54,713 nt of DNA. Source: an uncultured Oscillospiraceae bacterium (GTDB lineage Bacteria > Bacillota > Clostridia > Oscillospirales > Oscillospiraceae). The stretch is taken from contig CAJOIC010000016.1 in NCBI GenBank assembly GCA_905234625.1, positions 1 to 54,713 of the forward strand. Reading direction: 5' to 3'. Of the stretch, positions 1 to 54,713 are shown in pieces. Every line of letters starts with the position of its first letter. Position 1 is the stretch's first letter. Position numbers and translations under genes: made by a program. The notes beneath the pieces are model-generated. The model saw only the letters and a program-made list of their open reading frames with translations. It ran no database searches and had not been told where the DNA came from.

Positions 1-324
<324 letters not shown>

Positions 325-357
325 TTATTTAATATCTCCCGAAAGGGATGATCTGAC

Positions 358-897
358 TTAATTTGCGACTTGCACCTTGGAGAAGCGGATGACCCTGTCG
401 CCCAGCTTGAAGCCCTTTTCCAGCTCCAGAACGATCTCGCCCTCGCCGTACTTCTCGTCGTCGATGTGCAGCAGCGCCTCGTGGAGGGTGGGATCGAACT
501 TCTTGCCCACGGCCTCGATCTCCGTGACGCCCAAGGCGGTGAGGATGGACCTGAACTGGGTCAGTATGGCGTCCATGCCCTTTTTCACGTCCTCGCTGGG
601 CTCATGCTCCACGGCCCGGAGAAGATTGTCGTACACCGGCAGCAGCTTTTTTACCGTGTCGGCCCGGACGTCGGCGTAGATGCTCTCCCGCTCCTTCTGG
701 CTGCGGCGGCGGTAATTGTCGTACTCCGCCAGCATGCGCAGGTATTTGTCGTTGGCCTCGCTGAGCTGCTCCTTCAGGGCGTCCGCCTCGGACTTCTCCG
801 GCGCGGTCTCCTGGGCGGCCTCCTGGGTCTCCTCCGCGGGAGCCTCCTTCTCCGGCTCCGTCTCCGGGACGTTCGTTTCGTCTTTCTTCTTACTCAT
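358..897 (-). CDS. grpE: Nucleotide exchange factor GrpE
   Basis: GrpE (179 residues) releases ADP from DnaK and acts as a thermosensor in the cytosolic Hsp70 cycle. The first 40 or so residues are acidic and rich in Ala, Pro and Glu. A long coiled-coil stretch follows (about residues 40-85, ALKEQLSEANDKYLRMLAEY), and the C-terminal beta domain ends with the family signature GDRVIRFSKVQVA. Length is normal for the family. The start codon overlaps the hrcA stop by 8 bases, so translation is probably coupled. Expected to be co-regulated with hrcA and dnaK. Confidence 0.96.
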   Translation of the reverse strand: MSKKKDETNVPETEPEKEAPAEETQEAAQETAPEKSEADALKEQLSEANDKYLRMLAEYDNYRRRSQKERESIYADVRADTVKKLLPVYDNLLRAVEHEPSEDVKKGMDAILTQFRSILTALGVTEIEAVGKKFDPTLHEALLHIDDEKYGEGEIVLELEKGFKLGDRVIRFSKVQVAN

Positions 898-1969
898 GGT
901 CGTTCGTTTCCTTTAATACCAGTTTGTTGTTCAGGCCCTCGGGGGCGTCGGGACCGGCCAGCATCCGGCTCAGGCCCGCAGCGATGCAGCTGAGCTTCGC
1001 CGCCACGCTGGAGTAGTCCATCCGGGTGGGCCCCACCACGCCGATATAGCCGCGCATACCGCCGCCGGCGTCGTAGGAGGCCATGACCACGCTGGAATCC
1101 TTCAGCTCCTCCGCCAGGTTCTCCGGCCCGATGGTCACCCGCAGGCCGTCCTGCTCCAGCCCCAAGTCCGGCAGGTCCGACAGGAGCCGGTCCCCGCTGG
1201 AGATGAAGTTCATGAGGGCATGGGCCTTGTCCGGGTCCCGGTACTCGGGCTGGTTCAGCAGATGGGAGGCGCCGGCCACCCGCATGGGCGCTGTCTTCGC
1301 CGCCGCCAAGGTCTCTATGGCGAAGGCCGCCACTACCGCCACGAGGCCGTAGGTGTCTCCCGCGGCCCGCTCCGTGGAGCGGATGAGGGAGTCCGTGATC
1401 TCCTCGTCGGGCAGGTTTGTGAAGTGGGCGTTGAAGAGGCTGGACAGGGTCTGGATCTGCTCCTGATCCACCGAGAACGGCAGATGCACCAGCTTGTTCT
1501 TCACGGTGTTGTCCGTCAGGAGCGCCACCACGATGAAGGTGTTGGCGTCCACGTAGATGAAGTCGAACCGCCGGATGGCCGCCGGGGCCTTCATGGCCAG
1601 GGCGTAGGCCGGGTACTGGGTCATGGAGCTGGTGAGACGCCCCACCTCGCTCATGAGCTCGTCGATCTGCTTCTGCTTTCCGGCCAGTTGATCGTTGATG
1701 GCGGCGGCCTCCTCCTCGGTGACCTTCTGCCGCTCCATGAGCTCGTTGACGTACAGGCGGTAGCCCGCGGGGGAGGGGATGCGCCCGGCGCTGGTGTGGG
1801 GCTGATCGAGATATCCCATGGATGTCAGCTCCGCCATCTCGTTGCGGATGGTGGCGGAGGAGCAGCCGATGACGTCCGCCAGGGCCTTGGAGCCCACCGG
1901 CTCCGCAGTGGCGATATAGCTCTCCACGATGGCCGTCAGTATTCTCTTCTTTCTCTGACTGATTTCCAT
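890..1969 (-). CDS. hrcA: Heat-inducible transcription repressor HrcA
   Basis: HrcA (359 residues) represses class I heat-shock operons by binding CIRCE and needs GroEL for activity. An N-terminal winged helix (about residues 1-80, with the SSATIRNEMAEL recognition region) is followed by the conserved RIPSPAGYRLYVNELM segment and the GAF-like dimerisation domain; the C-terminal EGLNNKLVLKE is family-typical only in general character. The ATG at 1969 has an AGAGGTG ribosome site. It is the first gene of the operon and its own promoter carries a CIRCE element, so the operon is autoregulated. Confidence 0.97.
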   Translation of the reverse strand: MEISQRKKRILTAIVESYIATAEPVGSKALADVIGCSSATIRNEMAELTSMGYLDQPHTSAGRIPSPAGYRLYVNELMERQKVTEEEAAAINDQLAGKQKQIDELMSEVGRLTSSMTQYPAYALAMKAPAAIRRFDFIYVDANTFIVVALLTDNTVKNKLVHLPFSVDQEQIQTLSSLFNAHFTNLPDEEITDSLIRSTERAAGDTYGLVAVVAAFAIETLAAAKTAPMRVAGASHLLNQPEYRDPDKAHALMNFISSGDRLLSDLPDLGLEQDGLRVTIGPENLAEELKDSSVVMASYDAGGGMRGYIGVVGPTRMDYSSVAAKLSCIAAGLSRMLAGPDAPEGLNNKLVLKETNDHE

Positions 1970-2005
1970 CGGTCACACCTCTTTGGCAATACAGAGGGAT
2001 CTCTG

Positions 2006-2032
2006 CTAGCACTCTTCTTCCTTGAGTGCTAA
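2006..2032. promoter_or_regulatory. CIRCE operator
   Basis: Inverted repeat CTAGCACTC-N9-GAGTGCTAA, one mismatch from the consensus TTAGCACTC-N9-GAGTGCTAA. It overlaps the -10 box of the hrcA promoter (the last two bases at 2031-2032 are shared) and the start of the transcript, so HrcA binding would block RNA polymerase. Confidence 0.96.
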
Positions 2033-2059
2033 TTTATCACACTCTTTATAATATGTCAA
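2031..2059 (-). promoter_or_regulatory. Sigma-A promoter of hrcA-grpE-dnaK
   Basis: On the minus strand TTGACA (2059-2054), a 17-base spacer and TAAATT (2036-2031). The CIRCE operator begins inside the -10 box. Confidence 0.9.
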
Positions 2060-2096
2060 TAGGCGGAAAATAAAAGTTACAAATAATTCAAAATTT

Positions 2097-2134
2097 AAAA
2101 CCGCCCCGCCGCGTATCGAACGCGGTGGGACGGT
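2097..2134 (-). terminator. Intrinsic terminator after the sugar ABC operon
   Basis: GC-rich hairpin with a stem of about 13 pairs (CGCGGTGGG against CCCGCCGCG at its core), followed on the minus strand by GGTTTTAAATTTTG. It lies 30 bases after the permease stop. Confidence 0.8.
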
Positions 2135-2163
2135 CGGATGTTTTGTTGGGGAAAGAGACGTTT

Positions 2164-3231
2164 TCAGGCTTCCTTTTTCTGGGAGGAAGTATCCGCCAGG
2201 GCGGGATCCTGACCCGCCACGAGCTTGGCGCGCTTCTGTACGCTTTCTGCCTGCAGCGTATCGAGGATGATCGCCGCGAGCAGGACGATGCCCAGCGCCA
2301 CATACTGCCAGTACTGGTTCATGTTCAGGAAGTTCATGCCGGAGTTCAGCACGCCGATAATGAGCACGCCCACCACCATGTTGGACATCTTGCCGCCGCC
2401 GCCGCCCATTTTGACGCCGCCGAGCATGCAGCCCGCCATGACGGTGAATTCGGTGCCGACGCCCATGGAGTTGTTGACGGCGCCGATGTAGCCGATGTTC
2501 ACCACCTGCGACACGCCGAAGAAGAAGCCCGCCAGGGCGAACACCGCAATGCGCATCTTTGGCACGGAAACACCGGAAAGCGCTACGGCCTCTGGGTTGG
2601 AACCGAGGGCGTAGACGTTGCGGCCGAAATGGGTCTTGTTCAGGATGAACGAGCCCAGCGCCACCATGACGACCGCCACCAGCACGCCGCTCTTGAGGGA
2701 GACGCCGTTGAGGTTCACGCCCAGCTTCGTCAGGAACTTCAGTACGTTGCTTCCGCCCAAGACCTTGAAGCCGCCGGATAGCTCACGGAAGGTCTTCGAC
2801 ACGCCTCCGGTGAGCAGGAACGCGCAGCCGTTGAGGATATACTGCGTGGCTAGGGTGATGATGAACGGAAATACCTTCAGCCAGGCATACACCGCGCCGT
2901 TGAGGGCGGAGAGCGCGACGGCCAGCGCGATGCCGATGAGGATGGTGGGCAGGAAGCCCAGGCCGGAGCCGTTCAGCATCGCCATGGTGATGCCGACCGT
3001 AGCCACCAGAAAACCCGTGGAAAGATCCATGCCGCCGCCCAGCATGATGAAGGTGATGCCGACGCCGATGATGAGCAGGTTCGCGTTCTGACCGAGAATG
3101 TTCAGCAGATTTGCGAGGCTCAGGAAGTTGCGCCCGGCTACGACTTTACACAGAACGGCAAATACGATGAGAAGGCCGATCAGGACGAATACCATGGTCA
3201 GCTCTTTCAGAATGCTGCTTGCTTTTTTCAT
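2164..3231 (-). CDS. Sugar-type ABC transporter permease (RbsC/BPD_transp_2 family)
   Basis: A 355-residue integral membrane permease with about eight to ten hydrophobic segments. The family motif is visible in AGCMLGGVKMGGGGGKMSN, the permease loop that contacts the ATPase (RbsC/XylH type, AxxLGGxSxxGG). It should form the membrane channel of the importer whose ATPase is 14 bases upstream. The last 25 residues are hydrophilic and cytosolic. The substrate cannot be read from the permease; ribose, galactose or another carbohydrate are all possible for this family. Confidence 0.9.
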   Translation of the reverse strand: MKKASSILKELTMVFVLIGLLIVFAVLCKVVAGRNFLSLANLLNILGQNANLLIIGVGITFIMLGGGMDLSTGFLVATVGITMAMLNGSGLGFLPTILIGIALAVALSALNGAVYAWLKVFPFIITLATQYILNGCAFLLTGGVSKTFRELSGGFKVLGGSNVLKFLTKLGVNLNGVSLKSGVLVAVVMVALGSFILNKTHFGRNVYALGSNPEAVALSGVSVPKMRIAVFALAGFFFGVSQVVNIGYIGAVNNSMGVGTEFTVMAGCMLGGVKMGGGGGKMSNMVVGVLIIGVLNSGMNFLNMNQYWQYVALGIVLLAAIILDTLQAESVQKRAKLVAGQDPALADTSSQKKEA

Positions 3232-3245
3232 GTGGTTGCTCCCCC

Positions 3246-4742
3246 TTACATGTTCACGGCGCTGGACGCCATGTCGAGAATGCGTTCCTGTGAGAACTCG
3301 GCCTTTTCAAGCTCACCGGCGAGGCAGCGCTCACCGAAGACCACGATCCGGTCGCTCATGCCCAGAAGCTCCTCCATATCGGAGGTAACCATGACGATGG
3401 CCTTCCCCTGCTCCACCAGGCCGTTCATCAGCTCGTAGATCTCGTATTTCGCGCCAACGTCGATACCGCGGGTCGGCTCGTCGAAAATGATGATGTCAGC
3501 GTCCGCCGCCAGAGCTTTACCCACGACCACCTTCTGCTGGTTGCCGCCGGAGAGGGTCAGCACTTTGGTCTTATCCAGGTTCGGCGCCTTGATACGCATG
3601 GAGGTACCATAGTAGTCGGCGATCTCCTTTTCCTTTTTCCGGTTGATGACCCCCAGGCGGGAAATGCGGCCGAGGACGTTGTACACGATGTTCCAGGAAA
3701 TGGTCTCCCCCAGGAAGCACCCCTCGCGCTTCCGGTCCTCCGGGCACATGCCGATGCGGTATTTGTGCATGGCATCCCGGGGGCTGCGGATATCGGCTTC
3801 CTCGCCGTTGACCCGTATTCTGCCCCACTGTTTCTTTTCCGCACCGAAGATGACCTTCATGATCTCCGTACGGCCTGCGCCGACCAGGCCGGACACGCCT
3901 AGGATTTCGCCCTTGCGGACCCGGAAGGAGATATTCTTCACGCCGTTGCCGGTGAGGTTCTCCACCTCCAACGCCACCTCTCCCGGTTGGACGTTCCGGG
4001 GCGGGAAGGACTGGGTCATCTCGCGGCCCACCATATATTTGATGAGCTCGGGGCGAGTGGTTTCATTCGTATTCAGCGTGGTGATGTACTCGCCGTCCCG
4101 CAGGACGGATACCTTGTCCGACAGGGAGAAGATCTCGTCGAGACGGTGGGATATGTATATGATCGCCACGCCGTCGGCCTTGAGCTTGCGGACGATGGAC
4201 ATAAGGATGTCTACCTCCGCCACGGACAGCGGCGCGGTGGGTTCGTCCAGAATGAGGATGCGGGCGTTTTTGGATACGGCCTTGGCGATCTCCACGATCT
4301 GCATGTGACCGGGGGTGAGATCCCGCACAGGAGTGGATGGATCAATGTCCACGCCGAAATCCGCGAAGAGCTTTGCAGCCTTTTCGTTCATGGCCTTCTG
4401 GTTCACAAGGCCGCGGGAACGCTCGCCGTAGCAGATGTTCTCCGCAGCGGACAACACGTCGATGAGGTTGAATTCCTGGTAGATACACTCGATGCCGTGT
4501 TTGCGCGCCAGTGCCGGGTTCATGGCGGAATAGGTCTCGCCGTCGATGGTGATGGTCCCGCCGTCCGGCGCATGGGCGCCGGTGATGGTCTTGATGAAGG
4601 TGGATTTGCCCGCGCCGTTTTCGCCCACGATGGCGTGGATCTCTCCGGCATAGAAATCCAGAGAGACGTTTTTCAGCGCGACGACGCCGGGAAACAGCTT
4701 GACGATGTCCTTCAGAGATAGGACGGGCGTCTTATTCTGCAA
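3246..4742 (-). CDS. Sugar ABC transporter ATP-binding protein (RbsA/MglA type, two ATPase domains)
   Basis: A 498-residue fused double ATPase. The N-terminal half has Walker A GENGAGKST (about residues 39-47), a divergent signature region LTPGHMQIVEIAK and Walker B ILILDEPTAPL. The C-terminal half has a degenerate Walker A (GLVGAGRTEI), the signature LSGGNQQKVVVGKAL and Walker B IIIFDEPTRGID. An unequal pair with a degenerate second P-loop is the rule in RbsA/MglA proteins. It powers the permease encoded 14 bases downstream and follows the binding-protein gene after a stem-loop. Confidence 0.95.
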   Translation of the reverse strand: MQNKTPVLSLKDIVKLFPGVVALKNVSLDFYAGEIHAIVGENGAGKSTFIKTITGAHAPDGGTITIDGETYSAMNPALARKHGIECIYQEFNLIDVLSAAENICYGERSRGLVNQKAMNEKAAKLFADFGVDIDPSTPVRDLTPGHMQIVEIAKAVSKNARILILDEPTAPLSVAEVDILMSIVRKLKADGVAIIYISHRLDEIFSLSDKVSVLRDGEYITTLNTNETTRPELIKYMVGREMTQSFPPRNVQPGEVALEVENLTGNGVKNISFRVRKGEILGVSGLVGAGRTEIMKVIFGAEKKQWGRIRVNGEEADIRSPRDAMHKYRIGMCPEDRKREGCFLGETISWNIVYNVLGRISRLGVINRKKEKEIADYYGTSMRIKAPNLDKTKVLTLSGGNQQKVVVGKALAADADIIIFDEPTRGIDVGAKYEIYELMNGLVEQGKAIVMVTSDMEELLGMSDRIVVFGERCLAGELEKAEFSQERILDMASSAVNM

Positions 4743-4775
4743 TGCGATGCACCTGCCTTTGTCGCGATTTCAAAA

Positions 4776-4805
4776 GGAGGCGGTACGATACCTCGTACCG
4801 CCTCC
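4776..4805 (-). terminator. Intercistronic stem-loop between binding protein and ATPase genes
   Basis: Perfect 13-base-pair stem (GGAGGCGGTACGA and its complement) with a four-base loop, followed on the minus strand by CTTTTG. The short U run suggests a partial terminator or an mRNA-stabilising 3' structure, which would give more binding protein than ATPase. It is not a strong end of transcription. Confidence 0.65.
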
Positions 4806-4833
4806 GAACCGTAGTTTTGATGGCTGTCGGGGA

Positions 4834-6192
4834 TCAGAACTTGTACTCCGCGGCGGGGTTCGGATCGCCCATGGACCACACCTGCTCGAAGCCGACGGTA
4901 TTCACAGCGGTGATGGTGTCATAGTAGGTCTCGCCGTAGGGGAAGTCATAGCCCTCCGTGCCACAGGCGGACAGAAGGATGTCAGCCAGATGCTCGCCGG
5001 TCAGGATCGGCGGGATGATGACAGGAGCTTCGGGCTGCAGCTGCTGCGAGAACTCAGCCAGCGCGTCGTAGGAGGCGCCGAGCACGGCAGCGGCGTCATC
5101 GCCGTAGGGGATGGGCGCATCGCCGTAAGTGGCATAGCCCTTGATGGCGTTGGCGGCAGGATCGGCCACAGAAGCCTCATACATGCCGGTGAAGGTGGTG
5201 TCCTCAGCGTAGCAGGGAGCCACGAAATAATCCGCCACGCTCAGGCCGTTGTCCTCGCAGTAGGCAGCGATGGCGTCGGCGGCGCCCATGGCCTCCTCGG
5301 GCTCGTAGGCGATGAAGAGGTGGCAGTCGGGGTGGGCGTTCAGAACGTCGGTGGCGTTGTTGTACGCGGTGGTGTAGGCGTCCTGACCGTAGGAGGAGGT
5401 CTCGCTCACGAGGACGAGGTTATCGGACTTCTCGATGGTGCCGATGATGGCACGGGAGCGATACACGCCGTCCTGGATGTCGTAGTAGGTGTCGGCGGCG
5501 ATCTCAAACTTGCCGTCGGCGGTGGTGGGGATGTCCGCGCCGGAGTTCAGGGCCCAGTCCTCCGCGGCCTGTACTGCGTACATGCCGGTGATCTCATAGG
5601 CGGTGTAGACGCAGCCGGAGACGCCGTAGGCGGTGGGCTCAGCGCCCAGATAGGCGACGGCGATGCCGGCCTCGAGCGCGTCCAGGACCACGTCCTGCAG
5701 CAGCTCCACGCTCATGGCGGCGCACATGATCGCGCCGACGTTGCCGGCGGCGATGGCGTCCTCAATGAACTGAACCTGCGCGGTGGGATCGCCCTGGGCG
5801 TCCTTCTTCACATAGGTCCAGCCCTGGGCTTCCATGACGGCGCCCATGGCGTCGTTGATCCAGACAAGGCCTTCCGCGCCGGTGGTAGGCAGGACGGACC
5901 AGACTTCCTTCTGACCGTTCCACTGGAAGTCCACGACGATCTTGTCGCCGGCTTCCTCCTCCGCGGCCTCCTCGGCGGGAGCCTCCTCCGCGGGAGCCTC
6001 TTCAGCGGCTTCCTCCTCGGCGGGAGCTTCCTCCGCCGCGGGGGCGGCAGCGTTCATGGAATCCAGAGTCTTCTGGATGCTATCCAGGGTCGTGATGATC
6101 TCGTCGAGCTTGCTCGTGTCGACGGACCCGCCGCAGGCGGCGAGGGTGAAGACCATCATGACCGCAAGGACAATTGCGACGATCTTTTTCAT
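4834..6192 (-). CDS. Sugar-type ABC transporter substrate-binding lipoprotein
   Basis: A 452-residue lipoprotein. Residues 1-20 form a signal peptide ending in the lipobox LAAC, with Cys20 as the lipidation site. A short helical segment is followed by an Ala/Glu/Pro-rich tether (about residues 48-85, repeats of EEAPAEE), then a periplasmic-binding-protein type 1 domain with [14 protein letters not shown] and [13 protein letters not shown]. The two-lobed domain should capture the ligand outside the membrane and deliver it to the permease. It is the first gene of the importer operon and has its own strong promoter. The ligand is unknown; an early QWNGQ segment is not diagnostic. Confidence 0.88.
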
Positions 6193-6240
6193 TTTGTTTC
6201 TCCTTTTTGAATTTAGTATCCCATGCTCGGGAATGCCAAA

Positions 6241-6269
6241 ATTATATCACAGCGGGGTATCTCCGTCAA
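6241..6269 (-). promoter_or_regulatory. Sigma-A promoter of the sugar ABC operon
   Basis: Minus strand TTGACG (6269-6264), 17-base spacer, TATAAT (6246-6241), 49 bases before the lipoprotein ATG, which has an AAAGGAG ribosome site. Confidence 0.88.
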
Positions 6270-6316
6270 GCGGGACCGGTGCTTTATATAATGGTAAAAA
6301 TGTTGTGGGGTCACAC

Positions 6317-7664
<1,348 letters not shown>

Positions 7665-7672
<8 letters not shown>

Positions 7673-9416
7673 CCTGTCCACCTAACCCTTTCTTTTGTCT
7701 CAGCTTTTCCGAATATGCCAGCAGGTCGTCCTGCCGGACTGCTTTGTCTTTTTCTTCGCGCAGGATCTTTATGTAGTCGTTCATGGCGTCCTCCGCCGCC
7801 TCGGGGGGGACGTCGTCCTGTTGGACGATGCGTTGTGTCATGAGCTCGATCTCCTCGGCGGTGAACTGGGCGCTCAGCACGGCCACGGAGATGCTCCGGC
7901 CCTCCCGGATGCGCCGGGTCAGGGCGTCGTACAGCCGGCCCAGAGCGTCGGAGGAGAAGTCCGCGCCGGTGAGAGGCAGGTCCCCGAACCGGTCCGGGAA
8001 CCGGTAGACGAGCCGCAGGATGCCCTCCTCCGCCCTGGCGGAGCGGACGTTTTCGTACCGCAGCTCCCTGGCCTTGGGCTGCACGGCCTTCACGGGCGCG
8101 GTGGCCTCCCGGTCCTCCTGTTTTTTCGCCGCGGCGGAGCGCCGCTTCCGGAACCGCTCCACCTCCGGCAGGAACATCTCCTTGGAGACGCCCGCCTTCT
8201 CCGCGGCCCGGAGGCCGTAGATCTCCCGGTCGATGCCGCTGGGCAGGGAGGCGATGAGGGCGGCGGCGGCCTTGAGGTACTCCGAGCGGCCCTCGTCCGA
8301 GGTGAGGTCGTAGTCCGAAGCCACGCGCTGGAGCCGATACTCGATCTGGTTGCCGCTGCGCTCGATCAGGTCCCGAAAGGCCTGGGGTCCCCGGGACTGG
8401 ATGAATTCATCCGGGTCCTTGGCGCCGGGGATCTGGAGGACCTTGACCCGCATCTCCAGGGGGGAGAGCAGCTCGATGGCCCGCTGGGCGGCCTTCTGAC
8501 CGGCGGCATCGCTGTCGTAGGCGATGACGATCTCGCCGGTATATCGCGCCAGGAGCCGCGCCTGGTCCGCCGTCAGCGAGGTGCCCAGACTCGCCACGGC
8601 GCTGTCGAACCCGGCCTGATGCAGGCTCACCACGTCTATATTTCCCTCCGCGAGGAGAATATATCCGCTTTTGGACTTTTTCGCCAGATTCAGGGCGAAA
8701 AGACTGCGGGCCTTGCTGTACACCAGGGTGTCCCGGCTGTTTAAGTACTTGGGCTCCCGGTCATCCAGGATGCGGCCGGAGAAGCCGATGACGCTGCCCC
8801 GCACGTCGATGACGGGAAACATGAGCCTGTTGCGGAAGAAGTCATAGGCGCCGCCGTTCTTCCCGGCGGTGGCGAGGCTTGCCTCGATGAGCTCCGCCCG
8901 GGTGAAGCCCTTGGCGGTCATGGCGTTCAGCAGGCCGTCCCAGCCGTCCGGGGCGAAGCCCAGGCCGAAGGGCTTCACCATGTTGGTGATGCCGCGCTTC
9001 ACCACGTACTCCTGGGCGATGCGCCCCTGGGGGGCCATGAGCTGGGCGTGGAAGAAGCGGGCGGCCTCCCGGTTGAGCTCCAGCATCCGGGCCCGGCGGC
9101 CGCGGTTCTCGTCCCGGCCATCCTCCGGTACCTCCAGCCCGACGCGTTTGGCGAGAAACTGCACCGCGTCCGGGAAGGAGAGGTTCTCGATCTCCATGAT
9201 GAAGTTGATGACGCCCCCGCTCTTGCCGCAGCCGAAGCAGTGGTAGATCTGCCGCTCGGTGTTGACGGAGAAGGAGGGGGTCTTCTCGCTGTGGAAGGGA
9301 CAGAGGCCGAACTGGTTGGCGCCGCTGCGCCGGGTCAGGCGGACATAGCCCGATACCACGTCCGCGATGTCGTTTCGCTCCGCCAGCTCCTCCAGAAACG
9401 ATTCCGGGATAGGCAT
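7665..9416 (-). CDS. dnaG: DNA primase DnaG
   Basis: Primase (583 residues) that lays RNA primers at the replication fork. The N-terminal zinc finger has Cys-Pro-Phe-His and, about 20 residues on, Cys-Phe-Gly-Cys (near residues 40-62). The TOPRIM core shows [15 protein letters not shown] and the [12 protein letters not shown] metal-binding Asp pair. The C-terminal part is the helicase-interaction domain. The ATG at 9416 ([11 protein letters not shown]) has an AGGAGG site directly upstream, so the in-frame extension to 9458 is rejected. It overlaps rpoD, the classic macromolecular-synthesis arrangement. Confidence 0.97.
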
Positions 9417-9433
9417 GGTCCGCCTCCTTTCAA

Positions 9434-9462
9434 TCCATTGCGAAGCAGAGCTTCGCAATGGA
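9434..9462. repeat. Palindrome upstream of dnaG
   Basis: Perfect 13-base-pair inverted repeat TCCATTGCGAAGC / GCTTCGCAATGGA with a three-base loop and no U run on either strand. It lies just before the dnaG ribosome site and could be an mRNA hairpin or part of a dispersed repeat. Confidence 0.75.
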
Positions 9463-9465
9463 AGA

Positions 9466-9509
9466 CTCGCGCTTATCGCAGCGGGCCAGCCCGCTTTGGT
9501 CGGCGCGAG
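9466..9509. repeat. Two-tier palindrome between dgt and dnaG
   Basis: Outer stem CTCGCGC/GCGCGAG, symmetric seven-base internal loop, inner stem AGCGGGC/GCCCGCT with a two-base loop. No terminator-like U tract follows. Confidence 0.7.
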
Positions 9510-9534
9510 GGCTCGCTTTGCTTGCCTTGACGGT

Positions 9535-9565
9535 GTTTTTGAGGCGGCAAAGCTGCCTCAAAAAC
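9535..9565. repeat. Palindrome downstream of dgt
   Basis: GTTTTTGAGGCGGC against GCTGCCTCAAAAAC with a three-base loop. The T run is in the 5' arm on both strands, so it lacks the 3' U tract of an intrinsic terminator, although it closely follows the dgt stop. Confidence 0.65.
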
Positions 9566-9596
9566 GATTAAATACAGCCTTATATCAAAAATCCGG

Positions 9597-10601
9597 TTAC
9601 TTGACCGACCAGCTCTTGGGGATGAAGAGATTTTCAAAGGTCTCGATGGCGAAGCCGTCCGTCATGCCGGATACATAGTCCGTGGCGGCCCGCATGGAGC
9701 CCTCCTCCTCCGCGATGCGGCGGTACTCCTCCCCCGGGAGCCTGTCCGGGTGGGAGGCGAAATACGCCAGGGTGGGGCCCAGCAGGTCCTTGACCTTCGA
9801 TTCCTCGCTCTTGGCGGTAGGGTTGTGGTACACCGCCTCGAACATGAAGGAATAGAACGCCTCATACGCCTCCCGCATGGCCGGGGAGAAGCGGATCTCC
9901 CCCTCTCCGCTGTGCTCGATGACGTCCGTCACCATGGCGTTGAGCCGCTGAGAGTTGCGGGTCCCCACCCGCTCCCGGACGACGGCGGGCACGTCCTGCG
10001 CTACGACGATGCCGGCGCGCTCCGCGTCGTCGAGATCGTGGTTGAGATAGGCGATATGGTCCGAAAGCCGCACCACGTCCGCCTCCAGGGTGTCCCGGGG
10101 CTCGCCGGTGGTGTGGTTCAGGATGCCCATGCGGGTCTCGTGGCATAGGTTCAGGCCCCGGCCGTCCTTCTCCAGCTTGTCCACCACCCGGAGGCTCTGC
10201 TCATAGTGGTTGAAGCGGCCGGTGATCTCCCGGAGGGCCCGCTCCCCGGCGTGGCCGAAGGGGGTATGTCCCACGTCATGGCCCAGGGCGATGGCCTCCA
10301 CCAGGTCCTCGTTGAGCCGCAGCGCCCGGGCGATGGTCCGGGCCACCCGGGCTACCTCCAGGGTGTGGGTCAGGCGGGTGCGGTAGTGGTCCCCCTCCGG
10401 CTGGAGGAAGACCTGGGTCTTATGCCGCAGACGGCGGAAGGCCTTGGAGTGGGTCACCCGGTCCACGTCCCGCTGGAAGCAGGTGCGGACCTCGTCCTCC
10501 GCCTCCAGGATATAGCGGCCTCTGGACCGGGACGACAGGGTCCCGTGCGGGCCGATGATGAGCGTTTCCTGCTCTTCGCGGATCTCTCTGATGCAAGGCA
10601 T
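9597..10601 (-). CDS. dgt: Deoxyguanosinetriphosphate triphosphohydrolase-like protein
   Basis: A 334-residue HD-domain dNTP triphosphohydrolase, expected to cleave dNTPs to nucleosides and triphosphate and so trim the dNTP pool. The metal-binding residues are in RLTHTLEVARVAR (His) and ALGHDVGHTPFGHAGE (His-Asp), with a further Asp in VRLSDHIAYLNHD. The ATG at 10601 follows GAGGG; an in-frame extension upstream lies within the terminator hairpin of the previous gene and is unlikely. Position just upstream of dnaG and rpoD is common in Clostridia and places it with replication functions. Confidence 0.9.
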   Translation of the reverse strand: MPCIREIREEQETLIIGPHGTLSSRSRGRYILEAEDEVRTCFQRDVDRVTHSKAFRRLRHKTQVFLQPEGDHYRTRLTHTLEVARVARTIARALRLNEDLVEAIALGHDVGHTPFGHAGERALREITGRFNHYEQSLRVVDKLEKDGRGLNLCHETRMGILNHTTGEPRDTLEADVVRLSDHIAYLNHDLDDAERAGIVVAQDVPAVVRERVGTRNSQRLNAMVTDVIEHSGEGEIRFSPAMREAYEAFYSFMFEAVYHNPTAKSEESKVKDLLGPTLAYFASHPDRLPGEEYRRIAEEEGSMRAATDYVSGMTDGFAIETFENLFIPKSWSVK

Positions 10602-10622
10602 GGCATCCCTCGTAAGCAATAA

Positions 10623-10657
10623 TAAAGGTATCGCGGAAAGCCTCCGCAATACCTTTA
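10623..10657 (-). terminator. Intrinsic terminator after the phosphatase/GNAT gene
   Basis: Hairpin GGTATTGCGGA / TCCGCGATACC on the minus strand followed by TTTATTATTG. It separates the fusion gene from dgt. Confidence 0.65.
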
Positions 10658-10703
10658 TACGACATTCGCCGGGAAATTCCTTTTTTATCGAAGAAAAAAT
10701 TTT

Positions 10704-11891
10704 TCAAATGTCCTCCGGACCCAGGATGAAGGGCCGGATGTCCATCTCCATGACATGCAGGGGACCGCTGACGCCCCGGGCGGTGTCCACGTCCCGGAAG
10801 CCCACATGCCGGTAGAAGCCCACGGCGTTTTCGTTTGAATAGGCAACGTGCAGCCGCAGGGAGGAGCGGCCCTCCCGCCGGAAGAGGGAGACGGCGTGGC
10901 CGATGAGCTGTACGCCCAGCCGCCGGTCCCGGAAGGCGGGGTCCACATACAGGAGGCTGATCCAGCCTGCCCCCAGCTCCCTTCCCCGGTCCGGGTCCAG
11001 CTCGATGACCCCGGCGAGGTCGTCCCCGAGATACAGCTTCATGACGCAGCGGGGATCGGCGCCTGCGTGCTTTCCCGCCGAGGCGAGATATACCGCCGGA
11101 ACGAAACCCTGCAGGTCCCCGTGGCTCTCCTTCCAGGTGGCGGCGTAGATCTTCGCGTAAAGCTCGCTCTCCGCCCGGGGGTCCAGAGGCTCGAAGCGGG
11201 TATAGATGTCCCGGACGGGGACCCGCTTTTTCTGGGCCTCCCGCCAGGCCTGCCGGGCGAAGGTGCTCAGTCCCGCCGCGTCCAGATGGGAGGCGTCGTT
11301 GTACCAGTCCGCGGAGATGACGCCGTCCGTCACGGTCAGGAGGGTGACGGAGGTGTTGTCCCCGTAGGGGAGGCGGCCGATCTCCGCCGAGGGGATGCCG
11401 AGGATATCGCACAGCAGCCCCCGGATGGCGAGGCCGTGGGAGACCACAGCCAGGGTCTTGCCGGGGTATTCCGCCGCCAGGTCCAGCACGGCGGCCTTCA
11501 TCCGGGCCTGGACGGTCTCGTAGGGCTCGCCGCCGGGAACGCTCCAGCTCGCCGGGTCATGGGTGAAATACTCCATCTGCGCGGGATAGTCCCGGGCGAT
11601 GTTTCCCCAGGGCATATCCTCCCATACGCCCACGTCGATCTCCCGCAGGCGGGGACTTGTGTTCAGGGGCAGGTCCGGGTGGTATTTGCGGATGGCGGCG
11701 GCGGTGGACTGGGTGCGGTTGAGGTCGCTCGACCACAGGGCGTCCAGGGGGATATCCCGGAAGCGCTCCGCCAGGGCCGCGATCTGACGGCGGCCCAGCT
11801 GGGTGATGTTGGAGTTGTATTGGCCCTGGGAGCGGCGGTAGAGGTTGCCCTCCGCCTCCGCGTGGCGGATGAGGTAGATCTTTGTTTCCAT
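10704..11891 (-). CDS. Histidine phosphatase / GNAT acetyltransferase fusion protein
   Basis: A 395-residue two-domain protein. The N-terminal half (about 1-205) is a phosphoglycerate-mutase-like histidine phosphatase: RHAEAEGN carries the catalytic His, and VVSHGLAIRGLL the second His. The C-terminal half (about 225-395) is a GNAT acetyltransferase with the acetyl-CoA loop RDRRLGVQL and the closing NENAVGFYRHVGF motif. Both active sites look intact. The ATG at 11891 (METKIYLIRH) is chosen because the family starts there; its ribosome site (AGGA) is weak. Substrates of both domains are unknown. The fused arrangement exists in other Clostridia. Confidence 0.88.
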   Translation of the reverse strand: METKIYLIRHAEAEGNLYRRSQGQYNSNITQLGRRQIAALAERFRDIPLDALWSSDLNRTQSTAAAIRKYHPDLPLNTSPRLREIDVGVWEDMPWGNIARDYPAQMEYFTHDPASWSVPGGEPYETVQARMKAAVLDLAAEYPGKTLAVVSHGLAIRGLLCDILGIPSAEIGRLPYGDNTSVTLLTVTDGVISADWYNDASHLDAAGLSTFARQAWREAQKKRVPVRDIYTRFEPLDPRAESELYAKIYAATWKESHGDLQGFVPAVYLASAGKHAGADPRCVMKLYLGDDLAGVIELDPDRGRELGAGWISLLYVDPAFRDRRLGVQLIGHAVSLFRREGRSSLRLHVAYSNENAVGFYRHVGFRDVDTARGVSGPLHVMEMDIRPFILGPEDI

Positions 11892-11976
11892 GGGGTCCTG
11901 TTCTTCTCTCTGAAAATATGATATGATAGCCAAAACAGTTTACACCTTTTTAAACCCGGGCTCAAGAGGTAGTTCC

Positions 11977-13035
11977 ATGTCGAATCAGATTTCCTCCCGC
12001 GAAGAGCGCTCCGGCGCGGTGATCTGCGGCGCCTATGGGATGGGCAACGCCGGGGACGACGCCGTCCTCGCCGCCATCCTGACGTCGCTGCGCAGGATAG
12101 AGCGGGATATCCCCGTCACCGTGATCGCCAGAGACCCGGCGGCCGTGACGGAGAAGTACGGCGTCCGCGCCGTCCATCCCCTGGATATCCTGCGCTGGCG
12201 CGGGGCTATGAAGCGGGCGAAGCTGTTTATCAGCGGCGGCGGCAGCCTCCTCCAGGACGTGACCAGCCGCCGCAGTCTTCAGTTTTATCTTCTCACGATC
12301 CGCACGGCGAAGGAATGCGGCTGCGCCGTGCAGCTCTATGGCTGCGGCGTGGGACCGCTGCTGCGGGACGGCTCCCGCCGGAGGACGGCGGAGGTCCTGA
12401 ACGCCTGCGCGGACGTGATCACCCTGCGGGACGGGGAGAGCGAAAAGCTCCTGCGGGACATAGGCGTCACGGTCCCGCCGGTGACGGTGACCGCCGACCC
12501 CGCCCTGGGCCTGCCTCCCGTGCGGGGGGAGCGGGAGAGGGCCGCGGGCTTCGTCCTGCGGGATTGGGAGGGCTTTGGGGAGGCCGTCCCGGCTCTGGCC
12601 GCCTGCGCCGGGTATGTCCGGGACACCTATCGTCTGGAGCCGGTGCTCCTGTGCCTGGCCCCGGAGGACCACGCCGCCGCCCGGACCGTCAGCGGCCTTC
12701 TGGAGCGGGAGGGCGTCTCCGCCGCCGTCAGCCTGGACAGCCGCCGCCTCAGCCGCATGAGTCTGGTGATCTCCATGCGGCTCCACGGCCTCGTCTTCGC
12801 CCTGCGGGACGGTATCCCTGCCGCGGGGGTGAGCTATGATCCCAAGGTCAGCGCCTTCTGCGCCGAGGCGGGCCTGCCCTGTCTGGAGCTTTCGGAGGCC
12901 TCGCCGGAGAGCCTGCGGTCCCTGGCGGACGCGGCCGTCCACCTGGACGGGGAGGCCCTGGCCGCCGCCGCGTCGGAGCTGCGCCGCCGGGAGACCGGGA
13001 ACGCCATCGCCGCCGCCCAGCTCCTGGGGGCGTGA
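11977..13035 (+). CDS. csaB: Polysaccharide pyruvyl transferase, CsaB-like
   Basis: A 352-residue member of the polysaccharide pyruvyl transferase family. The N-terminal GAYGMGNAGDDAVLAAIL, the central ISGGGSLLQD and the C-terminal MRLHGLVFALRDGIP motifs match CsaB, which adds ketal-pyruvate to secondary cell-wall polysaccharide so that SLH-domain surface proteins can bind. The ATG at 11977 is preceded by AAGAGGTAG. It is divergent from the phosphatase/GNAT gene and followed by a palindromic repeat. No SLH-domain protein is in this window, so the surface-layer role is inferred from the family. Confidence 0.85.
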   Translation: MSNQISSREERSGAVICGAYGMGNAGDDAVLAAILTSLRRIERDIPVTVIARDPAAVTEKYGVRAVHPLDILRWRGAMKRAKLFISGGGSLLQDVTSRRSLQFYLLTIRTAKECGCAVQLYGCGVGPLLRDGSRRRTAEVLNACADVITLRDGESEKLLRDIGVTVPPVTVTADPALGLPPVRGERERAAGFVLRDWEGFGEAVPALAACAGYVRDTYRLEPVLLCLAPEDHAAARTVSGLLEREGVSAAVSLDSRRLSRMSLVISMRLHGLVFALRDGIPAAGVSYDPKVSAFCAEAGLPCLELSEASPESLRSLADAAVHLDGEALAAAASELRRRETGNAIAAAQLLGA

Positions 13036-13062
13036 GGCGGTTTGCAACAGGGGGGAGGGTGT

Positions 13063-13162
13063 GCAGGGTGTGCGTGGAACAGGGGACGGTTCTATGTTCC
13101 ATTTTGGAACATAGAACCGTCCCCTGTTCCACCAGGACTGTCCCCTGTTCCACACACCCTGC
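13063..13162. repeat. REP-like nested palindrome with the GTCCCCTGTTCC core
   Basis: A 100-base element between two convergent genes. It contains a perfect 27-base inverted repeat with a three-base loop (13075-13101 and 13105-13131), a third copy of the core TGGAACAGGGGAC in inverted orientation at 13140-13152, and outer arms GCAGGGTGTG / CACACCCTGC. Repeats with this GGGGACRGT core are widespread dispersed palindromes in Firmicutes, often linked to REP-associated tyrosine transposases. Confidence 0.8.
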
Positions 13163-13170
13163 GCCGGAGC

Positions 13171-13995
13171 TCAGATCTCCTCCAGCATATACACGTCCGT
13201 GCGGCGGTGGCGGAGAAGGGGCAGCTGCTCCCGGACGGGCTCCACCTGCGACAGATCGAGCTCCGTGAGCTGATGGCCCTCGGCCTCGTCCAGTTGACCG
13301 ACCACGCCGCCCCAGGGGTCCGTGACGATGCTGTGGCCCCAGGCGTGGTAGCTTGCGGTCATGTCCCGGGCGGGGGAGGTCCCGGCGCAGAACACCTGGT
13401 TGTACATGGCCTGGCTGCGGAACATGAGCTCCCAGTGGGCGGGGCCGGTGGTCAGGTTGAAGGCCGCCGGGACCAGCACGAGCCGCGCGCCCTTCAGCGC
13501 CATGAGCCGCCCCAGCTCCGGGAAGCGGAAGTCATAGCAGACGCACAGACCCAGGGGTCCGAACTCCGTGTCGAATACCGTGACGGAATCCCCCGGGGTC
13601 AGGGTCTCCGACTCCCGGAAGGTCTGCCCGCCCTTCACGTCGATGTCGAAAAGGTGCATTTTGCGGTGCTTCGCCGCCATGGAGCCCTGCCGGTCGAAGA
13701 CATAGGCGGTGTTATAGACCCGCTCCCCGTCCAGCTCGGGCATGGTCCCGGCGGAGAGCCATATCCCATGGGTCCGGGCGATCTCCGCGCACCGGGTGAA
13801 GATCCGGCCCCCCTGGGGCTCGGCGTAGACCGGGAAATTCTTTGTCTCATAGGGGCAGCAGAACATCTCCGGCAGCGCCGCCATGTCCGCCCCGAGGGAC
13901 GCCGCCTCCGCCGCGGCCTCATCCGCGATGCGCAGCGCCTGCTCCACATCCTCCGGCACCCGCATCTGCGCCTGATAGAGCTTTATAGTATCCAT
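13171..13995 (-). CDS. Carbon-nitrogen hydrolase (nitrilase superfamily, omega-amidase-like)
   Basis: A 274-residue amidase. The catalytic triad of the superfamily is visible: Glu in ALPEMFCCPYE, Lys in KHRKMHLFDID and Cys in GLCVCYDFRFPE. The sequence resembles NIT2/omega-amidase-type enzymes that hydrolyse alpha-ketoglutaramate or related amides; the exact substrate is not determined. The ATG at 13995 has GGGGAGGAAAG upstream. It is convergent with csaB and divergent from the following membrane protein gene. Confidence 0.9.
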   Translation of the reverse strand: MDTIKLYQAQMRVPEDVEQALRIADEAAAEAASLGADMAALPEMFCCPYETKNFPVYAEPQGGRIFTRCAEIARTHGIWLSAGTMPELDGERVYNTAYVFDRQGSMAAKHRKMHLFDIDVKGGQTFRESETLTPGDSVTVFDTEFGPLGLCVCYDFRFPELGRLMALKGARLVLVPAAFNLTTGPAHWELMFRSQAMYNQVFCAGTSPARDMTASYHAWGHSIVTDPWGGVVGQLDEAEGHQLTELDLSQVEPVREQLPLLRHRRTDVYMLEEI

Positions 13996-14041
13996 GGGCT
14001 TTCCTCCCCGCGATCCGTTATTCCCATCCCATGATACCACG

Positions 14042-14087
14042 TCCCGGCGGGGATGGGGAAGAGAAAATGCTTCCTATCCCGCCGGGA
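14042..14087. repeat. Inverted repeat in the divergent spacer
   Basis: TCCCGGCGGGGATGGGGAAG and, after about eight bases, CTTCCTATCCCGCCGGGA, giving a stem of about 17 pairs with small bulges. It lies between the amidase and the membrane protein genes and just before a plus-strand TATAAT (14094-14099). It may be an operator or a repeat. Confidence 0.6.
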
Positions 14088-14128
14088 TGCGTATATAATA
14101 TGGAAAAACGGTTTTCCGGAGGGAGCCC

Positions 14129-14791
14129 ATGGAAAAGAAACGCACGCCGCTGCTCATCGTCAACATCCTCATCGTCCTTTTGACGGTCCTGGGGGTCTGC
14201 ATCACCCAGCTCGTGAGGAGCGACGGGCTTCTTATCGCCGAGGGTCTGCACAACCTGAAATACTTCACGGTGCTGTCGAACATCCTCGAGGGGGCCGCGT
14301 CCCTGGTCCTGGCGGTGCGGCTGATACGGCTGCGGCGCGGAAGGGCGGATGGCATCCCCCATTGGATGTATGTGCTGAAGCTGGTCTCCGCGTCGGCGGT
14401 GGCGGTGACGTTTTTCGTGGTGGCGCTGTTTTTCGGGCCGTGGGTGGGCTACGGGCTCCTCTACCGGGACGCGAACCTGTTTTTCCATCTCGTCATCCCG
14501 GTCCTGGCCATGGGGGAGTTCGTGGCGCTGGACCGGTTCGACAGCGTGACCCTGGGGGAGACGGCCTTGTGCGCGGCGCCGGAGCTTCTCTATGGGCTCG
14601 GCTATCTTCTGAACCTGCTCATCAACGGCATCGGCGTCTGGCCCGACACCAACGACTTCTACGGCTTCACCACCTGGGGCTGGGGCGTGGGCTTCATGAT
14701 CTTCGCCGCGATCCTGCTGCTGGGCTGGGGCGCCGGGTGCCTTCTGCGCCTGGGCAGCCGCGCGGGACGCTCGGAAAAAACCAAATCATAA
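14129..14791 (+). CDS. Small polytopic membrane protein, probably Pr6Pr family
   Basis: A 220-residue protein with about six hydrophobic segments. The segment GLHNLKYFTVLSNILEG resembles the conserved KYFTxLSN motif of the Pr6Pr/FAR-17a-AIG1-like membrane family, and the C-terminal region has PDTNDFYGFTTWGWGVGFM. The molecular function of this family in bacteria is not known. The ATG at 14129 has a GGAGGGAG ribosome site. It stands alone between a divergent amidase and a bidirectional terminator, so it is probably monocistronic. Confidence 0.7.
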   Translation: MEKKRTPLLIVNILIVLLTVLGVCITQLVRSDGLLIAEGLHNLKYFTVLSNILEGAASLVLAVRLIRLRRGRADGIPHWMYVLKLVSASAVAVTFFVVALFFGPWVGYGLLYRDANLFFHLVIPVLAMGEFVALDRFDSVTLGETALCAAPELLYGLGYLLNLLINGIGVWPDTNDFYGFTTWGWGVGFMIFAAILLLGWGAGCLLRLGSRAGRSEKTKS

Positions 14792-14796
14792 AACGA

Positions 14797-14826
14797 AACC
14801 GTACCTGCCATGGCGGGTACGGTTTT
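14797..14826. terminator. Bidirectional intrinsic terminator
   Basis: Hairpin AAACCGTACC / GGTACGGTTT around a GCCATGGC centre, with TTTTTG on the plus strand and TTTCGTTTT on the minus strand. It separates two convergent genes. Confidence 0.85.
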
Positions 14827-14830
14827 TGCG

Positions 14831-15586
14831 TCACAGGGGGCGGTCCAGGCCCTTCCACTTCATGAGGGCGAGGTAGCTCTCCCGGGCCTCGTTCAGCCGG
14901 TCCCGGCCCACGGGCAGGTCCGCGCCGGTGTCCAGAAGGACGCTGCGGGAGGTGATCTTGCGGATGTACCGGTAGTTCACGAGAAAGCCCTTGTGGACCC
15001 GGATGAAGCCCATTTTCCGAAGGCTCTCGTCCAGCTCGCGCATGGAGCTGCGGACGAGGACCGGCTCCGTCCGCCCGGGCTCGAACAGCTTCTGGGTCTT
15101 CCCGGCGGCCTCCACATAAAGGATCTCCTCCGGGGTGAAGCTGTGGGTCTGCCCGTCGATGTCCTCCGCGACGAAGCGGGAGCTTCTCTCCCGCCGCGAG
15201 CGCACATACTCCGCGATCACACCGTCGAGCTCATCGGCAAAGCGGCTCTTGCGCATAAAGCTCCAGGGGTGGACGCCGAAGATCTCGTAGACCTTGTCCT
15301 CCATATTGGATACATAGATGATATCGGCGGCAAAACCCCGGCGCCGCAGCTCCCCGCCGAGGCGGATGCCGTCCATGCCGGGCATGTCGATGTCGAGAAA
15401 CACGAGATCGAAGCTCCGGTGCTCCAGCAGCGCGAGAAATTCCTCCGCGGAGGCGGCCTGCGCACTTGTCACGGCGATGCCGCTGCGCCGGAAGGCCCGC
15501 TCGGCCCGCTCAGCCATCAGGCTCCGGAAGACGCCGTCGTCGTCGCAGAACGCGACGGCAAGCTCGCTCAGGCGGATGTCCCACAT
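14831..15586 (-). CDS. LytTR-type response regulator
   Basis: A 251-residue response regulator. The receiver domain has the acidic pocket FCDDDGVF and the phosphoacceptor Asp in FLDIDMPGMDG (about residue 57); the C-terminal LytTR DNA-binding domain includes ILYVEAAGKTQKLF and GFIRVHKGFLVNYRYIRKI. LytTR regulators of the AgrA type control secreted products, peptides and transport. The ATG at 15586 lies one base after the histidine kinase stop, with GGAGGAG nine bases before it. Its likely partner is that kinase. The target is unknown; the divergent tannase-like gene is the obvious candidate. Confidence 0.93.
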   Translation of the reverse strand: MWDIRLSELAVAFCDDDGVFRSLMAERAERAFRRSGIAVTSAQAASAEEFLALLEHRSFDLVFLDIDMPGMDGIRLGGELRRRGFAADIIYVSNMEDKVYEIFGVHPWSFMRKSRFADELDGVIAEYVRSRRERSSRFVAEDIDGQTHSFTPEEILYVEAAGKTQKLFEPGRTEPVLVRSSMRELDESLRKMGFIRVHKGFLVNYRYIRKITSRSVLLDTGADLPVGRDRLNEARESYLALMKWKGLDRPL

Positions 15587-15587
15587 G

Positions 15588-16931
15588 TCATGTCTCCTCC
15601 ATATACAGCATGGCGTCCGCGGTGAACCAGCCGTCCTCCACATGGAAGCTCACGATGCCGTCGTACTTCTCCGCGATGCTCCGGATGATGGGGATGCCGA
15701 AGCCGTGGGAGACGGGGTCCTCCTTCGTGGAAAGAAGCGCGGGATTGTCCCGCAGGGCGGCCTCGTCCGCGGGGTTCGTCACGGTGACGAACAGGCAGCC
15801 CTTGTCGGTGTGGAGGGTGGCCTTCACGAGCGATTTCCCGGCCCGGAGGCAGCCCTCCACGCCGTTGTCGATCATGTTCGAGAGCAGCGAGCACAGATCG
15901 TCGTCCGCGATGCCCATTGTTTCCGGCACGGCGGCGATCACGTCCAGGGTGATCCCCGCGGCCAGGGCTGTGTTCATCTGGTGGGTGATGACGGAGGTGA
16001 CGAGAGGGTTCGGGCAGGAAAACTCCGTCAGCTTGGGGGTGACTTTCCCGGCGTACTCCGCGAAATACTGCCGCAGCTCGTCGTATCGCTCCCCGCGCAA
16101 AAGGGTCTCCATGAGGGCGATGTGGTTTTTGAGCTCATGCCGCAGCGCCCGGTAGTCCCGCGTGAGGGTCTCCGAGCGGCGATAGAACTCCAGGTCCTGC
16201 CGGAGCTTTGCCTGCATCGCCCGCATCCCGGCGCTGGCGCGGTACTCCCGCACCAGGACGTAGTACAGATAATAGATCAGCAGATTCACCGCGTAGAAGG
16301 CGGACAGCACCACGGCGGTGGTGAGGTAGGCGCTCCGGTCGATATACAGGGAGCGGCCGCCCAGGATGCGGATGGTGTAAAGGCACGCCGTGGACAGCAC
16401 CGCGATGACCAGCATGGACAGCCAGTAGGCCGTGGGGATGCGCTCGTCGCTGGGCTGGGGCCGGAACAGGCAGACCACCCCCAGCGACACGGCCAGAAGC
16501 AGGAACTGCAAAAGGTTCGACACGCTCAGAGGCAGCACCGGCATGAGGATCTGGGTGCTGATGGACTGGGCGAAGTTGATGTTCGCCAGGATGGCGGCGG
16601 TGAGGACCACCTTGGCGTAATCCCGCATGGGGACGAACAGAGCGGCGTACAGGATGACGAGGCCCATGAGGAGGGCGTGGCTCACGGCGCCGATGCGGCC
16701 GAAGGACCCCACCGCCGGGGCGGTGAGAAGATACAGCGCGGCTGCGGTCAGGAGCGTCCCGGCGAACTGGGCGGCGAGACGGAGGGGCGGCGTCTTTTTC
16801 TCGGCGCTCAGGGTCAGGACGATCAGGGCCAGGGCCAGGGGGATGAGATAGCATTGATAGAAAAAGCCGGACAGACGGCCTACGGTGGAGCCCAGGGAAT
16901 AGATCTCGGGCTCGGCGGGCACGGCGAACAT
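15588..16931 (-). CDS. GHKL-type sensor histidine kinase (AgrC-like)
   Basis: A 447-residue kinase. The first 205 or so residues form six or seven transmembrane segments without an extracellular sensor domain. The phosphoacceptor His lies in ALRHELKNHIALMETLL. The GHKL ATPase domain shows the N box LLSNMIDNGVEG and the G box HGFGIPIIRSIAEKYDG. This architecture is typical of AgrC/VirS-type kinases, many of which sense peptides, but no peptide precursor gene is evident next to it. It is transcribed with the LytTR regulator. Confidence 0.92.
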   Translation of the reverse strand: MFAVPAEPEIYSLGSTVGRLSGFFYQCYLIPLALALIVLTLSAEKKTPPLRLAAQFAGTLLTAAALYLLTAPAVGSFGRIGAVSHALLMGLVILYAALFVPMRDYAKVVLTAAILANINFAQSISTQILMPVLPLSVSNLLQFLLLAVSLGVVCLFRPQPSDERIPTAYWLSMLVIAVLSTACLYTIRILGGRSLYIDRSAYLTTAVVLSAFYAVNLLIYYLYYVLVREYRASAGMRAMQAKLRQDLEFYRRSETLTRDYRALRHELKNHIALMETLLRGERYDELRQYFAEYAGKVTPKLTEFSCPNPLVTSVITHQMNTALAAGITLDVIAAVPETMGIADDDLCSLLSNMIDNGVEGCLRAGKSLVKATLHTDKGCLFVTVTNPADEAALRDNPALLSTKEDPVSHGFGIPIIRSIAEKYDGIVSFHVEDGWFTADAMLYMEET

Positions 16932-16962
16932 GGTATCCCTCCCTTCGGGTCATATTTTCTTC

Positions 16963-16991
16963 AGTATAGCGAAAATCCGTCCGGCTGTAAA
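16963..16991 (-). promoter_or_regulatory. Sigma-A promoter of the two-component operon
   Basis: Minus strand TTTACA (16991-16986), 17-base spacer, TATACT (16968-16963); the kinase ATG follows with GGGAGGG. Confidence 0.8.
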
Positions 16992-17054
16992 GCGGGCGGC
17001 GGGGTTGGGACCTGCGCTGTTTGCGCCGGAATTGCGTCGTTTGTTCCGGGACGC

Positions 17055-17084
17055 TTGCGGCGGTCCCGGACTTTGGTGTAAATT
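17055..17084 (+). promoter_or_regulatory. Possible promoter of the tannase-like gene
   Basis: TTGCGG, 18-base spacer, TAAATT, about 37 bases before the ATG. The match is moderate and a regulator-dependent promoter is possible. Confidence 0.4.
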
Positions 17085-17120
17085 AACAATGACAAAATAT
17101 CCGACAGGAGGATACATCCT

Positions 17121-19250
17121 ATGAAGAAAGCTTTATCCCTTCTTCTCGTTCTGGCTCTGGCCCTGACGCTGGGCTCCGCCGCCTTCGCCTCCGGCGAGGC
17201 CTCCGGCAGCGCCGAGATCGCCGAGATCGTCTCCGACAAGGCGTATATCGAGGAGACCCTGAACATCGCCAACAACGACGAGCTCACCTGGACCTACGCC
17301 TCCGGCGCGGACGCCTGGACCATGTCCGTGGTCTCCGCCGTGGTCTATCCCGAGCTGCCCAACCAGCAGGGCGTCTCCGTCTGCGTGCCCGGAGCCTACG
17401 TCACCGGCATCGACACAGACGGCGACGGCGCGGCGGACGTCACCGCCGCGAGCTACGCCGAGCCCGTCAACGGCGTTCTCGTCATCGACTATGACGCCGA
17501 GATCACCAGCACCAACGGCCAGGTCTATACCGCCGCCACCGCCCCCGTCATCCTGAATACCGGCGCGGCGGGATACGGCTCCCAGTCGAACCGCGCCGCA
17601 GGCACCACCTATGCCAAGGAGGGCTATGTGAACGTCTCCTGCGGCAACCGCGGCAAGCAGGACGCCGTCAAGGACGACGACGGCAACGTCCTTTACTACA
17701 CCGGCGACGCTCCCTCCTGCCTGGTGGACCAGAAAAACGCCGCCCGCTTCGTGAAGTATAACATCCTGCTCGGCAACCTGCCCGGCGGCGTGGACTACAT
17801 GGTCTCCACCGGCGGCTCCGGCGGCGCGGCCCACGCGGCCATGTTCGCCGCCACCTCCAACAACCCCGATTTCTATGACTATGAGATCGAGGCCGGCGCC
17901 GTGGGCGTGTACGCCACGGCGGACGGGGGCTACTCCACCACCGTCACCATCGACGGCGTGGACTACGATATCTCCGACGGCGCATGGGGCTGCGTGGCTT
18001 ACAGCGCCATCACCAGCCTCTACGAGGGCGATATCACCATGGCCTTCGAATACTACCTGAACCCGGATTACAGCTTCAACACCGACTTCCAGAAGCAGCT
18101 GGCCGCCTACCTCTCCGAGCTGTACATGGAGTACATCAACGGCAAGGGCCTCTCCGTGGCGGAGGCCGCCGTGGGCTTTGACTTAAACGGCGACGGCGAT
18201 CAGGACGACACCATCGACCTCACCATCGAGTATGACCCCGACCTGTATCCCGAGACCAACGGCTATCACGGCGCCTACCTTGACCTGTATCTCGCGGAGT
18301 TCACCGAGAACATCCAGTGGTATGTGGATAATCTCGACTACGCCTCCGGGTACACCTGGTTCAAGGCCGACGGCACCGCCATGAGCGACGCCGAGGTGGC
18401 GAACATGACCGCCGCCGACAAGGCCGCGGCCTTCATCGAGGGCCGGTACAATAACGGCTCCTCCTCCGCCAGCTCCGGTCCCAGCGGCGCGCCGGGCGGC
18501 GCCAGCGGCAACACTACCACCGTGAACGGCGTCACCGAGATGACCGTGGGTACCCCTGACGCGGGCACCACCCAGGCCGCCGGCAGCGGCACCAACTCCA
18601 AAAACTACGCGAGCTTCGACGAGATGCTGGCCGCCTACGAGGCCGATATCGCGGAGGTCCTCGCCGGGGACCGCTTCGGCAAGAACCAGGTCTCGCTCTA
18701 TAACCCCCTGAACTACATCGGCGCCGAGGGCACCGACGACCCCGTCTGGACCCGCGTGGTCATGGGCGAGAAGGAGGGCGACATGGGCATGATGGCCTCC
18801 CTCAACATGCAGATCGCCTGGCTCGCCGCCGGGACGGACGCCGTCGTCGAGTGGCAGTATAACGGCGGCCACGTGCCCAGCGAGGTGCTGGGGAACTCCT
18901 TCGCCCTCTGGGTGGATCAGATGTACGCCGAGCATGTGGAGGGCGCTTTGCCGGTGAAGAAGGCCCCCGCCGAGCATCAGATGCAGAACGGCGACGCCGA
19001 GGAGATGACCGGCGCGGATATCTCCGACTGGGTCTCCCTCGACGAAAACGGCCAGGTCTCCGTCACCCTGAAGGACGCCGCGGCCTACCGCACCAATAAC
19101 GCCATGAAGGCCACCCCGGGCTTCGACGTCATCGACTACGGCCAGGAGGACTATGTCTTCGGCAGCGCCGAGAAGGACGCCCGGCATTGGGACGTCTTCG
19201 TCCTGGAGGCCATGCAGGAGCACGCCGACGTGCTGGCGGGCCTGTTCTGA
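17121..19250 (+). CDS. Secreted tannase-like alpha/beta-hydrolase
   Basis: A 709-residue exported esterase. Residues 1-23 form a signal peptide (LALALTLGSAAFA) without a lipobox. The catalytic domain shows NVSCGNRGK near 171-179, a nucleophile elbow TGGSGGAAH with Ser233, and a late EWQYNGGHVPSE segment expected to carry the catalytic His. These features match bacterial tannases, which hydrolyse gallate esters of plant polyphenols. A Ser/Gly/Ala-rich low-complexity linker (about 445-480) splits the polypeptide in two. No cell-wall anchor is visible, so it is probably released. The ATG follows ACAGGAGG. Substrate is inferred; another aromatic ester is possible. Confidence 0.78.
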   Translation: MKKALSLLLVLALALTLGSAAFASGEASGSAEIAEIVSDKAYIEETLNIANNDELTWTYASGADAWTMSVVSAVVYPELPNQQGVSVCVPGAYVTGIDTDGDGAADVTAASYAEPVNGVLVIDYDAEITSTNGQVYTAATAPVILNTGAAGYGSQSNRAAGTTYAKEGYVNVSCGNRGKQDAVKDDDGNVLYYTGDAPSCLVDQKNAARFVKYNILLGNLPGGVDYMVSTGGSGGAAHAAMFAATSNNPDFYDYEIEAGAVGVYATADGGYSTTVTIDGVDYDISDGAWGCVAYSAITSLYEGDITMAFEYYLNPDYSFNTDFQKQLAAYLSELYMEYINGKGLSVAEAAVGFDLNGDGDQDDTIDLTIEYDPDLYPETNGYHGAYLDLYLAEFTENIQWYVDNLDYASGYTWFKADGTAMSDAEVANMTAADKAAAFIEGRYNNGSSSASSGPSGAPGGASGNTTTVNGVTEMTVGTPDAGTTQAAGSGTNSKNYASFDEMLAAYEADIAEVLAGDRFGKNQVSLYNPLNYIGAEGTDDPVWTRVVMGEKEGDMGMMASLNMQIAWLAAGTDAVVEWQYNGGHVPSEVLGNSFALWVDQMYAEHVEGALPVKKAPAEHQMQNGDAEEMTGADISDWVSLDENGQVSVTLKDAAAYRTNNAMKATPGFDVIDYGQEDYVFGSAEKDARHWDVFVLEAMQEHADVLAGLF

Positions 19251-19269
19251 TACCGATCCCGAATTATGA

Positions 19270-19293
19270 GGAGAGCGCCTCTCGGCGCTCTCC
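19270..19293 (+). terminator. Intrinsic terminator after the tannase-like gene
   Basis: Perfect ten-base-pair stem GGAGAGCGCC / GGCGCTCTCC with a TCTC loop, followed by TTGCTTTTT. Confidence 0.88.
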
Positions 19294-19350
19294 TTGCTTT
19301 TTGGCCCTGGGTACATTAAAATGGGGGGAGTAAACGAGGAGGATGATCAT

Positions 19351-20289
19351 ATGAGACCGATCCGGACTGTGAACATCGTGGGCATGGGGGCCCTGGGACT
19401 TCTTTTCGGCGAGCCCATCCGGCAGAACCTGGGAGGCGGCCAGCCGAGGTATGTGATGGACGCCGCCCGCAAGGCCCGCCATGAGCGGGATGCATACACC
19501 ATCAACGGCCGGGCGGTGACCCCCGCCATGATCTCCCCGGAGGAGGCGGAGCCTGCCGATCTCGTGCTGGTGGGGGTGAAGTACCCCGCCCTGCCGGAGG
19601 CCATGGATATCCTGGCCTCCTCCGTGGGGGAGGACACGATCATCCTCTCCCTCATGAACGGCGTGGACAGCGAGGACCTGCTGGCGGAGCGCTTCGGGAA
19701 GGAAAAGGTCCTCTACTCCGTCTCCCAGGAGATGGACGCCCAGCGGTACGGCTCGGAGCTGGTGTACACCAAGGCGGGCCAGCTGTATGTGGGCGTGCCG
19801 GACACGGCGGAGGGGGAGCTGCGGCGGGTCCTCACGGAGAGGCTGGACAGGGTCTGCGCCTTTTTCGACGCGGTGCGGCTGCCCTATACCCGGGAGCCGG
19901 AGATCATTTACCGCCAGTGGAGCAAGTTCATGCTGAACGTGGGCTGCAACCAGGTCTGCATGGTGTACGACCAGGGCTACGGCCCATGCATGGAGCCGGG
20001 GAGCGAGGCCTTCGCCATGATGACCGGGGCCATGCGGGAGGTCTGCGCCATCGCGTCGGCGCTTTCCATCCCCGTGGGGGAAAAAGAGGTGGCCCAGTAC
20101 CTGAACATCCTGCGGACCCTGGACCCCCAGGCCCTGCCCTCCATGGGCCAGGACCGGCGGCAGAAGCACAGGTCCGAGGTGGACATGTTCGCCGGGGTGG
20201 TCATCGCCTGCGGCAAGCGCCTCGGCATCGAGACGCCGGTGAACGAGTTCCTGCTGCGGCGGGTGCGTGAGATCGAGGCGGCGTACTGA
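19351..20289 (+). CDS. Ketopantoate reductase family oxidoreductase (PanE/ApbA)
   Basis: A 312-residue NADP-dependent reductase. The Rossmann motif GMGALGLLFG is at the N-terminus (about residues 11-20); KYPALPEAMD, MNGVDSED and the C-terminal helical domain (RQWSKFMLNVGCNQ, PSMGQDRRQKHRSEVDMF) fit the ketopantoate reductase family. PanE makes pantoate for coenzyme A, but many paralogues act on other 2-oxoacids, and no other pantothenate gene is near. The ATG at 19351 has GAGGAGG upstream. It may be monocistronic, as a promoter precedes the next gene. Confidence 0.85.
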   Translation: MRPIRTVNIVGMGALGLLFGEPIRQNLGGGQPRYVMDAARKARHERDAYTINGRAVTPAMISPEEAEPADLVLVGVKYPALPEAMDILASSVGEDTIILSLMNGVDSEDLLAERFGKEKVLYSVSQEMDAQRYGSELVYTKAGQLYVGVPDTAEGELRRVLTERLDRVCAFFDAVRLPYTREPEIIYRQWSKFMLNVGCNQVCMVYDQGYGPCMEPGSEAFAMMTGAMREVCAIASALSIPVGEKEVAQYLNILRTLDPQALPSMGQDRRQKHRSEVDMFAGVVIACGKRLGIETPVNEFLLRRVREIEAAY

Positions 20290-20321
20290 CGGCGATTATC
20301 GGCCGGCCGGCGCTGTAATGC

Positions 20322-20350
20322 TTGCCTTTTCCCACGGATTGCGATAAAAT
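20322..20350 (+). promoter_or_regulatory. Promoter of the glycosidase operon
   Basis: TTGCCT, 17-base spacer, TAAAAT, 68 bases before the GH2 gene ATG. Confidence 0.7.
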
Positions 20351-20418
20351 AAACAAAGCGGCAGTAAAGACGGAGCGGCCCCGGCCGTTCCGTCTCTGTC
20401 GGGAAAGGCGGTGCGGCT

Positions 20419-22854
20419 ATGGCGCGGAGGATCGAGCTTGACCGGGATTGGGAATTCACGGAGACCTTTGACGAGGCGTTCCTGCGGGGGGAGGGCGGCT
20501 TTGAACATGTCTGCCTGCCCCATACCTGCCGTCAGACGCCGTTTTCCTATTTCGACGAGAGCGAGTACCAGATGATCTGCGGCTACCGCCGGGCCCTCCC
20601 CGTGCCGGAGGACTGGGCGGGCAAGCGGGTGTTCCTGTGCGTGGGCGCGGCGGGACACAGCGCGGAGGTCTTCGCCGACGGCGTGAAGCTGGGGGAGCAC
20701 CGCTGCGGATATACGGCCTTCCGGGTGGAGCTGACGGAAGCCCTTGCCCCCGGGAAGACCGTCCTGCTCACGATCAAGGTGGACAGCCGGGAGAGCCAGG
20801 ATATCCCGCCCTTCGGCTTCGTCATCGACTATATGACCTATGGCGGCCTCTACCGGGAGGTGTGGCTGGAGGTCACGGAAACGACCTATATAAGCGACGT
20901 ATTCGTCCGGGCCTCCGTCCCGGACGGGGCCCTGACGGGGAATCTCGCCGTCTCCCGGTTCGAGGGGACCGCGGAGTGCGCTGTCACCCTGGGAGGCGCC
21001 CCCGCGGAGGGGCTGTCCCTGCGCCAGACCGTCACCCGCCGGGGAGACGGGGAGGTCCGCTGCCGCAGGGCATCGGAGGTGGCGGGGACCCGGGCGGAGA
21101 CGAAGCTCACCGTGCCCGGCGCGGCCCTGTGGGACATCGAGTCCCCCCAGCTCTACACCCTGACGACGGAGCTTCTCCGGGGCGGGGAGGTGCTGGACAC
21201 CGTGACGACGGACTTCGGCTTCCGGCGCTCGGAGTTCCGGCCGGACGGATACTATCTCAACGGCCGGAAGGTGAAGCTGGTCGGCCTCAACCGCCACCAG
21301 AGCTGGCCCTATGTGGGCTATGCCATGCCCGCCTCCATGCAGCGGCTGGACGCGGACATCCTGAAAAACGAGCTGGGGGTCAACGCCGTGCGCACCTCCC
21401 ACTATCCCCAGTCCCCGCATTTCATCGAGCGGTGCGACGAGCTGGGGCTTCTGGTGTTCACGGAGCTCCCCGGCTGGCAGCACATCGGCGGGGACGCCTG
21501 GAAGGACCAGGCGGTGAGGAACGTGGAGGATATGGTCCTCCAGTACCGGAACCACCCCTCCGTCATCCTCTGGGGCGTTCGCATCAACGAGTCCCTGGAC
21601 GACGACGAGCTCTATGCCCGGACGAATGAGGCCGCGCACCGCCTCGACCCCACCCGGCCCACCAGCGGCGTGCGCTACCTCAAAAAAAGCAGCTTCCTGG
21701 AGGATGTCTACGCTTTCAACGACTTCTCCCACAGCGGCGGCAACGCCGGCTGTGAAAAGAAAAAGGACGTCACCCCTGACCCGAAGCGGGGATATCTCAT
21801 CAGCGAGTATAACGGCCATATGTTCCCCACCAAGACCTTCGACGCCGAGGAACACCGGACGGAGCACGCCCTGCGCCACGCCGCGGTGCTGGACGCCGCA
21901 GCGGCCCAGGAGGATATCGCCGGCTCCTTCGGCTGGTGCATGTTCGACTACAACACCCACGAGGAATTCGGCTCCGGCGACCGGATCTGCTACCACGGCG
22001 TGACGGATATGTTCCGCAACAAGAAGCTGGCGGCGGACGTGTACGCCGTCCGGCAGGACGCGGAGCCCATCCTGTCCGTGAGCTCCTCCATGGACATCGG
22101 GGAGCACCCCGCCTCCAACCGGGGGCGCATCTTCGTCTTCACCAACGCCGACGCCGTGCGGTTTTACAAGAACGGCACGTTCGTGGCGGCGTTCACCCAT
22201 AAATACACGCCGTACAAACACATGTTCCGCCCGCCCATCGAGATCGACGATCTCATCGGCGACGCGCTGGAGGCCCGGGAGGGCTTCGCCCCCGTCCAGG
22301 CCCGGTACACGAAGGATATCCTGAACTGGTCGGCCCGGTTCGGGTACGGGAGCCTGCCGCCGAAGATCCTGCTCCGGGCGGCATGGCTCATGCTCCGGTA
22401 CGGCATGAGGCTCTCCGACGCCACGGCCCTCTACCAGAAATACATCGGCGACTGGGGCGGAAAGGCCACGGAGTACCGCTTCGAGGCGGTGAAGGACGGG
22501 AAGGTCGTCAAGACCGTGGTGAAGGCCCCCATGACCGAACTGCGGCTGGAGGCCCGGCCCTCCCACACCGTCCTGCGGGAGGGGGCCACCTATGACGTCG
22601 CTCTCATCCGCATCGCCATGCGGGACCAGAACGGGAACCTGCTGTCCTTTTACGGCGAGCCCGTCCGCCTGGAGACGGAGGGTCCCGTCGCCGTCATCGG
22701 ACCGAAGACCGTCCCCCTGCGGGGCGGACTGGGCGGAACATACATCAAGACCACGGGCGAGACCGGCCCGGCGGCCCTCACGCTGACGGCGGAGGGTGCG
22801 CCGCCCGTCCGTATCGAATTCACTATCGAGAGGGAGGACACACATGCAGGATAA
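20419..22854 (+). CDS. Glycoside hydrolase family 2 protein (beta-galactosidase/glucuronidase-like)
   Basis: An 811-residue GH2 enzyme without a signal peptide, so cytosolic. Domain order is the GH2 sugar-binding domain (about 1-165, DYMTYGGLYREVWLEV), immunoglobulin-like domain (to about 270), and the TIM barrel (LVGLNRHQSWPYVG, VNAVRTSHYPQS). The acid/base Glu is in HPSVILWGVRINES and the nucleophile Glu in GYLISEYNGH. The acid/base motif has one residue more than the usual W-S-L-G-N-E. Extra C-terminal domains follow. It opens an operon with a glycosyltransferase-like gene and a symporter, so it probably cleaves an imported glycoside. Specificity is unknown. Confidence 0.88.
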   Translation: MARRIELDRDWEFTETFDEAFLRGEGGFEHVCLPHTCRQTPFSYFDESEYQMICGYRRALPVPEDWAGKRVFLCVGAAGHSAEVFADGVKLGEHRCGYTAFRVELTEALAPGKTVLLTIKVDSRESQDIPPFGFVIDYMTYGGLYREVWLEVTETTYISDVFVRASVPDGALTGNLAVSRFEGTAECAVTLGGAPAEGLSLRQTVTRRGDGEVRCRRASEVAGTRAETKLTVPGAALWDIESPQLYTLTTELLRGGEVLDTVTTDFGFRRSEFRPDGYYLNGRKVKLVGLNRHQSWPYVGYAMPASMQRLDADILKNELGVNAVRTSHYPQSPHFIERCDELGLLVFTELPGWQHIGGDAWKDQAVRNVEDMVLQYRNHPSVILWGVRINESLDDDELYARTNEAAHRLDPTRPTSGVRYLKKSSFLEDVYAFNDFSHSGGNAGCEKKKDVTPDPKRGYLISEYNGHMFPTKTFDAEEHRTEHALRHAAVLDAAAAQEDIAGSFGWCMFDYNTHEEFGSGDRICYHGVTDMFRNKKLAADVYAVRQDAEPILSVSSSMDIGEHPASNRGRIFVFTNADAVRFYKNGTFVAAFTHKYTPYKHMFRPPIEIDDLIGDALEAREGFAPVQARYTKDILNWSARFGYGSLPPKILLRAAWLMLRYGMRLSDATALYQKYIGDWGGKATEYRFEAVKDGKVVKTVVKAPMTELRLEARPSHTVLREGATYDVALIRIAMRDQNGNLLSFYGEPVRLETEGPVAVIGPKTVPLRGGLGGTYIKTTGETGPAALTLTAEGAPPVRIEFTIEREDTHAG

Positions 22855-24310
22855 GTCGAAGATCATCTTCGGAAACGAGATCTCCGCCGCCGACTATCAA
22901 AAAGCGGTGAAGTCCAAGGCGAAGTACGCCCGGAAGTACGGGGACGATTCCTCCGCGGACTATGCCGTGAAGCTGGTGGAGAACGCCACGCTCCACGGAC
23001 CTCTTGGGGTATCGGACATCCGGGTGAACGAGGGAGCGGGGGACCTTCCCTTCGACGCGGAAAAGGGCGTCATCGTGGGGAACATCCGCATGGGCTTCGG
23101 GCACTACCGCATCTCCATCGCCATGGCGAGCGCCGCCCATGCCCTGGGGTACACCCCCTACTGGATGGACCTGAACTCCTACCCGGACACCACCTGCACC
23201 AAGGTCATCGGCGCCCAGAACGACCTCTATTCCCTGGGGTCCCGCCTGTCCCAGAAGAGCAGGCTCTTCAACAAGCTGGTCTGGGAGCCCATGAACTACG
23301 AGGGCTTCCGGAAGCTCAGCTACAACGCCTCCGATCAGAAGAACGCGGAGCTCATGGCGGCGGTGTTCAAAAACGTCCCCAAGGACATCCCCCTCATCGG
23401 CACCCACGTCTGGCCTGCCCAGGCCGCGATCCACGCGGGGATGCGGTATGTCGTGAACGCCATCCCGGACAACTGGCCCATGGCCCTGCATCTGGCCGAG
23501 GGCGCGGTCCACACCATCCAGACCCGGCAGTCCTGGATGGGCTACCGCATCCTGAACGGCATGCGGGGCAAGGAGGTCCTACAGCCCATGCCCGCGGACA
23601 GCCTCGTCTACACCGGGCACTACATCGACCACGAGCTGACGGCGAACATCGAGGCCGACTGCGCCGCTCGCCTCGCCCGGAAGAAAAACGGCGAGCCCAT
23701 GTGCTTTCTGCTGACCATCGGCGGCGCGGGGGCCCAGCGGGAGCTGTTCGCGGCGGTGATCCGGCACCTTCTGCCCGCCGTGAAGGAGCGCCGCGCCGCG
23801 CTGTATGTGAACGTCGGCGACTACAAAAACGTCTGGGACGAGCTCGTCCGGGACATCCCCGGCCTGGAGGGGGCATCGACCCTGCATTTCAACGACTGGG
23901 CGGACACCAACGCCTTCGCGCAGGAGGCGGTCGGCGGTCCCGTGGAGGGGGTGCACGCCTTCTGGCATGAGAACATCTTCGAGGCGGTGTACTGCACGAA
24001 CCTTCTCATGCGCTCGGCGGACGTACTGCTGACAAAGCCCTCGGAGCTGGCGTTCTATCCCATCCCGAAGCTGTTTTTGAAGCGCGTGGGCGGGCATGAG
24101 CGCTGGGGCGCCATCCACGCCGCGGAGATGGGCGACGGCACCCTGGAGTGCGAGGATACCCCCCACACCCTGCAGATGACGGACCTGTTCCTGGAGGAGG
24201 AGACGCTCCTTTCCGAGATGTGCTCCTGCATCTGCGCGAACAAGACAGCGGGCCTCTACGACGGCGCGTACAAGGCGGTCCAGATCGCGATGGCCATGAA
24301 AAACAATTAA
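22844..24310 (+). CDS. GT-B glycosyltransferase-like protein (GT28/MurG-UgtP-like), function unknown
   Basis: A 488-residue cytosolic protein. The N-terminal half has GNIRMGFGHYRISIAMASAA, resembling the glycine-rich acceptor loop of GT28 enzymes. The C-terminal half has TIGGAGAQRELF and ADVLLTKPSELAFYPIP, like the donor-binding TKPGG region of MurG and UgtP. The TKPSE version lacks the usual glycines, so activity is uncertain. The ATG at 22844 (GGGAGGACACAC upstream) lies 11 bases inside the GH2 gene, which implies translational coupling. Its place in a sugar-catabolic operon is unexpected for a glycosyltransferase; it could make a glycoside, act as a phosphorylase-like enzyme, or be regulatory. 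Confidence 0.6.
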   Translation: MQDKSKIIFGNEISAADYQKAVKSKAKYARKYGDDSSADYAVKLVENATLHGPLGVSDIRVNEGAGDLPFDAEKGVIVGNIRMGFGHYRISIAMASAAHALGYTPYWMDLNSYPDTTCTKVIGAQNDLYSLGSRLSQKSRLFNKLVWEPMNYEGFRKLSYNASDQKNAELMAAVFKNVPKDIPLIGTHVWPAQAAIHAGMRYVVNAIPDNWPMALHLAEGAVHTIQTRQSWMGYRILNGMRGKEVLQPMPADSLVYTGHYIDHELTANIEADCAARLARKKNGEPMCFLLTIGGAGAQRELFAAVIRHLLPAVKERRAALYVNVGDYKNVWDELVRDIPGLEGASTLHFNDWADTNAFAQEAVGGPVEGVHAFWHENIFEAVYCTNLLMRSADVLLTKPSELAFYPIPKLFLKRVGGHERWGAIHAAEMGDGTLECEDTPHTLQMTDLFLEEETLLSEMCSCICANKTAGLYDGAYKAVQIAMAMKNN

Positions 24311-24389
24311 TTGCTTTCGCACCGGGCGTTCCCGAAACTGTACCCTTTTGCGCCCGGTAACTAAAAGAAGAGAAAAGGTGGAGCAAGCT

Positions 24390-25808
24390 ATGAACGAAAC
24401 TCAAAAGCTATCCGGCAAATCGAAGGTGTCCTATGCCCTCGGCGCGGTGGGCAAGGACATGGTGTACATGCTCTCGGCCAGCTATGTCCTGTACTACTTC
24501 CAGGACCTGCTGGGCGTCAGCGCCATCGCCATGGGCATCATCCTCATGGCCGCCCGCGTGTTCGACGCCTTCAATGACCCCATCATGGGCGTCATCGTGG
24601 CGAAGACCAAGACCCGCTGGGGCAAGTTCCGGCCCTGGCTCCTCATCGGCACGGTGACGAACGCCGTCGTGCTGTTTCTCATGTTCGCGGCGCCTCCCGC
24701 CATGAACGGCGCGGGCCTCACCGCGTACGCCGCCGTGTTCTATATCCTCTGGGGCGTGACCTACACCATGATGGACATCCCCTACTGGTCCATGATCCCC
24801 GCCTTTACCGAGGGCGGCAAGGAGAGAGAGAACCTCACCACCATCGCCCGCACCTGCGCCGGCGTGGGCAGCGCCATCATCACCATCGTCACCATGATCC
24901 TGGTGCCCATGCTGGGCAATATGTTCGCCGGAGCGGACGCCGGGGCCCGGATGATCGAGATCGTGGGCTTCAAGTATTTCTCCCTCATCGTGGCCATCCT
25001 CTTCGTGATCTTCACGGCCCTGACCTGCATCAATGTCAAGGAGAAGTCCACGACGGAGATGGAGACCGTCTCCGTGGGGCAGATGTTCAAGGCCCTCGTC
25101 CAGAACGACCAGGCCATGACCGTCACCGTGGCCATCGTCCTCATCAACTGCTCCATCTACATCACCTCGAACCTGGTCATCTACTTCTTCAAGTATGACG
25201 CCTATGTCCTGTTCAACATGTTCGGCGGCGCCATGCAGGTGCTCTCGATGATGCTCTTCTACCCTCTGCTGCGGAAGAAGTTCACCAGCCTCCAGATCTT
25301 CTATATCTGCCTCGCCATGGCCATGGCGGGGTACGCCATCCTGCTCATCCTGGCCTTCACCTTCATGGGCAGCGTGTTCGTGCTGTTCATCCCGGCGTTC
25401 TTCATCTTCGCCGCCAACGGTATGCTGACGGTCATCACCACCGTGTTCCTCGCGAATACCGTGGATTACGGCGAGTTGAAAAACGACCGGCGCGACGAGT
25501 CCGTCATCTTCTCCATGCAGACCTTCGTGGTGAAGCTGGCCTCCGGCATCGCGGCGCTGGTCGCCTCCATATGCCTGAGTGTGAACCACCTGCAGAGCGG
25601 CACGGAGGTCTCCGACGCCGATAAGCTGGTGGACTGGTCCCTGGGCGTGGCCCAGAGCGCCAAGACCGGCCTGCGCATGACCATGGCGGTCATCCCCATC
25701 ATCGGCCTCGCCATCGCGTTTTTCTGGTTCCGCAAGCGGTATATCCTCACCGACGAGAAGGTGGAGGAGATCGCCGCGGAGGTGAAGGCAAGGCATACTT
25801 CTTCTTGA
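24390..25808 (+). CDS. Glycoside-pentoside-hexuronide (GPH) family sugar:cation symporter
   Basis: A 472-residue transporter with about 12 transmembrane segments, MelB type. The conserved first cytoplasmic loop reads DAFNDPIMGVIVAKTKTRWGKFRPWLL, of which NDPxxG and TRWGKFRPW are family hallmarks; a second conserved site is DYGELKNDRRDESVIFSMQ. It should import a glycoside with Na+ or H+. The ATG at 24390 follows AAGGTGG. It is the third gene of the operon with the GH2 glycosidase, whose substrate it probably delivers. The last codons lie within a perfect hairpin. Confidence 0.92.
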   Translation: MNETQKLSGKSKVSYALGAVGKDMVYMLSASYVLYYFQDLLGVSAIAMGIILMAARVFDAFNDPIMGVIVAKTKTRWGKFRPWLLIGTVTNAVVLFLMFAAPPAMNGAGLTAYAAVFYILWGVTYTMMDIPYWSMIPAFTEGGKERENLTTIARTCAGVGSAIITIVTMILVPMLGNMFAGADAGARMIEIVGFKYFSLIVAILFVIFTALTCINVKEKSTTEMETVSVGQMFKALVQNDQAMTVTVAIVLINCSIYITSNLVIYFFKYDAYVLFNMFGGAMQVLSMMLFYPLLRKKFTSLQIFYICLAMAMAGYAILLILAFTFMGSVFVLFIPAFFIFAANGMLTVITTVFLANTVDYGELKNDRRDESVIFSMQTFVVKLASGIAALVASICLSVNHLQSGTEVSDADKLVDWSLGVAQSAKTGLRMTMAVIPIIGLAIAFFWFRKRYILTDEKVEEIAAEVKARHTSS

Positions 25809-25823
25809 AAGAAGAAGTATGCA
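25794..25823. repeat. Perfect hairpin overlapping the symporter stop codon
   Basis: GCATACTTCTTCTT and its exact complement separated by two bases; the stop codon sits in the loop. No U tract follows, so it is not a standard intrinsic terminator. It may mark the 3' end of the mRNA or be a dispersed palindrome. Confidence 0.8.
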
Positions 25824-25931
25824 AGAAGAACTTTGAAGCGCACTAGCCGGATAGAGATTCGGGGCTATATGCCCGGTATCGTTCGTGTGTGCCGGATCAA
25901 AACAAATAGGAAATAGGAGTATCATTATCCC

Positions 25932-27434
25932 ATGACACTGGAAGAAGCAAAGGAAAAACTGATCGAGCTCCAGCAGAAGCTGAGCGCCTATGAGCACGCT
26001 ACCTCCCTCATCTATTACGACGGCGTCACCGCCGCCCCCCGTGGCGCCGCGGTGAACCGCGCCCAGACCCTGGAGGTGCTCAGCGGGGAGATGTACCTTC
26101 TCGCCACCGGTCCCGAGACCGTGGAGCTGCTGGAATTCCTGGACGGGCGGAAGGCCGAGCTCTCGGAGCGGGAACAGCGGATGGTGTATCTGCTGCTCAA
26201 GGACATCCGCCAGATGCGGAAGATCCCCATGGACGAGTACGTTGCCTATCAGCGGCTTCTCTCGGAGGCGGACGACGTCTGGCACCGGGCCAAGGAGGCC
26301 TCGGACTTCGAGCTGTTCCGGCCCGTGCTGGAGCAGATCTTCGAGACGAACATCCGCTTCGCTGGCTACTGCGCCCCGGAGAAGGACCCCTACGACTACT
26401 GGCTGAACGAGTACGAGGAGGGCGTCAGCAAGGAGAGTCTCGACAAATTCTTCGCCGCCCTGCGGGAGCGGATCGTGCCCCTTCTGCGGAAGGTCCAGGC
26501 CGCGCCCCAGCTGGACAATTCCGTCATCAAGGGCCATTTCCCCGTGGACAGGCAGGACATCCTCTCCCATAAGCTCATGGAGGTCATCGGCCTCGACCCG
26601 GAGCATGTGGGCCTGTCCACCACGGAGCATCCCTTTACCATCAGCTTCGGCTCCCATCTGGACGAGCGTATCACCACGCATTACTACGAGGAGGATTTCT
26701 CCTACTCCATGTACAGCGTCATCCACGAGGGCGGCCACGCCATGTACGACACCGGCTCCGACGACGAGCTGGCCCGGACGGTGCTGGACGGGGGCGTCTC
26801 CATGGGAATCCATGAGAGCCAGAGTCGCTTTTTCGAGAATTTCCTGGGCCGCAGCCGGGCCTTCTGCGAATATCTCTTCCCCGTGCTGGAGGAGATCTTC
26901 CCGGAGCAGATGGCGGGCCATACGGCGGAGGAGCTCTACCGCGCCGTGAACCGGGCGGAGCCCTCCCTCATCCGCACGGAGGCGGACGAGCTGACCTATT
27001 GCCTGCATGTCTGCGTGCGGTATGAGCTGGAGAAGCGGGTCATGGCTGGGGAGCTGGCGGTCAGGGACCTGCCCGGCGAGTGGAACAGGCTGTATAAGGA
27101 ATACCTGGGCATCGACGTGCCGGACGACAAGCGGGGCGTCCTCCAGGACAGCCATTGGTCCGGCGGCAGCATCGGCTACTTCCCGTCCTACGCCCTGGGC
27201 AGCGCCTACGGCGCCCAGTTCCTGCGCCGGATGAAGGAGACCGTGGACGTGGACGGCTGCCTGCGGCGGGGGGACTTTGCCCCCATAGCCGCCTGGCTCC
27301 GGGAGCGCATCTGGAAGCATGGCTGCACCTACCGCCCCGCCGACCTCTTCCGCATGGCCGCGGAGGAGGAGTTCGACCCCATGGTCTTCGCGGACTACCT
27401 GGAGGAGAAATACACCGAGCTGTACGGGCTGTGA
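25932..27434 (+). CDS. M32 family metallocarboxypeptidase
   Basis: A 500-residue cytosolic carboxypeptidase Taq-type enzyme that removes C-terminal amino acids from peptides. The zinc site HEGGHAMYD (HExxH) is followed about 30 residues later by GIHESQSRFFEN, whose Glu is the third ligand, and by the family motif around ELTYCLHVCVRYELE. GYFPSYALGSAYGAQF near the C-terminus is also conserved. Length is normal. The AGGAG upstream of the ATG is 12 bases away, a little far. A terminator follows, so the gene appears to stand alone. Confidence 0.95.
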   Translation: MTLEEAKEKLIELQQKLSAYEHATSLIYYDGVTAAPRGAAVNRAQTLEVLSGEMYLLATGPETVELLEFLDGRKAELSEREQRMVYLLLKDIRQMRKIPMDEYVAYQRLLSEADDVWHRAKEASDFELFRPVLEQIFETNIRFAGYCAPEKDPYDYWLNEYEEGVSKESLDKFFAALRERIVPLLRKVQAAPQLDNSVIKGHFPVDRQDILSHKLMEVIGLDPEHVGLSTTEHPFTISFGSHLDERITTHYYEEDFSYSMYSVIHEGGHAMYDTGSDDELARTVLDGGVSMGIHESQSRFFENFLGRSRAFCEYLFPVLEEIFPEQMAGHTAEELYRAVNRAEPSLIRTEADELTYCLHVCVRYELEKRVMAGELAVRDLPGEWNRLYKEYLGIDVPDDKRGVLQDSHWSGGSIGYFPSYALGSAYGAQFLRRMKETVDVDGCLRRGDFAPIAAWLRERIWKHGCTYRPADLFRMAAEEEFDPMVFADYLEEKYTELYGL

Positions 27435-27446
27435 TCCTTTCAAAAG

Positions 27447-27484
27447 ACCGGCCTCTGTCCCTCCTGGGAGAGACAGGGGCCGGT
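27447..27484 (+). terminator. Terminator after the M32 peptidase gene
   Basis: ACCGGCCTCTGTC paired with GACAGGGGCCGGT, then TTCTGTGTTA; the U run is weak. Confidence 0.6.
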
Positions 27485-27525
27485 TTCTGTGTTATAGTGA
27501 AGAAAAAACAAAGGAGAACGATCCC

Positions 27526-28479
27526 ATGAAACAGAAGATCCTGGTGACCCTGCCGGTAACGGCGGCCCACAAGGCGGCCCTGGAGGAGAGCCTGCGGGGC
27601 GGGGAGGACGCCTATGAGCTCGCGTATATCGCGGGACAGGAGCCTGCGCCTCAGGAGCTGGAGGAGGCCTCCGTCATCCTGGGCGGGTTCGATACGGACC
27701 TGGCGAAATACGCCGTCAAGACCCGGTGGTTCCAGCTGAGCTGGGCGGGGGCGGACGCCTTCGCCGCCCCGGGCGTCATCCCGAAGGAGGCGATACTCAC
27801 GAGCGCCGTGGGGGCTTACGGTCTCGCCGTCTCCGAGCACATGCTGGCGCAGACCTTCGCCATGATCCGCCGCTTCGGACAGTACGGGCGCAACCAGGTC
27901 CGGCATGAGTGGAAGCCCATGGGGGCGATCACCTCCGTGGAGGGGGCTGTCGCCGCGGTGCTGGGCCTGGGCGACATCGGCGGCAGCTACGCCCGGAAGA
28001 TGAAGGCTCTGGGGGCCTATGTCATCGGCCTGCGGAAAAGCGATAAGGAAAAGCCGGACTATGTGGACGAGCAGTACACTATCGACGAGCTGGACCGGGT
28101 GCTGCCCCGGGCGGATATCGTGGCCATGGTGCTGCCGGGCGGTCCCGCCACCCATCACATCATGGACGAGGCGCGGATCGGGAAGATGAAGCCCGGCGCG
28201 TACCTTTTGAACGTTGGGCGGGGCAATGCCGTGGACCTGACCGCCCTGAAGGCGGCGCTGAAGGACGGCCGTCTGCGCGGCGCGGCGCTGGACGTGACGG
28301 AGCCGGAGCCCCTGCCTGCGGAGGACGAGCTGTGGGACATGGAAAACGTCATCCTGACGCCCCACGCGGCGGGCCAGCTCTTCCTGCCCGCCACCCTGGA
28401 CCGCATCATCGCCATCGCGGCGGACAATCTGCGCCGGTATATCCGGGGCGAGCCCCTGCGGAACGTGGTGGAGCATTGA
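27526..28479 (+). CDS. D-2-hydroxyacid dehydrogenase, NAD(P)-binding
   Basis: A 317-residue oxidoreductase of the D-isomer 2-hydroxyacid dehydrogenase family. The nucleotide-binding fold has GLGDIGGSYARKMKALG. The catalytic Arg is in LLNVGRGNAVDL, the Glu in ALDVTEPEPLP, and the His in ILTPHAAGQ. It should reduce a 2-oxoacid to the D-hydroxyacid or the reverse; the short substrate domain resembles glyoxylate/hydroxypyruvate reductase-like members. The ATG at 27526 has AAAGGAG upstream. It is convergent with the PfkB kinase gene. Confidence 0.9.
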   Translation: MKQKILVTLPVTAAHKAALEESLRGGEDAYELAYIAGQEPAPQELEEASVILGGFDTDLAKYAVKTRWFQLSWAGADAFAAPGVIPKEAILTSAVGAYGLAVSEHMLAQTFAMIRRFGQYGRNQVRHEWKPMGAITSVEGAVAAVLGLGDIGGSYARKMKALGAYVIGLRKSDKEKPDYVDEQYTIDELDRVLPRADIVAMVLPGGPATHHIMDEARIGKMKPGAYLLNVGRGNAVDLTALKAALKDGRLRGAALDVTEPEPLPAEDELWDMENVILTPHAAGQLFLPATLDRIIAIAADNLRRYIRGEPLRNVVEH

Positions 28480-28552
28480 CCGGCTTTCCCCGCCTGTCGG
28501 CGGTCCCGGCCGTGTGTCTCCCCGGTTTTTCGCACGGCGCTTTTCCCGAACG

Positions 28553-29485
28553 TCAGTCGGCGACCTCTATATCCAGGCCCAGCTCCTTGGGGAGGAACCG
28601 GGGGCAGGTGCTCTCGGAGATGGTGATGACCGAGGCGGCGAGGCGGGTGCCGATCTCCACAGCCCGGGGCAGGGTCTTGCCGTAGGTCAGGCCCACGGCC
28701 ACCCCCGCGCAGAAGGCGTCTCCCGCGCCGGAGGTATCCCGGACCTTCACGGGCTCCGGCGGGTGATAGCCGCGGGTGCCGTCCATGGAGGCGTACACCG
28801 CGCCGCGGCTGCCCAGGGTCACCACCATGGAGGGGATGCGGGCCTTGAGGACCCGCTGGTACAGCTCCTCCGTCAGCTCCTCCGGCTCCATGGAGGAGAA
28901 ATCGTCCACGAACAGGATGCCCGCCTCCTGCAGGTTGCAGACGAAGCAGTCGATGGACTGGAAGAAGTCCCGCCGCTGGACCGCGATGGTCATGTTGGAC
29001 ACCACGGCGTAGACCTTTTTTCCGTATTTTTCGGCATAGCGAAAGACGCGCTTGACGATCTCCTTGTCGAGATCGATCTCCAGGACGATGCTGTCCGCGT
29101 CCCGGAAGATCTCGTCCCCCTTTTCGTCCAGCAGGGGGACGAGGTCGTCCATCCGGGGACGCTTGGAGATGGAGCCTGCCAGGTCGCCGGTATTGTCGAA
29201 TACCGCGAGCCAGATGCCCATGCCGTCGGGCTTCGTCAGGATGTAGTCGGTGTTCACCTTGTGCTTTTGGAGCTTGCGCAGCACCTCCGCCCCGGAGGCG
29301 GTGTCGTCCACCGTGCCCAGGAACACCGGGCGCAGCTCGACGTTCGCGATGTCCTCCGCCACGTTCCGGCCCACGCCGCCGTGGACCGTCTCCACCCGGC
29401 CGGCGTTCCGGCCCGTGGGACTGTACAGGTCGTCCGGGAACCCCTTGATGTCAACGAATACCGTGCCTATCACGACGATGGCCAT
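28553..29485 (-). CDS. PfkB family carbohydrate kinase
   Basis: A 310-residue ribokinase-like kinase. The N-terminal GGVGRNVAEDIANV holds the substrate-binding GG motif, and DTSGAGDAFCAGVAVG near residue 250 is PfkB signature 2 with the catalytic Asp and the anion hole. The first strand MAIVVIGTVFVDIKG and the NVAEDIA helix are typical of sugar or nucleoside kinases such as pseudouridine kinase or fructokinase. The substrate cannot be decided. The ATG at 29485 has GGGAGGGA upstream. It is transcribed alone. Confidence 0.88.
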   Translation of the reverse strand: MAIVVIGTVFVDIKGFPDDLYSPTGRNAGRVETVHGGVGRNVAEDIANVELRPVFLGTVDDTASGAEVLRKLQKHKVNTDYILTKPDGMGIWLAVFDNTGDLAGSISKRPRMDDLVPLLDEKGDEIFRDADSIVLEIDLDKEIVKRVFRYAEKYGKKVYAVVSNMTIAVQRRDFFQSIDCFVCNLQEAGILFVDDFSSMEPEELTEELYQRVLKARIPSMVVTLGSRGAVYASMDGTRGYHPPEPVKVRDTSGAGDAFCAGVAVGLTYGKTLPRAVEIGTRLAASVITISESTCPRFLPKELGLDIEVAD

Positions 29486-29521
29486 GGCCGATCCCTCCCA
29501 GTTTTTTCTTTCTGTGGCTCC

Positions 29522-29550
29522 ATTGTATCGGAAACGACGGCAAGAAACAA
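29522..29550 (-). promoter_or_regulatory. Promoter of the PfkB kinase gene
   Basis: Minus strand TTGTTT (29550-29545), 17-base spacer, TACAAT (29527-29522). Confidence 0.65.
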
Positions 29551-29583
29551 GCCCGCGAATTTGCATTTCCCTCGCCGGAGGCG

Positions 29584-29612
29584 TTGAAACGTCTCCGTTT
29601 TTGTTTTATAAT
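29584..29612 (+). promoter_or_regulatory. Promoter of the GT39-type gene cluster
   Basis: TTGAAA, 17-base spacer, TATAAT. The -35 box falls inside a small hairpin (GGAGGCGTT / AACGTCTCC). Confidence 0.75.
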
Positions 29613-29654
29613 AAGATGTTATAAAATCGCTTTCTCGTAATGGAGCTTTCTTGA

Positions 29655-31505
29655 ATGCTGGAGTATATCACCATCATCTTCCCCCTGGCCGCGGCGCTGT
29701 ACGCCCTGCTGTGGTTCTGCCGCTGGACGGGGGTCCATCGCCGTCCTCTGCCGGAGGGGGGCGTCCCGGAGAACGCTCTCCCCGGCCCCGGGCCCTTTTT
29801 TGAGAAGAAGGACTGGATCGCCCTGGGGATCATCACCCTGGTCTACGGGATCACGGCCTTCGTCGGCATCGGTTCCACGAAGGCGCCCCAGAGCTTCCTG
29901 CACTACACCGACGGCAACCAGTATGCCCTCATCGACCTGGGACAGGAGCGGCAGATCGGCGGCCTGCGGTATTATCCCGGCCTCGTCACCAAGGACTACA
30001 TCCTGGAGTTCTCCGCGGACGGGGAGACCTGGACCGCCCAGACGGACGAGGAGGGCGGTCCGGGCATGACCCAGCGGTACAGCCAGCTCTTCCGCTGGTG
30101 CGACGCGAGGCTGAACGCGGACAACGGCCCCGTCCGCTATATCCGCATCATCTCCGGCGGCGAGCAGGAGCTGGGGGAGATCGCCCTTTACGACGGGGCG
30201 GGACAGCTCATCCCCGCGACGGACTATACCGTTGCCCCGGGCTGCGAGGCCCTGACGGACGAGCAGGACACGATCCCCGAGAAGTACGACTACAAAAACG
30301 GCACCTATTTCGACGAGATCTATTTCCCCCGCACGGCCCTGGAGATGATCCGTCAGATGTGGCCCTATGAGATCACTCACCCGCCCCTTGGCAAGGCCAT
30401 CATCAGCCTGGGCGTGCGGATCTTCGGCATGACGCCCTTCGGCTGGCGGTCCATGGGGGTGCTGTTCGGCGTGCTGATGCTGCCGGTGCTGTATGTCCTC
30501 ATCAAAAAAATGAGCGGCGATACGGCGGCGGCCGCCTGCGGGACCGTCATATTCGCCTTCGACTTCATGCATTTCACCCAGACCCGTCTCGCCACCATCG
30601 ATACCTACGCCGTGTTCTTCATCCTGTGCATGGAGCTGTTCATGTACCTTTGGCTGACGGAGCCGGAGGGAAAGCGCCGCCTGCTGTGGCTGGGGCTGTC
30701 CGGGCTCAGCTTCGGCCTGGGCGCCGCCAGCAAGTGGGTGTGCATCTACGCCGGCGCGGGATTGGCCGTCCTGTGGGCGGTGTACTGGATCGTCCGGGCC
30801 CTGCGGGAGGGGAGGGCCATGCTGCGCCCCTTCGCCGTGAACATCGCCTGGTGTCTTCTGTTTTTCGTGGCGGTCCCCGCGGCGGTATACTACGTCAGCT
30901 ACTGGTCCTATGCCCCCAGCCAGGGGGTGACCGGGCCCTTCCGGCTGTTCAAGTCCGGATATTTGAAGATCGTTCTGGACAACCAGAAATATATGTTCAA
31001 CTACCACTCCGACCTGGAAGCCACCCATCCCTACTCGTCGAAGTGGTATGAGTGGGTGCTGGACATCCGTCCCATCCTGTACTATCTTGAGAACTTCGAC
31101 GACGGCACGAGATCCGCCTTCGGGGCCTTCTCGAACCCCATGGTGTGCTGGGGCGGCATCCTGGCCATGGGGGGCATGGGCTGGCTGGCCGTCCGGGAGC
31201 GTGACCAGCGGGCGATATTCATCCTCATCGGGTATCTGGCGAACCTCCTGCCCTGGGTGCTGGTCAGTCGCCTGACCTTCGCCTATCACTATTTTCCCTG
31301 CACGGTGTTCCTCGTGCTGGCCCTGGCCCATATCTTCGCGGATCTGCGGCGGCGGGAGGACGGCTGGCCCCTGTCCGTGGGGGGCTTCACCGCCCTGTGC
31401 GTCGGACTTTTTGCGATGTTTTATCCCGTGCTGTCCGGCGTCCGGGTCAGCACGGAATACACCACCTATTTCCTAAAATGGTTTGTTGACAAATGGCCGT
31501 TCTGA
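29655..31505 (+). CDS. GT39-type membrane glycosyltransferase with a discoidin-like insert
   Basis: A 616-residue polytopic protein of the protein-O-mannosyltransferase (PMT/GT39) kind, using a lipid-phosphate sugar donor on the outer membrane face. The acidic motif YFDEIYFPR (Asp220-Glu221) and THPPLGK (241-247) in the first external loop are hallmarks. Residues about 80-185, between the second segment and this motif, look like an F5/8 type C (discoidin) beta-sandwich: ALIDLGQERQIGGLRYY, ILEFSADGETW, VRYIRIISGG. That domain could bind a glycan acceptor. The acceptor and sugar are unknown. The downstream PHP gene overlaps its end by 13 bases. Confidence 0.85.
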   Translation: MLEYITIIFPLAAALYALLWFCRWTGVHRRPLPEGGVPENALPGPGPFFEKKDWIALGIITLVYGITAFVGIGSTKAPQSFLHYTDGNQYALIDLGQERQIGGLRYYPGLVTKDYILEFSADGETWTAQTDEEGGPGMTQRYSQLFRWCDARLNADNGPVRYIRIISGGEQELGEIALYDGAGQLIPATDYTVAPGCEALTDEQDTIPEKYDYKNGTYFDEIYFPRTALEMIRQMWPYEITHPPLGKAIISLGVRIFGMTPFGWRSMGVLFGVLMLPVLYVLIKKMSGDTAAAACGTVIFAFDFMHFTQTRLATIDTYAVFFILCMELFMYLWLTEPEGKRRLLWLGLSGLSFGLGAASKWVCIYAGAGLAVLWAVYWIVRALREGRAMLRPFAVNIAWCLLFFVAVPAAVYYVSYWSYAPSQGVTGPFRLFKSGYLKIVLDNQKYMFNYHSDLEATHPYSSKWYEWVLDIRPILYYLENFDDGTRSAFGAFSNPMVCWGGILAMGGMGWLAVRERDQRAIFILIGYLANLLPWVLVSRLTFAYHYFPCTVFLVLALAHIFADLRRREDGWPLSVGGFTALCVGLFAMFYPVLSGVRVSTEYTTYFLKWFVDKWPF

Positions 31506-32314
31506 CAGATTATCACGTACACACCGAGATCTCCCGGGACTCCTCCGCGCCCTATTTCGACATGGTCATGGCGGAGTATGACGCCGGGGTGCGGCACCTG
31601 TGCGTCACGGACCACTGCGATACCGTGGACTGGAAGACCATGGGCTTCTGGGAGCCCTGCCGGGATGTGGCCCGCCGGGAGCGGGAGATGTACGAAAAAT
31701 ACATCGACCGCCTGCCGAAGGACCTGGAGCTGCGTATGGGCATGGAGCTGGCGGAGGTCCACTTCCACCCGGAGCTCCTGCCGGAGCTCACGGCGCCCGA
31801 CTGGCTGGATTTCATCCTGGGCTCCTTCCATATCACGAAGGAGTACGGCGACTTCCACGAGATGGACTACCGGGACCCGGCCTTCCGGGCGGAGCTGTGG
31901 GACATCTACCTCACCGGCCTCGACACCGTGGCCTCCTACGACTATTTCGACGTGATGGCCCACATCGGGTACTGGCGGCGGTACGCCTGGCAGCAGGGGT
32001 ACGACGAGGCCCTGACCCTCGCAAAGCACGGCGACCGGGTGGAGAGGCTTTTGCGGACCCTCATCCACAACGGACGGGGCATCGAGATCAACTGCTCCGG
32101 CCTCCGGGACGGCTGCGGGCCCTTCCCCTCCCCGGAGATCCTGCGGCTGTACCGGGCGCTGGGGGGCGAGATCATCACCGTGGGCTCCGACGCCCACCGC
32201 CCGGCGGACGCCGCCAAGTGCGTGGACGTGGGCCTGGATATATTGAGAGACTGCGGCTTCCGCTATATCACCGTGTTCACGAAGCGGAGACCGGACTTCA
32301 TACCCATCGACTAA
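31493..32314 (+). CDS. PHP domain phosphatase, HisJ-like
   Basis: A 273-residue PHP-family metal-dependent phosphoesterase. Metal ligands are seen in DYHVHTEISRD (His-x-His), CVTDHCDTVDW, GMELAEVHFHPE, ILGSFHIT and TVGSDAHRPADA. The overall pattern matches histidinol-phosphatase HisJ/HisK, but no other histidine gene is close, so another phosphate ester may be the substrate. The start lies 13 bases inside the upstream glycosyltransferase gene, implying coupling. RpiB follows ten bases downstream. Confidence 0.85.
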   Translation: MAVLTDYHVHTEISRDSSAPYFDMVMAEYDAGVRHLCVTDHCDTVDWKTMGFWEPCRDVARREREMYEKYIDRLPKDLELRMGMELAEVHFHPELLPELTAPDWLDFILGSFHITKEYGDFHEMDYRDPAFRAELWDIYLTGLDTVASYDYFDVMAHIGYWRRYAWQQGYDEALTLAKHGDRVERLLRTLIHNGRGIEINCSGLRDGCGPFPSPEILRLYRALGGEIITVGSDAHRPADAAKCVDVGLDILRDCGFRYITVFTKRRPDFIPID

Positions 32315-32324
32315 GGAGAGTACT

Positions 32325-32762
32325 ATGATCGCTATCGCATCCGATCACGGCGGCTTCGCCATGAAGACCCAGCTCATCGCCCACCTGAAGGACAGAGGCG
32401 TCGACTTCGAGGACCTGGGCTGTTATTCCGAGGCCAGCGTCGATTACCCCGTCTACGCCGAGAAGGCCGCCCGGGGCGTCGCGGCGGGGACCTATGACAG
32501 GGCGGTCCTCATCTGCGGCACGGGCATCGGCATGTCCATGGCCGCGAACAAGATCCCCGGCATCCGCGCCGCCCTCTGCGCCGACTGCTATTCCGCGGAG
32601 ATGACCCGGGCCCACAACGACTCCAATGTCCTCTGCCTGGGCGGCCGGACCATCGGCATAGAGCTGGCCAAGCGTATCCTGGACATCTGGCTGGAAACGC
32701 CCTTTTCCGGCCTGGAGAAGCATGCCCGCCGCATCGGTCTCATAGCGGGGCTGGAGGAGTGA
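32325..32762 (+). CDS. rpiB: Ribose 5-phosphate isomerase B
   Basis: A 145-residue RpiB/LacAB-type isomerase interconverting ribose 5-phosphate and ribulose 5-phosphate in the pentose phosphate pathway. MIAIASDHGGFAMK is the N-terminal phosphate/metal-free active-site strand, and CGTGIGMSMAANKIPGIRAALC contains the catalytic Cys. AHNDSNVLCLGGR is also conserved. Length is normal. The ATG has AAGGAGAG upstream. Some RpiB proteins act on allose or galactose 6-phosphate, which cannot be excluded. Confidence 0.95.
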   Translation: MIAIASDHGGFAMKTQLIAHLKDRGVDFEDLGCYSEASVDYPVYAEKAARGVAAGTYDRAVLICGTGIGMSMAANKIPGIRAALCADCYSAEMTRAHNDSNVLCLGGRTIGIELAKRILDIWLETPFSGLEKHARRIGLIAGLEE

Positions 32763-32763
32763 C

Positions 32764-33909
32764 ATGCCGTACCGGCCGAAGGACATATATCGCGGCCGCC
32801 GGAAGTACCGGGTGCCGCTGACCATCGGGCTGTTCGTCCTGGCCTTCCTGCTCATCGGCGCCGTGGGGATGTTCTATTTCCTCCAGCAGTTTTTGGTGTA
32901 CGACCAGACCGGCGTCCGGCTGCAGCTGCCCTTCATGGCTTCGGAGACGGTGGAGGAGCCGGAGGAGCAGGTAAGCGCCCCGGCTTTCGAGCCGGTGGAG
33001 GTCCAGGTGATCTATGAGGCGCCGGATTTCTCCGATCTCGACCTGGGCGGCTGGGAGGAGCTTTCTCCCACGAAGGCGCTGTTCGTGCCCTTCTCCGACG
33101 CGGCGGACGAAATGAAGCTGGACGCCGCCGTGATGGGGCTCGGCAGCGAGTACGACGGCGTGGTGCTGGAGCTGAAGGGGCCGGAGGGCCGCCTTGCCTG
33201 GACCTCCGACTGCGACATGGCGGTGGCCTACGGCACCGCGGGCACCATGGACTATACGGAGACCGTCGCCGCCCTGCATGAGCGGGGCCTCACCGCCGCG
33301 GCGCAGATCAGCTGCCTGGCGGACGAGCTCCTGTGCACCCGCAACTGGCCCGTGGCCCTGCGGACCGCCTCCGGCGACACCTACTCCGACGGGGACGGGA
33401 CCTACTGGCTGGACCCCTATAACCGGGAGGTGCGGGACTATATCTCCGACCTGATGGGGGAGCTTGCCGCCATGGGCTTCGACGAGATCATCCTGGCGGA
33501 CCTGTACCACCCCGTCAGCGATAACGCGGAGCTGGCGGACGACGGGTCCTACCTGAGCACCGGCTTCCGGTACTCCGTCACCGTGCAGACCGCGCCGGAC
33601 CCCGTGAACGCTGTGTGCCAGATGGCCCGGCGTCTGGCGGAGACCATGGAGGGGAGCGGCATCGCCGTCTCCGCCCTGCTGGACGAGGATTCCCTGCTGA
33701 CCGGAAACGGCGCCGCCACGGGACAGGATATCTCCCTGTTCTGGCGGATCTTTGCCCGGCTGTACTGTCCCTGTGAGAGCTGGAACGCCATGACGGACCT
33801 GGAATCCGCCGCCGAGACCCTGAACGGCGGGGAGATCGCCGTCCGTTTCGTGCCCGTGTGCGGTTACGCCCCCGAGGGCTTCGAGAGTTACGTCATCGTC
33901 GGGGAATGA
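32764..33909 (+). CDS. Membrane-anchored glycoside-hydrolase-like protein (DUF4015-like), function unknown
   Basis: A 381-residue protein starting one base after rpiB. A basic N-terminus (YRGRRKYR) and one transmembrane segment (about 18-44) place the bulk outside the cell. After a Glu/Pro linker, the rest resembles a TIM barrel of the putative glycosyl hydrolase DUF4015 kind: AVMGLGSEYDGVVLELKG, then YWLDPYNREVRDYISDLM and GFDEIILADLYHPV. In DUF4015 proteins the last motif usually ends in an Asp/Tyr-rich FDYIRFP; here ADLYHP replaces it. The possible polysaccharide substrate is unknown, but the neighbouring GT39 gene suggests envelope glycans. Confidence 0.65.
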   Translation: MPYRPKDIYRGRRKYRVPLTIGLFVLAFLLIGAVGMFYFLQQFLVYDQTGVRLQLPFMASETVEEPEEQVSAPAFEPVEVQVIYEAPDFSDLDLGGWEELSPTKALFVPFSDAADEMKLDAAVMGLGSEYDGVVLELKGPEGRLAWTSDCDMAVAYGTAGTMDYTETVAALHERGLTAAAQISCLADELLCTRNWPVALRTASGDTYSDGDGTYWLDPYNREVRDYISDLMGELAAMGFDEIILADLYHPVSDNAELADDGSYLSTGFRYSVTVQTAPDPVNAVCQMARRLAETMEGSGIAVSALLDEDSLLTGNGAATGQDISLFWRIFARLYCPCESWNAMTDLESAAETLNGGEIAVRFVPVCGYAPEGFESYVIVGE

Positions 33910-33920
33910 TATGAAAAAAG

Positions 33921-33951
33921 CAGCGCCCGCTTCGGATGGAAGCGGGCGCTG
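33921..33951 (-). terminator. Intrinsic terminator of pheA (convergent spacer)
   Basis: Perfect 13-base-pair stem CAGCGCCCGCTTC with a five-base loop. On the minus strand it is followed by CTTTTTTC, giving pheA a strong terminator; the plus strand has no U run. Confidence 0.9.
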
Positions 33952-33965
33952 GGTCTATGGGGAGG

Positions 33966-35108
33966 TCACACGATCTCGGAATAGCTCCCCAGGTACCGGA
34001 AGGTCTCGCACAGGTGCTCGAGATCGTTCATAAGCTGGATGAACCGGGGGGAGTACACCGGGGTGTCCAGGTCGAAATAGAACATGAACTCGAAATCCCG
34101 GTCGGGCAGGGGGCGGCTCTCCAGCTTGGTGAGGTTGATGTTCAGGGCGTTGATGCGGGCCATGATGCTGTACAGCGCGCCGGGACGGTGGGGGGTGGTG
34201 AGCATGACGCTGGTCCGGTCCGCGCCGGGATAGATCTCCAGATTCTTCCCGATGCAGATGAACCGGGTGTGGTTGTTGCCCATGTCCTGGACGGCGGAGG
34301 CTAGGGTGTGCAGGCCGTAGAGCTCCGCGCAGCTCCGGGAGGACAGGGCGGCGATGTCGTTCCGGCCGGACTCCGCCACCATCTTCGCGGCCACGGCGGT
34401 GTTCTCCACGGCGGTCACCCGGATGTCGGGGTAGCCCCGCAGGAAGCCGGCGCACTGGCTGATGGCCTGCTCGTGGGAGATGATGTCCCGAATGTCCTCG
34501 ATCCGCGCGCCGGGCCGGGCGAGAAGGTTGTGGTCCACCTTCAGCCGGACGGAGCGGACGATGCTGAAATTATACTGCATCATCAGGTCGTAGATCTTAT
34601 TGACGGAGCCGGCGGTGCTGTTCTCCAGGGGCAGCACCCCGTACTGGCAGAAGCCGCCCGCGATGGCGGCGAAGACCGCTTCGAAGCTGGAGACATAGGA
34701 GATGGTGGGCTCCCGGAAGAGCTTCTCCACGGCGATCTGAGAGTAGGCCCCCTCCACGCCCTGGCAGACCACGGTGGCCTTCTCCGGAAAGAGCGCGGGA
34801 GTGATCTCCAGCGCCGCGGCGATGCGGGCGCTCTGGGGGCTGGCGCCGTTGGTCACCGTGGCCATATAGCTCCGGCTCACGTCCGAGAGCGTTGCGTACA
34901 GCACCCCGGCGTAGCTCTCCAGCTTCTCCCCCGCCTGCTCCCGGAACCGGGACCGGGCCACCCGCTCCGTATGCCGGTCGGGGATGAAGATGCCCCGGGC
35001 GGCCTTCTCCCGGGCGATATCCGCGCAGAGCTCCATCCGCCGGGCGAAGAGCTCTCCCAGCTCCCCGTCGATCTGCTCTATCTCCTCATGCAGTCGTTCC
35101 AGTTCCAT
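33966..35108 (-). CDS. pheA: Bifunctional chorismate mutase / prephenate dehydratase (P-protein)
   Basis: A 380-residue enzyme catalysing the last dedicated steps to phenylpyruvate. The chorismate mutase domain spans about residues 1-90 (LHEEIEQIDGELGELFARRMELC). The prephenate dehydratase domain follows (VCQGVEGAYSQIA, GVLPLENSTAGSV, NNHTRFICIG). The C-terminal ACT domain has GALYSIMARI and LTKLESRPLP, the ESRP motif that binds phenylalanine for feedback inhibition. The ATG at 35108 has AAAGGGG seven bases upstream. A terminator hairpin ends 20 bases before it and a Phe-rich leader peptide precedes that, so transcription is probably attenuated by phenylalanine supply. Confidence 0.97.
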   Translation of the reverse strand: MELERLHEEIEQIDGELGELFARRMELCADIAREKAARGIFIPDRHTERVARSRFREQAGEKLESYAGVLYATLSDVSRSYMATVTNGASPQSARIAAALEITPALFPEKATVVCQGVEGAYSQIAVEKLFREPTISYVSSFEAVFAAIAGGFCQYGVLPLENSTAGSVNKIYDLMMQYNFSIVRSVRLKVDHNLLARPGARIEDIRDIISHEQAISQCAGFLRGYPDIRVTAVENTAVAAKMVAESGRNDIAALSSRSCAELYGLHTLASAVQDMGNNHTRFICIGKNLEIYPGADRTSVMLTTPHRPGALYSIMARINALNINLTKLESRPLPDRDFEFMFYFDLDTPVYSPRFIQLMNDLEHLCETFRYLGSYSEIV

Positions 35109-35127
35109 ATACTGCCCCTTTCTGCGC

Positions 35128-35166
35128 AAAAAACGGCTGTGCGGTGGATTTCCACTGCACAGCCGT
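35128..35166 (-). terminator. Attenuator terminator in the pheA leader
   Basis: On the minus strand ACGGCTGTGCAGTGGA pairs with TCCACCGCACAGCCGT and is followed directly by a run of six T. It ends 20 bases upstream of the pheA start and 32 bases after the leader peptide stop. Confidence 0.9.
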
Positions 35167-35197
35167 AGTTTTTCGTTCCGTGACAGCCGAAATCGCT

Positions 35198-35251
35198 TTA
35201 CCTTGTCTCAGGAAAGGTAAAGAAGCGAAATTCGGCGGTAAAGAAGCGCAT
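35198..35251 (-). CDS. pheL: Phenylalanine attenuator leader peptide
   Basis: A 17-codon frame encoding MRFFTAEFRFFTFPETR, with six Phe codons, including two FF pairs. It has its own strong ribosome site (AAAGGAG, six bases before the ATG), lies 30 bases after a consensus promoter, and is followed by a terminator and then pheA. Such a peptide lets ribosomes stall when charged tRNA-Phe is scarce. The 3' part of the frame is itself in a hairpin (CTTTACCTT / AAGGTAAAG), and a longer pairing GCCGAA / TTCGGC encloses it. Product function as a peptide is not expected; the act of translating it is the signal. Confidence 0.87.
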   Translation of the reverse strand: MRFFTAEFRFFTFPETR

Positions 35252-35280
35252 GTCGTTCTCCTTTGATTTAACGTATTACC

Positions 35281-35309
35281 ATGATACACTTCTTGGCGGG
35301 CGTTGTCAA
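35281..35309 (-). promoter_or_regulatory. Sigma-A promoter of pheL-pheA
   Basis: Minus strand TTGACA (35309-35304), 17-base spacer, TATCAT (35286-35281). The -35 box contains the stop codon of pfkA. Confidence 0.9.
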
Positions 35310-36391
35310 TCCCCAAGGCAGATGCCGATGTCCCGGGCGGTCCGGATCAAGGGGTGGTCCGTGGGGAGGAATTTCGTCCGGCTGGCGGCCTCCTCCAGCG
35401 GGATGGAGGTGATCTCGCCGTTCTGCAGGGCCACCATGCGTCCGTACTGCTGACGGATGATGAGGTTCGCGGCGGCGACGCCGAAGCGGGTGGCCAGAAG
35501 CCGGTCATAGGGGCAGGGGGGACCGCCCCGCTGGTAGTGGCCGGGGACGGTGACCCGGGTCTCCTGGCCCGTCAGCCGCTCCAGCTCCGCCGCGATGGCG
35601 TAGGACACGGTGGGATGGGGGGAGTTCTCCCGGTTCTTCCGCTTGGTCTCCTCGTCAAGCTGCGCCTCGTGGATGGAGACGGCGCCCTCCGCGCAGGCCA
35701 CGATGGAGAACATCCGTCCCGTGCGCTTCCGGGCCTCGATGAGGGCGGCCGCCTTCTCGAGATCGTAGGGGATCTCCGGGATCAGGATCACGTCCGCGCC
35801 GCTGGAGATGCCGGCGCTGAGGGTCAGCCATCCGGCGTCCCGGCCCATGAGCTCCACCACGAAGATGCGCCCGTGGGAGCTGGCGGTGGAGTGGATATAG
35901 TCCATGACCTCCGTGGCGATGTTCACGGCGGTCTGGAAGCCGAAGGTGGAGTCGGTGCCGTAGATGTCGTTGTCGATGGTCTTGGGCAGGGTGATGACGT
36001 TCATCCCGGCGTCCGCGATGAGCTTCGCGCTCTTCTGGGTGCCATTGCCGCCCATGATGACCAGGCAGTCCAGGTTCAGACGGTTGTAGGTGTGGAGCAT
36101 GTCGGGGATGACGCTGTTGCCCTCATCGTCCACGATGTCCTTCCCGGGGACGTAGTTCTGGCGGGAGGTGCCCAGGATCGTGCCCCCCAGCGCCAGGATG
36201 CCGGAGAAGTCCTTCGGCTCCATGAACTTGTAGTCGCCCTCGATGAGACCCCGGTAGCCGTCGTACATACCGTAGATCTCCACATTGTCCAGCTGTTCGA
36301 ACAGGGTCTTGCCCACGCCCCGGATGGCGGCGTTCAGGCCCTGACAGTCGCCGCCGCTGGTGACCAGGGCGACGCGGGTCATTCTTTTCAA
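35306..36391 (-). CDS. pfkA: 6-phosphofructokinase
   Basis: A 361-residue glycolytic kinase forming fructose 1,6-bisphosphate. TSGGDCQGLNAAIRG is the N-terminal nucleotide loop, MGGNGTQKSA (113-122) the second, and LPKTIDNDIYGTD (135-147) carries the catalytic Asp. Gly in the GGNGT motif points to ATP rather than pyrophosphate use, while the Lys in PKTIDND is shared with the pyrophosphate and actinobacterial ATP group, so this is a mixed, group III type. The start is TTG at 36391: AAGGAGG lies eight bases before it, while the in-frame ATG at 36382 would be 17 bases away. Confidence 0.93.
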   Translation of the reverse strand: MKRMTRVALVTSGGDCQGLNAAIRGVGKTLFEQLDNVEIYGMYDGYRGLIEGDYKFMEPKDFSGILALGGTILGTSRQNYVPGKDIVDDEGNSVIPDMLHTYNRLNLDCLVIMGGNGTQKSAKLIADAGMNVITLPKTIDNDIYGTDSTFGFQTAVNIATEVMDYIHSTASSHGRIFVVELMGRDAGWLTLSAGISSGADVILIPEIPYDLEKAAALIEARKRTGRMFSIVACAEGAVSIHEAQLDEETKRKNRENSPHPTVSYAIAAELERLTGQETRVTVPGHYQRGGPPCPYDRLLATRFGVAAANLIIRQQYGRMVALQNGEITSIPLEEAASRTKFLPTDHPLIRTARDIGICLGD

Positions 36392-36422
36392 AACGGGAGC
36401 CTCCTTACGAGATTCTGCCCGT

Positions 36423-36452
36423 ATTATGCGCCATCTGACAATTTCCTGTCAA
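36423..36452 (-). promoter_or_regulatory. Promoter of pfkA
   Basis: Minus strand TTGACA (36452-36447), 18-base spacer, CATAAT (36428-36423). Confidence 0.75.
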
Positions 36453-36512
36453 TAGACAGATTCCACAAATACCCTCACAAAACCAATGAAACAGACGAAA
36501 AAACGAAACAGA

Positions 36513-36533
36513 AGCCGGGCGAATGGCCCGGCT
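36513..36533 (-). terminator. Intrinsic terminator of the rnf operon
   Basis: Eight-base-pair stem AGCCGGGC / GCCCGGCT with a five-base loop; the minus strand continues TCTGTTTCGTTTTTTCG. Confidence 0.75.
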
Positions 36534-36565
36534 CCCTATGGTTTGTGATGCTCTTGCGGGGTGTG

Positions 36566-37360
36566 TCACGCGATATCGGTGATGCAGTGACGGGGGCAGA
36601 CGTCGGCGCAATGGCCGCAGTGCACGCACTTCGACTGGTCGATGACGGCCAGGAAGTTGTCCACGGTGATGGCGTCCGCGGGGCACTCGCGCTTGCACTT
36701 CTGGCAGGCGATGCAGCCGAAGTCACAGTACTTGGTGACGGCGGGGCCCTTGTCGGTGGAGCTGCAGCCCACGATGTCGGTGGAGTCCCCGGGGACCTTG
36801 GTGATGAGGTTCTTCGGGCAGGCCTCGGCGCACTTCATGCAGCCGACGCACTTGGAGCGGTCCACCTGGGCGATGCCGTCCACGATGTGCATGGCGTCGA
36901 AGGGGCAGGCGGCGACGCAGTCGCCGAAGCCCATGCAGCCGGCGGCGCAGACGTTCGCGCCGCTGCCGCCGCCCAAACGGGTGGCCGCGATGCAGGAATC
37001 AAGGCCCTGATAATCGAACTTCTGCTTGGTGTGGCCGCAGGTGCCGGAGCAGCGGACGAAGGCGTAGTACTTCTCTCCCGCGCCGGCGGAGACGCCCATG
37101 ATCTCGGAGATCTTCGCGGCGGCCTCGGCGCCGCCGGGGACGCAGGCGTTGGTGGGAGCCTCGCCCCGGGCGACGGCGGCGGCATAGCCCGCGCAGCCGG
37201 GATAGCCGCAGGCGCCGCAGTTGGCGCCGGCGCAGGCGGCCAGGACGGCCTCCTCCTTGGGGTCCACCTCCACGGCGAAGACCTTGCCCGCGATGGCGAG
37301 CAGGATGCCGAACAGGAGGCCCAGGGCGCCCAGGATCAGGATAGCATAGATAACAGTCAT
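36566..37360 (-). CDS. rnfB: Rnf complex subunit RnfB (ferredoxin-oxidising iron-sulfur protein)
   Basis: A 264-residue membrane-anchored iron-sulfur protein that takes electrons from reduced ferredoxin. One N-terminal transmembrane helix (about 1-25) is followed by the four-Cys domain ANCGACGYPGCAGYA and by several ferredoxin-type CxxCxxCxxxCP clusters, including CVGCMKCAEACP and CVHCGHCADVCP, plus the CMGFGDCVAACP set. It is the last gene of rnfCDGEAB, and a terminator follows it. Confidence 0.97.
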   Translation of the reverse strand: MTVIYAILILGALGLLFGILLAIAGKVFAVEVDPKEEAVLAACAGANCGACGYPGCAGYAAAVARGEAPTNACVPGGAEAAAKISEIMGVSAGAGEKYYAFVRCSGTCGHTKQKFDYQGLDSCIAATRLGGGSGANVCAAGCMGFGDCVAACPFDAMHIVDGIAQVDRSKCVGCMKCAEACPKNLITKVPGDSTDIVGCSSTDKGPAVTKYCDFGCIACQKCKRECPADAITVDNFLAVIDQSKCVHCGHCADVCPRHCITDIA

Positions 37361-37376
37361 TGTCTCAAAGCCCTCC

Positions 37377-37961
37377 TTACATGATCTTCATGCCGGAGAA
37401 GCCCATGAACGCCAGGGCGAACAGAGCCGCGGACACAAGGCAGATGGCAAAGCCCTCGAAGGCCTTGGGATAGTCGGCGAACTCCAGACGCTCCCGGACG
37501 CTGGCGAACAACACGATGGCCAGGGTGAAGCCCACGCCGCCGGTGAAGCCGTAGACGACGCTCTCCAGGAAGTTGTAGTTGTTCTGGGTGTTCAGAAGGA
37601 CGACGCCCAGGACCGCGCAGTTGGTGGTGATGAGGGGCAGGAAGATGCCCATGGCCGAGTACAGGGAGGGGATCGATTTTTTCAGGAACATCTCCACGAA
37701 CTGCACGAGGACGGCGATGACCAGGATGTAGGCCACCGTCTGCATGAACTTCAGACCCAGGGGGATGAGAAGGTAGGTGTTGATGACCCAGCAGATGGCG
37801 GAGGCCATGGTCATGACGAAGATGACGGCCACGCTCATGCCGGTGGCGGTGCTCATCTTGTTGGACACGCCCAGGAAGGGGCACAGGCCCAGGAACTGGG
37901 AGAAGATAAAGTTGTTGACGAGAATCGCTCCCAGGGAAATGGATACGATCGAAGCAAGCAT
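37377..37961 (-). CDS. rnfA: Rnf complex subunit RnfA
   Basis: A 194-residue membrane protein with six transmembrane helices, homologous to Nqr[21 protein letters not shown] near the N-terminus and [12 protein letters not shown] contain the conserved membrane Cys residues that hold an intramembrane iron-sulfur centre with RnfE. It should be part of the ion-translocating core. Its start overlaps the rnfE stop by one base. Confidence 0.97.
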
Positions 37962-38641
37962 TATTCGTCATCCTCCTTTTCTTTCGCGGCCCGGCGCGCC
38001 TCACGCTTGGAGAGCATGTGCTGCATGAGCGCCATGAGAAGACCAAGGGTCAGGAAGCCGCCGAAGGGCAGCACCAGGATGCCCGCCGCGTACTCCTGGG
38101 GGAAGATGCGGATGCCGGCGCCGGTGCCGTCCAGGGTGAAGAAGCTGGTGGCGCCGTTCAGGAGACCGCCGCCGATGGTGCCGGAGCCCAGAAGCTCACG
38201 GAACAGGCACATGCAGATCAGCACCACGGTGTAGCCCAGGCCCTGGAACACGCCGTCGAAGAAGGAATCCTTGACGCTGTTCTTGGAGCTGAAGGCCTCC
38301 GCGCGGCCGATGATGATGCAGTTGACGACGATCAGCGGGATGAACACGCCCAAGGCGTTTGACAGGGCGGGGATGAAGGCCTGCAGCAGCAGGTCCACGA
38401 TGGTGACGAAGCCCGCGATGACCACCACGAAGATGGCCAGACGCACCTGCTCGGGGATGATCTTCCGGATGAGGGAGACCACCACGTTGCAGCAGGTCAG
38501 AATGATGAGGACGGACAGGCCCATGCCGATGCCGTTGAAGAGCGTGGTGGAGATCGCCATGGTGGCGCACAGGCCGATCTGCTGGACGAGGACGGGGTTG
38601 TTGGTGAACACGCCCTCAAAGATCTGTTGTTTTCTGTTCAT
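37961..38641 (-). CDS. rnfE: Rnf complex subunit RnfE
   Basis: A 226-residue membrane subunit with six helices, homologous to NqrD and paralogous to RnfA. The [15 protein letters not shown] segment and [14 protein letters not shown] hold the conserved Cys residues facing RnfA. The hydrophilic C-terminus ([16 protein letters not shown]) is cytosolic. It lies 12 bases after rnfG and overlaps rnfA by one base. Confidence 0.97.
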
Positions 38642-38653
38642 TTCACTACCTCC

Positions 38654-39313
38654 TTAGCCCATGGACGGCTCGCCGCTGGGGAGCGTGACATAGCCTGGAC
38701 CCGCGTCAGCAGGGACAACGACAGCCTCCGACGACGGACCGACGGCCTCCACAACGGGAGCGCTCTGCGCGCCGCCCAGGGCCTGGCAGGCCGCGATGGC
38801 GGCGGTGACGCCCTTGCAGACGGCCTTGGAGGTGATGGTCGCGCCGGAGATGGCGTCGATCTCGCCGCCCTCCTTGGTGACCGCCACGGTGCCGCTCTGG
38901 CCGACGAACTGGGCGCGGAAGGCCTCGCCCTTCTCGCTCTGCTGGCCCGCCACGGCGCCGAGGCCCGCGGTCTCGCTGGACTCGGTGATGGAGATGCCGG
39001 TGCAGGCATAGTCGGAGCTGACGCCCACCATCATGGTGATGAGGCCCTGGGAGCCGGACTCGGTGACCCGGACGACCCAGCCGCCGCCCTCGGCGGCGTA
39101 GATGGCCTCCACCTCGCCGTCATCCTCCGCGCCGGTGTCGGTATAGGCCGCGGCGGGCAGGACGGACTGCATGGCGCCCCGCATGGTCTCCTCCGCGATG
39201 GCGGCGATCCGTCCCGCGGTGGCCAGGTTCACGAGGCCCAGGATGAAAGCCGCGGCGGCAGCTACCATGAGGAGCATGAGGCCGGGCTTGAACATCTGAA
39301 GAGTCTTGTTCAT
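38654..39313 (-). CDS. rnfG: Rnf complex subunit RnfG (covalent flavin protein)
   Basis: A 219-residue protein with one N-terminal transmembrane helix (about 8-30) and an extracytoplasmic FMN-binding domain. DAISGATITSKAV contains the SGAT motif whose last Thr is flavinylated by ApbE. No apbE gene is seen in this window. The C-terminus is Pro/Gly/Val rich. It overlaps rnfD by four bases (ATGA). Confidence 0.95.
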   Translation of the reverse strand: MNKTLQMFKPGLMLLMVAAAAAFILGLVNLATAGRIAAIAEETMRGAMQSVLPAAAYTDTGAEDDGEVEAIYAAEGGGWVVRVTESGSQGLITMMVGVSSDYACTGISITESSETAGLGAVAGQQSEKGEAFRAQFVGQSGTVAVTKEGGEIDAISGATITSKAVCKGVTAAIAACQALGGAQSAPVVEAVGPSSEAVVVPADAGPGYVTLPSGEPSMG

Positions 39314-40320
39314 TCCGCCGCCTCCTTCTTCTTGCCGAGCCTGGCGAAGAGATCACGGATGGGACGCTTGGGCTCCGTGCCGAAGCGCCGGGGGGCCGTG
39401 TTCTTGTCGATCATCCAGACCGTCAGGTTCATGATGAGGATGGCATAGGAGACGCCCTCGGGATAGGAGCCGAAGTAGCGGATCAGGACGGTCAGCAGGC
39501 CGCAGCCCACGCCGAAGATGATCTGGCCCTTGGGGGTGACGGGGCTGGTGCAGTAGTCCGTCGCCATGAAGATGGCGCCCAGCAGGAGACCGCCGGAGAA
39601 GACGTTCTGCAGCATCCACATAAAGTGGGGGTTGCCCCGGGAGAAGATGAGGGTGATCACGGCCACGGTGCCGATGAAGCTCAGGGGGATGCGCAGGGAG
39701 ATGACCTTGCGGTACACGAGCCACGCGCCGCCCAGGAGCAGGGCGACGGCGCTGATCTCGCCGATGGAGCCGCCCACGTTGCCGATGAGCATGGCCCCCA
39801 GGGAGACGCTGGAGAGAGCGCCGCCGCTGAGGCTGGCCAGGGGCGTGGCGTAGGTGGCGGCGTCCACGTTCTGGAAGCTCGCGGGCATCCAGTTCGTCAT
39901 GAGCACGGCATAGGAGGCCAGCAGGAAGGCGCGGCCCGCCAGCGCCGGGTTCAGGAAATTCTTGCCGATGCCGCCGAAGAGCTGCTTCACCACTACGATG
40001 GCGAACAGGGCGCCGATGATGGGCAGCCACCAGGGGACCGTGGGGGGCAGGCAGAAGGCCATGAGGACGCCGGTGACCACGGCGGAGAGATCGCCGTAGG
40101 TGTCGGGCTTTTTCATGAGCTTCCGGTAGCCGAACTCGAAGAGCACGCAGCTGGCCACGGACACGGCCGTCACCATGATGGGACGCCAGCCGAAGAAGAT
40201 GATGGAGGCCAGGAAGGCCGGCGCCAGGGCGATGAGCACGTCCAGCATGATGACCTTGGTGTCTCTCGGGGTGCGGATATGGGGGGAGGAGGATACGATA
40301 AGGTTTCTCTGCTCGTTCAT
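39310..40320 (-). CDS. rnfD: Rnf complex subunit RnfD
   Basis: A 336-residue membrane subunit homologous to NqrB, with about nine or ten helices. SSPHIRTPRDTKVIMLDVLIALAPA at the N-terminus and KQLFGGIGKNFLNPALAGRAFLL are conserved; the latter precedes the flavinylation region seen here as TPLASLSGGALSS. The expected covalent-FMN Thr motif is not obvious from reading alone. It is an ion-translocating core subunit, one base after rnfC. Confidence 0.96.
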   Translation of the reverse strand: MNEQRNLIVSSSPHIRTPRDTKVIMLDVLIALAPAFLASIIFFGWRPIMVTAVSVASCVLFEFGYRKLMKKPDTYGDLSAVVTGVLMAFCLPPTVPWWLPIIGALFAIVVVKQLFGGIGKNFLNPALAGRAFLLASYAVLMTNWMPASFQNVDAATYATPLASLSGGALSSVSLGAMLIGNVGGSIGEISAVALLLGGAWLVYRKVISLRIPLSFIGTVAVITLIFSRGNPHFMWMLQNVFSGGLLLGAIFMATDYCTSPVTPKGQIIFGVGCGLLTVLIRYFGSYPEGVSYAILIMNLTVWMIDKNTAPRRFGTEPKRPIRDLFARLGKKKEAAE

Positions 40321-40321
40321 C

Positions 40322-41656
40322 TTATTTCTCCTCCTTCTTCTCTTCTTTTGCCTTTTCCGCCTCTTCCTTGGCCTTCAGGGCGGCATTGTAGGCCTGGATC
40401 TTGGCCTTGCCGGTCTTGAAGGCGTGGGTCAGATGCAGGCGGCCGGGGCAGATATAGGTGCAGGCGCCGCACTCCACGCAGTCCATGAGATTCAGCTTCT
40501 GCATCATCTCGATATCGCCCTTCTCCTCGTACATGTACATATAGATGGGCTGGAGATTCATGGGGCAGGCGGAGATGCACTGGCCGCAGCGGATGCAGGT
40601 GGGGTTCGCGGCGGTCCGGTCCTCATCCCCGGCGAAGGCCAGCAGGGACGCGGTGCCCTTGCCGCAGGGGACGCTGAGGTCGTACTGGGCAAGACCCATC
40701 ATCGGGCCGCCCATGATGACCTTCCAGGGCTCCTTCTTGAAGCCGCCGGTCTGCTCGAACACCCACTCCATGGGGGTGCCGACCCGGACCTTCACGTTCT
40801 TGGGGGTCTCGATGGCGGAGCCGGAGACGGTGACCACGCGCTCGATGGCGGGCAGTCCCTCGTAGGCCGCGCGGTAGACGCTGTAGGAGGTGAAGGTGTT
40901 GAACACGGCGCAGCCCACCTGGGCGGGCAGGCCCCCGGGGGGCACCTCCCGGCCGGTGATGGTCTGGATGAGGGTCTTCTCAGCGCCCTGCGGGTACTGG
41001 CACTTGAGAGGCACGATCTCGATGCCCATCTCCTTGGCGCCGTGGAAGTTCAAAAGGTCGATGGCGAATTTCTTGTTCAGCTCGATGCCGAAATAGGCCT
41101 TCTCCACCTTGCAGGCGCGCATGATGAGCTGGATGCCCTTGAGGAGCTCCTCCGGCTTTTCCAGCATGGTGCGGTGGTCGGAGGTTATGTAGGGCTCGCA
41201 CTCCGCGCCGTTGATGATGACGGTGTCCACCTTGCCCCAGCCGCTGGTGATCTTGAAGGCGGTGGGGAACGTGGCGCCGCCCATGCCCACGATACCGGCC
41301 TCGCGGATGATGTCCGCGATCCTCTCGGGATCGAAGAGGTCCTCGTCCGCCGCGGGAACGACGGTGTCCGCCGGGGTGTCCTTAAAGTCGTTCTCGATGA
41401 TCACGGCCTGGACCATGTTGCCCTTGCCGGACACGGAGGCGTGGACCGGCGCGGAGACCGGGGCCTTGGCCTCGCCGATCTTCTGGCCCAGCTTTACCTC
41501 GTCGCCTACGGCGACCAGCGGCGTACAGGGGGCGCCGATGTGCTGGGACATGGGGATCACCACCTGGGGAGGCTGGGGAATGGTGGAGATCGCCGTCTGG
41601 TTGGCGGGCGCTTTCATGTCGTTCGGATGCACGCCGCCATGGTGCTTAAATAGCAT
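40322..41656 (-). CDS. rnfC: Rnf complex subunit RnfC (NADH-binding)
   Basis: A 444-residue peripheral subunit that passes electrons to NAD+. The NADH/FMN region has GIVGMGGATFPTAFK and NGAECEPYITSDHRTM; two [4Fe-4S] motifs follow, CIRCGQCISACP and CVECGACTYICP. The Lys/Glu-rich C-terminus is a short coiled tail. ATG at 41656 (MLFKHHGGVHP) is chosen because AGAGGTG is six bases upstream; an ATG at 41662 is too close to that site. It opens the rnfCDGEAB operon, the order found in Clostridia. Confidence 0.96.
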   Translation of the reverse strand: MLFKHHGGVHPNDMKAPANQTAISTIPQPPQVVIPMSQHIGAPCTPLVAVGDEVKLGQKIGEAKAPVSAPVHASVSGKGNMVQAVIIENDFKDTPADTVVPAADEDLFDPERIADIIREAGIVGMGGATFPTAFKITSGWGKVDTVIINGAECEPYITSDHRTMLEKPEELLKGIQLIMRACKVEKAYFGIELNKKFAIDLLNFHGAKEMGIEIVPLKCQYPQGAEKTLIQTITGREVPPGGLPAQVGCAVFNTFTSYSVYRAAYEGLPAIERVVTVSGSAIETPKNVKVRVGTPMEWVFEQTGGFKKEPWKVIMGGPMMGLAQYDLSVPCGKGTASLLAFAGDEDRTAANPTCIRCGQCISACPMNLQPIYMYMYEEKGDIEMMQKLNLMDCVECGACTYICPGRLHLTHAFKTGKAKIQAYNAALKAKEEAEKAKEEKKEEK

Positions 41657-41779
41657 GAGCATCACCTCTGCCTTGAATTTTACCGGAGCGGTCATGAATG
41701 CAGAACCGTGCCGCCGCCGGTAATCGTGATTACTTTTCTGCGCTCCGCTCCCGACGGATGCGCGTAATAATACTAAAGT

Positions 41780-41809
41780 ATAATATCATACCAAAGTGCT
41801 CCTTGTCTA
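41780..41809 (-). promoter_or_regulatory. Probable promoter of the rnf operon
   Basis: Minus strand TAGACA (41809-41804), 18-base spacer, TATTAT (41785-41780), about 124 bases before rnfC. Confidence 0.6.
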
Positions 41810-42005
41810 CCTTCGAATTCGCCAAAATCATACAAGTTCGCTGCATTTCACAGGGGATTTCCGATGATTTGCCTCCAGACCCCAAGGAAACACGACATGA
41901 CCGCGAAGAAGACCAACGGTCGTTAAATGTTGTGCCAATATGGAAGCCTGTACAAATAAATATACGCGCGCGTGAGGGAACATACGAAAAAAATCGCCCG
42001 CCATC
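41810..42005. other. AT-rich spacer between divergent rnf and feo operons
   Basis: No gene was found in this part of the 470-base gap. Its base composition is much lower in GC than the surrounding genes. The only translation-like signal is a nine-codon frame MTAKKTNGR at 41897-41926 on the plus strand with AAGGAAA upstream, which is too short to call. Confidence 0.6.
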
Positions 42006-42034
42006 TTGACATCTGAAGGTTAGGCTTGTATAAT
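42006..42034 (+). promoter_or_regulatory. Consensus sigma-A promoter of the feo operon
   Basis: Exact TTGACA and TATAAT with a 17-base spacer, 92 bases before the first feoA ATG. A perfect consensus suggests that it must be repressed when iron is plentiful. Confidence 0.93.
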
Positions 42035-42043
42035 CCAGTTGAA

Positions 42044-42080
42044 AGTTAATTAACTCTAACAAAAGTTGCTTTTATCTAAC
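42044..42080 (+). promoter_or_regulatory. Candidate iron-repressor operator region
   Basis: Right after the -10 box lie the palindrome AGTTAATTAACT (42044-42055) and the related elements TCTAAC at 42056-42060 and 42075-42080. The place and repetition suit a metal-responsive repressor of the DtxR or Fur type. The match to a known box was not established. Confidence 0.4.
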
Positions 42081-42125
42081 AATACCGTCTCCGGGACCCG
42101 GGGGCGGGGGAATGGAGGGAGGATC

Positions 42126-42335
42126 ATGCCGCTGGCAATGCTGAAGGCGGGGGAGAGCAGTCTCATCACCCGCGTAGGCGGAAAGGCCGAGACGCGGCAG
42201 TTCCTGGAGAACCTGGGATTTGTGGTGGGAACGCCGGTGACGGTAGTCAGCGAGATCGGCGGGAACATCATCGTGGTGATCCGGGACACGCGCGTCGCCA
42301 TCAGCCGTGAGATGGCCATGAAGATCCATGTATGA
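42126..42335 (+). CDS. feoA: FeoA family protein (first copy)
   Basis: A 69-residue SH3-like FeoA protein (MPLAMLKAGESSLITRVGG) that supports ferrous iron transport by FeoB. The pattern of a short hydrophobic barrel ending in ISREMAMKIHV fits the family. The ATG at 42126 is chosen because two overlapping GGAGG sequences lie just upstream. It is the first gene of the feo operon; a second FeoA gene follows after 50 bases. Confidence 0.9.
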   Translation: MPLAMLKAGESSLITRVGGKAETRQFLENLGFVVGTPVTVVSEIGGNIIVVIRDTRVAISREMAMKIHV

Positions 42336-42385
42336 GCGCCCGGCTGTCGTTCGGGCATACAGATAACCGGAAGGGAGAGACATAT

Positions 42386-42610
42386 ATGACATTGAAGGAA
42401 GCCAAGGTCGGCCAGACGGTCAAGGTCCTGAAGCTCAACGGCGAGGGCCCCGTCAAGCGCCGCATCATGGACATGGGCATCACCAAGGGACAGACGATCT
42501 ACGTCCGCAAGGTGGCGCCTCTGGGCGATCCCATGGAGGTCACCGTCCGCAACTACGAGCTGAGCGTGCGCAAGGCCGACTGCGAGATGATCGACGTGGA
42601 GCTCGTCTGA
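42386..42610 (+). CDS. feoA: FeoA family protein (second copy)
   Basis: A 74-residue FeoA-like SH3 protein. The family sequence RRIMDMGITKGQTIYVRKVAPLGDP is clear, and the ending DCEMIDVEL is typical. It is closer to canonical FeoA than the first copy. The ATG at 42386 has GAAGGGAGAG upstream, and feoB begins 24 bases after the stop. The two FeoA proteins may form hetero-oligomers or regulate FeoB differently. Confidence 0.93.
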   Translation: MTLKEAKVGQTVKVLKLNGEGPVKRRIMDMGITKGQTIYVRKVAPLGDPMEVTVRNYELSVRKADCEMIDVELV

Positions 42611-42634
42611 CAGGCACAGGAAGGAAGGCATTCT

Positions 42635-44908
42635 ATGGAAGACAAGAAAATCACCATTGCCCTGGCGGGCAACCCCAACTGCGGCAAGACGACGCTGTTC
42701 AACGCCCTCACCGGCTCGAACCAGTACGTGGGCAACTGGCCCGGCGTCACCGTGGAGGAAAAGCACGGCAGGCTCAAGGGCTATAAGGACGTGACCATCG
42801 CGGACCTTCCGGGCATCTATTCCCTCTCTCCGTACACCCTGGAGGAGGTGGTTTCCCGGAACTATCTGACCCAGGAGCGGCCCGACGCCATCCTGAACAT
42901 CGTGGACGGCACGAACCTGGAGCGGAACCTCTACCTCACTACCCAGCTGGTGGAGCTGGGCATCCCCGTCCTGGTGGCGGTGAACATGATGGACGTGGTC
43001 CGCAAGAACGGGGACAAGATCGACATCAAGGCCCTCTCGAAGGCTCTGGACTGCGAGGTGGTGGAGATCTCCGCCCTGAAGGGCGACGGCATCACCGAGG
43101 CGGCGGACAAGGCCGTGGCTCTGGCCCGCAGCGGCAAGAAGCCCATCCCGCAGCACCGGTTCGCCGGCAGCGTGGAGCACGCCCTGGCGCATATCGAGGA
43201 GGTCTCCGTCCACGATCTGCCCGAGGAGCAGCACCGCTGGTACGCCATCAAGCTCTTCGAGCGGGACGAAAAGGTGGCGGAGCAGCTGGGCCTCGGCGCG
43301 GATATCCTCAAGCATATCGACGGCGACATCGCCGCCTGCGAGACGGAGCTGGACGACGACGCGGAGTCCATCATCACCTCTCAGCGCTATGACTACATAA
43401 CCTCCATCATCGACAAGTGCATCACCCGGGCCAGCGCGGAGAAGCTCTCTGTCTCCGATAGGATCGACCGGATCGTCACGAACCGGATCCTGGCCCTGCC
43501 CATTTTCGCCGTGGCCATGTTCCTGGTGTACTGGATCGCCATGGGACCTCTCGGCACCTTCCTCACCGATTGGACCAACGACGTCCTGGGCGGCGAGTGG
43601 CTCACCGAGGGCTCCCGGGCCGTCATGGAGACCCTGGGCGCCGCGGACTGGCTGACCGGCCTCGTGGCGGACGGCATCTTCGCCGGCGTGGGCGCCGTGC
43701 TGGGCTTCGTGCCTCAGATGCTAGTGCTGTTCCTGCTGCTGGCCATCCTGGAGGACTGCGGCTATATGGCCCGCATCGCCTTCATCATGGACCGGATCTT
43801 CCGGCGCTTCGGCCTGTCGGGCAAGTCCTTCATCCCCATGCTCATCGGCACGGGCTGCGGCGTCCCCGGCGTCATGGCCTCCCGCACGATCGAAAACGAA
43901 CGCGACCGCCGCATGACCATCATGACCACCTGCTTCATCCCCTGCGGCGCTAAAATGCCCATCATCGGCCTCATTGCCGGCGCTCTGTTCGGCGGCAGCG
44001 GCCTCGTGGCCGTGTCGGCCTACTTCATCGGCGTGGCCGCTATCATCGTCTCCGGCATCATGCTCAAGAAGACCAAGATGTTTGCGGGCGATCCCGCTCC
44101 CTTCGTCATGGAGCTGCCCGCCTACCACGCCCCCACCGCCGGCAACGTGCTCCGCTCCATGTGGGAGCGCGGCTGGTCCTTCATCAAGAAGGCCGGCACC
44201 GTCATCCTCCTGTCCTCCATCGTCATCTGGGCCCTGTCCAGCTTCGGCTCCGTGAACGGCCGCTTCGGCATGGTGGACGATCTGTACGAGGATGAGGCCC
44301 TCGTCACCGACGAGTACGTGGAGGCCGTGGCTGACCGCATGGGCATCCCCGCGGAGGAGGTCTCCCCCATGGACGACTCCATCCTGGCGGGCGTGGGCAA
44401 CTTCGTGTCCCCCATCTTCAAGCCCCTGGGCTTCGGCAGCTGGAAGCCCACCGTGGCCACCGTCACGGGCCTCGTGGCCAAGGAGGAGGTCGTCGGCACC
44501 TTCGGCGTCCTGTATAACTACGACGACCAGGACGGCGAGGCCGAGCTCTCCGAGGAGGGCGACGAGATCTGGGACCGCGTCGCGGAGGACTTTGACAGCT
44601 TCTCCGGCGGCCACGGCAGGCTCTCCGCCTTCGCCTTCATGATCTTCAACCTCCTGTGCGCGCCGTGCTTCGCGGCCATGGGCGCCATCAAGCGGGAGAT
44701 GAACAACCCCAAGTGGACCTGGTTCGCCATCGGCTACATGTGCGTGTTCGCCTACGCCGTGGCCCTCATCGTGAACCAGCTCGGCAGGCTCTTCTCCGGC
44801 GCTGTCAGCGTCGTGGGCCTGATCTTCGCCGTCGCCGTGCTGGCGGTCATCGTGTACATGCTCTTCTTCAAGAAGTACCAGGAGGCCGACCGGCTGACGG
44901 TCAAGTGA
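42635..44908 (+). CDS. feoB: Ferrous iron transporter FeoB
   Basis: A 757-residue membrane GTPase that imports Fe2+. The N-terminal G domain has G1 GNPNCGKTT (about residues 11-19), the G3 region DLPGIYSLSPYT, and G4 NMMD, followed by the helical guanine-dissociation-inhibitor-like domain to about 270. The membrane part contains IGTGCGVPGVMASRTIENERDRR and the second Gate segment (TCFIPCGAKMPIIGL), with the Cys residues that line the pore. A C-terminal membrane helix ends the protein. Length is normal for Clostridia. Confidence 0.97.
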   Translation: MEDKKITIALAGNPNCGKTTLFNALTGSNQYVGNWPGVTVEEKHGRLKGYKDVTIADLPGIYSLSPYTLEEVVSRNYLTQERPDAILNIVDGTNLERNLYLTTQLVELGIPVLVAVNMMDVVRKNGDKIDIKALSKALDCEVVEISALKGDGITEAADKAVALARSGKKPIPQHRFAGSVEHALAHIEEVSVHDLPEEQHRWYAIKLFERDEKVAEQLGLGADILKHIDGDIAACETELDDDAESIITSQRYDYITSIIDKCITRASAEKLSVSDRIDRIVTNRILALPIFAVAMFLVYWIAMGPLGTFLTDWTNDVLGGEWLTEGSRAVMETLGAADWLTGLVADGIFAGVGAVLGFVPQMLVLFLLLAILEDCGYMARIAFIMDRIFRRFGLSGKSFIPMLIGTGCGVPGVMASRTIENERDRRMTIMTTCFIPCGAKMPIIGLIAGALFGGSGLVAVSAYFIGVAAIIVSGIMLKKTKMFAGDPAPFVMELPAYHAPTAGNVLRSMWERGWSFIKKAGTVILLSSIVIWALSSFGSVNGRFGMVDDLYEDEALVTDEYVEAVADRMGIPAEEVSPMDDSILAGVGNFVSPIFKPLGFGSWKPTVATVTGLVAKEEVVGTFGVLYNYDDQDGEAELSEEGDEIWDRVAEDFDSFSGGHGRLSAFAFMIFNLLCAPCFAAMGAIKREMNNPKWTWFAIGYMCVFAYAVALIVNQLGRLFSGAVSVVGLIFAVAVLAVIVYMLFFKKYQEADRLTVK

Positions 44909-44916
44909 CAAAAAAT

Positions 44917-44946
44917 CGGGAAACGCCGCGATCGAACGGCGTTTCC
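44917..44946. repeat. Perfect hairpin between feoB and the Cys-rich gene
   Basis: GGGAAACGCCG and its complement CGGCGTTTCCC around an eight-base loop. There is no U tract after it, so it is probably an mRNA-processing or stabilising hairpin within the operon rather than a terminator. Confidence 0.7.
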
Positions 44947-44972
44947 CATGCGTTTACCCGGGAGGGATCGAA

Positions 44973-45167
44973 ATGCTAACGTGGCTCGCCGCCAACGCGG
45001 CCACCATCATCATAACGGCGGCGCTCCTGGTCGTCGTGGGTCTGATCGTCCGGGGCATGCTCCGGGGCCGGATCAGGACCTGCGGCGACTGCGGGAGCTG
45101 CGGCAGCGCCTGCGGAGGCTGCCGGTTCAGCGGCAGCTGCCAGGCCCATGAGGCGGGGAGGAAATGA
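44973..45167 (+). CDS. FeoB-associated Cys-rich membrane protein
   Basis: A 64-residue protein with one transmembrane helix (about 10-28) and a cytosolic Cys-rich tail, CGDCGSCGSACGGC. Such small proteins are regularly encoded next to feoB in Firmicutes (FeoB-associated Cys-rich membrane protein family) and may bind metal at the pore exit. The ATG has GGGAGG upstream. It overlaps the start region of the next gene by a few bases. Confidence 0.9.
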   Translation: MLTWLAANAATIIITAALLVVVGLIVRGMLRGRIRTCGDCGSCGSACGGCRFSGSCQAHEAGRK

Positions 45168-45169
45168 CT

Positions 45170-45415
45170 ATGGTACGGACGATCCTCGGCATAGAGGGCA
45201 TGATGTGCGGCATGTGCGAGGCCCACATAAACGACGCCTTGCGGAAGAATTTCGCCGTGAAGAGCGTCAAGGCCTCCAGAAAGAAACGGAACTGCGTGAT
45301 CCTCTCGGAGGAGGAGCTGGACCGGGCGGCCCTGGAGAAGACCATCGCCGGCACCGGCTATGAGCTCACCTCCGTGGAGAGCGGCCCGTATGTCAAAAAA
45401 GGCCTCTTCGGCTGA
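45170..45415 (+). CDS. Heavy-metal-associated (HMA) domain protein
   Basis: An 81-residue protein with an HMA ferredoxin-like fold. GMMCGMCEAHIN has the metal-binding CxxC of copper chaperones and of P-type ATPase N-domains. Its place at the end of the feo operon suggests a role in metal handling, but its metal is unknown. ATG 45170 is preferred because GGAGG is eight bases upstream; ATG 45164, which overlaps the previous stop, is only two bases from it. A terminator follows. Confidence 0.85.
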   Translation: MVRTILGIEGMMCGMCEAHINDALRKNFAVKSVKASRKKRNCVILSEEELDRAALEKTIAGTGYELTSVESGPYVKKGLFG

Positions 45416-45424
45416 CGAGATGTG

Positions 45425-45466
45425 AAGGGCGCGTTGCAGAATAGGATATTCTGTGACGCGCCTTTT
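45425..45466 (+). terminator. Terminator of the feo operon
   Basis: Stem AAGGGCGCGT with inner CAGAATA / TATTCTG and outer ACGCGCCTTTT, ending in CCTTTTC on the plus strand. Confidence 0.8.
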
Positions 45467-45628
45467 CTACGGCAGGAACAGGCAAAGATTGTAAAACTGC
45501 GCCCGAAATGTGGAAAATTTCCCCCCCAGCAGGTTGTTGTGAGCGAAGCGAACAGTTCTGCGGGGGCCGCCTTCCGGAGGTCATGGCCGTCTCACCGGCC
45601 CATTCCGGCGAGCGGAGGATATGACCCC
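45467..45628. other. Gene-free structured spacer
   Basis: No coding signal was found. It contains a hairpin GGCCG/CGGCC (45585-45589 and 45596-45600) enclosed by a long-range pair GGTCAT/ATGACC (45579-45584 and 45621-45626). It joins directly to the palindrome at 45629-45753. A known RNA family was not recognised. Confidence 0.5.
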
Positions 45629-45753
45629 GGGCCGAGGTGGGCTTTCACACGAGCCGCTGTCGGTGAAGAGTATATCTCGCGAACTTTTTTCTGATGTTCG
45701 CTCGACACACTCTTCACGTCCACGGCATCGATTTGGGCTTTCTCCGTCGGCCC
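45629..45753. repeat. Long imperfect palindrome beside tdk
   Basis: Outer arms GGGCCGA/TCGGCCC, middle stem GTGAAGAGT (45663-45671) with ACTCTTCAC (45709-45717), and inner stem GCGAAC/GTTCGC (45679-45684 and 45696-45701). TGGGCTTTC is repeated directly at 45638 and 45734. The shape resembles a MITE-like or REP-type repeat. Confidence 0.6.
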
Positions 45754-45760
45754 CGAGCGT

Positions 45761-45776
45761 GACTGTCCCCTGTGCC
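45761..45776. repeat. Partial copy of the GTCCCCTGT repeat core
   Basis: GACTGTCCCCTGTGCC, matching GACTGTCCCCTGTTCC of the repeat at 13137-13151 except one base. It lies three bases before the tdk stop codon. Confidence 0.6.
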
Positions 45777-45778
45777 CG

Positions 45779-46354
45779 TCAACGCTGGAGGCGGATCTTC
45801 TCCGCCCAGCACTTGTGGCACATGGCGGTGTAGGTGTCGTTGCCGCCCAGGACCACCTGCTCGCCCTCGGTGACGATGCCGCCGCTGCCGTCCAGGCGTG
45901 CGTTCACCACGGCCTTCCGGCCGCAGGTGCAGATGGTCTTGATCTCCGTGATGGAGTCGGCGATCTCCATGAGCCTGCGGGCGCCGGGGAAGAACTTGGT
46001 CTGGAAATCCGTCCGGAGGCCGAAGCAGAGGACCGGGATATCCGCGGTGTCCACGATGTCCCGCAGCTCGTCGATCTGCTCCGGGGTGAAGAACTGGGCC
46101 TCGTCCGCGATGATGACGTCGAACCACCCGGCGGCCTGGTACTTCTCGCCGATGCTGTCCTCCGGGGCGATGACCTCCCCGTGGGCGGACAGGCCGATGC
46201 GGGAGGCCACGATGTCCGCGCCGTCCCGGGTGTCGGTGGCGGGCTTGATGAGCCAGCAGCGCATGCCCTGCTCCTCGTAGTTGAACTTGGTGATGAGGGC
46301 CTGGGCGGATTTCGACGAGCCCATGGCCCCGTATTTGAAGTACAGCTTAGCCAT
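45779..46354 (-). CDS. tdk: Thymidine kinase
   Basis: A 191-residue type II thymidine kinase for nucleoside salvage. The P-loop is KYGAMGSSKSAQAL near the N-terminus, the lid and base-binding region is DVIIADEAQFFTPEQIDEL, and structural zinc Cys residues are in ICTCGRKA and MCHKCW. The ATG at 46354 (GGAGGGAACGG upstream) overlaps the end of the uridine kinase gene by 8 bases, so the two are co-translated. Both fit with a nucleoside importer downstream. Confidence 0.96.
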   Translation of the reverse strand: MAKLYFKYGAMGSSKSAQALITKFNYEEQGMRCWLIKPATDTRDGADIVASRIGLSAHGEVIAPEDSIGEKYQAAGWFDVIIADEAQFFTPEQIDELRDIVDTADIPVLCFGLRTDFQTKFFPGARRLMEIADSITEIKTICTCGRKAVVNARLDGSGGIVTEGEQVVLGGNDTYTAMCHKCWAEKIRLQR

Positions 46355-46976
46355 TTTCCGTTCCCTCCAGATGGGCCCGGACCCGCTGGATGAGCAGGGC
46401 CATGGCGACCTCGTTGTGGCCGCCCTCGGGCACGATGATGTCCGCCCGCCTGCGGCTGGGCTCCACATAGAGCTCGTGCATGGGCTTGACGGTGGTGAGG
46501 TACTGGTTCACCACGGATTCCAGGCTCCGGCCCCGGTCGCGCACGTCCCGCACGATGCGCCGCAGGATGCGGACGTCCGCGTCCGTGTCCACGAAGACCT
46601 TGATATCCATGGCGTCGCAGAGCTCTTTGTTCTCCAGGATGAGGATGCCCTCCACCAGGATGACCGGCGCGGGGTTTATGAGGACGGTCCTGTCCGAGCG
46701 GTTGTGGACGGTGAAGTCGTACACCGGGCAGCGGATGGCCTCGCCGTTCTGGAGCTGTCTCAGCTGCCGGACCATGAGGGCGGTGTCGAAGGCGTCTGGC
46801 TCGTCGTAGTTGAGGTGGGCGCGCTCCTCCAGGGGGATATCGTCCCGGGCCTTGTAGTAGTTGTCGTGATAGAGCGTACAGACACGGTTTCCGAACGTGC
46901 GCTGGATGCGGCGGGTGATGGTGGTCTTGCCGCTGCCGGTGCCGCCGGCGATGCCGATGGTGAGGATCTTGTCCAT
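46347..46976 (-). CDS. udk: Uridine kinase
   Basis: A 209-residue uridine/cytidine kinase. GIAGGTGSGKTT is the P-loop (about residues 7-18), HDNYYK is the substrate-binding motif, YDEPDAFDT is the next conserved block, and VILVEGILILENK holds the second strand. RRIVRDVRDRGRS is the lid region. The ATG at 46976 has AGGGAGG nine bases upstream. It starts the udk-tdk operon, which has a good promoter. Confidence 0.95.
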   Translation of the reverse strand: MDKILTIGIAGGTGSGKTTITRRIQRTFGNRVCTLYHDNYYKARDDIPLEERAHLNYDEPDAFDTALMVRQLRQLQNGEAIRCPVYDFTVHNRSDRTVLINPAPVILVEGILILENKELCDAMDIKVFVDTDADVRILRRIVRDVRDRGRSLESVVNQYLTTVKPMHELYVEPSRRRADIIVPEGGHNEVAMALLIQRVRAHLEGTENG

Positions 46977-47007
46977 CCGGTGCGCCTCCCTTGTTCTAAC
47001 TGTTATG

Positions 47008-47036
47008 ATTGTATCACAAACCGCAGGCCGCCGCAA
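47008..47036 (-). promoter_or_regulatory. Promoter of udk-tdk
   Basis: Minus strand TTGCGG (47036-47031), 17-base spacer, TACAAT (47013-47008). Confidence 0.75.
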
Positions 47037-47095
47037 TCGAACTTGCCGTCTGCAACCATTTGAAACTTTTGTTGACATTTGTATAAGATGGCGGC

Positions 47096-47124
47096 TTGCA
47101 GTCGGGAAAGCGGCGTGCTATAAT
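47096..47124 (+). promoter_or_regulatory. Promoter of the BMP-family lipoprotein gene
   Basis: TTGCAG, 17-base spacer, TATAAT, 57 bases before the ATG, which follows an AAAGGAG ribosome site. Confidence 0.85.
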
Positions 47125-47181
47125 CCATATGTATGGACAAGGGGCTCCGCCCCAAAAAATGAAAAAAGGAGAACCAAAGAA

Positions 47182-48402
47182 ATGAAAAAGATCCTTGCCC
47201 TGCTTCTTGCGCTGTGCATGGTCTTCGCTCTGGCCGCCTGCGGCAGCTCTGCCAGCTCCGCTCCCGCCGCCGAGGAAGCTCCTGCCGAAGAGGCCGCTCC
47301 CGCCGCCGAAGAGGCTCCCGCCGCTGAGGAAGCTCCCGCTGAGGAGCCTGCCGAAGAGCCCGCTGAGGCTGCCGGCATGAGCGTCGCCATGATCACCGAC
47401 TACGGCGACATCACCGACCAGTCCTTCAACCAGACCACTTATGAGGCCTGCAAGGAGTACTGCGAGGCCAATGGTATCGACTTCACCTACTTCAAGCCCG
47501 CTTCCGACTCCGACGAGGACCGTGTCTCCATGATCGAGACCGCCATCGACCAGGACTACAACGTCATCGTGATGCCCGGCTATGCCTTTGCCGCCGCCAT
47601 CGCCGCCACCGTCAATGAGTATGAAGACGTCGACTTCATCGCGCTGGACGTCTCCGAGTATGACCTGACCTCCGCCGGCCTGGAGGAGATCCCCGCGAAC
47701 CTCTACTCCGCCGTGTATCAGGAAGAGCTCTGCGGCTACATGGCCGGCTTCGCCGCCGTGAAGCTGGGCTACACCAAGCTGGGCTTCCTGGGCGGCATGG
47801 CCGTCCCCGCCGTCATCCGCTATGGCTACGGCTTCGTGCAGGGCGTTGACGCCGCTGCGGCCGAGCTGGGCGCTGACGTTTCCGTGAACTATGCCTACGG
47901 CAACCAGTTCTACGGCGATGCGGACATCACCGCCGCCATGGATACCTGGTACGCCGACGGTGTCGAGGTCGTCTTCGCCTGCGGCGGCGGCATCTACACC
48001 TCCGTTGCCGAGGCCGCCGCGAAGGTGGACGGCAAGGTCATCGGCGTTGACGTTGACCAGGCCGGCATCATCGACGGCACCTACGGCGAGGGCATGACCG
48101 TCACCTCCGCCATGAAGGGTCTCGCCGCCACCGTCAAGACCATGCTGACCGCTGTCCAGGCCGGCGAGTTTGAGGGCGGCAAGGTGGAGAACCTGGGCCT
48201 CGTCTCCGAGAACCCCGAGGAGAACTACGTCCAGATCCCCATTGCCTCCACTCAGTTCGACGATAACTTCTCCGAGGCCGACTATGAGGCGCTGGTCGCC
48301 GCCATGTTCGGCGGAGAGATCACCGTCTCCAACGACATCGACGCCGCTGTCACCGACTTCGCCACGGTCATCACCGTGAACGATCTCGGCAACATCAAAT
48401 AA
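47182..48402 (+). CDS. BMP-family substrate-binding lipoprotein (nucleoside-type ABC importer)
   Basis: A 406-residue lipoprotein. Residues 1-20 form the signal peptide, with lipobox LAAC and Cys20. A Pro/Glu/Ala-rich tether (about residues 25-62) follows. The rest is a Bmp/Med domain: AMITDYGDITDQSFNQTTYE is the hallmark first strand with GDxTDxSFN, and GVDVDQAGIIDGTYGEG occurs later. BMP proteins of this type bind purine or other nucleosides. The gene is monocistronic, with a strong terminator directly after it. Its ATPase and permeases lie 2.5 kb further, beyond a helicase gene on the other strand. Confidence 0.92.
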   Translation: MKKILALLLALCMVFALAACGSSASSAPAAEEAPAEEAAPAAEEAPAAEEAPAEEPAEEPAEAAGMSVAMITDYGDITDQSFNQTTYEACKEYCEANGIDFTYFKPASDSDEDRVSMIETAIDQDYNVIVMPGYAFAAAIAATVNEYEDVDFIALDVSEYDLTSAGLEEIPANLYSAVYQEELCGYMAGFAAVKLGYTKLGFLGGMAVPAVIRYGYGFVQGVDAAAAELGADVSVNYAYGNQFYGDADITAAMDTWYADGVEVVFACGGGIYTSVAEAAAKVDGKVIGVDVDQAGIIDGTYGEGMTVTSAMKGLAATVKTMLTAVQAGEFEGGKVENLGLVSENPEENYVQIPIASTQFDDNFSEADYEALVAAMFGGEITVSNDIDAAVTDFATVITVNDLGNIK

Positions 48403-48420
48403 TTCCCTTTTATAACGCGC

Positions 48421-48448
48421 AGAGGCGCGGCCGCAGGGCCGCGCCTCT
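48421..48448 (+). terminator. Strong intrinsic terminator after the BMP lipoprotein gene
   Basis: Perfect 12-base-pair stem AGAGGCGCGGCC with a GCAG loop, followed by TTTTTT. Confidence 0.93.
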
Positions 48449-48466
48449 TTTTTCGTTTTCCGGGTC

Positions 48467-50668
48467 TTATCTCCGTCCGCTTCGGGAGGGAAGACTGCGA
48501 TAGCACTTGTTGCACAGGCGTCCCGTGCGGTGCAGGGGCAGGGCCGCGCCGCATTTGGCGCAGAAGCGGATGTTGTTTTTCAGGTTGTGCAGCAGGATCT
48601 GGTTGATGGCGTCCGCCACCTTCTCCCGCTCGTCGAACAGGGCCTCCCGGTCCACGGGGCAGTCGAAGGCCTTGGCGAAGGAGAAGTACAGGTCCAGCTC
48701 CCGGCAGTAGAGCTCCAGCTCCGGCAGGGTGTAGGCCGTGTCCTTGGGGGGCAGCTCCGGCCGGGCGATCTCCTCCCCCTCCTGCCAGAGCCGCAGGAAC
48801 CGGAAAAACAGGGCGGACAGGGCCGTGTCCGTCTCGTCGAAGGGGATGTTCGCCGCCCGGAGCTCCTGCTCCTTGGTGAGAGAGAATCCCGCCTGGCGCA
48901 TCCGCCCGATGAGGGAGATATACCGGCTCACGTCCAGCTTCTCGTAGGGCTCCGGCGCGGGCATGCCGCTCCAGACCTCCAGCACCTCCAGAAGGTCGAA
49001 ATCCACGGTGATGACGAGGTCCGAAAAGCCCAGCACCGCCTTCTGCAGCGGAGGCACCACCGCCTCCAGTCCGGCGCGGATGAGGCTCAGGTTCTCCATG
49101 GCGCCCACGAAGCCCTTGTCGTACATGCCGTACCGCCCGGCCCGCCCGGCGATCTGCTGGATCTCCTCGGGCTTCAGGGTCCGGCGCTCCCGGCCGTCGA
49201 ACTTCTCCGTGTCCATGAAGATGATCCGCCGGATGGGGAGGTTCAGGCCCATGCCGATGGCGTCGGTGGAGACCACGTATTCCATGTCGCCGTTCAGAAA
49301 TCCCTCCACCTGCTTGCGCCGGGTGGCGTAGGGCAGCGCACCGTAGATGATGGCGGGCTCCTTCCCCCGGCTGCGCAGGTCCTCCGCCACGCTGAGGACC
49401 CCCACCTTGGAGAAGGTGATGAGGGCGTCCCCGGGCTGGACGGAAGTATAATCGACCACCCGGTTCATGCAGATGAGGGGCGTCTTCCGCTGGTGCTCCA
49501 TGACCTCGAAGGTGTCCCCGCAGGAGCGGATGAGCCGCAGCAGCACGTTTTTCGCCTCCGGGGCGGCGCAAAGGTGCACCTCCGGCGCCCGCACCCCCAG
49601 GATGGCCCGGGTCCATGCGTAGCCCCGCTCCGGGTCCGATATCATCTGGCATTCGTCGATGACGGCCACGTCGAAGGCCCTGCCCAGCTCCAGCTTCTCC
49701 GCCGTAGCGGCCACGTGGGTATCGTCCGGGTCCACGTCCTCCTCCTCGCCGGTGGTGAGGGAGCAGGCCACGCCGTAGCCCAATAGCAGCTCCTGGGCCT
49801 CCAGGGCCAGCAGGCGCAGCGGCGCGAGATAGACCCCCGTCTTCGCCTGACGCAGGCGCTGGAACCCGGCATAGGTCTTGCCGGTGTTGGTGCCGCCGAT
49901 GTGCAGCACGAAATGCCGCTTCATGGCCCGGGCGTCGGTGTATTCGTCCTTGGGGTCCATCTCCGCGAGAAAGCGCAGGCTGCGGCGGATGGCGCGGGGG
50001 ACGTAGATGACCGACCACACATACTCCAGGGACTGGGAGATCAGCTCCTGGCAGGGGAAATCCTCCATGGCGAGAAGAGTCTCCGCCTGGGCGTTGGGGT
50101 GGGCGGCGGCGAAGGCCTCCAGCTCCCGTTCCGCCACGGCGTACAGCACCGAGGCGTACCGGTCCCGCAGCTTCCCCATGAGGGGGACGGCGGTATTCCG
50201 GCCCATCCAGGGGGCGGTGGAGATGAAGTTTTTGATCACGGGGGAGGGGCTGCTTTTGCCCCGATCCAGGGCCAGGAAATTGTCGATCCGGCCGGTGGCC
50301 TGGCCCGTTTTCAGGCGGTCCGCCCAGGCGGTGGTCCCCACGGCCCGGAGGATGCCCTCGTGGTATTTTCCCGCCAGGGTCAGAGCGCGGCCCTGGGGCA
50401 GGGCGGTCATGTCCCAGGCCTTGGAGAGGAAGTCCGCCGCCTTGGCCAGCGCCTCCTCCACCCCCACGGGAGCGCCCTGCTCCCGGGCCGCCTGCCGGAA
50501 GCGCTCCGAGGCCTCCGCCGCAAAGACGTCCTCCTTGCGCCAGGCGGGGATGCTCCGTCCCCGGCCGATGTGGATAAAGCCCGGCTTCGGCAGCAGCTCC
50601 GACATGAGGGCCTTGGTCCAGCCCCGGGAGCTCAGCTCGCTGCGGGTCATCATGTTCTTTCTGCTCAT
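48467..50668 (-). CDS. SUV3-like ATP-dependent RNA helicase with C-terminal zinc ribbon
   Basis: A 733-residue superfamily 2 helicase. Motif I is IGGTNTGKTYAGF, motif II VAVIDECQMI (DECQ rather than DEAD), motif VI GRAGRYGMYDKG, and a SUV3 C-terminal domain follows with FRFLRLWQEG. SUV3-type helicases unwind RNA and, in mitochondria, work with an exoribonuclease. The last 40 residues carry a CxxC/CxxC pair (CAKCGAAL, CNKCYRSL), a possible zinc ribbon. The first 200 residues are a helical region starting SELSSRGWTKALMSELL. The ATG at 50668 follows AGAGGCG. It separates the two halves of the BMP transporter. Confidence 0.85.
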   Translation of the reverse strand: MSRKNMMTRSELSSRGWTKALMSELLPKPGFIHIGRGRSIPAWRKEDVFAAEASERFRQAAREQGAPVGVEEALAKAADFLSKAWDMTALPQGRALTLAGKYHEGILRAVGTTAWADRLKTGQATGRIDNFLALDRGKSSPSPVIKNFISTAPWMGRNTAVPLMGKLRDRYASVLYAVAERELEAFAAAHPNAQAETLLAMEDFPCQELISQSLEYVWSVIYVPRAIRRSLRFLAEMDPKDEYTDARAMKRHFVLHIGGTNTGKTYAGFQRLRQAKTGVYLAPLRLLALEAQELLLGYGVACSLTTGEEEDVDPDDTHVAATAEKLELGRAFDVAVIDECQMISDPERGYAWTRAILGVRAPEVHLCAAPEAKNVLLRLIRSCGDTFEVMEHQRKTPLICMNRVVDYTSVQPGDALITFSKVGVLSVAEDLRSRGKEPAIIYGALPYATRRKQVEGFLNGDMEYVVSTDAIGMGLNLPIRRIIFMDTEKFDGRERRTLKPEEIQQIAGRAGRYGMYDKGFVGAMENLSLIRAGLEAVVPPLQKAVLGFSDLVITVDFDLLEVLEVWSGMPAPEPYEKLDVSRYISLIGRMRQAGFSLTKEQELRAANIPFDETDTALSALFFRFLRLWQEGEEIARPELPPKDTAYTLPELELYCRELDLYFSFAKAFDCPVDREALFDEREKVADAINQILLHNLKNNIRFCAKCGAALPLHRTGRLCNKCYRSLPSRSGRR

Positions 50669-50787
50669 AACGCCTCTAGTGTACCACAAATCGCCGCAGA
50701 AGAGTATAGCGTCGCGCGTTTTTTGTGGCGGATCGGATATCGTACACGGTCTTTCCGGAGGGACGACCGGAGAAAAAATGACGGGGG

Positions 50788-50827
50788 ATCGTTTGATCTT
50801 CGACAAAATCGTCGAAGATCAAACGAT
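50788..50827. repeat. Perfect 17-base-pair palindrome upstream of the BMP ABC operon
   Basis: ATCGTTTGATCTTCGAC, six-base loop, exact complement. It ends five bases before the -35 box of the next promoter and has no U tract. It may be an operator or a dispersed palindrome. Confidence 0.8.
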
Positions 50828-50832
50828 TTCCT

Positions 50833-50861
50833 TTGCTTTGGGCGGCAGGATATAGTATACT
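50833..50861 (+). promoter_or_regulatory. Promoter of the BMP ABC ATPase/permease operon
   Basis: TTGCTT, 17-base spacer, TATACT, 75 bases before the TTG start. Confidence 0.75.
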
Positions 50862-50935
50862 AAGAAGGACGAGCGATCCCCGCGATCCCGGGCGGGGCCT
50901 TCGTGGGAAGACAGGAAAGAAAGGGAGGATGCCAT

Positions 50936-52474
50936 TTGGAGACGCCATATGCCATCGAAATGCTGAACATCACCAAGAGGTTCCCGGGCATCATCGCAAA
51001 CGATAACATCACCCTGCAGCTGAAAAAGGGCGAGATCCACGCCCTCCTGGGCGAGAACGGCGCGGGCAAGTCCACGCTGATGAGCGTACTGTTCGGGCTG
51101 TATCAGCCGGAGGAGGGCATCATCAAGAAGGACGGCCAGATCGTTGAGATCAAGGACCCCAACGACGCCAACGACCTGGGCATCGGCATGGTGCATCAAC
51201 ACTTCAAGCTGGTGGAATGCTTCACGGTGCTGGACAACATCATCCTGGGCGTGGAGCCCAACAAGGCGGGCTTCCTGCAGAAGCAGGACGCGCGCAAAAA
51301 GGTCATGGAGCTCTCGGAGCGGTACGGTCTGCGGGTGGACCCGGACGCCCTCATCGAGGATATCACCGTGGGCATGCAGCAGCGCACCGAGATCCTCAAG
51401 ATGCTCTACCGGGAGAACGAGATCCTCATCTTCGACGAGCCGACGGCTGTGCTGACGCCCCAGGAGATCGAGGAGCTCATGCAGATCATGAAAAACCTGG
51501 CAGCTGAGGGCAAGAGCATCCTGTTCATCTCCCATAAGCTGGCGGAGATCATGGCTGTGGCCGACCGCTGCACCGTGCTGCGCAAGGGCAGGTACATCGG
51601 CACCGTGGAGACGAAGAAGTCCTCCGTGGAGGAGCTCTCCGCTATGATGGTGGGCCGGGACGTGAACTTCCACGTGGCCAAGGGGCCCTCGCAGCCCGGC
51701 GACGTGGTGCTGGACATCCAACACATGACCGTGGCCTCCAAGCTCCACAAGAAAAACGCCGTCCACGACGTGTCCCTCCAGGTCCGCCGGGGCGAGATCG
51801 TCTGCATCGCGGGCATCGACGGCAACGGCCAGTCGGAGTTCGTATACGGGCTGACGGGCCTCGAGCCTGTCACCGAGGGCACCATCACCCTCCACGGACA
51901 GGACATCACCAACGCCCCCATCCGCAAGCGCAGCGTCATGGGCATGAGCCATATCCCCGAGGACCGGCACAAGCACGGCCTCGTTCTGGACTACTCCCTG
52001 GAGGACAACCTGGTGCTCCAGCGGTATTTTGAGCCGGAATTCACGAGCAAGGCGGGCTTTTTGCGCCGGGACAATATCCGCGCCTACGCCGAGCGCCTCA
52101 TCGAGGCCTACGACGTCCGGTCCGGACAGGGCCCCGTCACCATGGCCCGGGCCATGTCCGGCGGCAACCAGCAGAAGGCCATCATCGCCCGCGAGGTGGA
52201 CAAGGACCCGGAGCTTCTGGTGGCTGTCCAGCCCACCCGCGGCCTGGACGTGGGCGCCATCGAATTCGTCCATAAGAAGCTGGTGGAGCAGCGGGACTCC
52301 GGCAAGGCCGTGCTCCTCGTGAGCCTCGAGCTGGACGAGGTCATGGACGTGCCCGACCGCATCCTCGTCATGTATGAGGGTGAGATCGTGGGCGAGCTCG
52401 ACCCGAAGACCACCACGGAAGAGGAGCTGGGCCTCTACATGGCCGGCGCCAAGAGGGACGAGGTGAAAGCATGA
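50936..52474 (+). CDS. BMP-type ABC transporter ATP-binding protein (two ATPase domains)
   Basis: A 512-residue double ATPase. The first half has Walker A GENGAGKSTLMS and Walker B ILIFDEPTAVL. The second half has a degenerate Walker A GIDGNGQSEFVYG, signature MSGGNQQKAIIAREV and Walker B-like LLVAVQPTRGLD, in which Gln replaces the usual acidic residue. This unequal pair is usual for the nucleoside-type group (NupO/YufO). The start is TTG at 50936: GGGAGG is seven bases upstream and no better in-frame ATG exists. It overlaps the first permease gene by four bases. Confidence 0.93.
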   Translation: METPYAIEMLNITKRFPGIIANDNITLQLKKGEIHALLGENGAGKSTLMSVLFGLYQPEEGIIKKDGQIVEIKDPNDANDLGIGMVHQHFKLVECFTVLDNIILGVEPNKAGFLQKQDARKKVMELSERYGLRVDPDALIEDITVGMQQRTEILKMLYRENEILIFDEPTAVLTPQEIEELMQIMKNLAAEGKSILFISHKLAEIMAVADRCTVLRKGRYIGTVETKKSSVEELSAMMVGRDVNFHVAKGPSQPGDVVLDIQHMTVASKLHKKNAVHDVSLQVRRGEIVCIAGIDGNGQSEFVYGLTGLEPVTEGTITLHGQDITNAPIRKRSVMGMSHIPEDRHKHGLVLDYSLEDNLVLQRYFEPEFTSKAGFLRRDNIRAYAERLIEAYDVRSGQGPVTMARAMSGGNQQKAIIAREVDKDPELLVAVQPTRGLDVGAIEFVHKKLVEQRDSGKAVLLVSLELDEVMDVPDRILVMYEGEIVGELDPKTTTEEELGLYMAGAKRDEVKA

Positions 52475-53619
52475 AGAAAAACATTCTCAAAAACGACGGC
52501 GTACAGTCGCTGATCGCGTCCCTCATCTGCATCGTGCTGGGACTGCTCATCGGCTGGATCGTGCTCCTGTTCATCAATCCCAGCGGCGCTGGGGAGGCCA
52601 TCCTGGCCGTCATCAAGAACTTCTTCACCTACTCCAAGGCTGCGCTGCGGATGAAGAACTTCGGCAACACCCTGGTGAAGACGGCGCCGCTGCTCATGTG
52701 CGCTCTGAGCGTGCTGTTCGCCTATAAGGTCGGTCTTTTCAACATCGGCGCGGCCGGGCAGTACGTCGCGGGCACCTGCGCCTGCCTGTACGCGGCGCTG
52801 GCCTGGGGCTGGGGCTGGTTCGGCTGCATGCTCTTCGCCATCGCCGTGGGCGCTGTGTTCGGCGCGGCGGTGGGCCTTCTCAAGGCCTACTGCAACGTGA
52901 ACGAGGTCATCTCCGGCATCATGCTCAACTGGATCGGGCTCTACGCCGCCAATATGATCCTGACGAACGTGAAGGAGACCACGAGCCCCTATACCCTCCA
53001 CCTCAAGGACCAGGCGAAGCAGGCGATGCTGCCGACCCTGGGTCTCGGCAAGCTCTTCAACGGGAACCAGTACGTCACCATCGCCATCCCCCTGGCGATC
53101 ATCCTGGCCATCGTCATCATGATCGTGCTGGACAAGACCAAATTCGGCTACGAGCTGCGGGCTACCGGCAACAACAAAAACGCCGCGAAGTACGCGGGCA
53201 TGGCGGAGAAGCGGAACATCATCCTGACCCTGGTGATCGCGGGCGCTCTCGCGGCGCTGGGCGGCTCCTTCCTGTACCAGACGGACTATGAGCAGTGGCA
53301 GTGCACCACCTCCTCCGTCCCGGGCATGGGCTTCAACGGCATCGCCGCGGCGTTCCTGGGCGGGCTGAACCCCATCGGCACCATCTTCGCCTCCTACTTC
53401 ATCCAGCATATCACCGTGGGCGGCGCTTATGTGGACAAGACCATGTACGCCTCCCAGATCTCCGATCTCATCTCCTCTCTCATCATCTACCTGTGCGGCT
53501 TCGTGGCGTTCATCAAGTACGCCATCAACGCGGGCATCGCCCGGGGCGAGGAGAGAAAAGCCCGGAGGGACAAGCCCGCGGACCTGCCCGCGGAGTCTGA
53601 GAAAGGAGGCGAGGCATAA
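52471..53619 (+). CDS. BMP-type ABC transporter permease (first)
   Basis: A 382-residue permease with about ten membrane segments, of the NupP/YufP type. LFNIGAAGQYVAGTCACLYAA and NVNEVISGIMLNWIGLY are conserved in nucleoside-type permeases; the latter part, AAAFLGGLNPIGTIFASYF, contains the loop contacting the ATPase. It pairs with the next permease to make a heterodimeric channel. It starts within the ATPase gene end (ATGA overlap) and its stop overlaps the next gene's start. Confidence 0.93.
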   Translation: MKKNILKNDGVQSLIASLICIVLGLLIGWIVLLFINPSGAGEAILAVIKNFFTYSKAALRMKNFGNTLVKTAPLLMCALSVLFAYKVGLFNIGAAGQYVAGTCACLYAALAWGWGWFGCMLFAIAVGAVFGAAVGLLKAYCNVNEVISGIMLNWIGLYAANMILTNVKETTSPYTLHLKDQAKQAMLPTLGLGKLFNGNQYVTIAIPLAIILAIVIMIVLDKTKFGYELRATGNNKNAAKYAGMAEKRNIILTLVIAGALAALGGSFLYQTDYEQWQCTTSSVPGMGFNGIAAAFLGGLNPIGTIFASYFIQHITVGGAYVDKTMYASQISDLISSLIIYLCGFVAFIKYAINAGIARGEERKARRDKPADLPAESEKGGEA

Positions 53620-54560
53620 TGCTGCTGCTCATCCAGTACACGCTGATCTTTGCCTCTGTCCTGCTGCTGGTGGCCCTGGGCGGCTGCTTCGCGGAGCACT
53701 CCGGCGTCATAAACCTCGGCCTGGAGGGCATCATGGTCATCGGCGCCCTGGGCGGCGCTCTGGTGATGCGGTATATGCCCGCGGGCACCTCCGCTTTCGT
53801 CATGATCCTGACGGTCCTGGTGGGAGCGGTGGGCTTCGGCGTGGTGTATTCCGCCCTGCTGGGCGTGGCGTGCATCAACTTCCGCGCCGACCAGACCATC
53901 GTCGGCACCGCCCTGAACATGCTGGGTCTCGCCGCGGCGACGGTCCTCGTCAAGGCCATCAACACCGCCGCCGACCCCAACGACGTGTCCTCTACCATCC
54001 AGTACGTGGAGGCGAAAAAGGCCTTCCTCGTGAACATCGGAGGGTTTGAGTTCAACTGGTTCATGCTCATCGCCGTCGTGGCCCTGGCCGTCGCCTATGT
54101 GACGCTGTATAAGACCAAGTTCGGTCTGCGGCTCATGGCCTGCGGCGAGCATCCCCAGGCGGCGGATTCCGTGGGCATCAACGTCCATAAGATGCGCTGG
54201 GCGGGGGTCCTCATCTCCGGTATCTACGGCGGTCTCGGCGGCATCTGCTATATCCTCGCCGGCGTGTCCGAGTGGAAGTTCGAAAACGGCGTGGCGGGCT
54301 TCGGCTTCCTGGCCCTGGCGGTCATGATCTTCGGCCAGTGGAAGCCCCAGCGCATCGCTCTGGCGGCGCTGCTGTTCGGCCTGTTCCGGGCTCTGTCCAA
54401 CGTGTACTTCGGCTTCGGCTGGCTGGTGGCGCTGAACATCCCCGGCTCCGTGTACAACATGATGCCCTACATCATCTCCCTGCTGGTGCTGGCCTTCACC
54501 TCCAAAAACTCCCGCGCCCCCAAGGCCGAGGGCATCCCCTACGACAAGGGACAGCGGTAG
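53619..54560 (+). CDS. BMP-type ABC transporter permease (second)
   Basis: A 313-residue permease with eight or nine membrane segments, NupQ/YufQ type. GVINLGLEGIMVIGALGGAL and NFRADQTIVGTALNMLGLAA are the family signatures, and FGFLALAVMIFGQWKP is the later conserved region. The ATG has AAAGGAGG upstream and starts at the last base of the previous stop. It is the last gene of the operon, followed by a terminator. Confidence 0.93.
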   Translation: MLLLIQYTLIFASVLLLVALGGCFAEHSGVINLGLEGIMVIGALGGALVMRYMPAGTSAFVMILTVLVGAVGFGVVYSALLGVACINFRADQTIVGTALNMLGLAAATVLVKAINTAADPNDVSSTIQYVEAKKAFLVNIGGFEFNWFMLIAVVALAVAYVTLYKTKFGLRLMACGEHPQAADSVGINVHKMRWAGVLISGIYGGLGGICYILAGVSEWKFENGVAGFGFLALAVMIFGQWKPQRIALAALLFGLFRALSNVYFGFGWLVALNIPGSVYNMMPYIISLLVLAFTSKNSRAPKAEGIPYDKGQR

Positions 54561-54582
54561 CCTCCCTGAAAACCGCATACAA

Positions 54583-54612
54583 ACCGCCCCGGAGCGTTTG
54601 CTCTGGGGCGGT
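54583..54612 (+). terminator. Terminator of the BMP ABC operon
   Basis: ACCGCCCCGGAGC / GCTCTGGGGCGGT with a four-base loop and one mismatch, followed by CGTTTTTG. Confidence 0.88.
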
Positions 54613-54631
54613 CGTTTTTGTAGTACGAAAA

Positions 54632-54713
54632 CCCCGCGCTAGGCGCGGGTGGTTCGGAAGCGCTTATAGCTATGAGACAGGACAAAAAAACTCCTTTTGA
54701 TGTAAGATAGAGG
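54632..54713 (+). mobile_element. Possible left end of an IS200/IS605-like element
   Basis: A perfect seven-base-pair hairpin CCCGCGC/GCGCGGG with a TAG loop (54633-54649) is followed by GGTTCGGAAG and, at 54672, an ATG that begins MRQDKKTPFDVR and then stops. IS200/IS605 elements have subterminal hairpins and no terminal repeats. The sequence ends before any transposase could be recognised, so this is a weak call. Confidence 0.25.

Follow-up and report, generated by a model that had tools for sequence, protein, structure and literature searches.

A putative phenylalanine attenuator upstream of pheA in a Clostridia genome and its Phe/Tyr-codon counterpart before the aro operon

How is pheA controlled in this uncultured member of the Oscillospiraceae? 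Aromatic amino acid genes of low-GC Gram-positives are usually described as T-box controlled. For the 54,713-nucleotide stretch of DNA analysed here (the window), the initial annotation had instead proposed ribosome-mediated attenuation by a translated, Phe-rich leader. Comparison with related genomes supports this reading, since Phe-rich leaders are conserved before pheA, the terminator covaries and an antiterminator could be assigned, and we are confident that a ribosome-mediated transcription attenuator is the best explanation of the locus.

Architecture of the pheA leader

A consensus promoter, a ribosome-binding site and a 17-residue frame with six Phe codons lie in the order first proposed on the minus strand between 35309 and 35108 (Table 1), and the gene that follows was rightly called pheA, as shown by its CM_2 and PDT domains in Pfam. 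The promoter matches the consensus at 11 of 12 positions, and its -35 box overlaps the stop codon of the upstream gene pfk. It is one of three promoter-like sites in 2.5 kb, where 0.5 would be expected. The strong terminator that had been claimed between leader and pheA is also in place, with hairpin, U tract and a gap of 19 bases between the end of the tract (35128) and the pheA ATG (35108). A simple terminator scan alone was not significant (1 found, 1.3 expected); the folding of the leader RNA was clearly stronger than that of shuffled sequences (z -6.3, 0 of 200 shuffles as low). The scan also reports the hairpin at 35133-35166 on the plus strand, where a T run is present too, so that it may terminate transcription in both directions. 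Further upstream, beyond pfk, the window carries genes for Rnf-type electron transport (36566-40320, minus strand), and the gene directly before pheA in some relatives is ferredoxin-like and, as judged by eye, probably rnfB.

Table 1. Features of the pheA leader and its neighbours in the window
Feature	Position	Strand	Details
Sigma-A type promoter TTGACA-N17-TATCAT	35281..35309	-	TTGACA 35309-35304, 17-nt spacer, TATCAT 35286-35281
Ribosome-binding site AAGGAG of the leader frame	35258..35263	-	
Leader peptide frame MRFFTAEFRFFTFPETR	35198..35251	-	17 residues, six Phe codons, stop TAA
Leader (1:2) hairpin	35186..35236	-	arms 35236-35216 and 35202-35186; predicted for the ribosome-free leader
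Antiterminator 5' strand (putative) GCGATTTCGGCTGTCAC	35180..35196	-	starts one base past the leader stop codon
Antiterminator 3' strand (putative) GTGCAGTGGAAATC	35147..35160	-	3' half of the terminator 5' arm and terminator loop
Intrinsic terminator hairpin	35133..35166	-	15 bp, 4-nt loop
Terminator U tract	35128..35133	-	
pheA, chorismate mutase-prephenate dehydratase, regulated gene	33966..35108	-	Pfam CM_2 and PDT
pfk (phosphofructokinase), upstream neighbour, outside the switch	35306..36391	-	

The codon content of the leader sets it apart from its surroundings. The window leader uses four TTT and two TTC codons for Phe, a TTT share of 4/6 that compares with 3/75 in six genes of the window. 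A promoter and a Shine-Dalgarno-like sequence accompany all 20 full pheA leaders (the window and 19 relatives). These leaders retain the Phe codons, with four to seven each (mean 6.1), and are nearly devoid of Tyr codons (mean 0.15; none in 17 of the 20). As leaders were chosen by a script as the most F/Y-rich short frame, their codon content is biased upward, and the other reading frames served as controls: Phe codons make up 0.36 of the codons in frame and 0.06-0.07 in the other frames. Control windows and shuffles played the same role in the survey of aroF loci described below. The counts leave out L034, which is cut by a contig end, and L176, a pheA leader that belongs to our aro set.

Alternative pairings and the proposed switch

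Leader hairpin and terminator are both maintained in the relatives. Together they are paired in 95.0% of alignment cells, compared with 26-54% when the strands are slid against each other, and contain 19 doubly changed cells against a shuffled mean of 5.7 (0 of 500 shuffles as high); counted as pairs, the five doubly changed ones were matched by 30 of 500 shuffles. For the terminator alone, an alignment of 48 pheA and aroF leaders gave 99.8% pairing and 22 doubly changed cells (0 of 500 shuffles), with three doubly changed pairs, a number equalled by 148 of 500 shuffles. The terminator is thus both kept and covarying. The outer helix of the leader hairpin covaries among the relatives, and the window's own outer arm differs.

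The antiterminator, which had been left open, can now be assigned with the help of covariation. The candidate is the stretch that follows the leader stop codon, and its predicted partner is the 3' half of the terminator 5' arm together with the terminator loop. In the window this duplex has a calculated energy of -18.8 kcal/mol. In a swap test with 80 leaders the native mean was -18.9 kcal/mol, compared with -14.4 (sd 0.37) after permutation, and none of 5000 permutations was as low; the same held for the 21 pheA leaders alone (-20.8 against -17.9 kcal/mol; 0/5000) and for the aro set of 59 rows, which includes the pheA leader L176 (-18.2 against -14.9 kcal/mol; 0/5000), these and the covariation statistics of the antiterminator being computed without regard to relatedness among the leaders. 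Omitted from the swap, occupancy and codon sets were L220 (no leader) and L168 (same leader as L167) from the aro rows, as well as L175 and L186, for which the wrong frame or tract had been picked; L233, whose terminator was not found, was left out of the swap and occupancy tests. In the 48-row alignment, the seven antiterminator pairs are formed in 94.7% of cells, against 20-73% in slid controls. They include 21 doubly changed cells (0 of 500 shuffles), whereas counting doubly changed pairs gave three, equalled by 219 of 500 shuffles. The exchanges can be followed from GAUUUC/GAAAUC in the window to GAUCUC/GAGAUC in L042 and CGUUUCC/GGAAGCG in L140.

Two other candidates for the antiterminator were rejected. 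A pairing limited to the terminator 5' arm had a mean z of 0.0 against shuffles, with 0 of 21 leaders below p 0.1; double changes were lacking when only the pheA leaders were considered, and native and swapped combinations were barely apart (8.6 versus 8.0 paired nucleotides). The resemblance of segment 2 to the terminator arm, also visible in the 82.5% pairing obtained with a slide of +3, led us to consider leader segment 1 as a partner of that arm. This pairing was dropped since a stalled ribosome would cover segment 1.

The pairings suggest the following switch. Transcription would start from the promoter at 35281-35309, and a ribosome would translate the leader. With ample Phe-tRNA, the ribosome would reach the stop codon and its footprint would cover 35196-35180; the terminator would then fold and keep RNA polymerase out of pheA. 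If Phe-tRNA is scarce, the ribosome would stall on a Phe codon and leave 35196-35180 free. This segment would pair with the loop and the 3' half of the terminator 5' arm while the 3' arm is still to be made, and RNA polymerase would then read into pheA. When the leader is not translated, the leader hairpin would compete for 35196-35180, and termination is the likely default. Stalling, the kinetics and the response to Phe are the parts of this scheme that we infer.

Structure models agree with this scheme as far as the early, incomplete transcript is considered. Before the 3' arm is made, the modelled fraction of arm and loop paired upstream in the window is 0.90 for a ribosome placed on the last Phe codon, 0.39 for one placed on the stop codon and 0.72 for naked RNA. 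The corresponding means are 0.87 and 0.38 for 20 pheA leaders, and 0.78 (stalled) and 0.35 (stop) for the 59 rows of the aro set. In the full-length equilibrium model, the terminator dominates on average in every ribosome state. Even with a stalled ribosome its mean occupancy is 0.82 in 20 pheA leaders (range 0.01-1.00; window 0.89) and 0.94 in the aro set (lowest 0.36). Since the terminator usually wins at equilibrium even under stalling, the switch would have to be kinetic and operate during transcription, which is when the choice of an attenuator is usually made.

Leaders in related genomes and before aroF

A PheA match is present in 34 of the 35 genomes of the genus, G130 having only a short chorismate mutase hit. 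A covariance model (R1) built from 21 pheA leaders places a match immediately before pheA in 22 of the 35 genomes, most of them by construction, as the training leaders come from these genomes or their named counterparts. The leader is absent from 10 of the 32 genomes that could be tested; the remaining three are G113 and G130 (no full pheA) and G103, whose contig ends 24 nt upstream. In L118/L036, 24 nt are present upstream, which puts them outside the testable set. The expectation that relatives keep the leader is borne out by the 22 genomes and by the 20 full leaders with their four to seven Phe codons; the ten genomes speak against it. Among the latter, L130, L131, L132 and L137 carry a promoter directly before pheA and no leader, as if freed from attenuation. 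The nearest relative by pheA, L113, is also without a leader, and pfk ends just before its pheA. A pheA tree, computed by a quick method for 29 labelled genus rows, needs five changes, a pattern that would fit one ancestral presence of the leader followed by five losses; this tree places L118, which belongs to the genus, in the group of other genera, and nine proteins were not picked up.

These data bear on the idea that the hairpin does no more than terminate pfk transcription, with pheA unregulated or separately promoted and the short frame a by-product. Such an arrangement might be expected from the position of pfk, which ends just upstream, and resembles L041 and L043, where a plain hairpin with a T run precedes pheA without any leader. 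However, the promoter sits between pfk and the leader, 22 genomes retain leader and terminator despite differing sequence upstream of the promoter, and the segment after the leader stop codon covaries with the terminator. We therefore regard a mere pfk terminator as very improbable and retain attenuation as the explanation.

Model R1 also finds a second site, located before aroF, in 31 of the 35 genus genomes (E up to 0.1; position confirmed by script for 30 and from its frames for G114). In the genome of the window this site lies on contig C2 (44935-45087, E 3.9e-7) and encodes the peptide MRFMTFGSAYTYSYYFTTK. The operon behind it consists, according to Pfam, of aroF (DAHP synthase), tyrA, aroB, aroA, aroC, a free-standing chorismate mutase and a shikimate dehydrogenase-shikimate kinase fusion. 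Its tyrA (L191:6816-7415, minus strand) encodes 200 residues with the nucleotide-binding domain only, which may point to a broken gene or to an assembly fault. A weak third match in the same genome (G000:C48:9724-9840, plus strand, E 0.014) is probably due to chance, and no Phe leader was seen upstream of pheS in this genome.

The aroF leaders share with the pheA leaders the element after the stop codon and its pairing with terminator arm and loop, and differ from them in codon content: 29 aroF leaders of the genus contain on average 4.2 Phe and 4.6 Tyr codons. Leaders of this type also occur in other genera. Of 300 genomes sampled from the family, 71 had a match at the loose cut of E up to 0.01. 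Thirty leaders from other genera, taken from model matches as the most F/Y-rich frames, average 4.7 Phe and 3.4 Tyr codons, with at least two of each in 26 of the 30. In samples of the order and class, a short frame F/Y-rich enough to reach the chosen score precedes aroF in 42 of 58 best-match loci and is found in 3 of 57 control windows. In 31 of the 58, the frame outscores shuffles at p 0.02 and its stop codon lies 60-180 nt upstream; being the best aroF matches, the 58 loci lean towards near relatives, and one of them, L252, is from the own family.

The comparison of pheA and aro leaders is also informative about the way in which the peptide might act. Most pheA leaders share a well conserved block, FTAEFxFFTF, as would be expected if the nascent peptide itself arrested the ribosome, perhaps by sensing a free metabolite and not through slow decoding of Phe codons. 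Part of this conservation is explained by RNA pairing: in four rows, a Thr-to-Ala change in the leader coincides with a compensating substitution on the other side of the hairpin (A-U to G-C), although the position is unpaired in 7 of 21 rows and the Ala change in L124 is unmatched. Furthermore, the aro leaders keep their F and Y content but not the order of these residues, which fits the counting of codons and not a fixed motif. An arrest peptide is thus improbable, and codon-dependent attenuation remains the preferred reading.

Control of pheA by a T-box or a metabolite-binding riboswitch deserved attention, as T-box matches do exist in the own genome. There are two, both full length and below the Rfam cut-off, at L001 1501-1759 (contig C14), before a PLP-dependent trpB-like enzyme, and at L002 1501-1769 (contig C20), before trpE. 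However, the search of the window for Rfam families, the gammaproteobacterial Phe leader among them, gave 0 matches at cut-off, and both T-boxes precede genes other than pheA. The interval between promoter and terminator also holds little besides the coding hairpin and the antiterminator strand. A T-box at the pheA locus, which had been named as a possible refutation of the attenuator, was rejected on these grounds, and we consider this class of explanation the least probable, with hardly any credence left for it. Five loci with aro leaders gave four Rfam matches at E up to 1 and none at cut-off. In this genome, the T-boxes precede Trp genes and the Phe/Tyr branch uses leaders.

Origin of the pheA leader and relation to known systems

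The genomic position of pheA differs between the genus and the rest of the family. In 27 of 28 best-match loci of other genera, pheA comes immediately after aroC, and the same aroC-pheA motif is found in 44 of 55 loci from named organisms (L090 and L071 skipped). In the genus this arrangement occurs in 0 of 50 loci, drawn from two collections that overlap in species. There, pheA stands outside the aro operon with its own leader, nearly free of Tyr codons. At the position of the other genera's pheA, the aro operon of the own genome carries the free-standing chorismate mutase (CM_2, 92 residues; L191:3034-3309, minus strand, contig C2). This protein shares up to 43% identity (up to 48% for its G114 counterpart) with the in-operon PheA of other genera, compared with 23-35% for the genus's own PheA (matches over 80 residues).

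The leaders themselves show a related pattern. For 17 of the 21 pheA leaders, the best-matching aro leader comes from their own genus. The window leader scores 53 against aro leaders of the genus and 50 against others, a slight preference, and its score of 22 against the aro leader of its own genome is poor; both weigh against a copying event. Probably, the pheA leader is a copy of the Phe and Tyr leader of the aro operon that was kept when pheA left the operon and was re-coded mainly to Phe. Re-coding of a copy is the simplest reading of these comparisons, not a proven one, and the direction of copying is what we infer from them. We lean towards a broader scenario of subfunctionalisation, in which a Phe/Tyr leader present in much of the class controls the aro genes, pheA exits with a copy that loses its Tyr codons, and the chorismate mutase stays behind. 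In G139, which belongs to another genus of the family, a Phe-type leader (L176, MKSNIFAAEFTFFYFGHTR) lies directly before pheA. The split between pheA and aroF leaders may therefore be older than the genus.

The mechanism as such is already known. As described in PMC11802643, the E. coli pheL-pheA system has a short Phe-containing leader and is controlled by Phe-tRNA through attenuation. The locus studied here is similar in having a Phe leader before the same gene and in the proposed mechanism; it differs in its host, a member of the Clostridia, and in the absence of an Rfam model match. The 3' strand of the window antiterminator takes in the terminator loop, a feature set here beside a description of E. 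coli pheL only. For the aro leaders, the closest parallel is aroR-aroF of C. glutamicum, with a Phe-Tyr-Phe run that is said to respond to Phe and not to Tyr (PMC11802643, on Neshat 2014). Both have a leader with Phe and Tyr codons before a DAHP synthase operon; unlike the actinobacterial aroR, as it is summarised there, the Clostridia leaders contain several Tyr as well as Phe codons and have a Phe-type relative on pheA. The uORFC-13-1 motif, reported before aroF only from Acholeplasma and environmental sequences and coding for at least one Phe (PMC8632094), resembles them in combining a short frame, a U run that codes for Phe and a terminator before aroF; the description of the motif in that source mentions neither Tyr codons nor a copy on pheA.

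Translated leaders that replace T-boxes are known from Firmicutes for other amino acids and genes, namely the Leu-rich attenuator of ilv-leu in S. aureus, as reported in PMC5794164, and His leaders in Bacillus, Peptostreptococcaceae and Erysipelotrichales, as reported in PMC2965389 and PMC9413887. In the literature searched, which mostly did not include subscription papers, we found no description of a Phe or Phe/Tyr leader in Clostridia.

The interest of the locus lies in the widespread Phe/Tyr leader and its Phe-type offshoot. In many genomes of the class sample, the shikimate operon appears to be under the control of a codon-counting leader, with no Rfam match at the loci tested. With a two-amino-acid leader and its one-amino-acid relative in one genome, a change in attenuator specificity becomes testable by codon exchange. 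If subfunctionalisation is the true course of events, a single genome would combine a Tyr and Phe sensor for the common and Tyr branch, a Phe sensor for the Phe branch, and T-boxes before the Trp genes.
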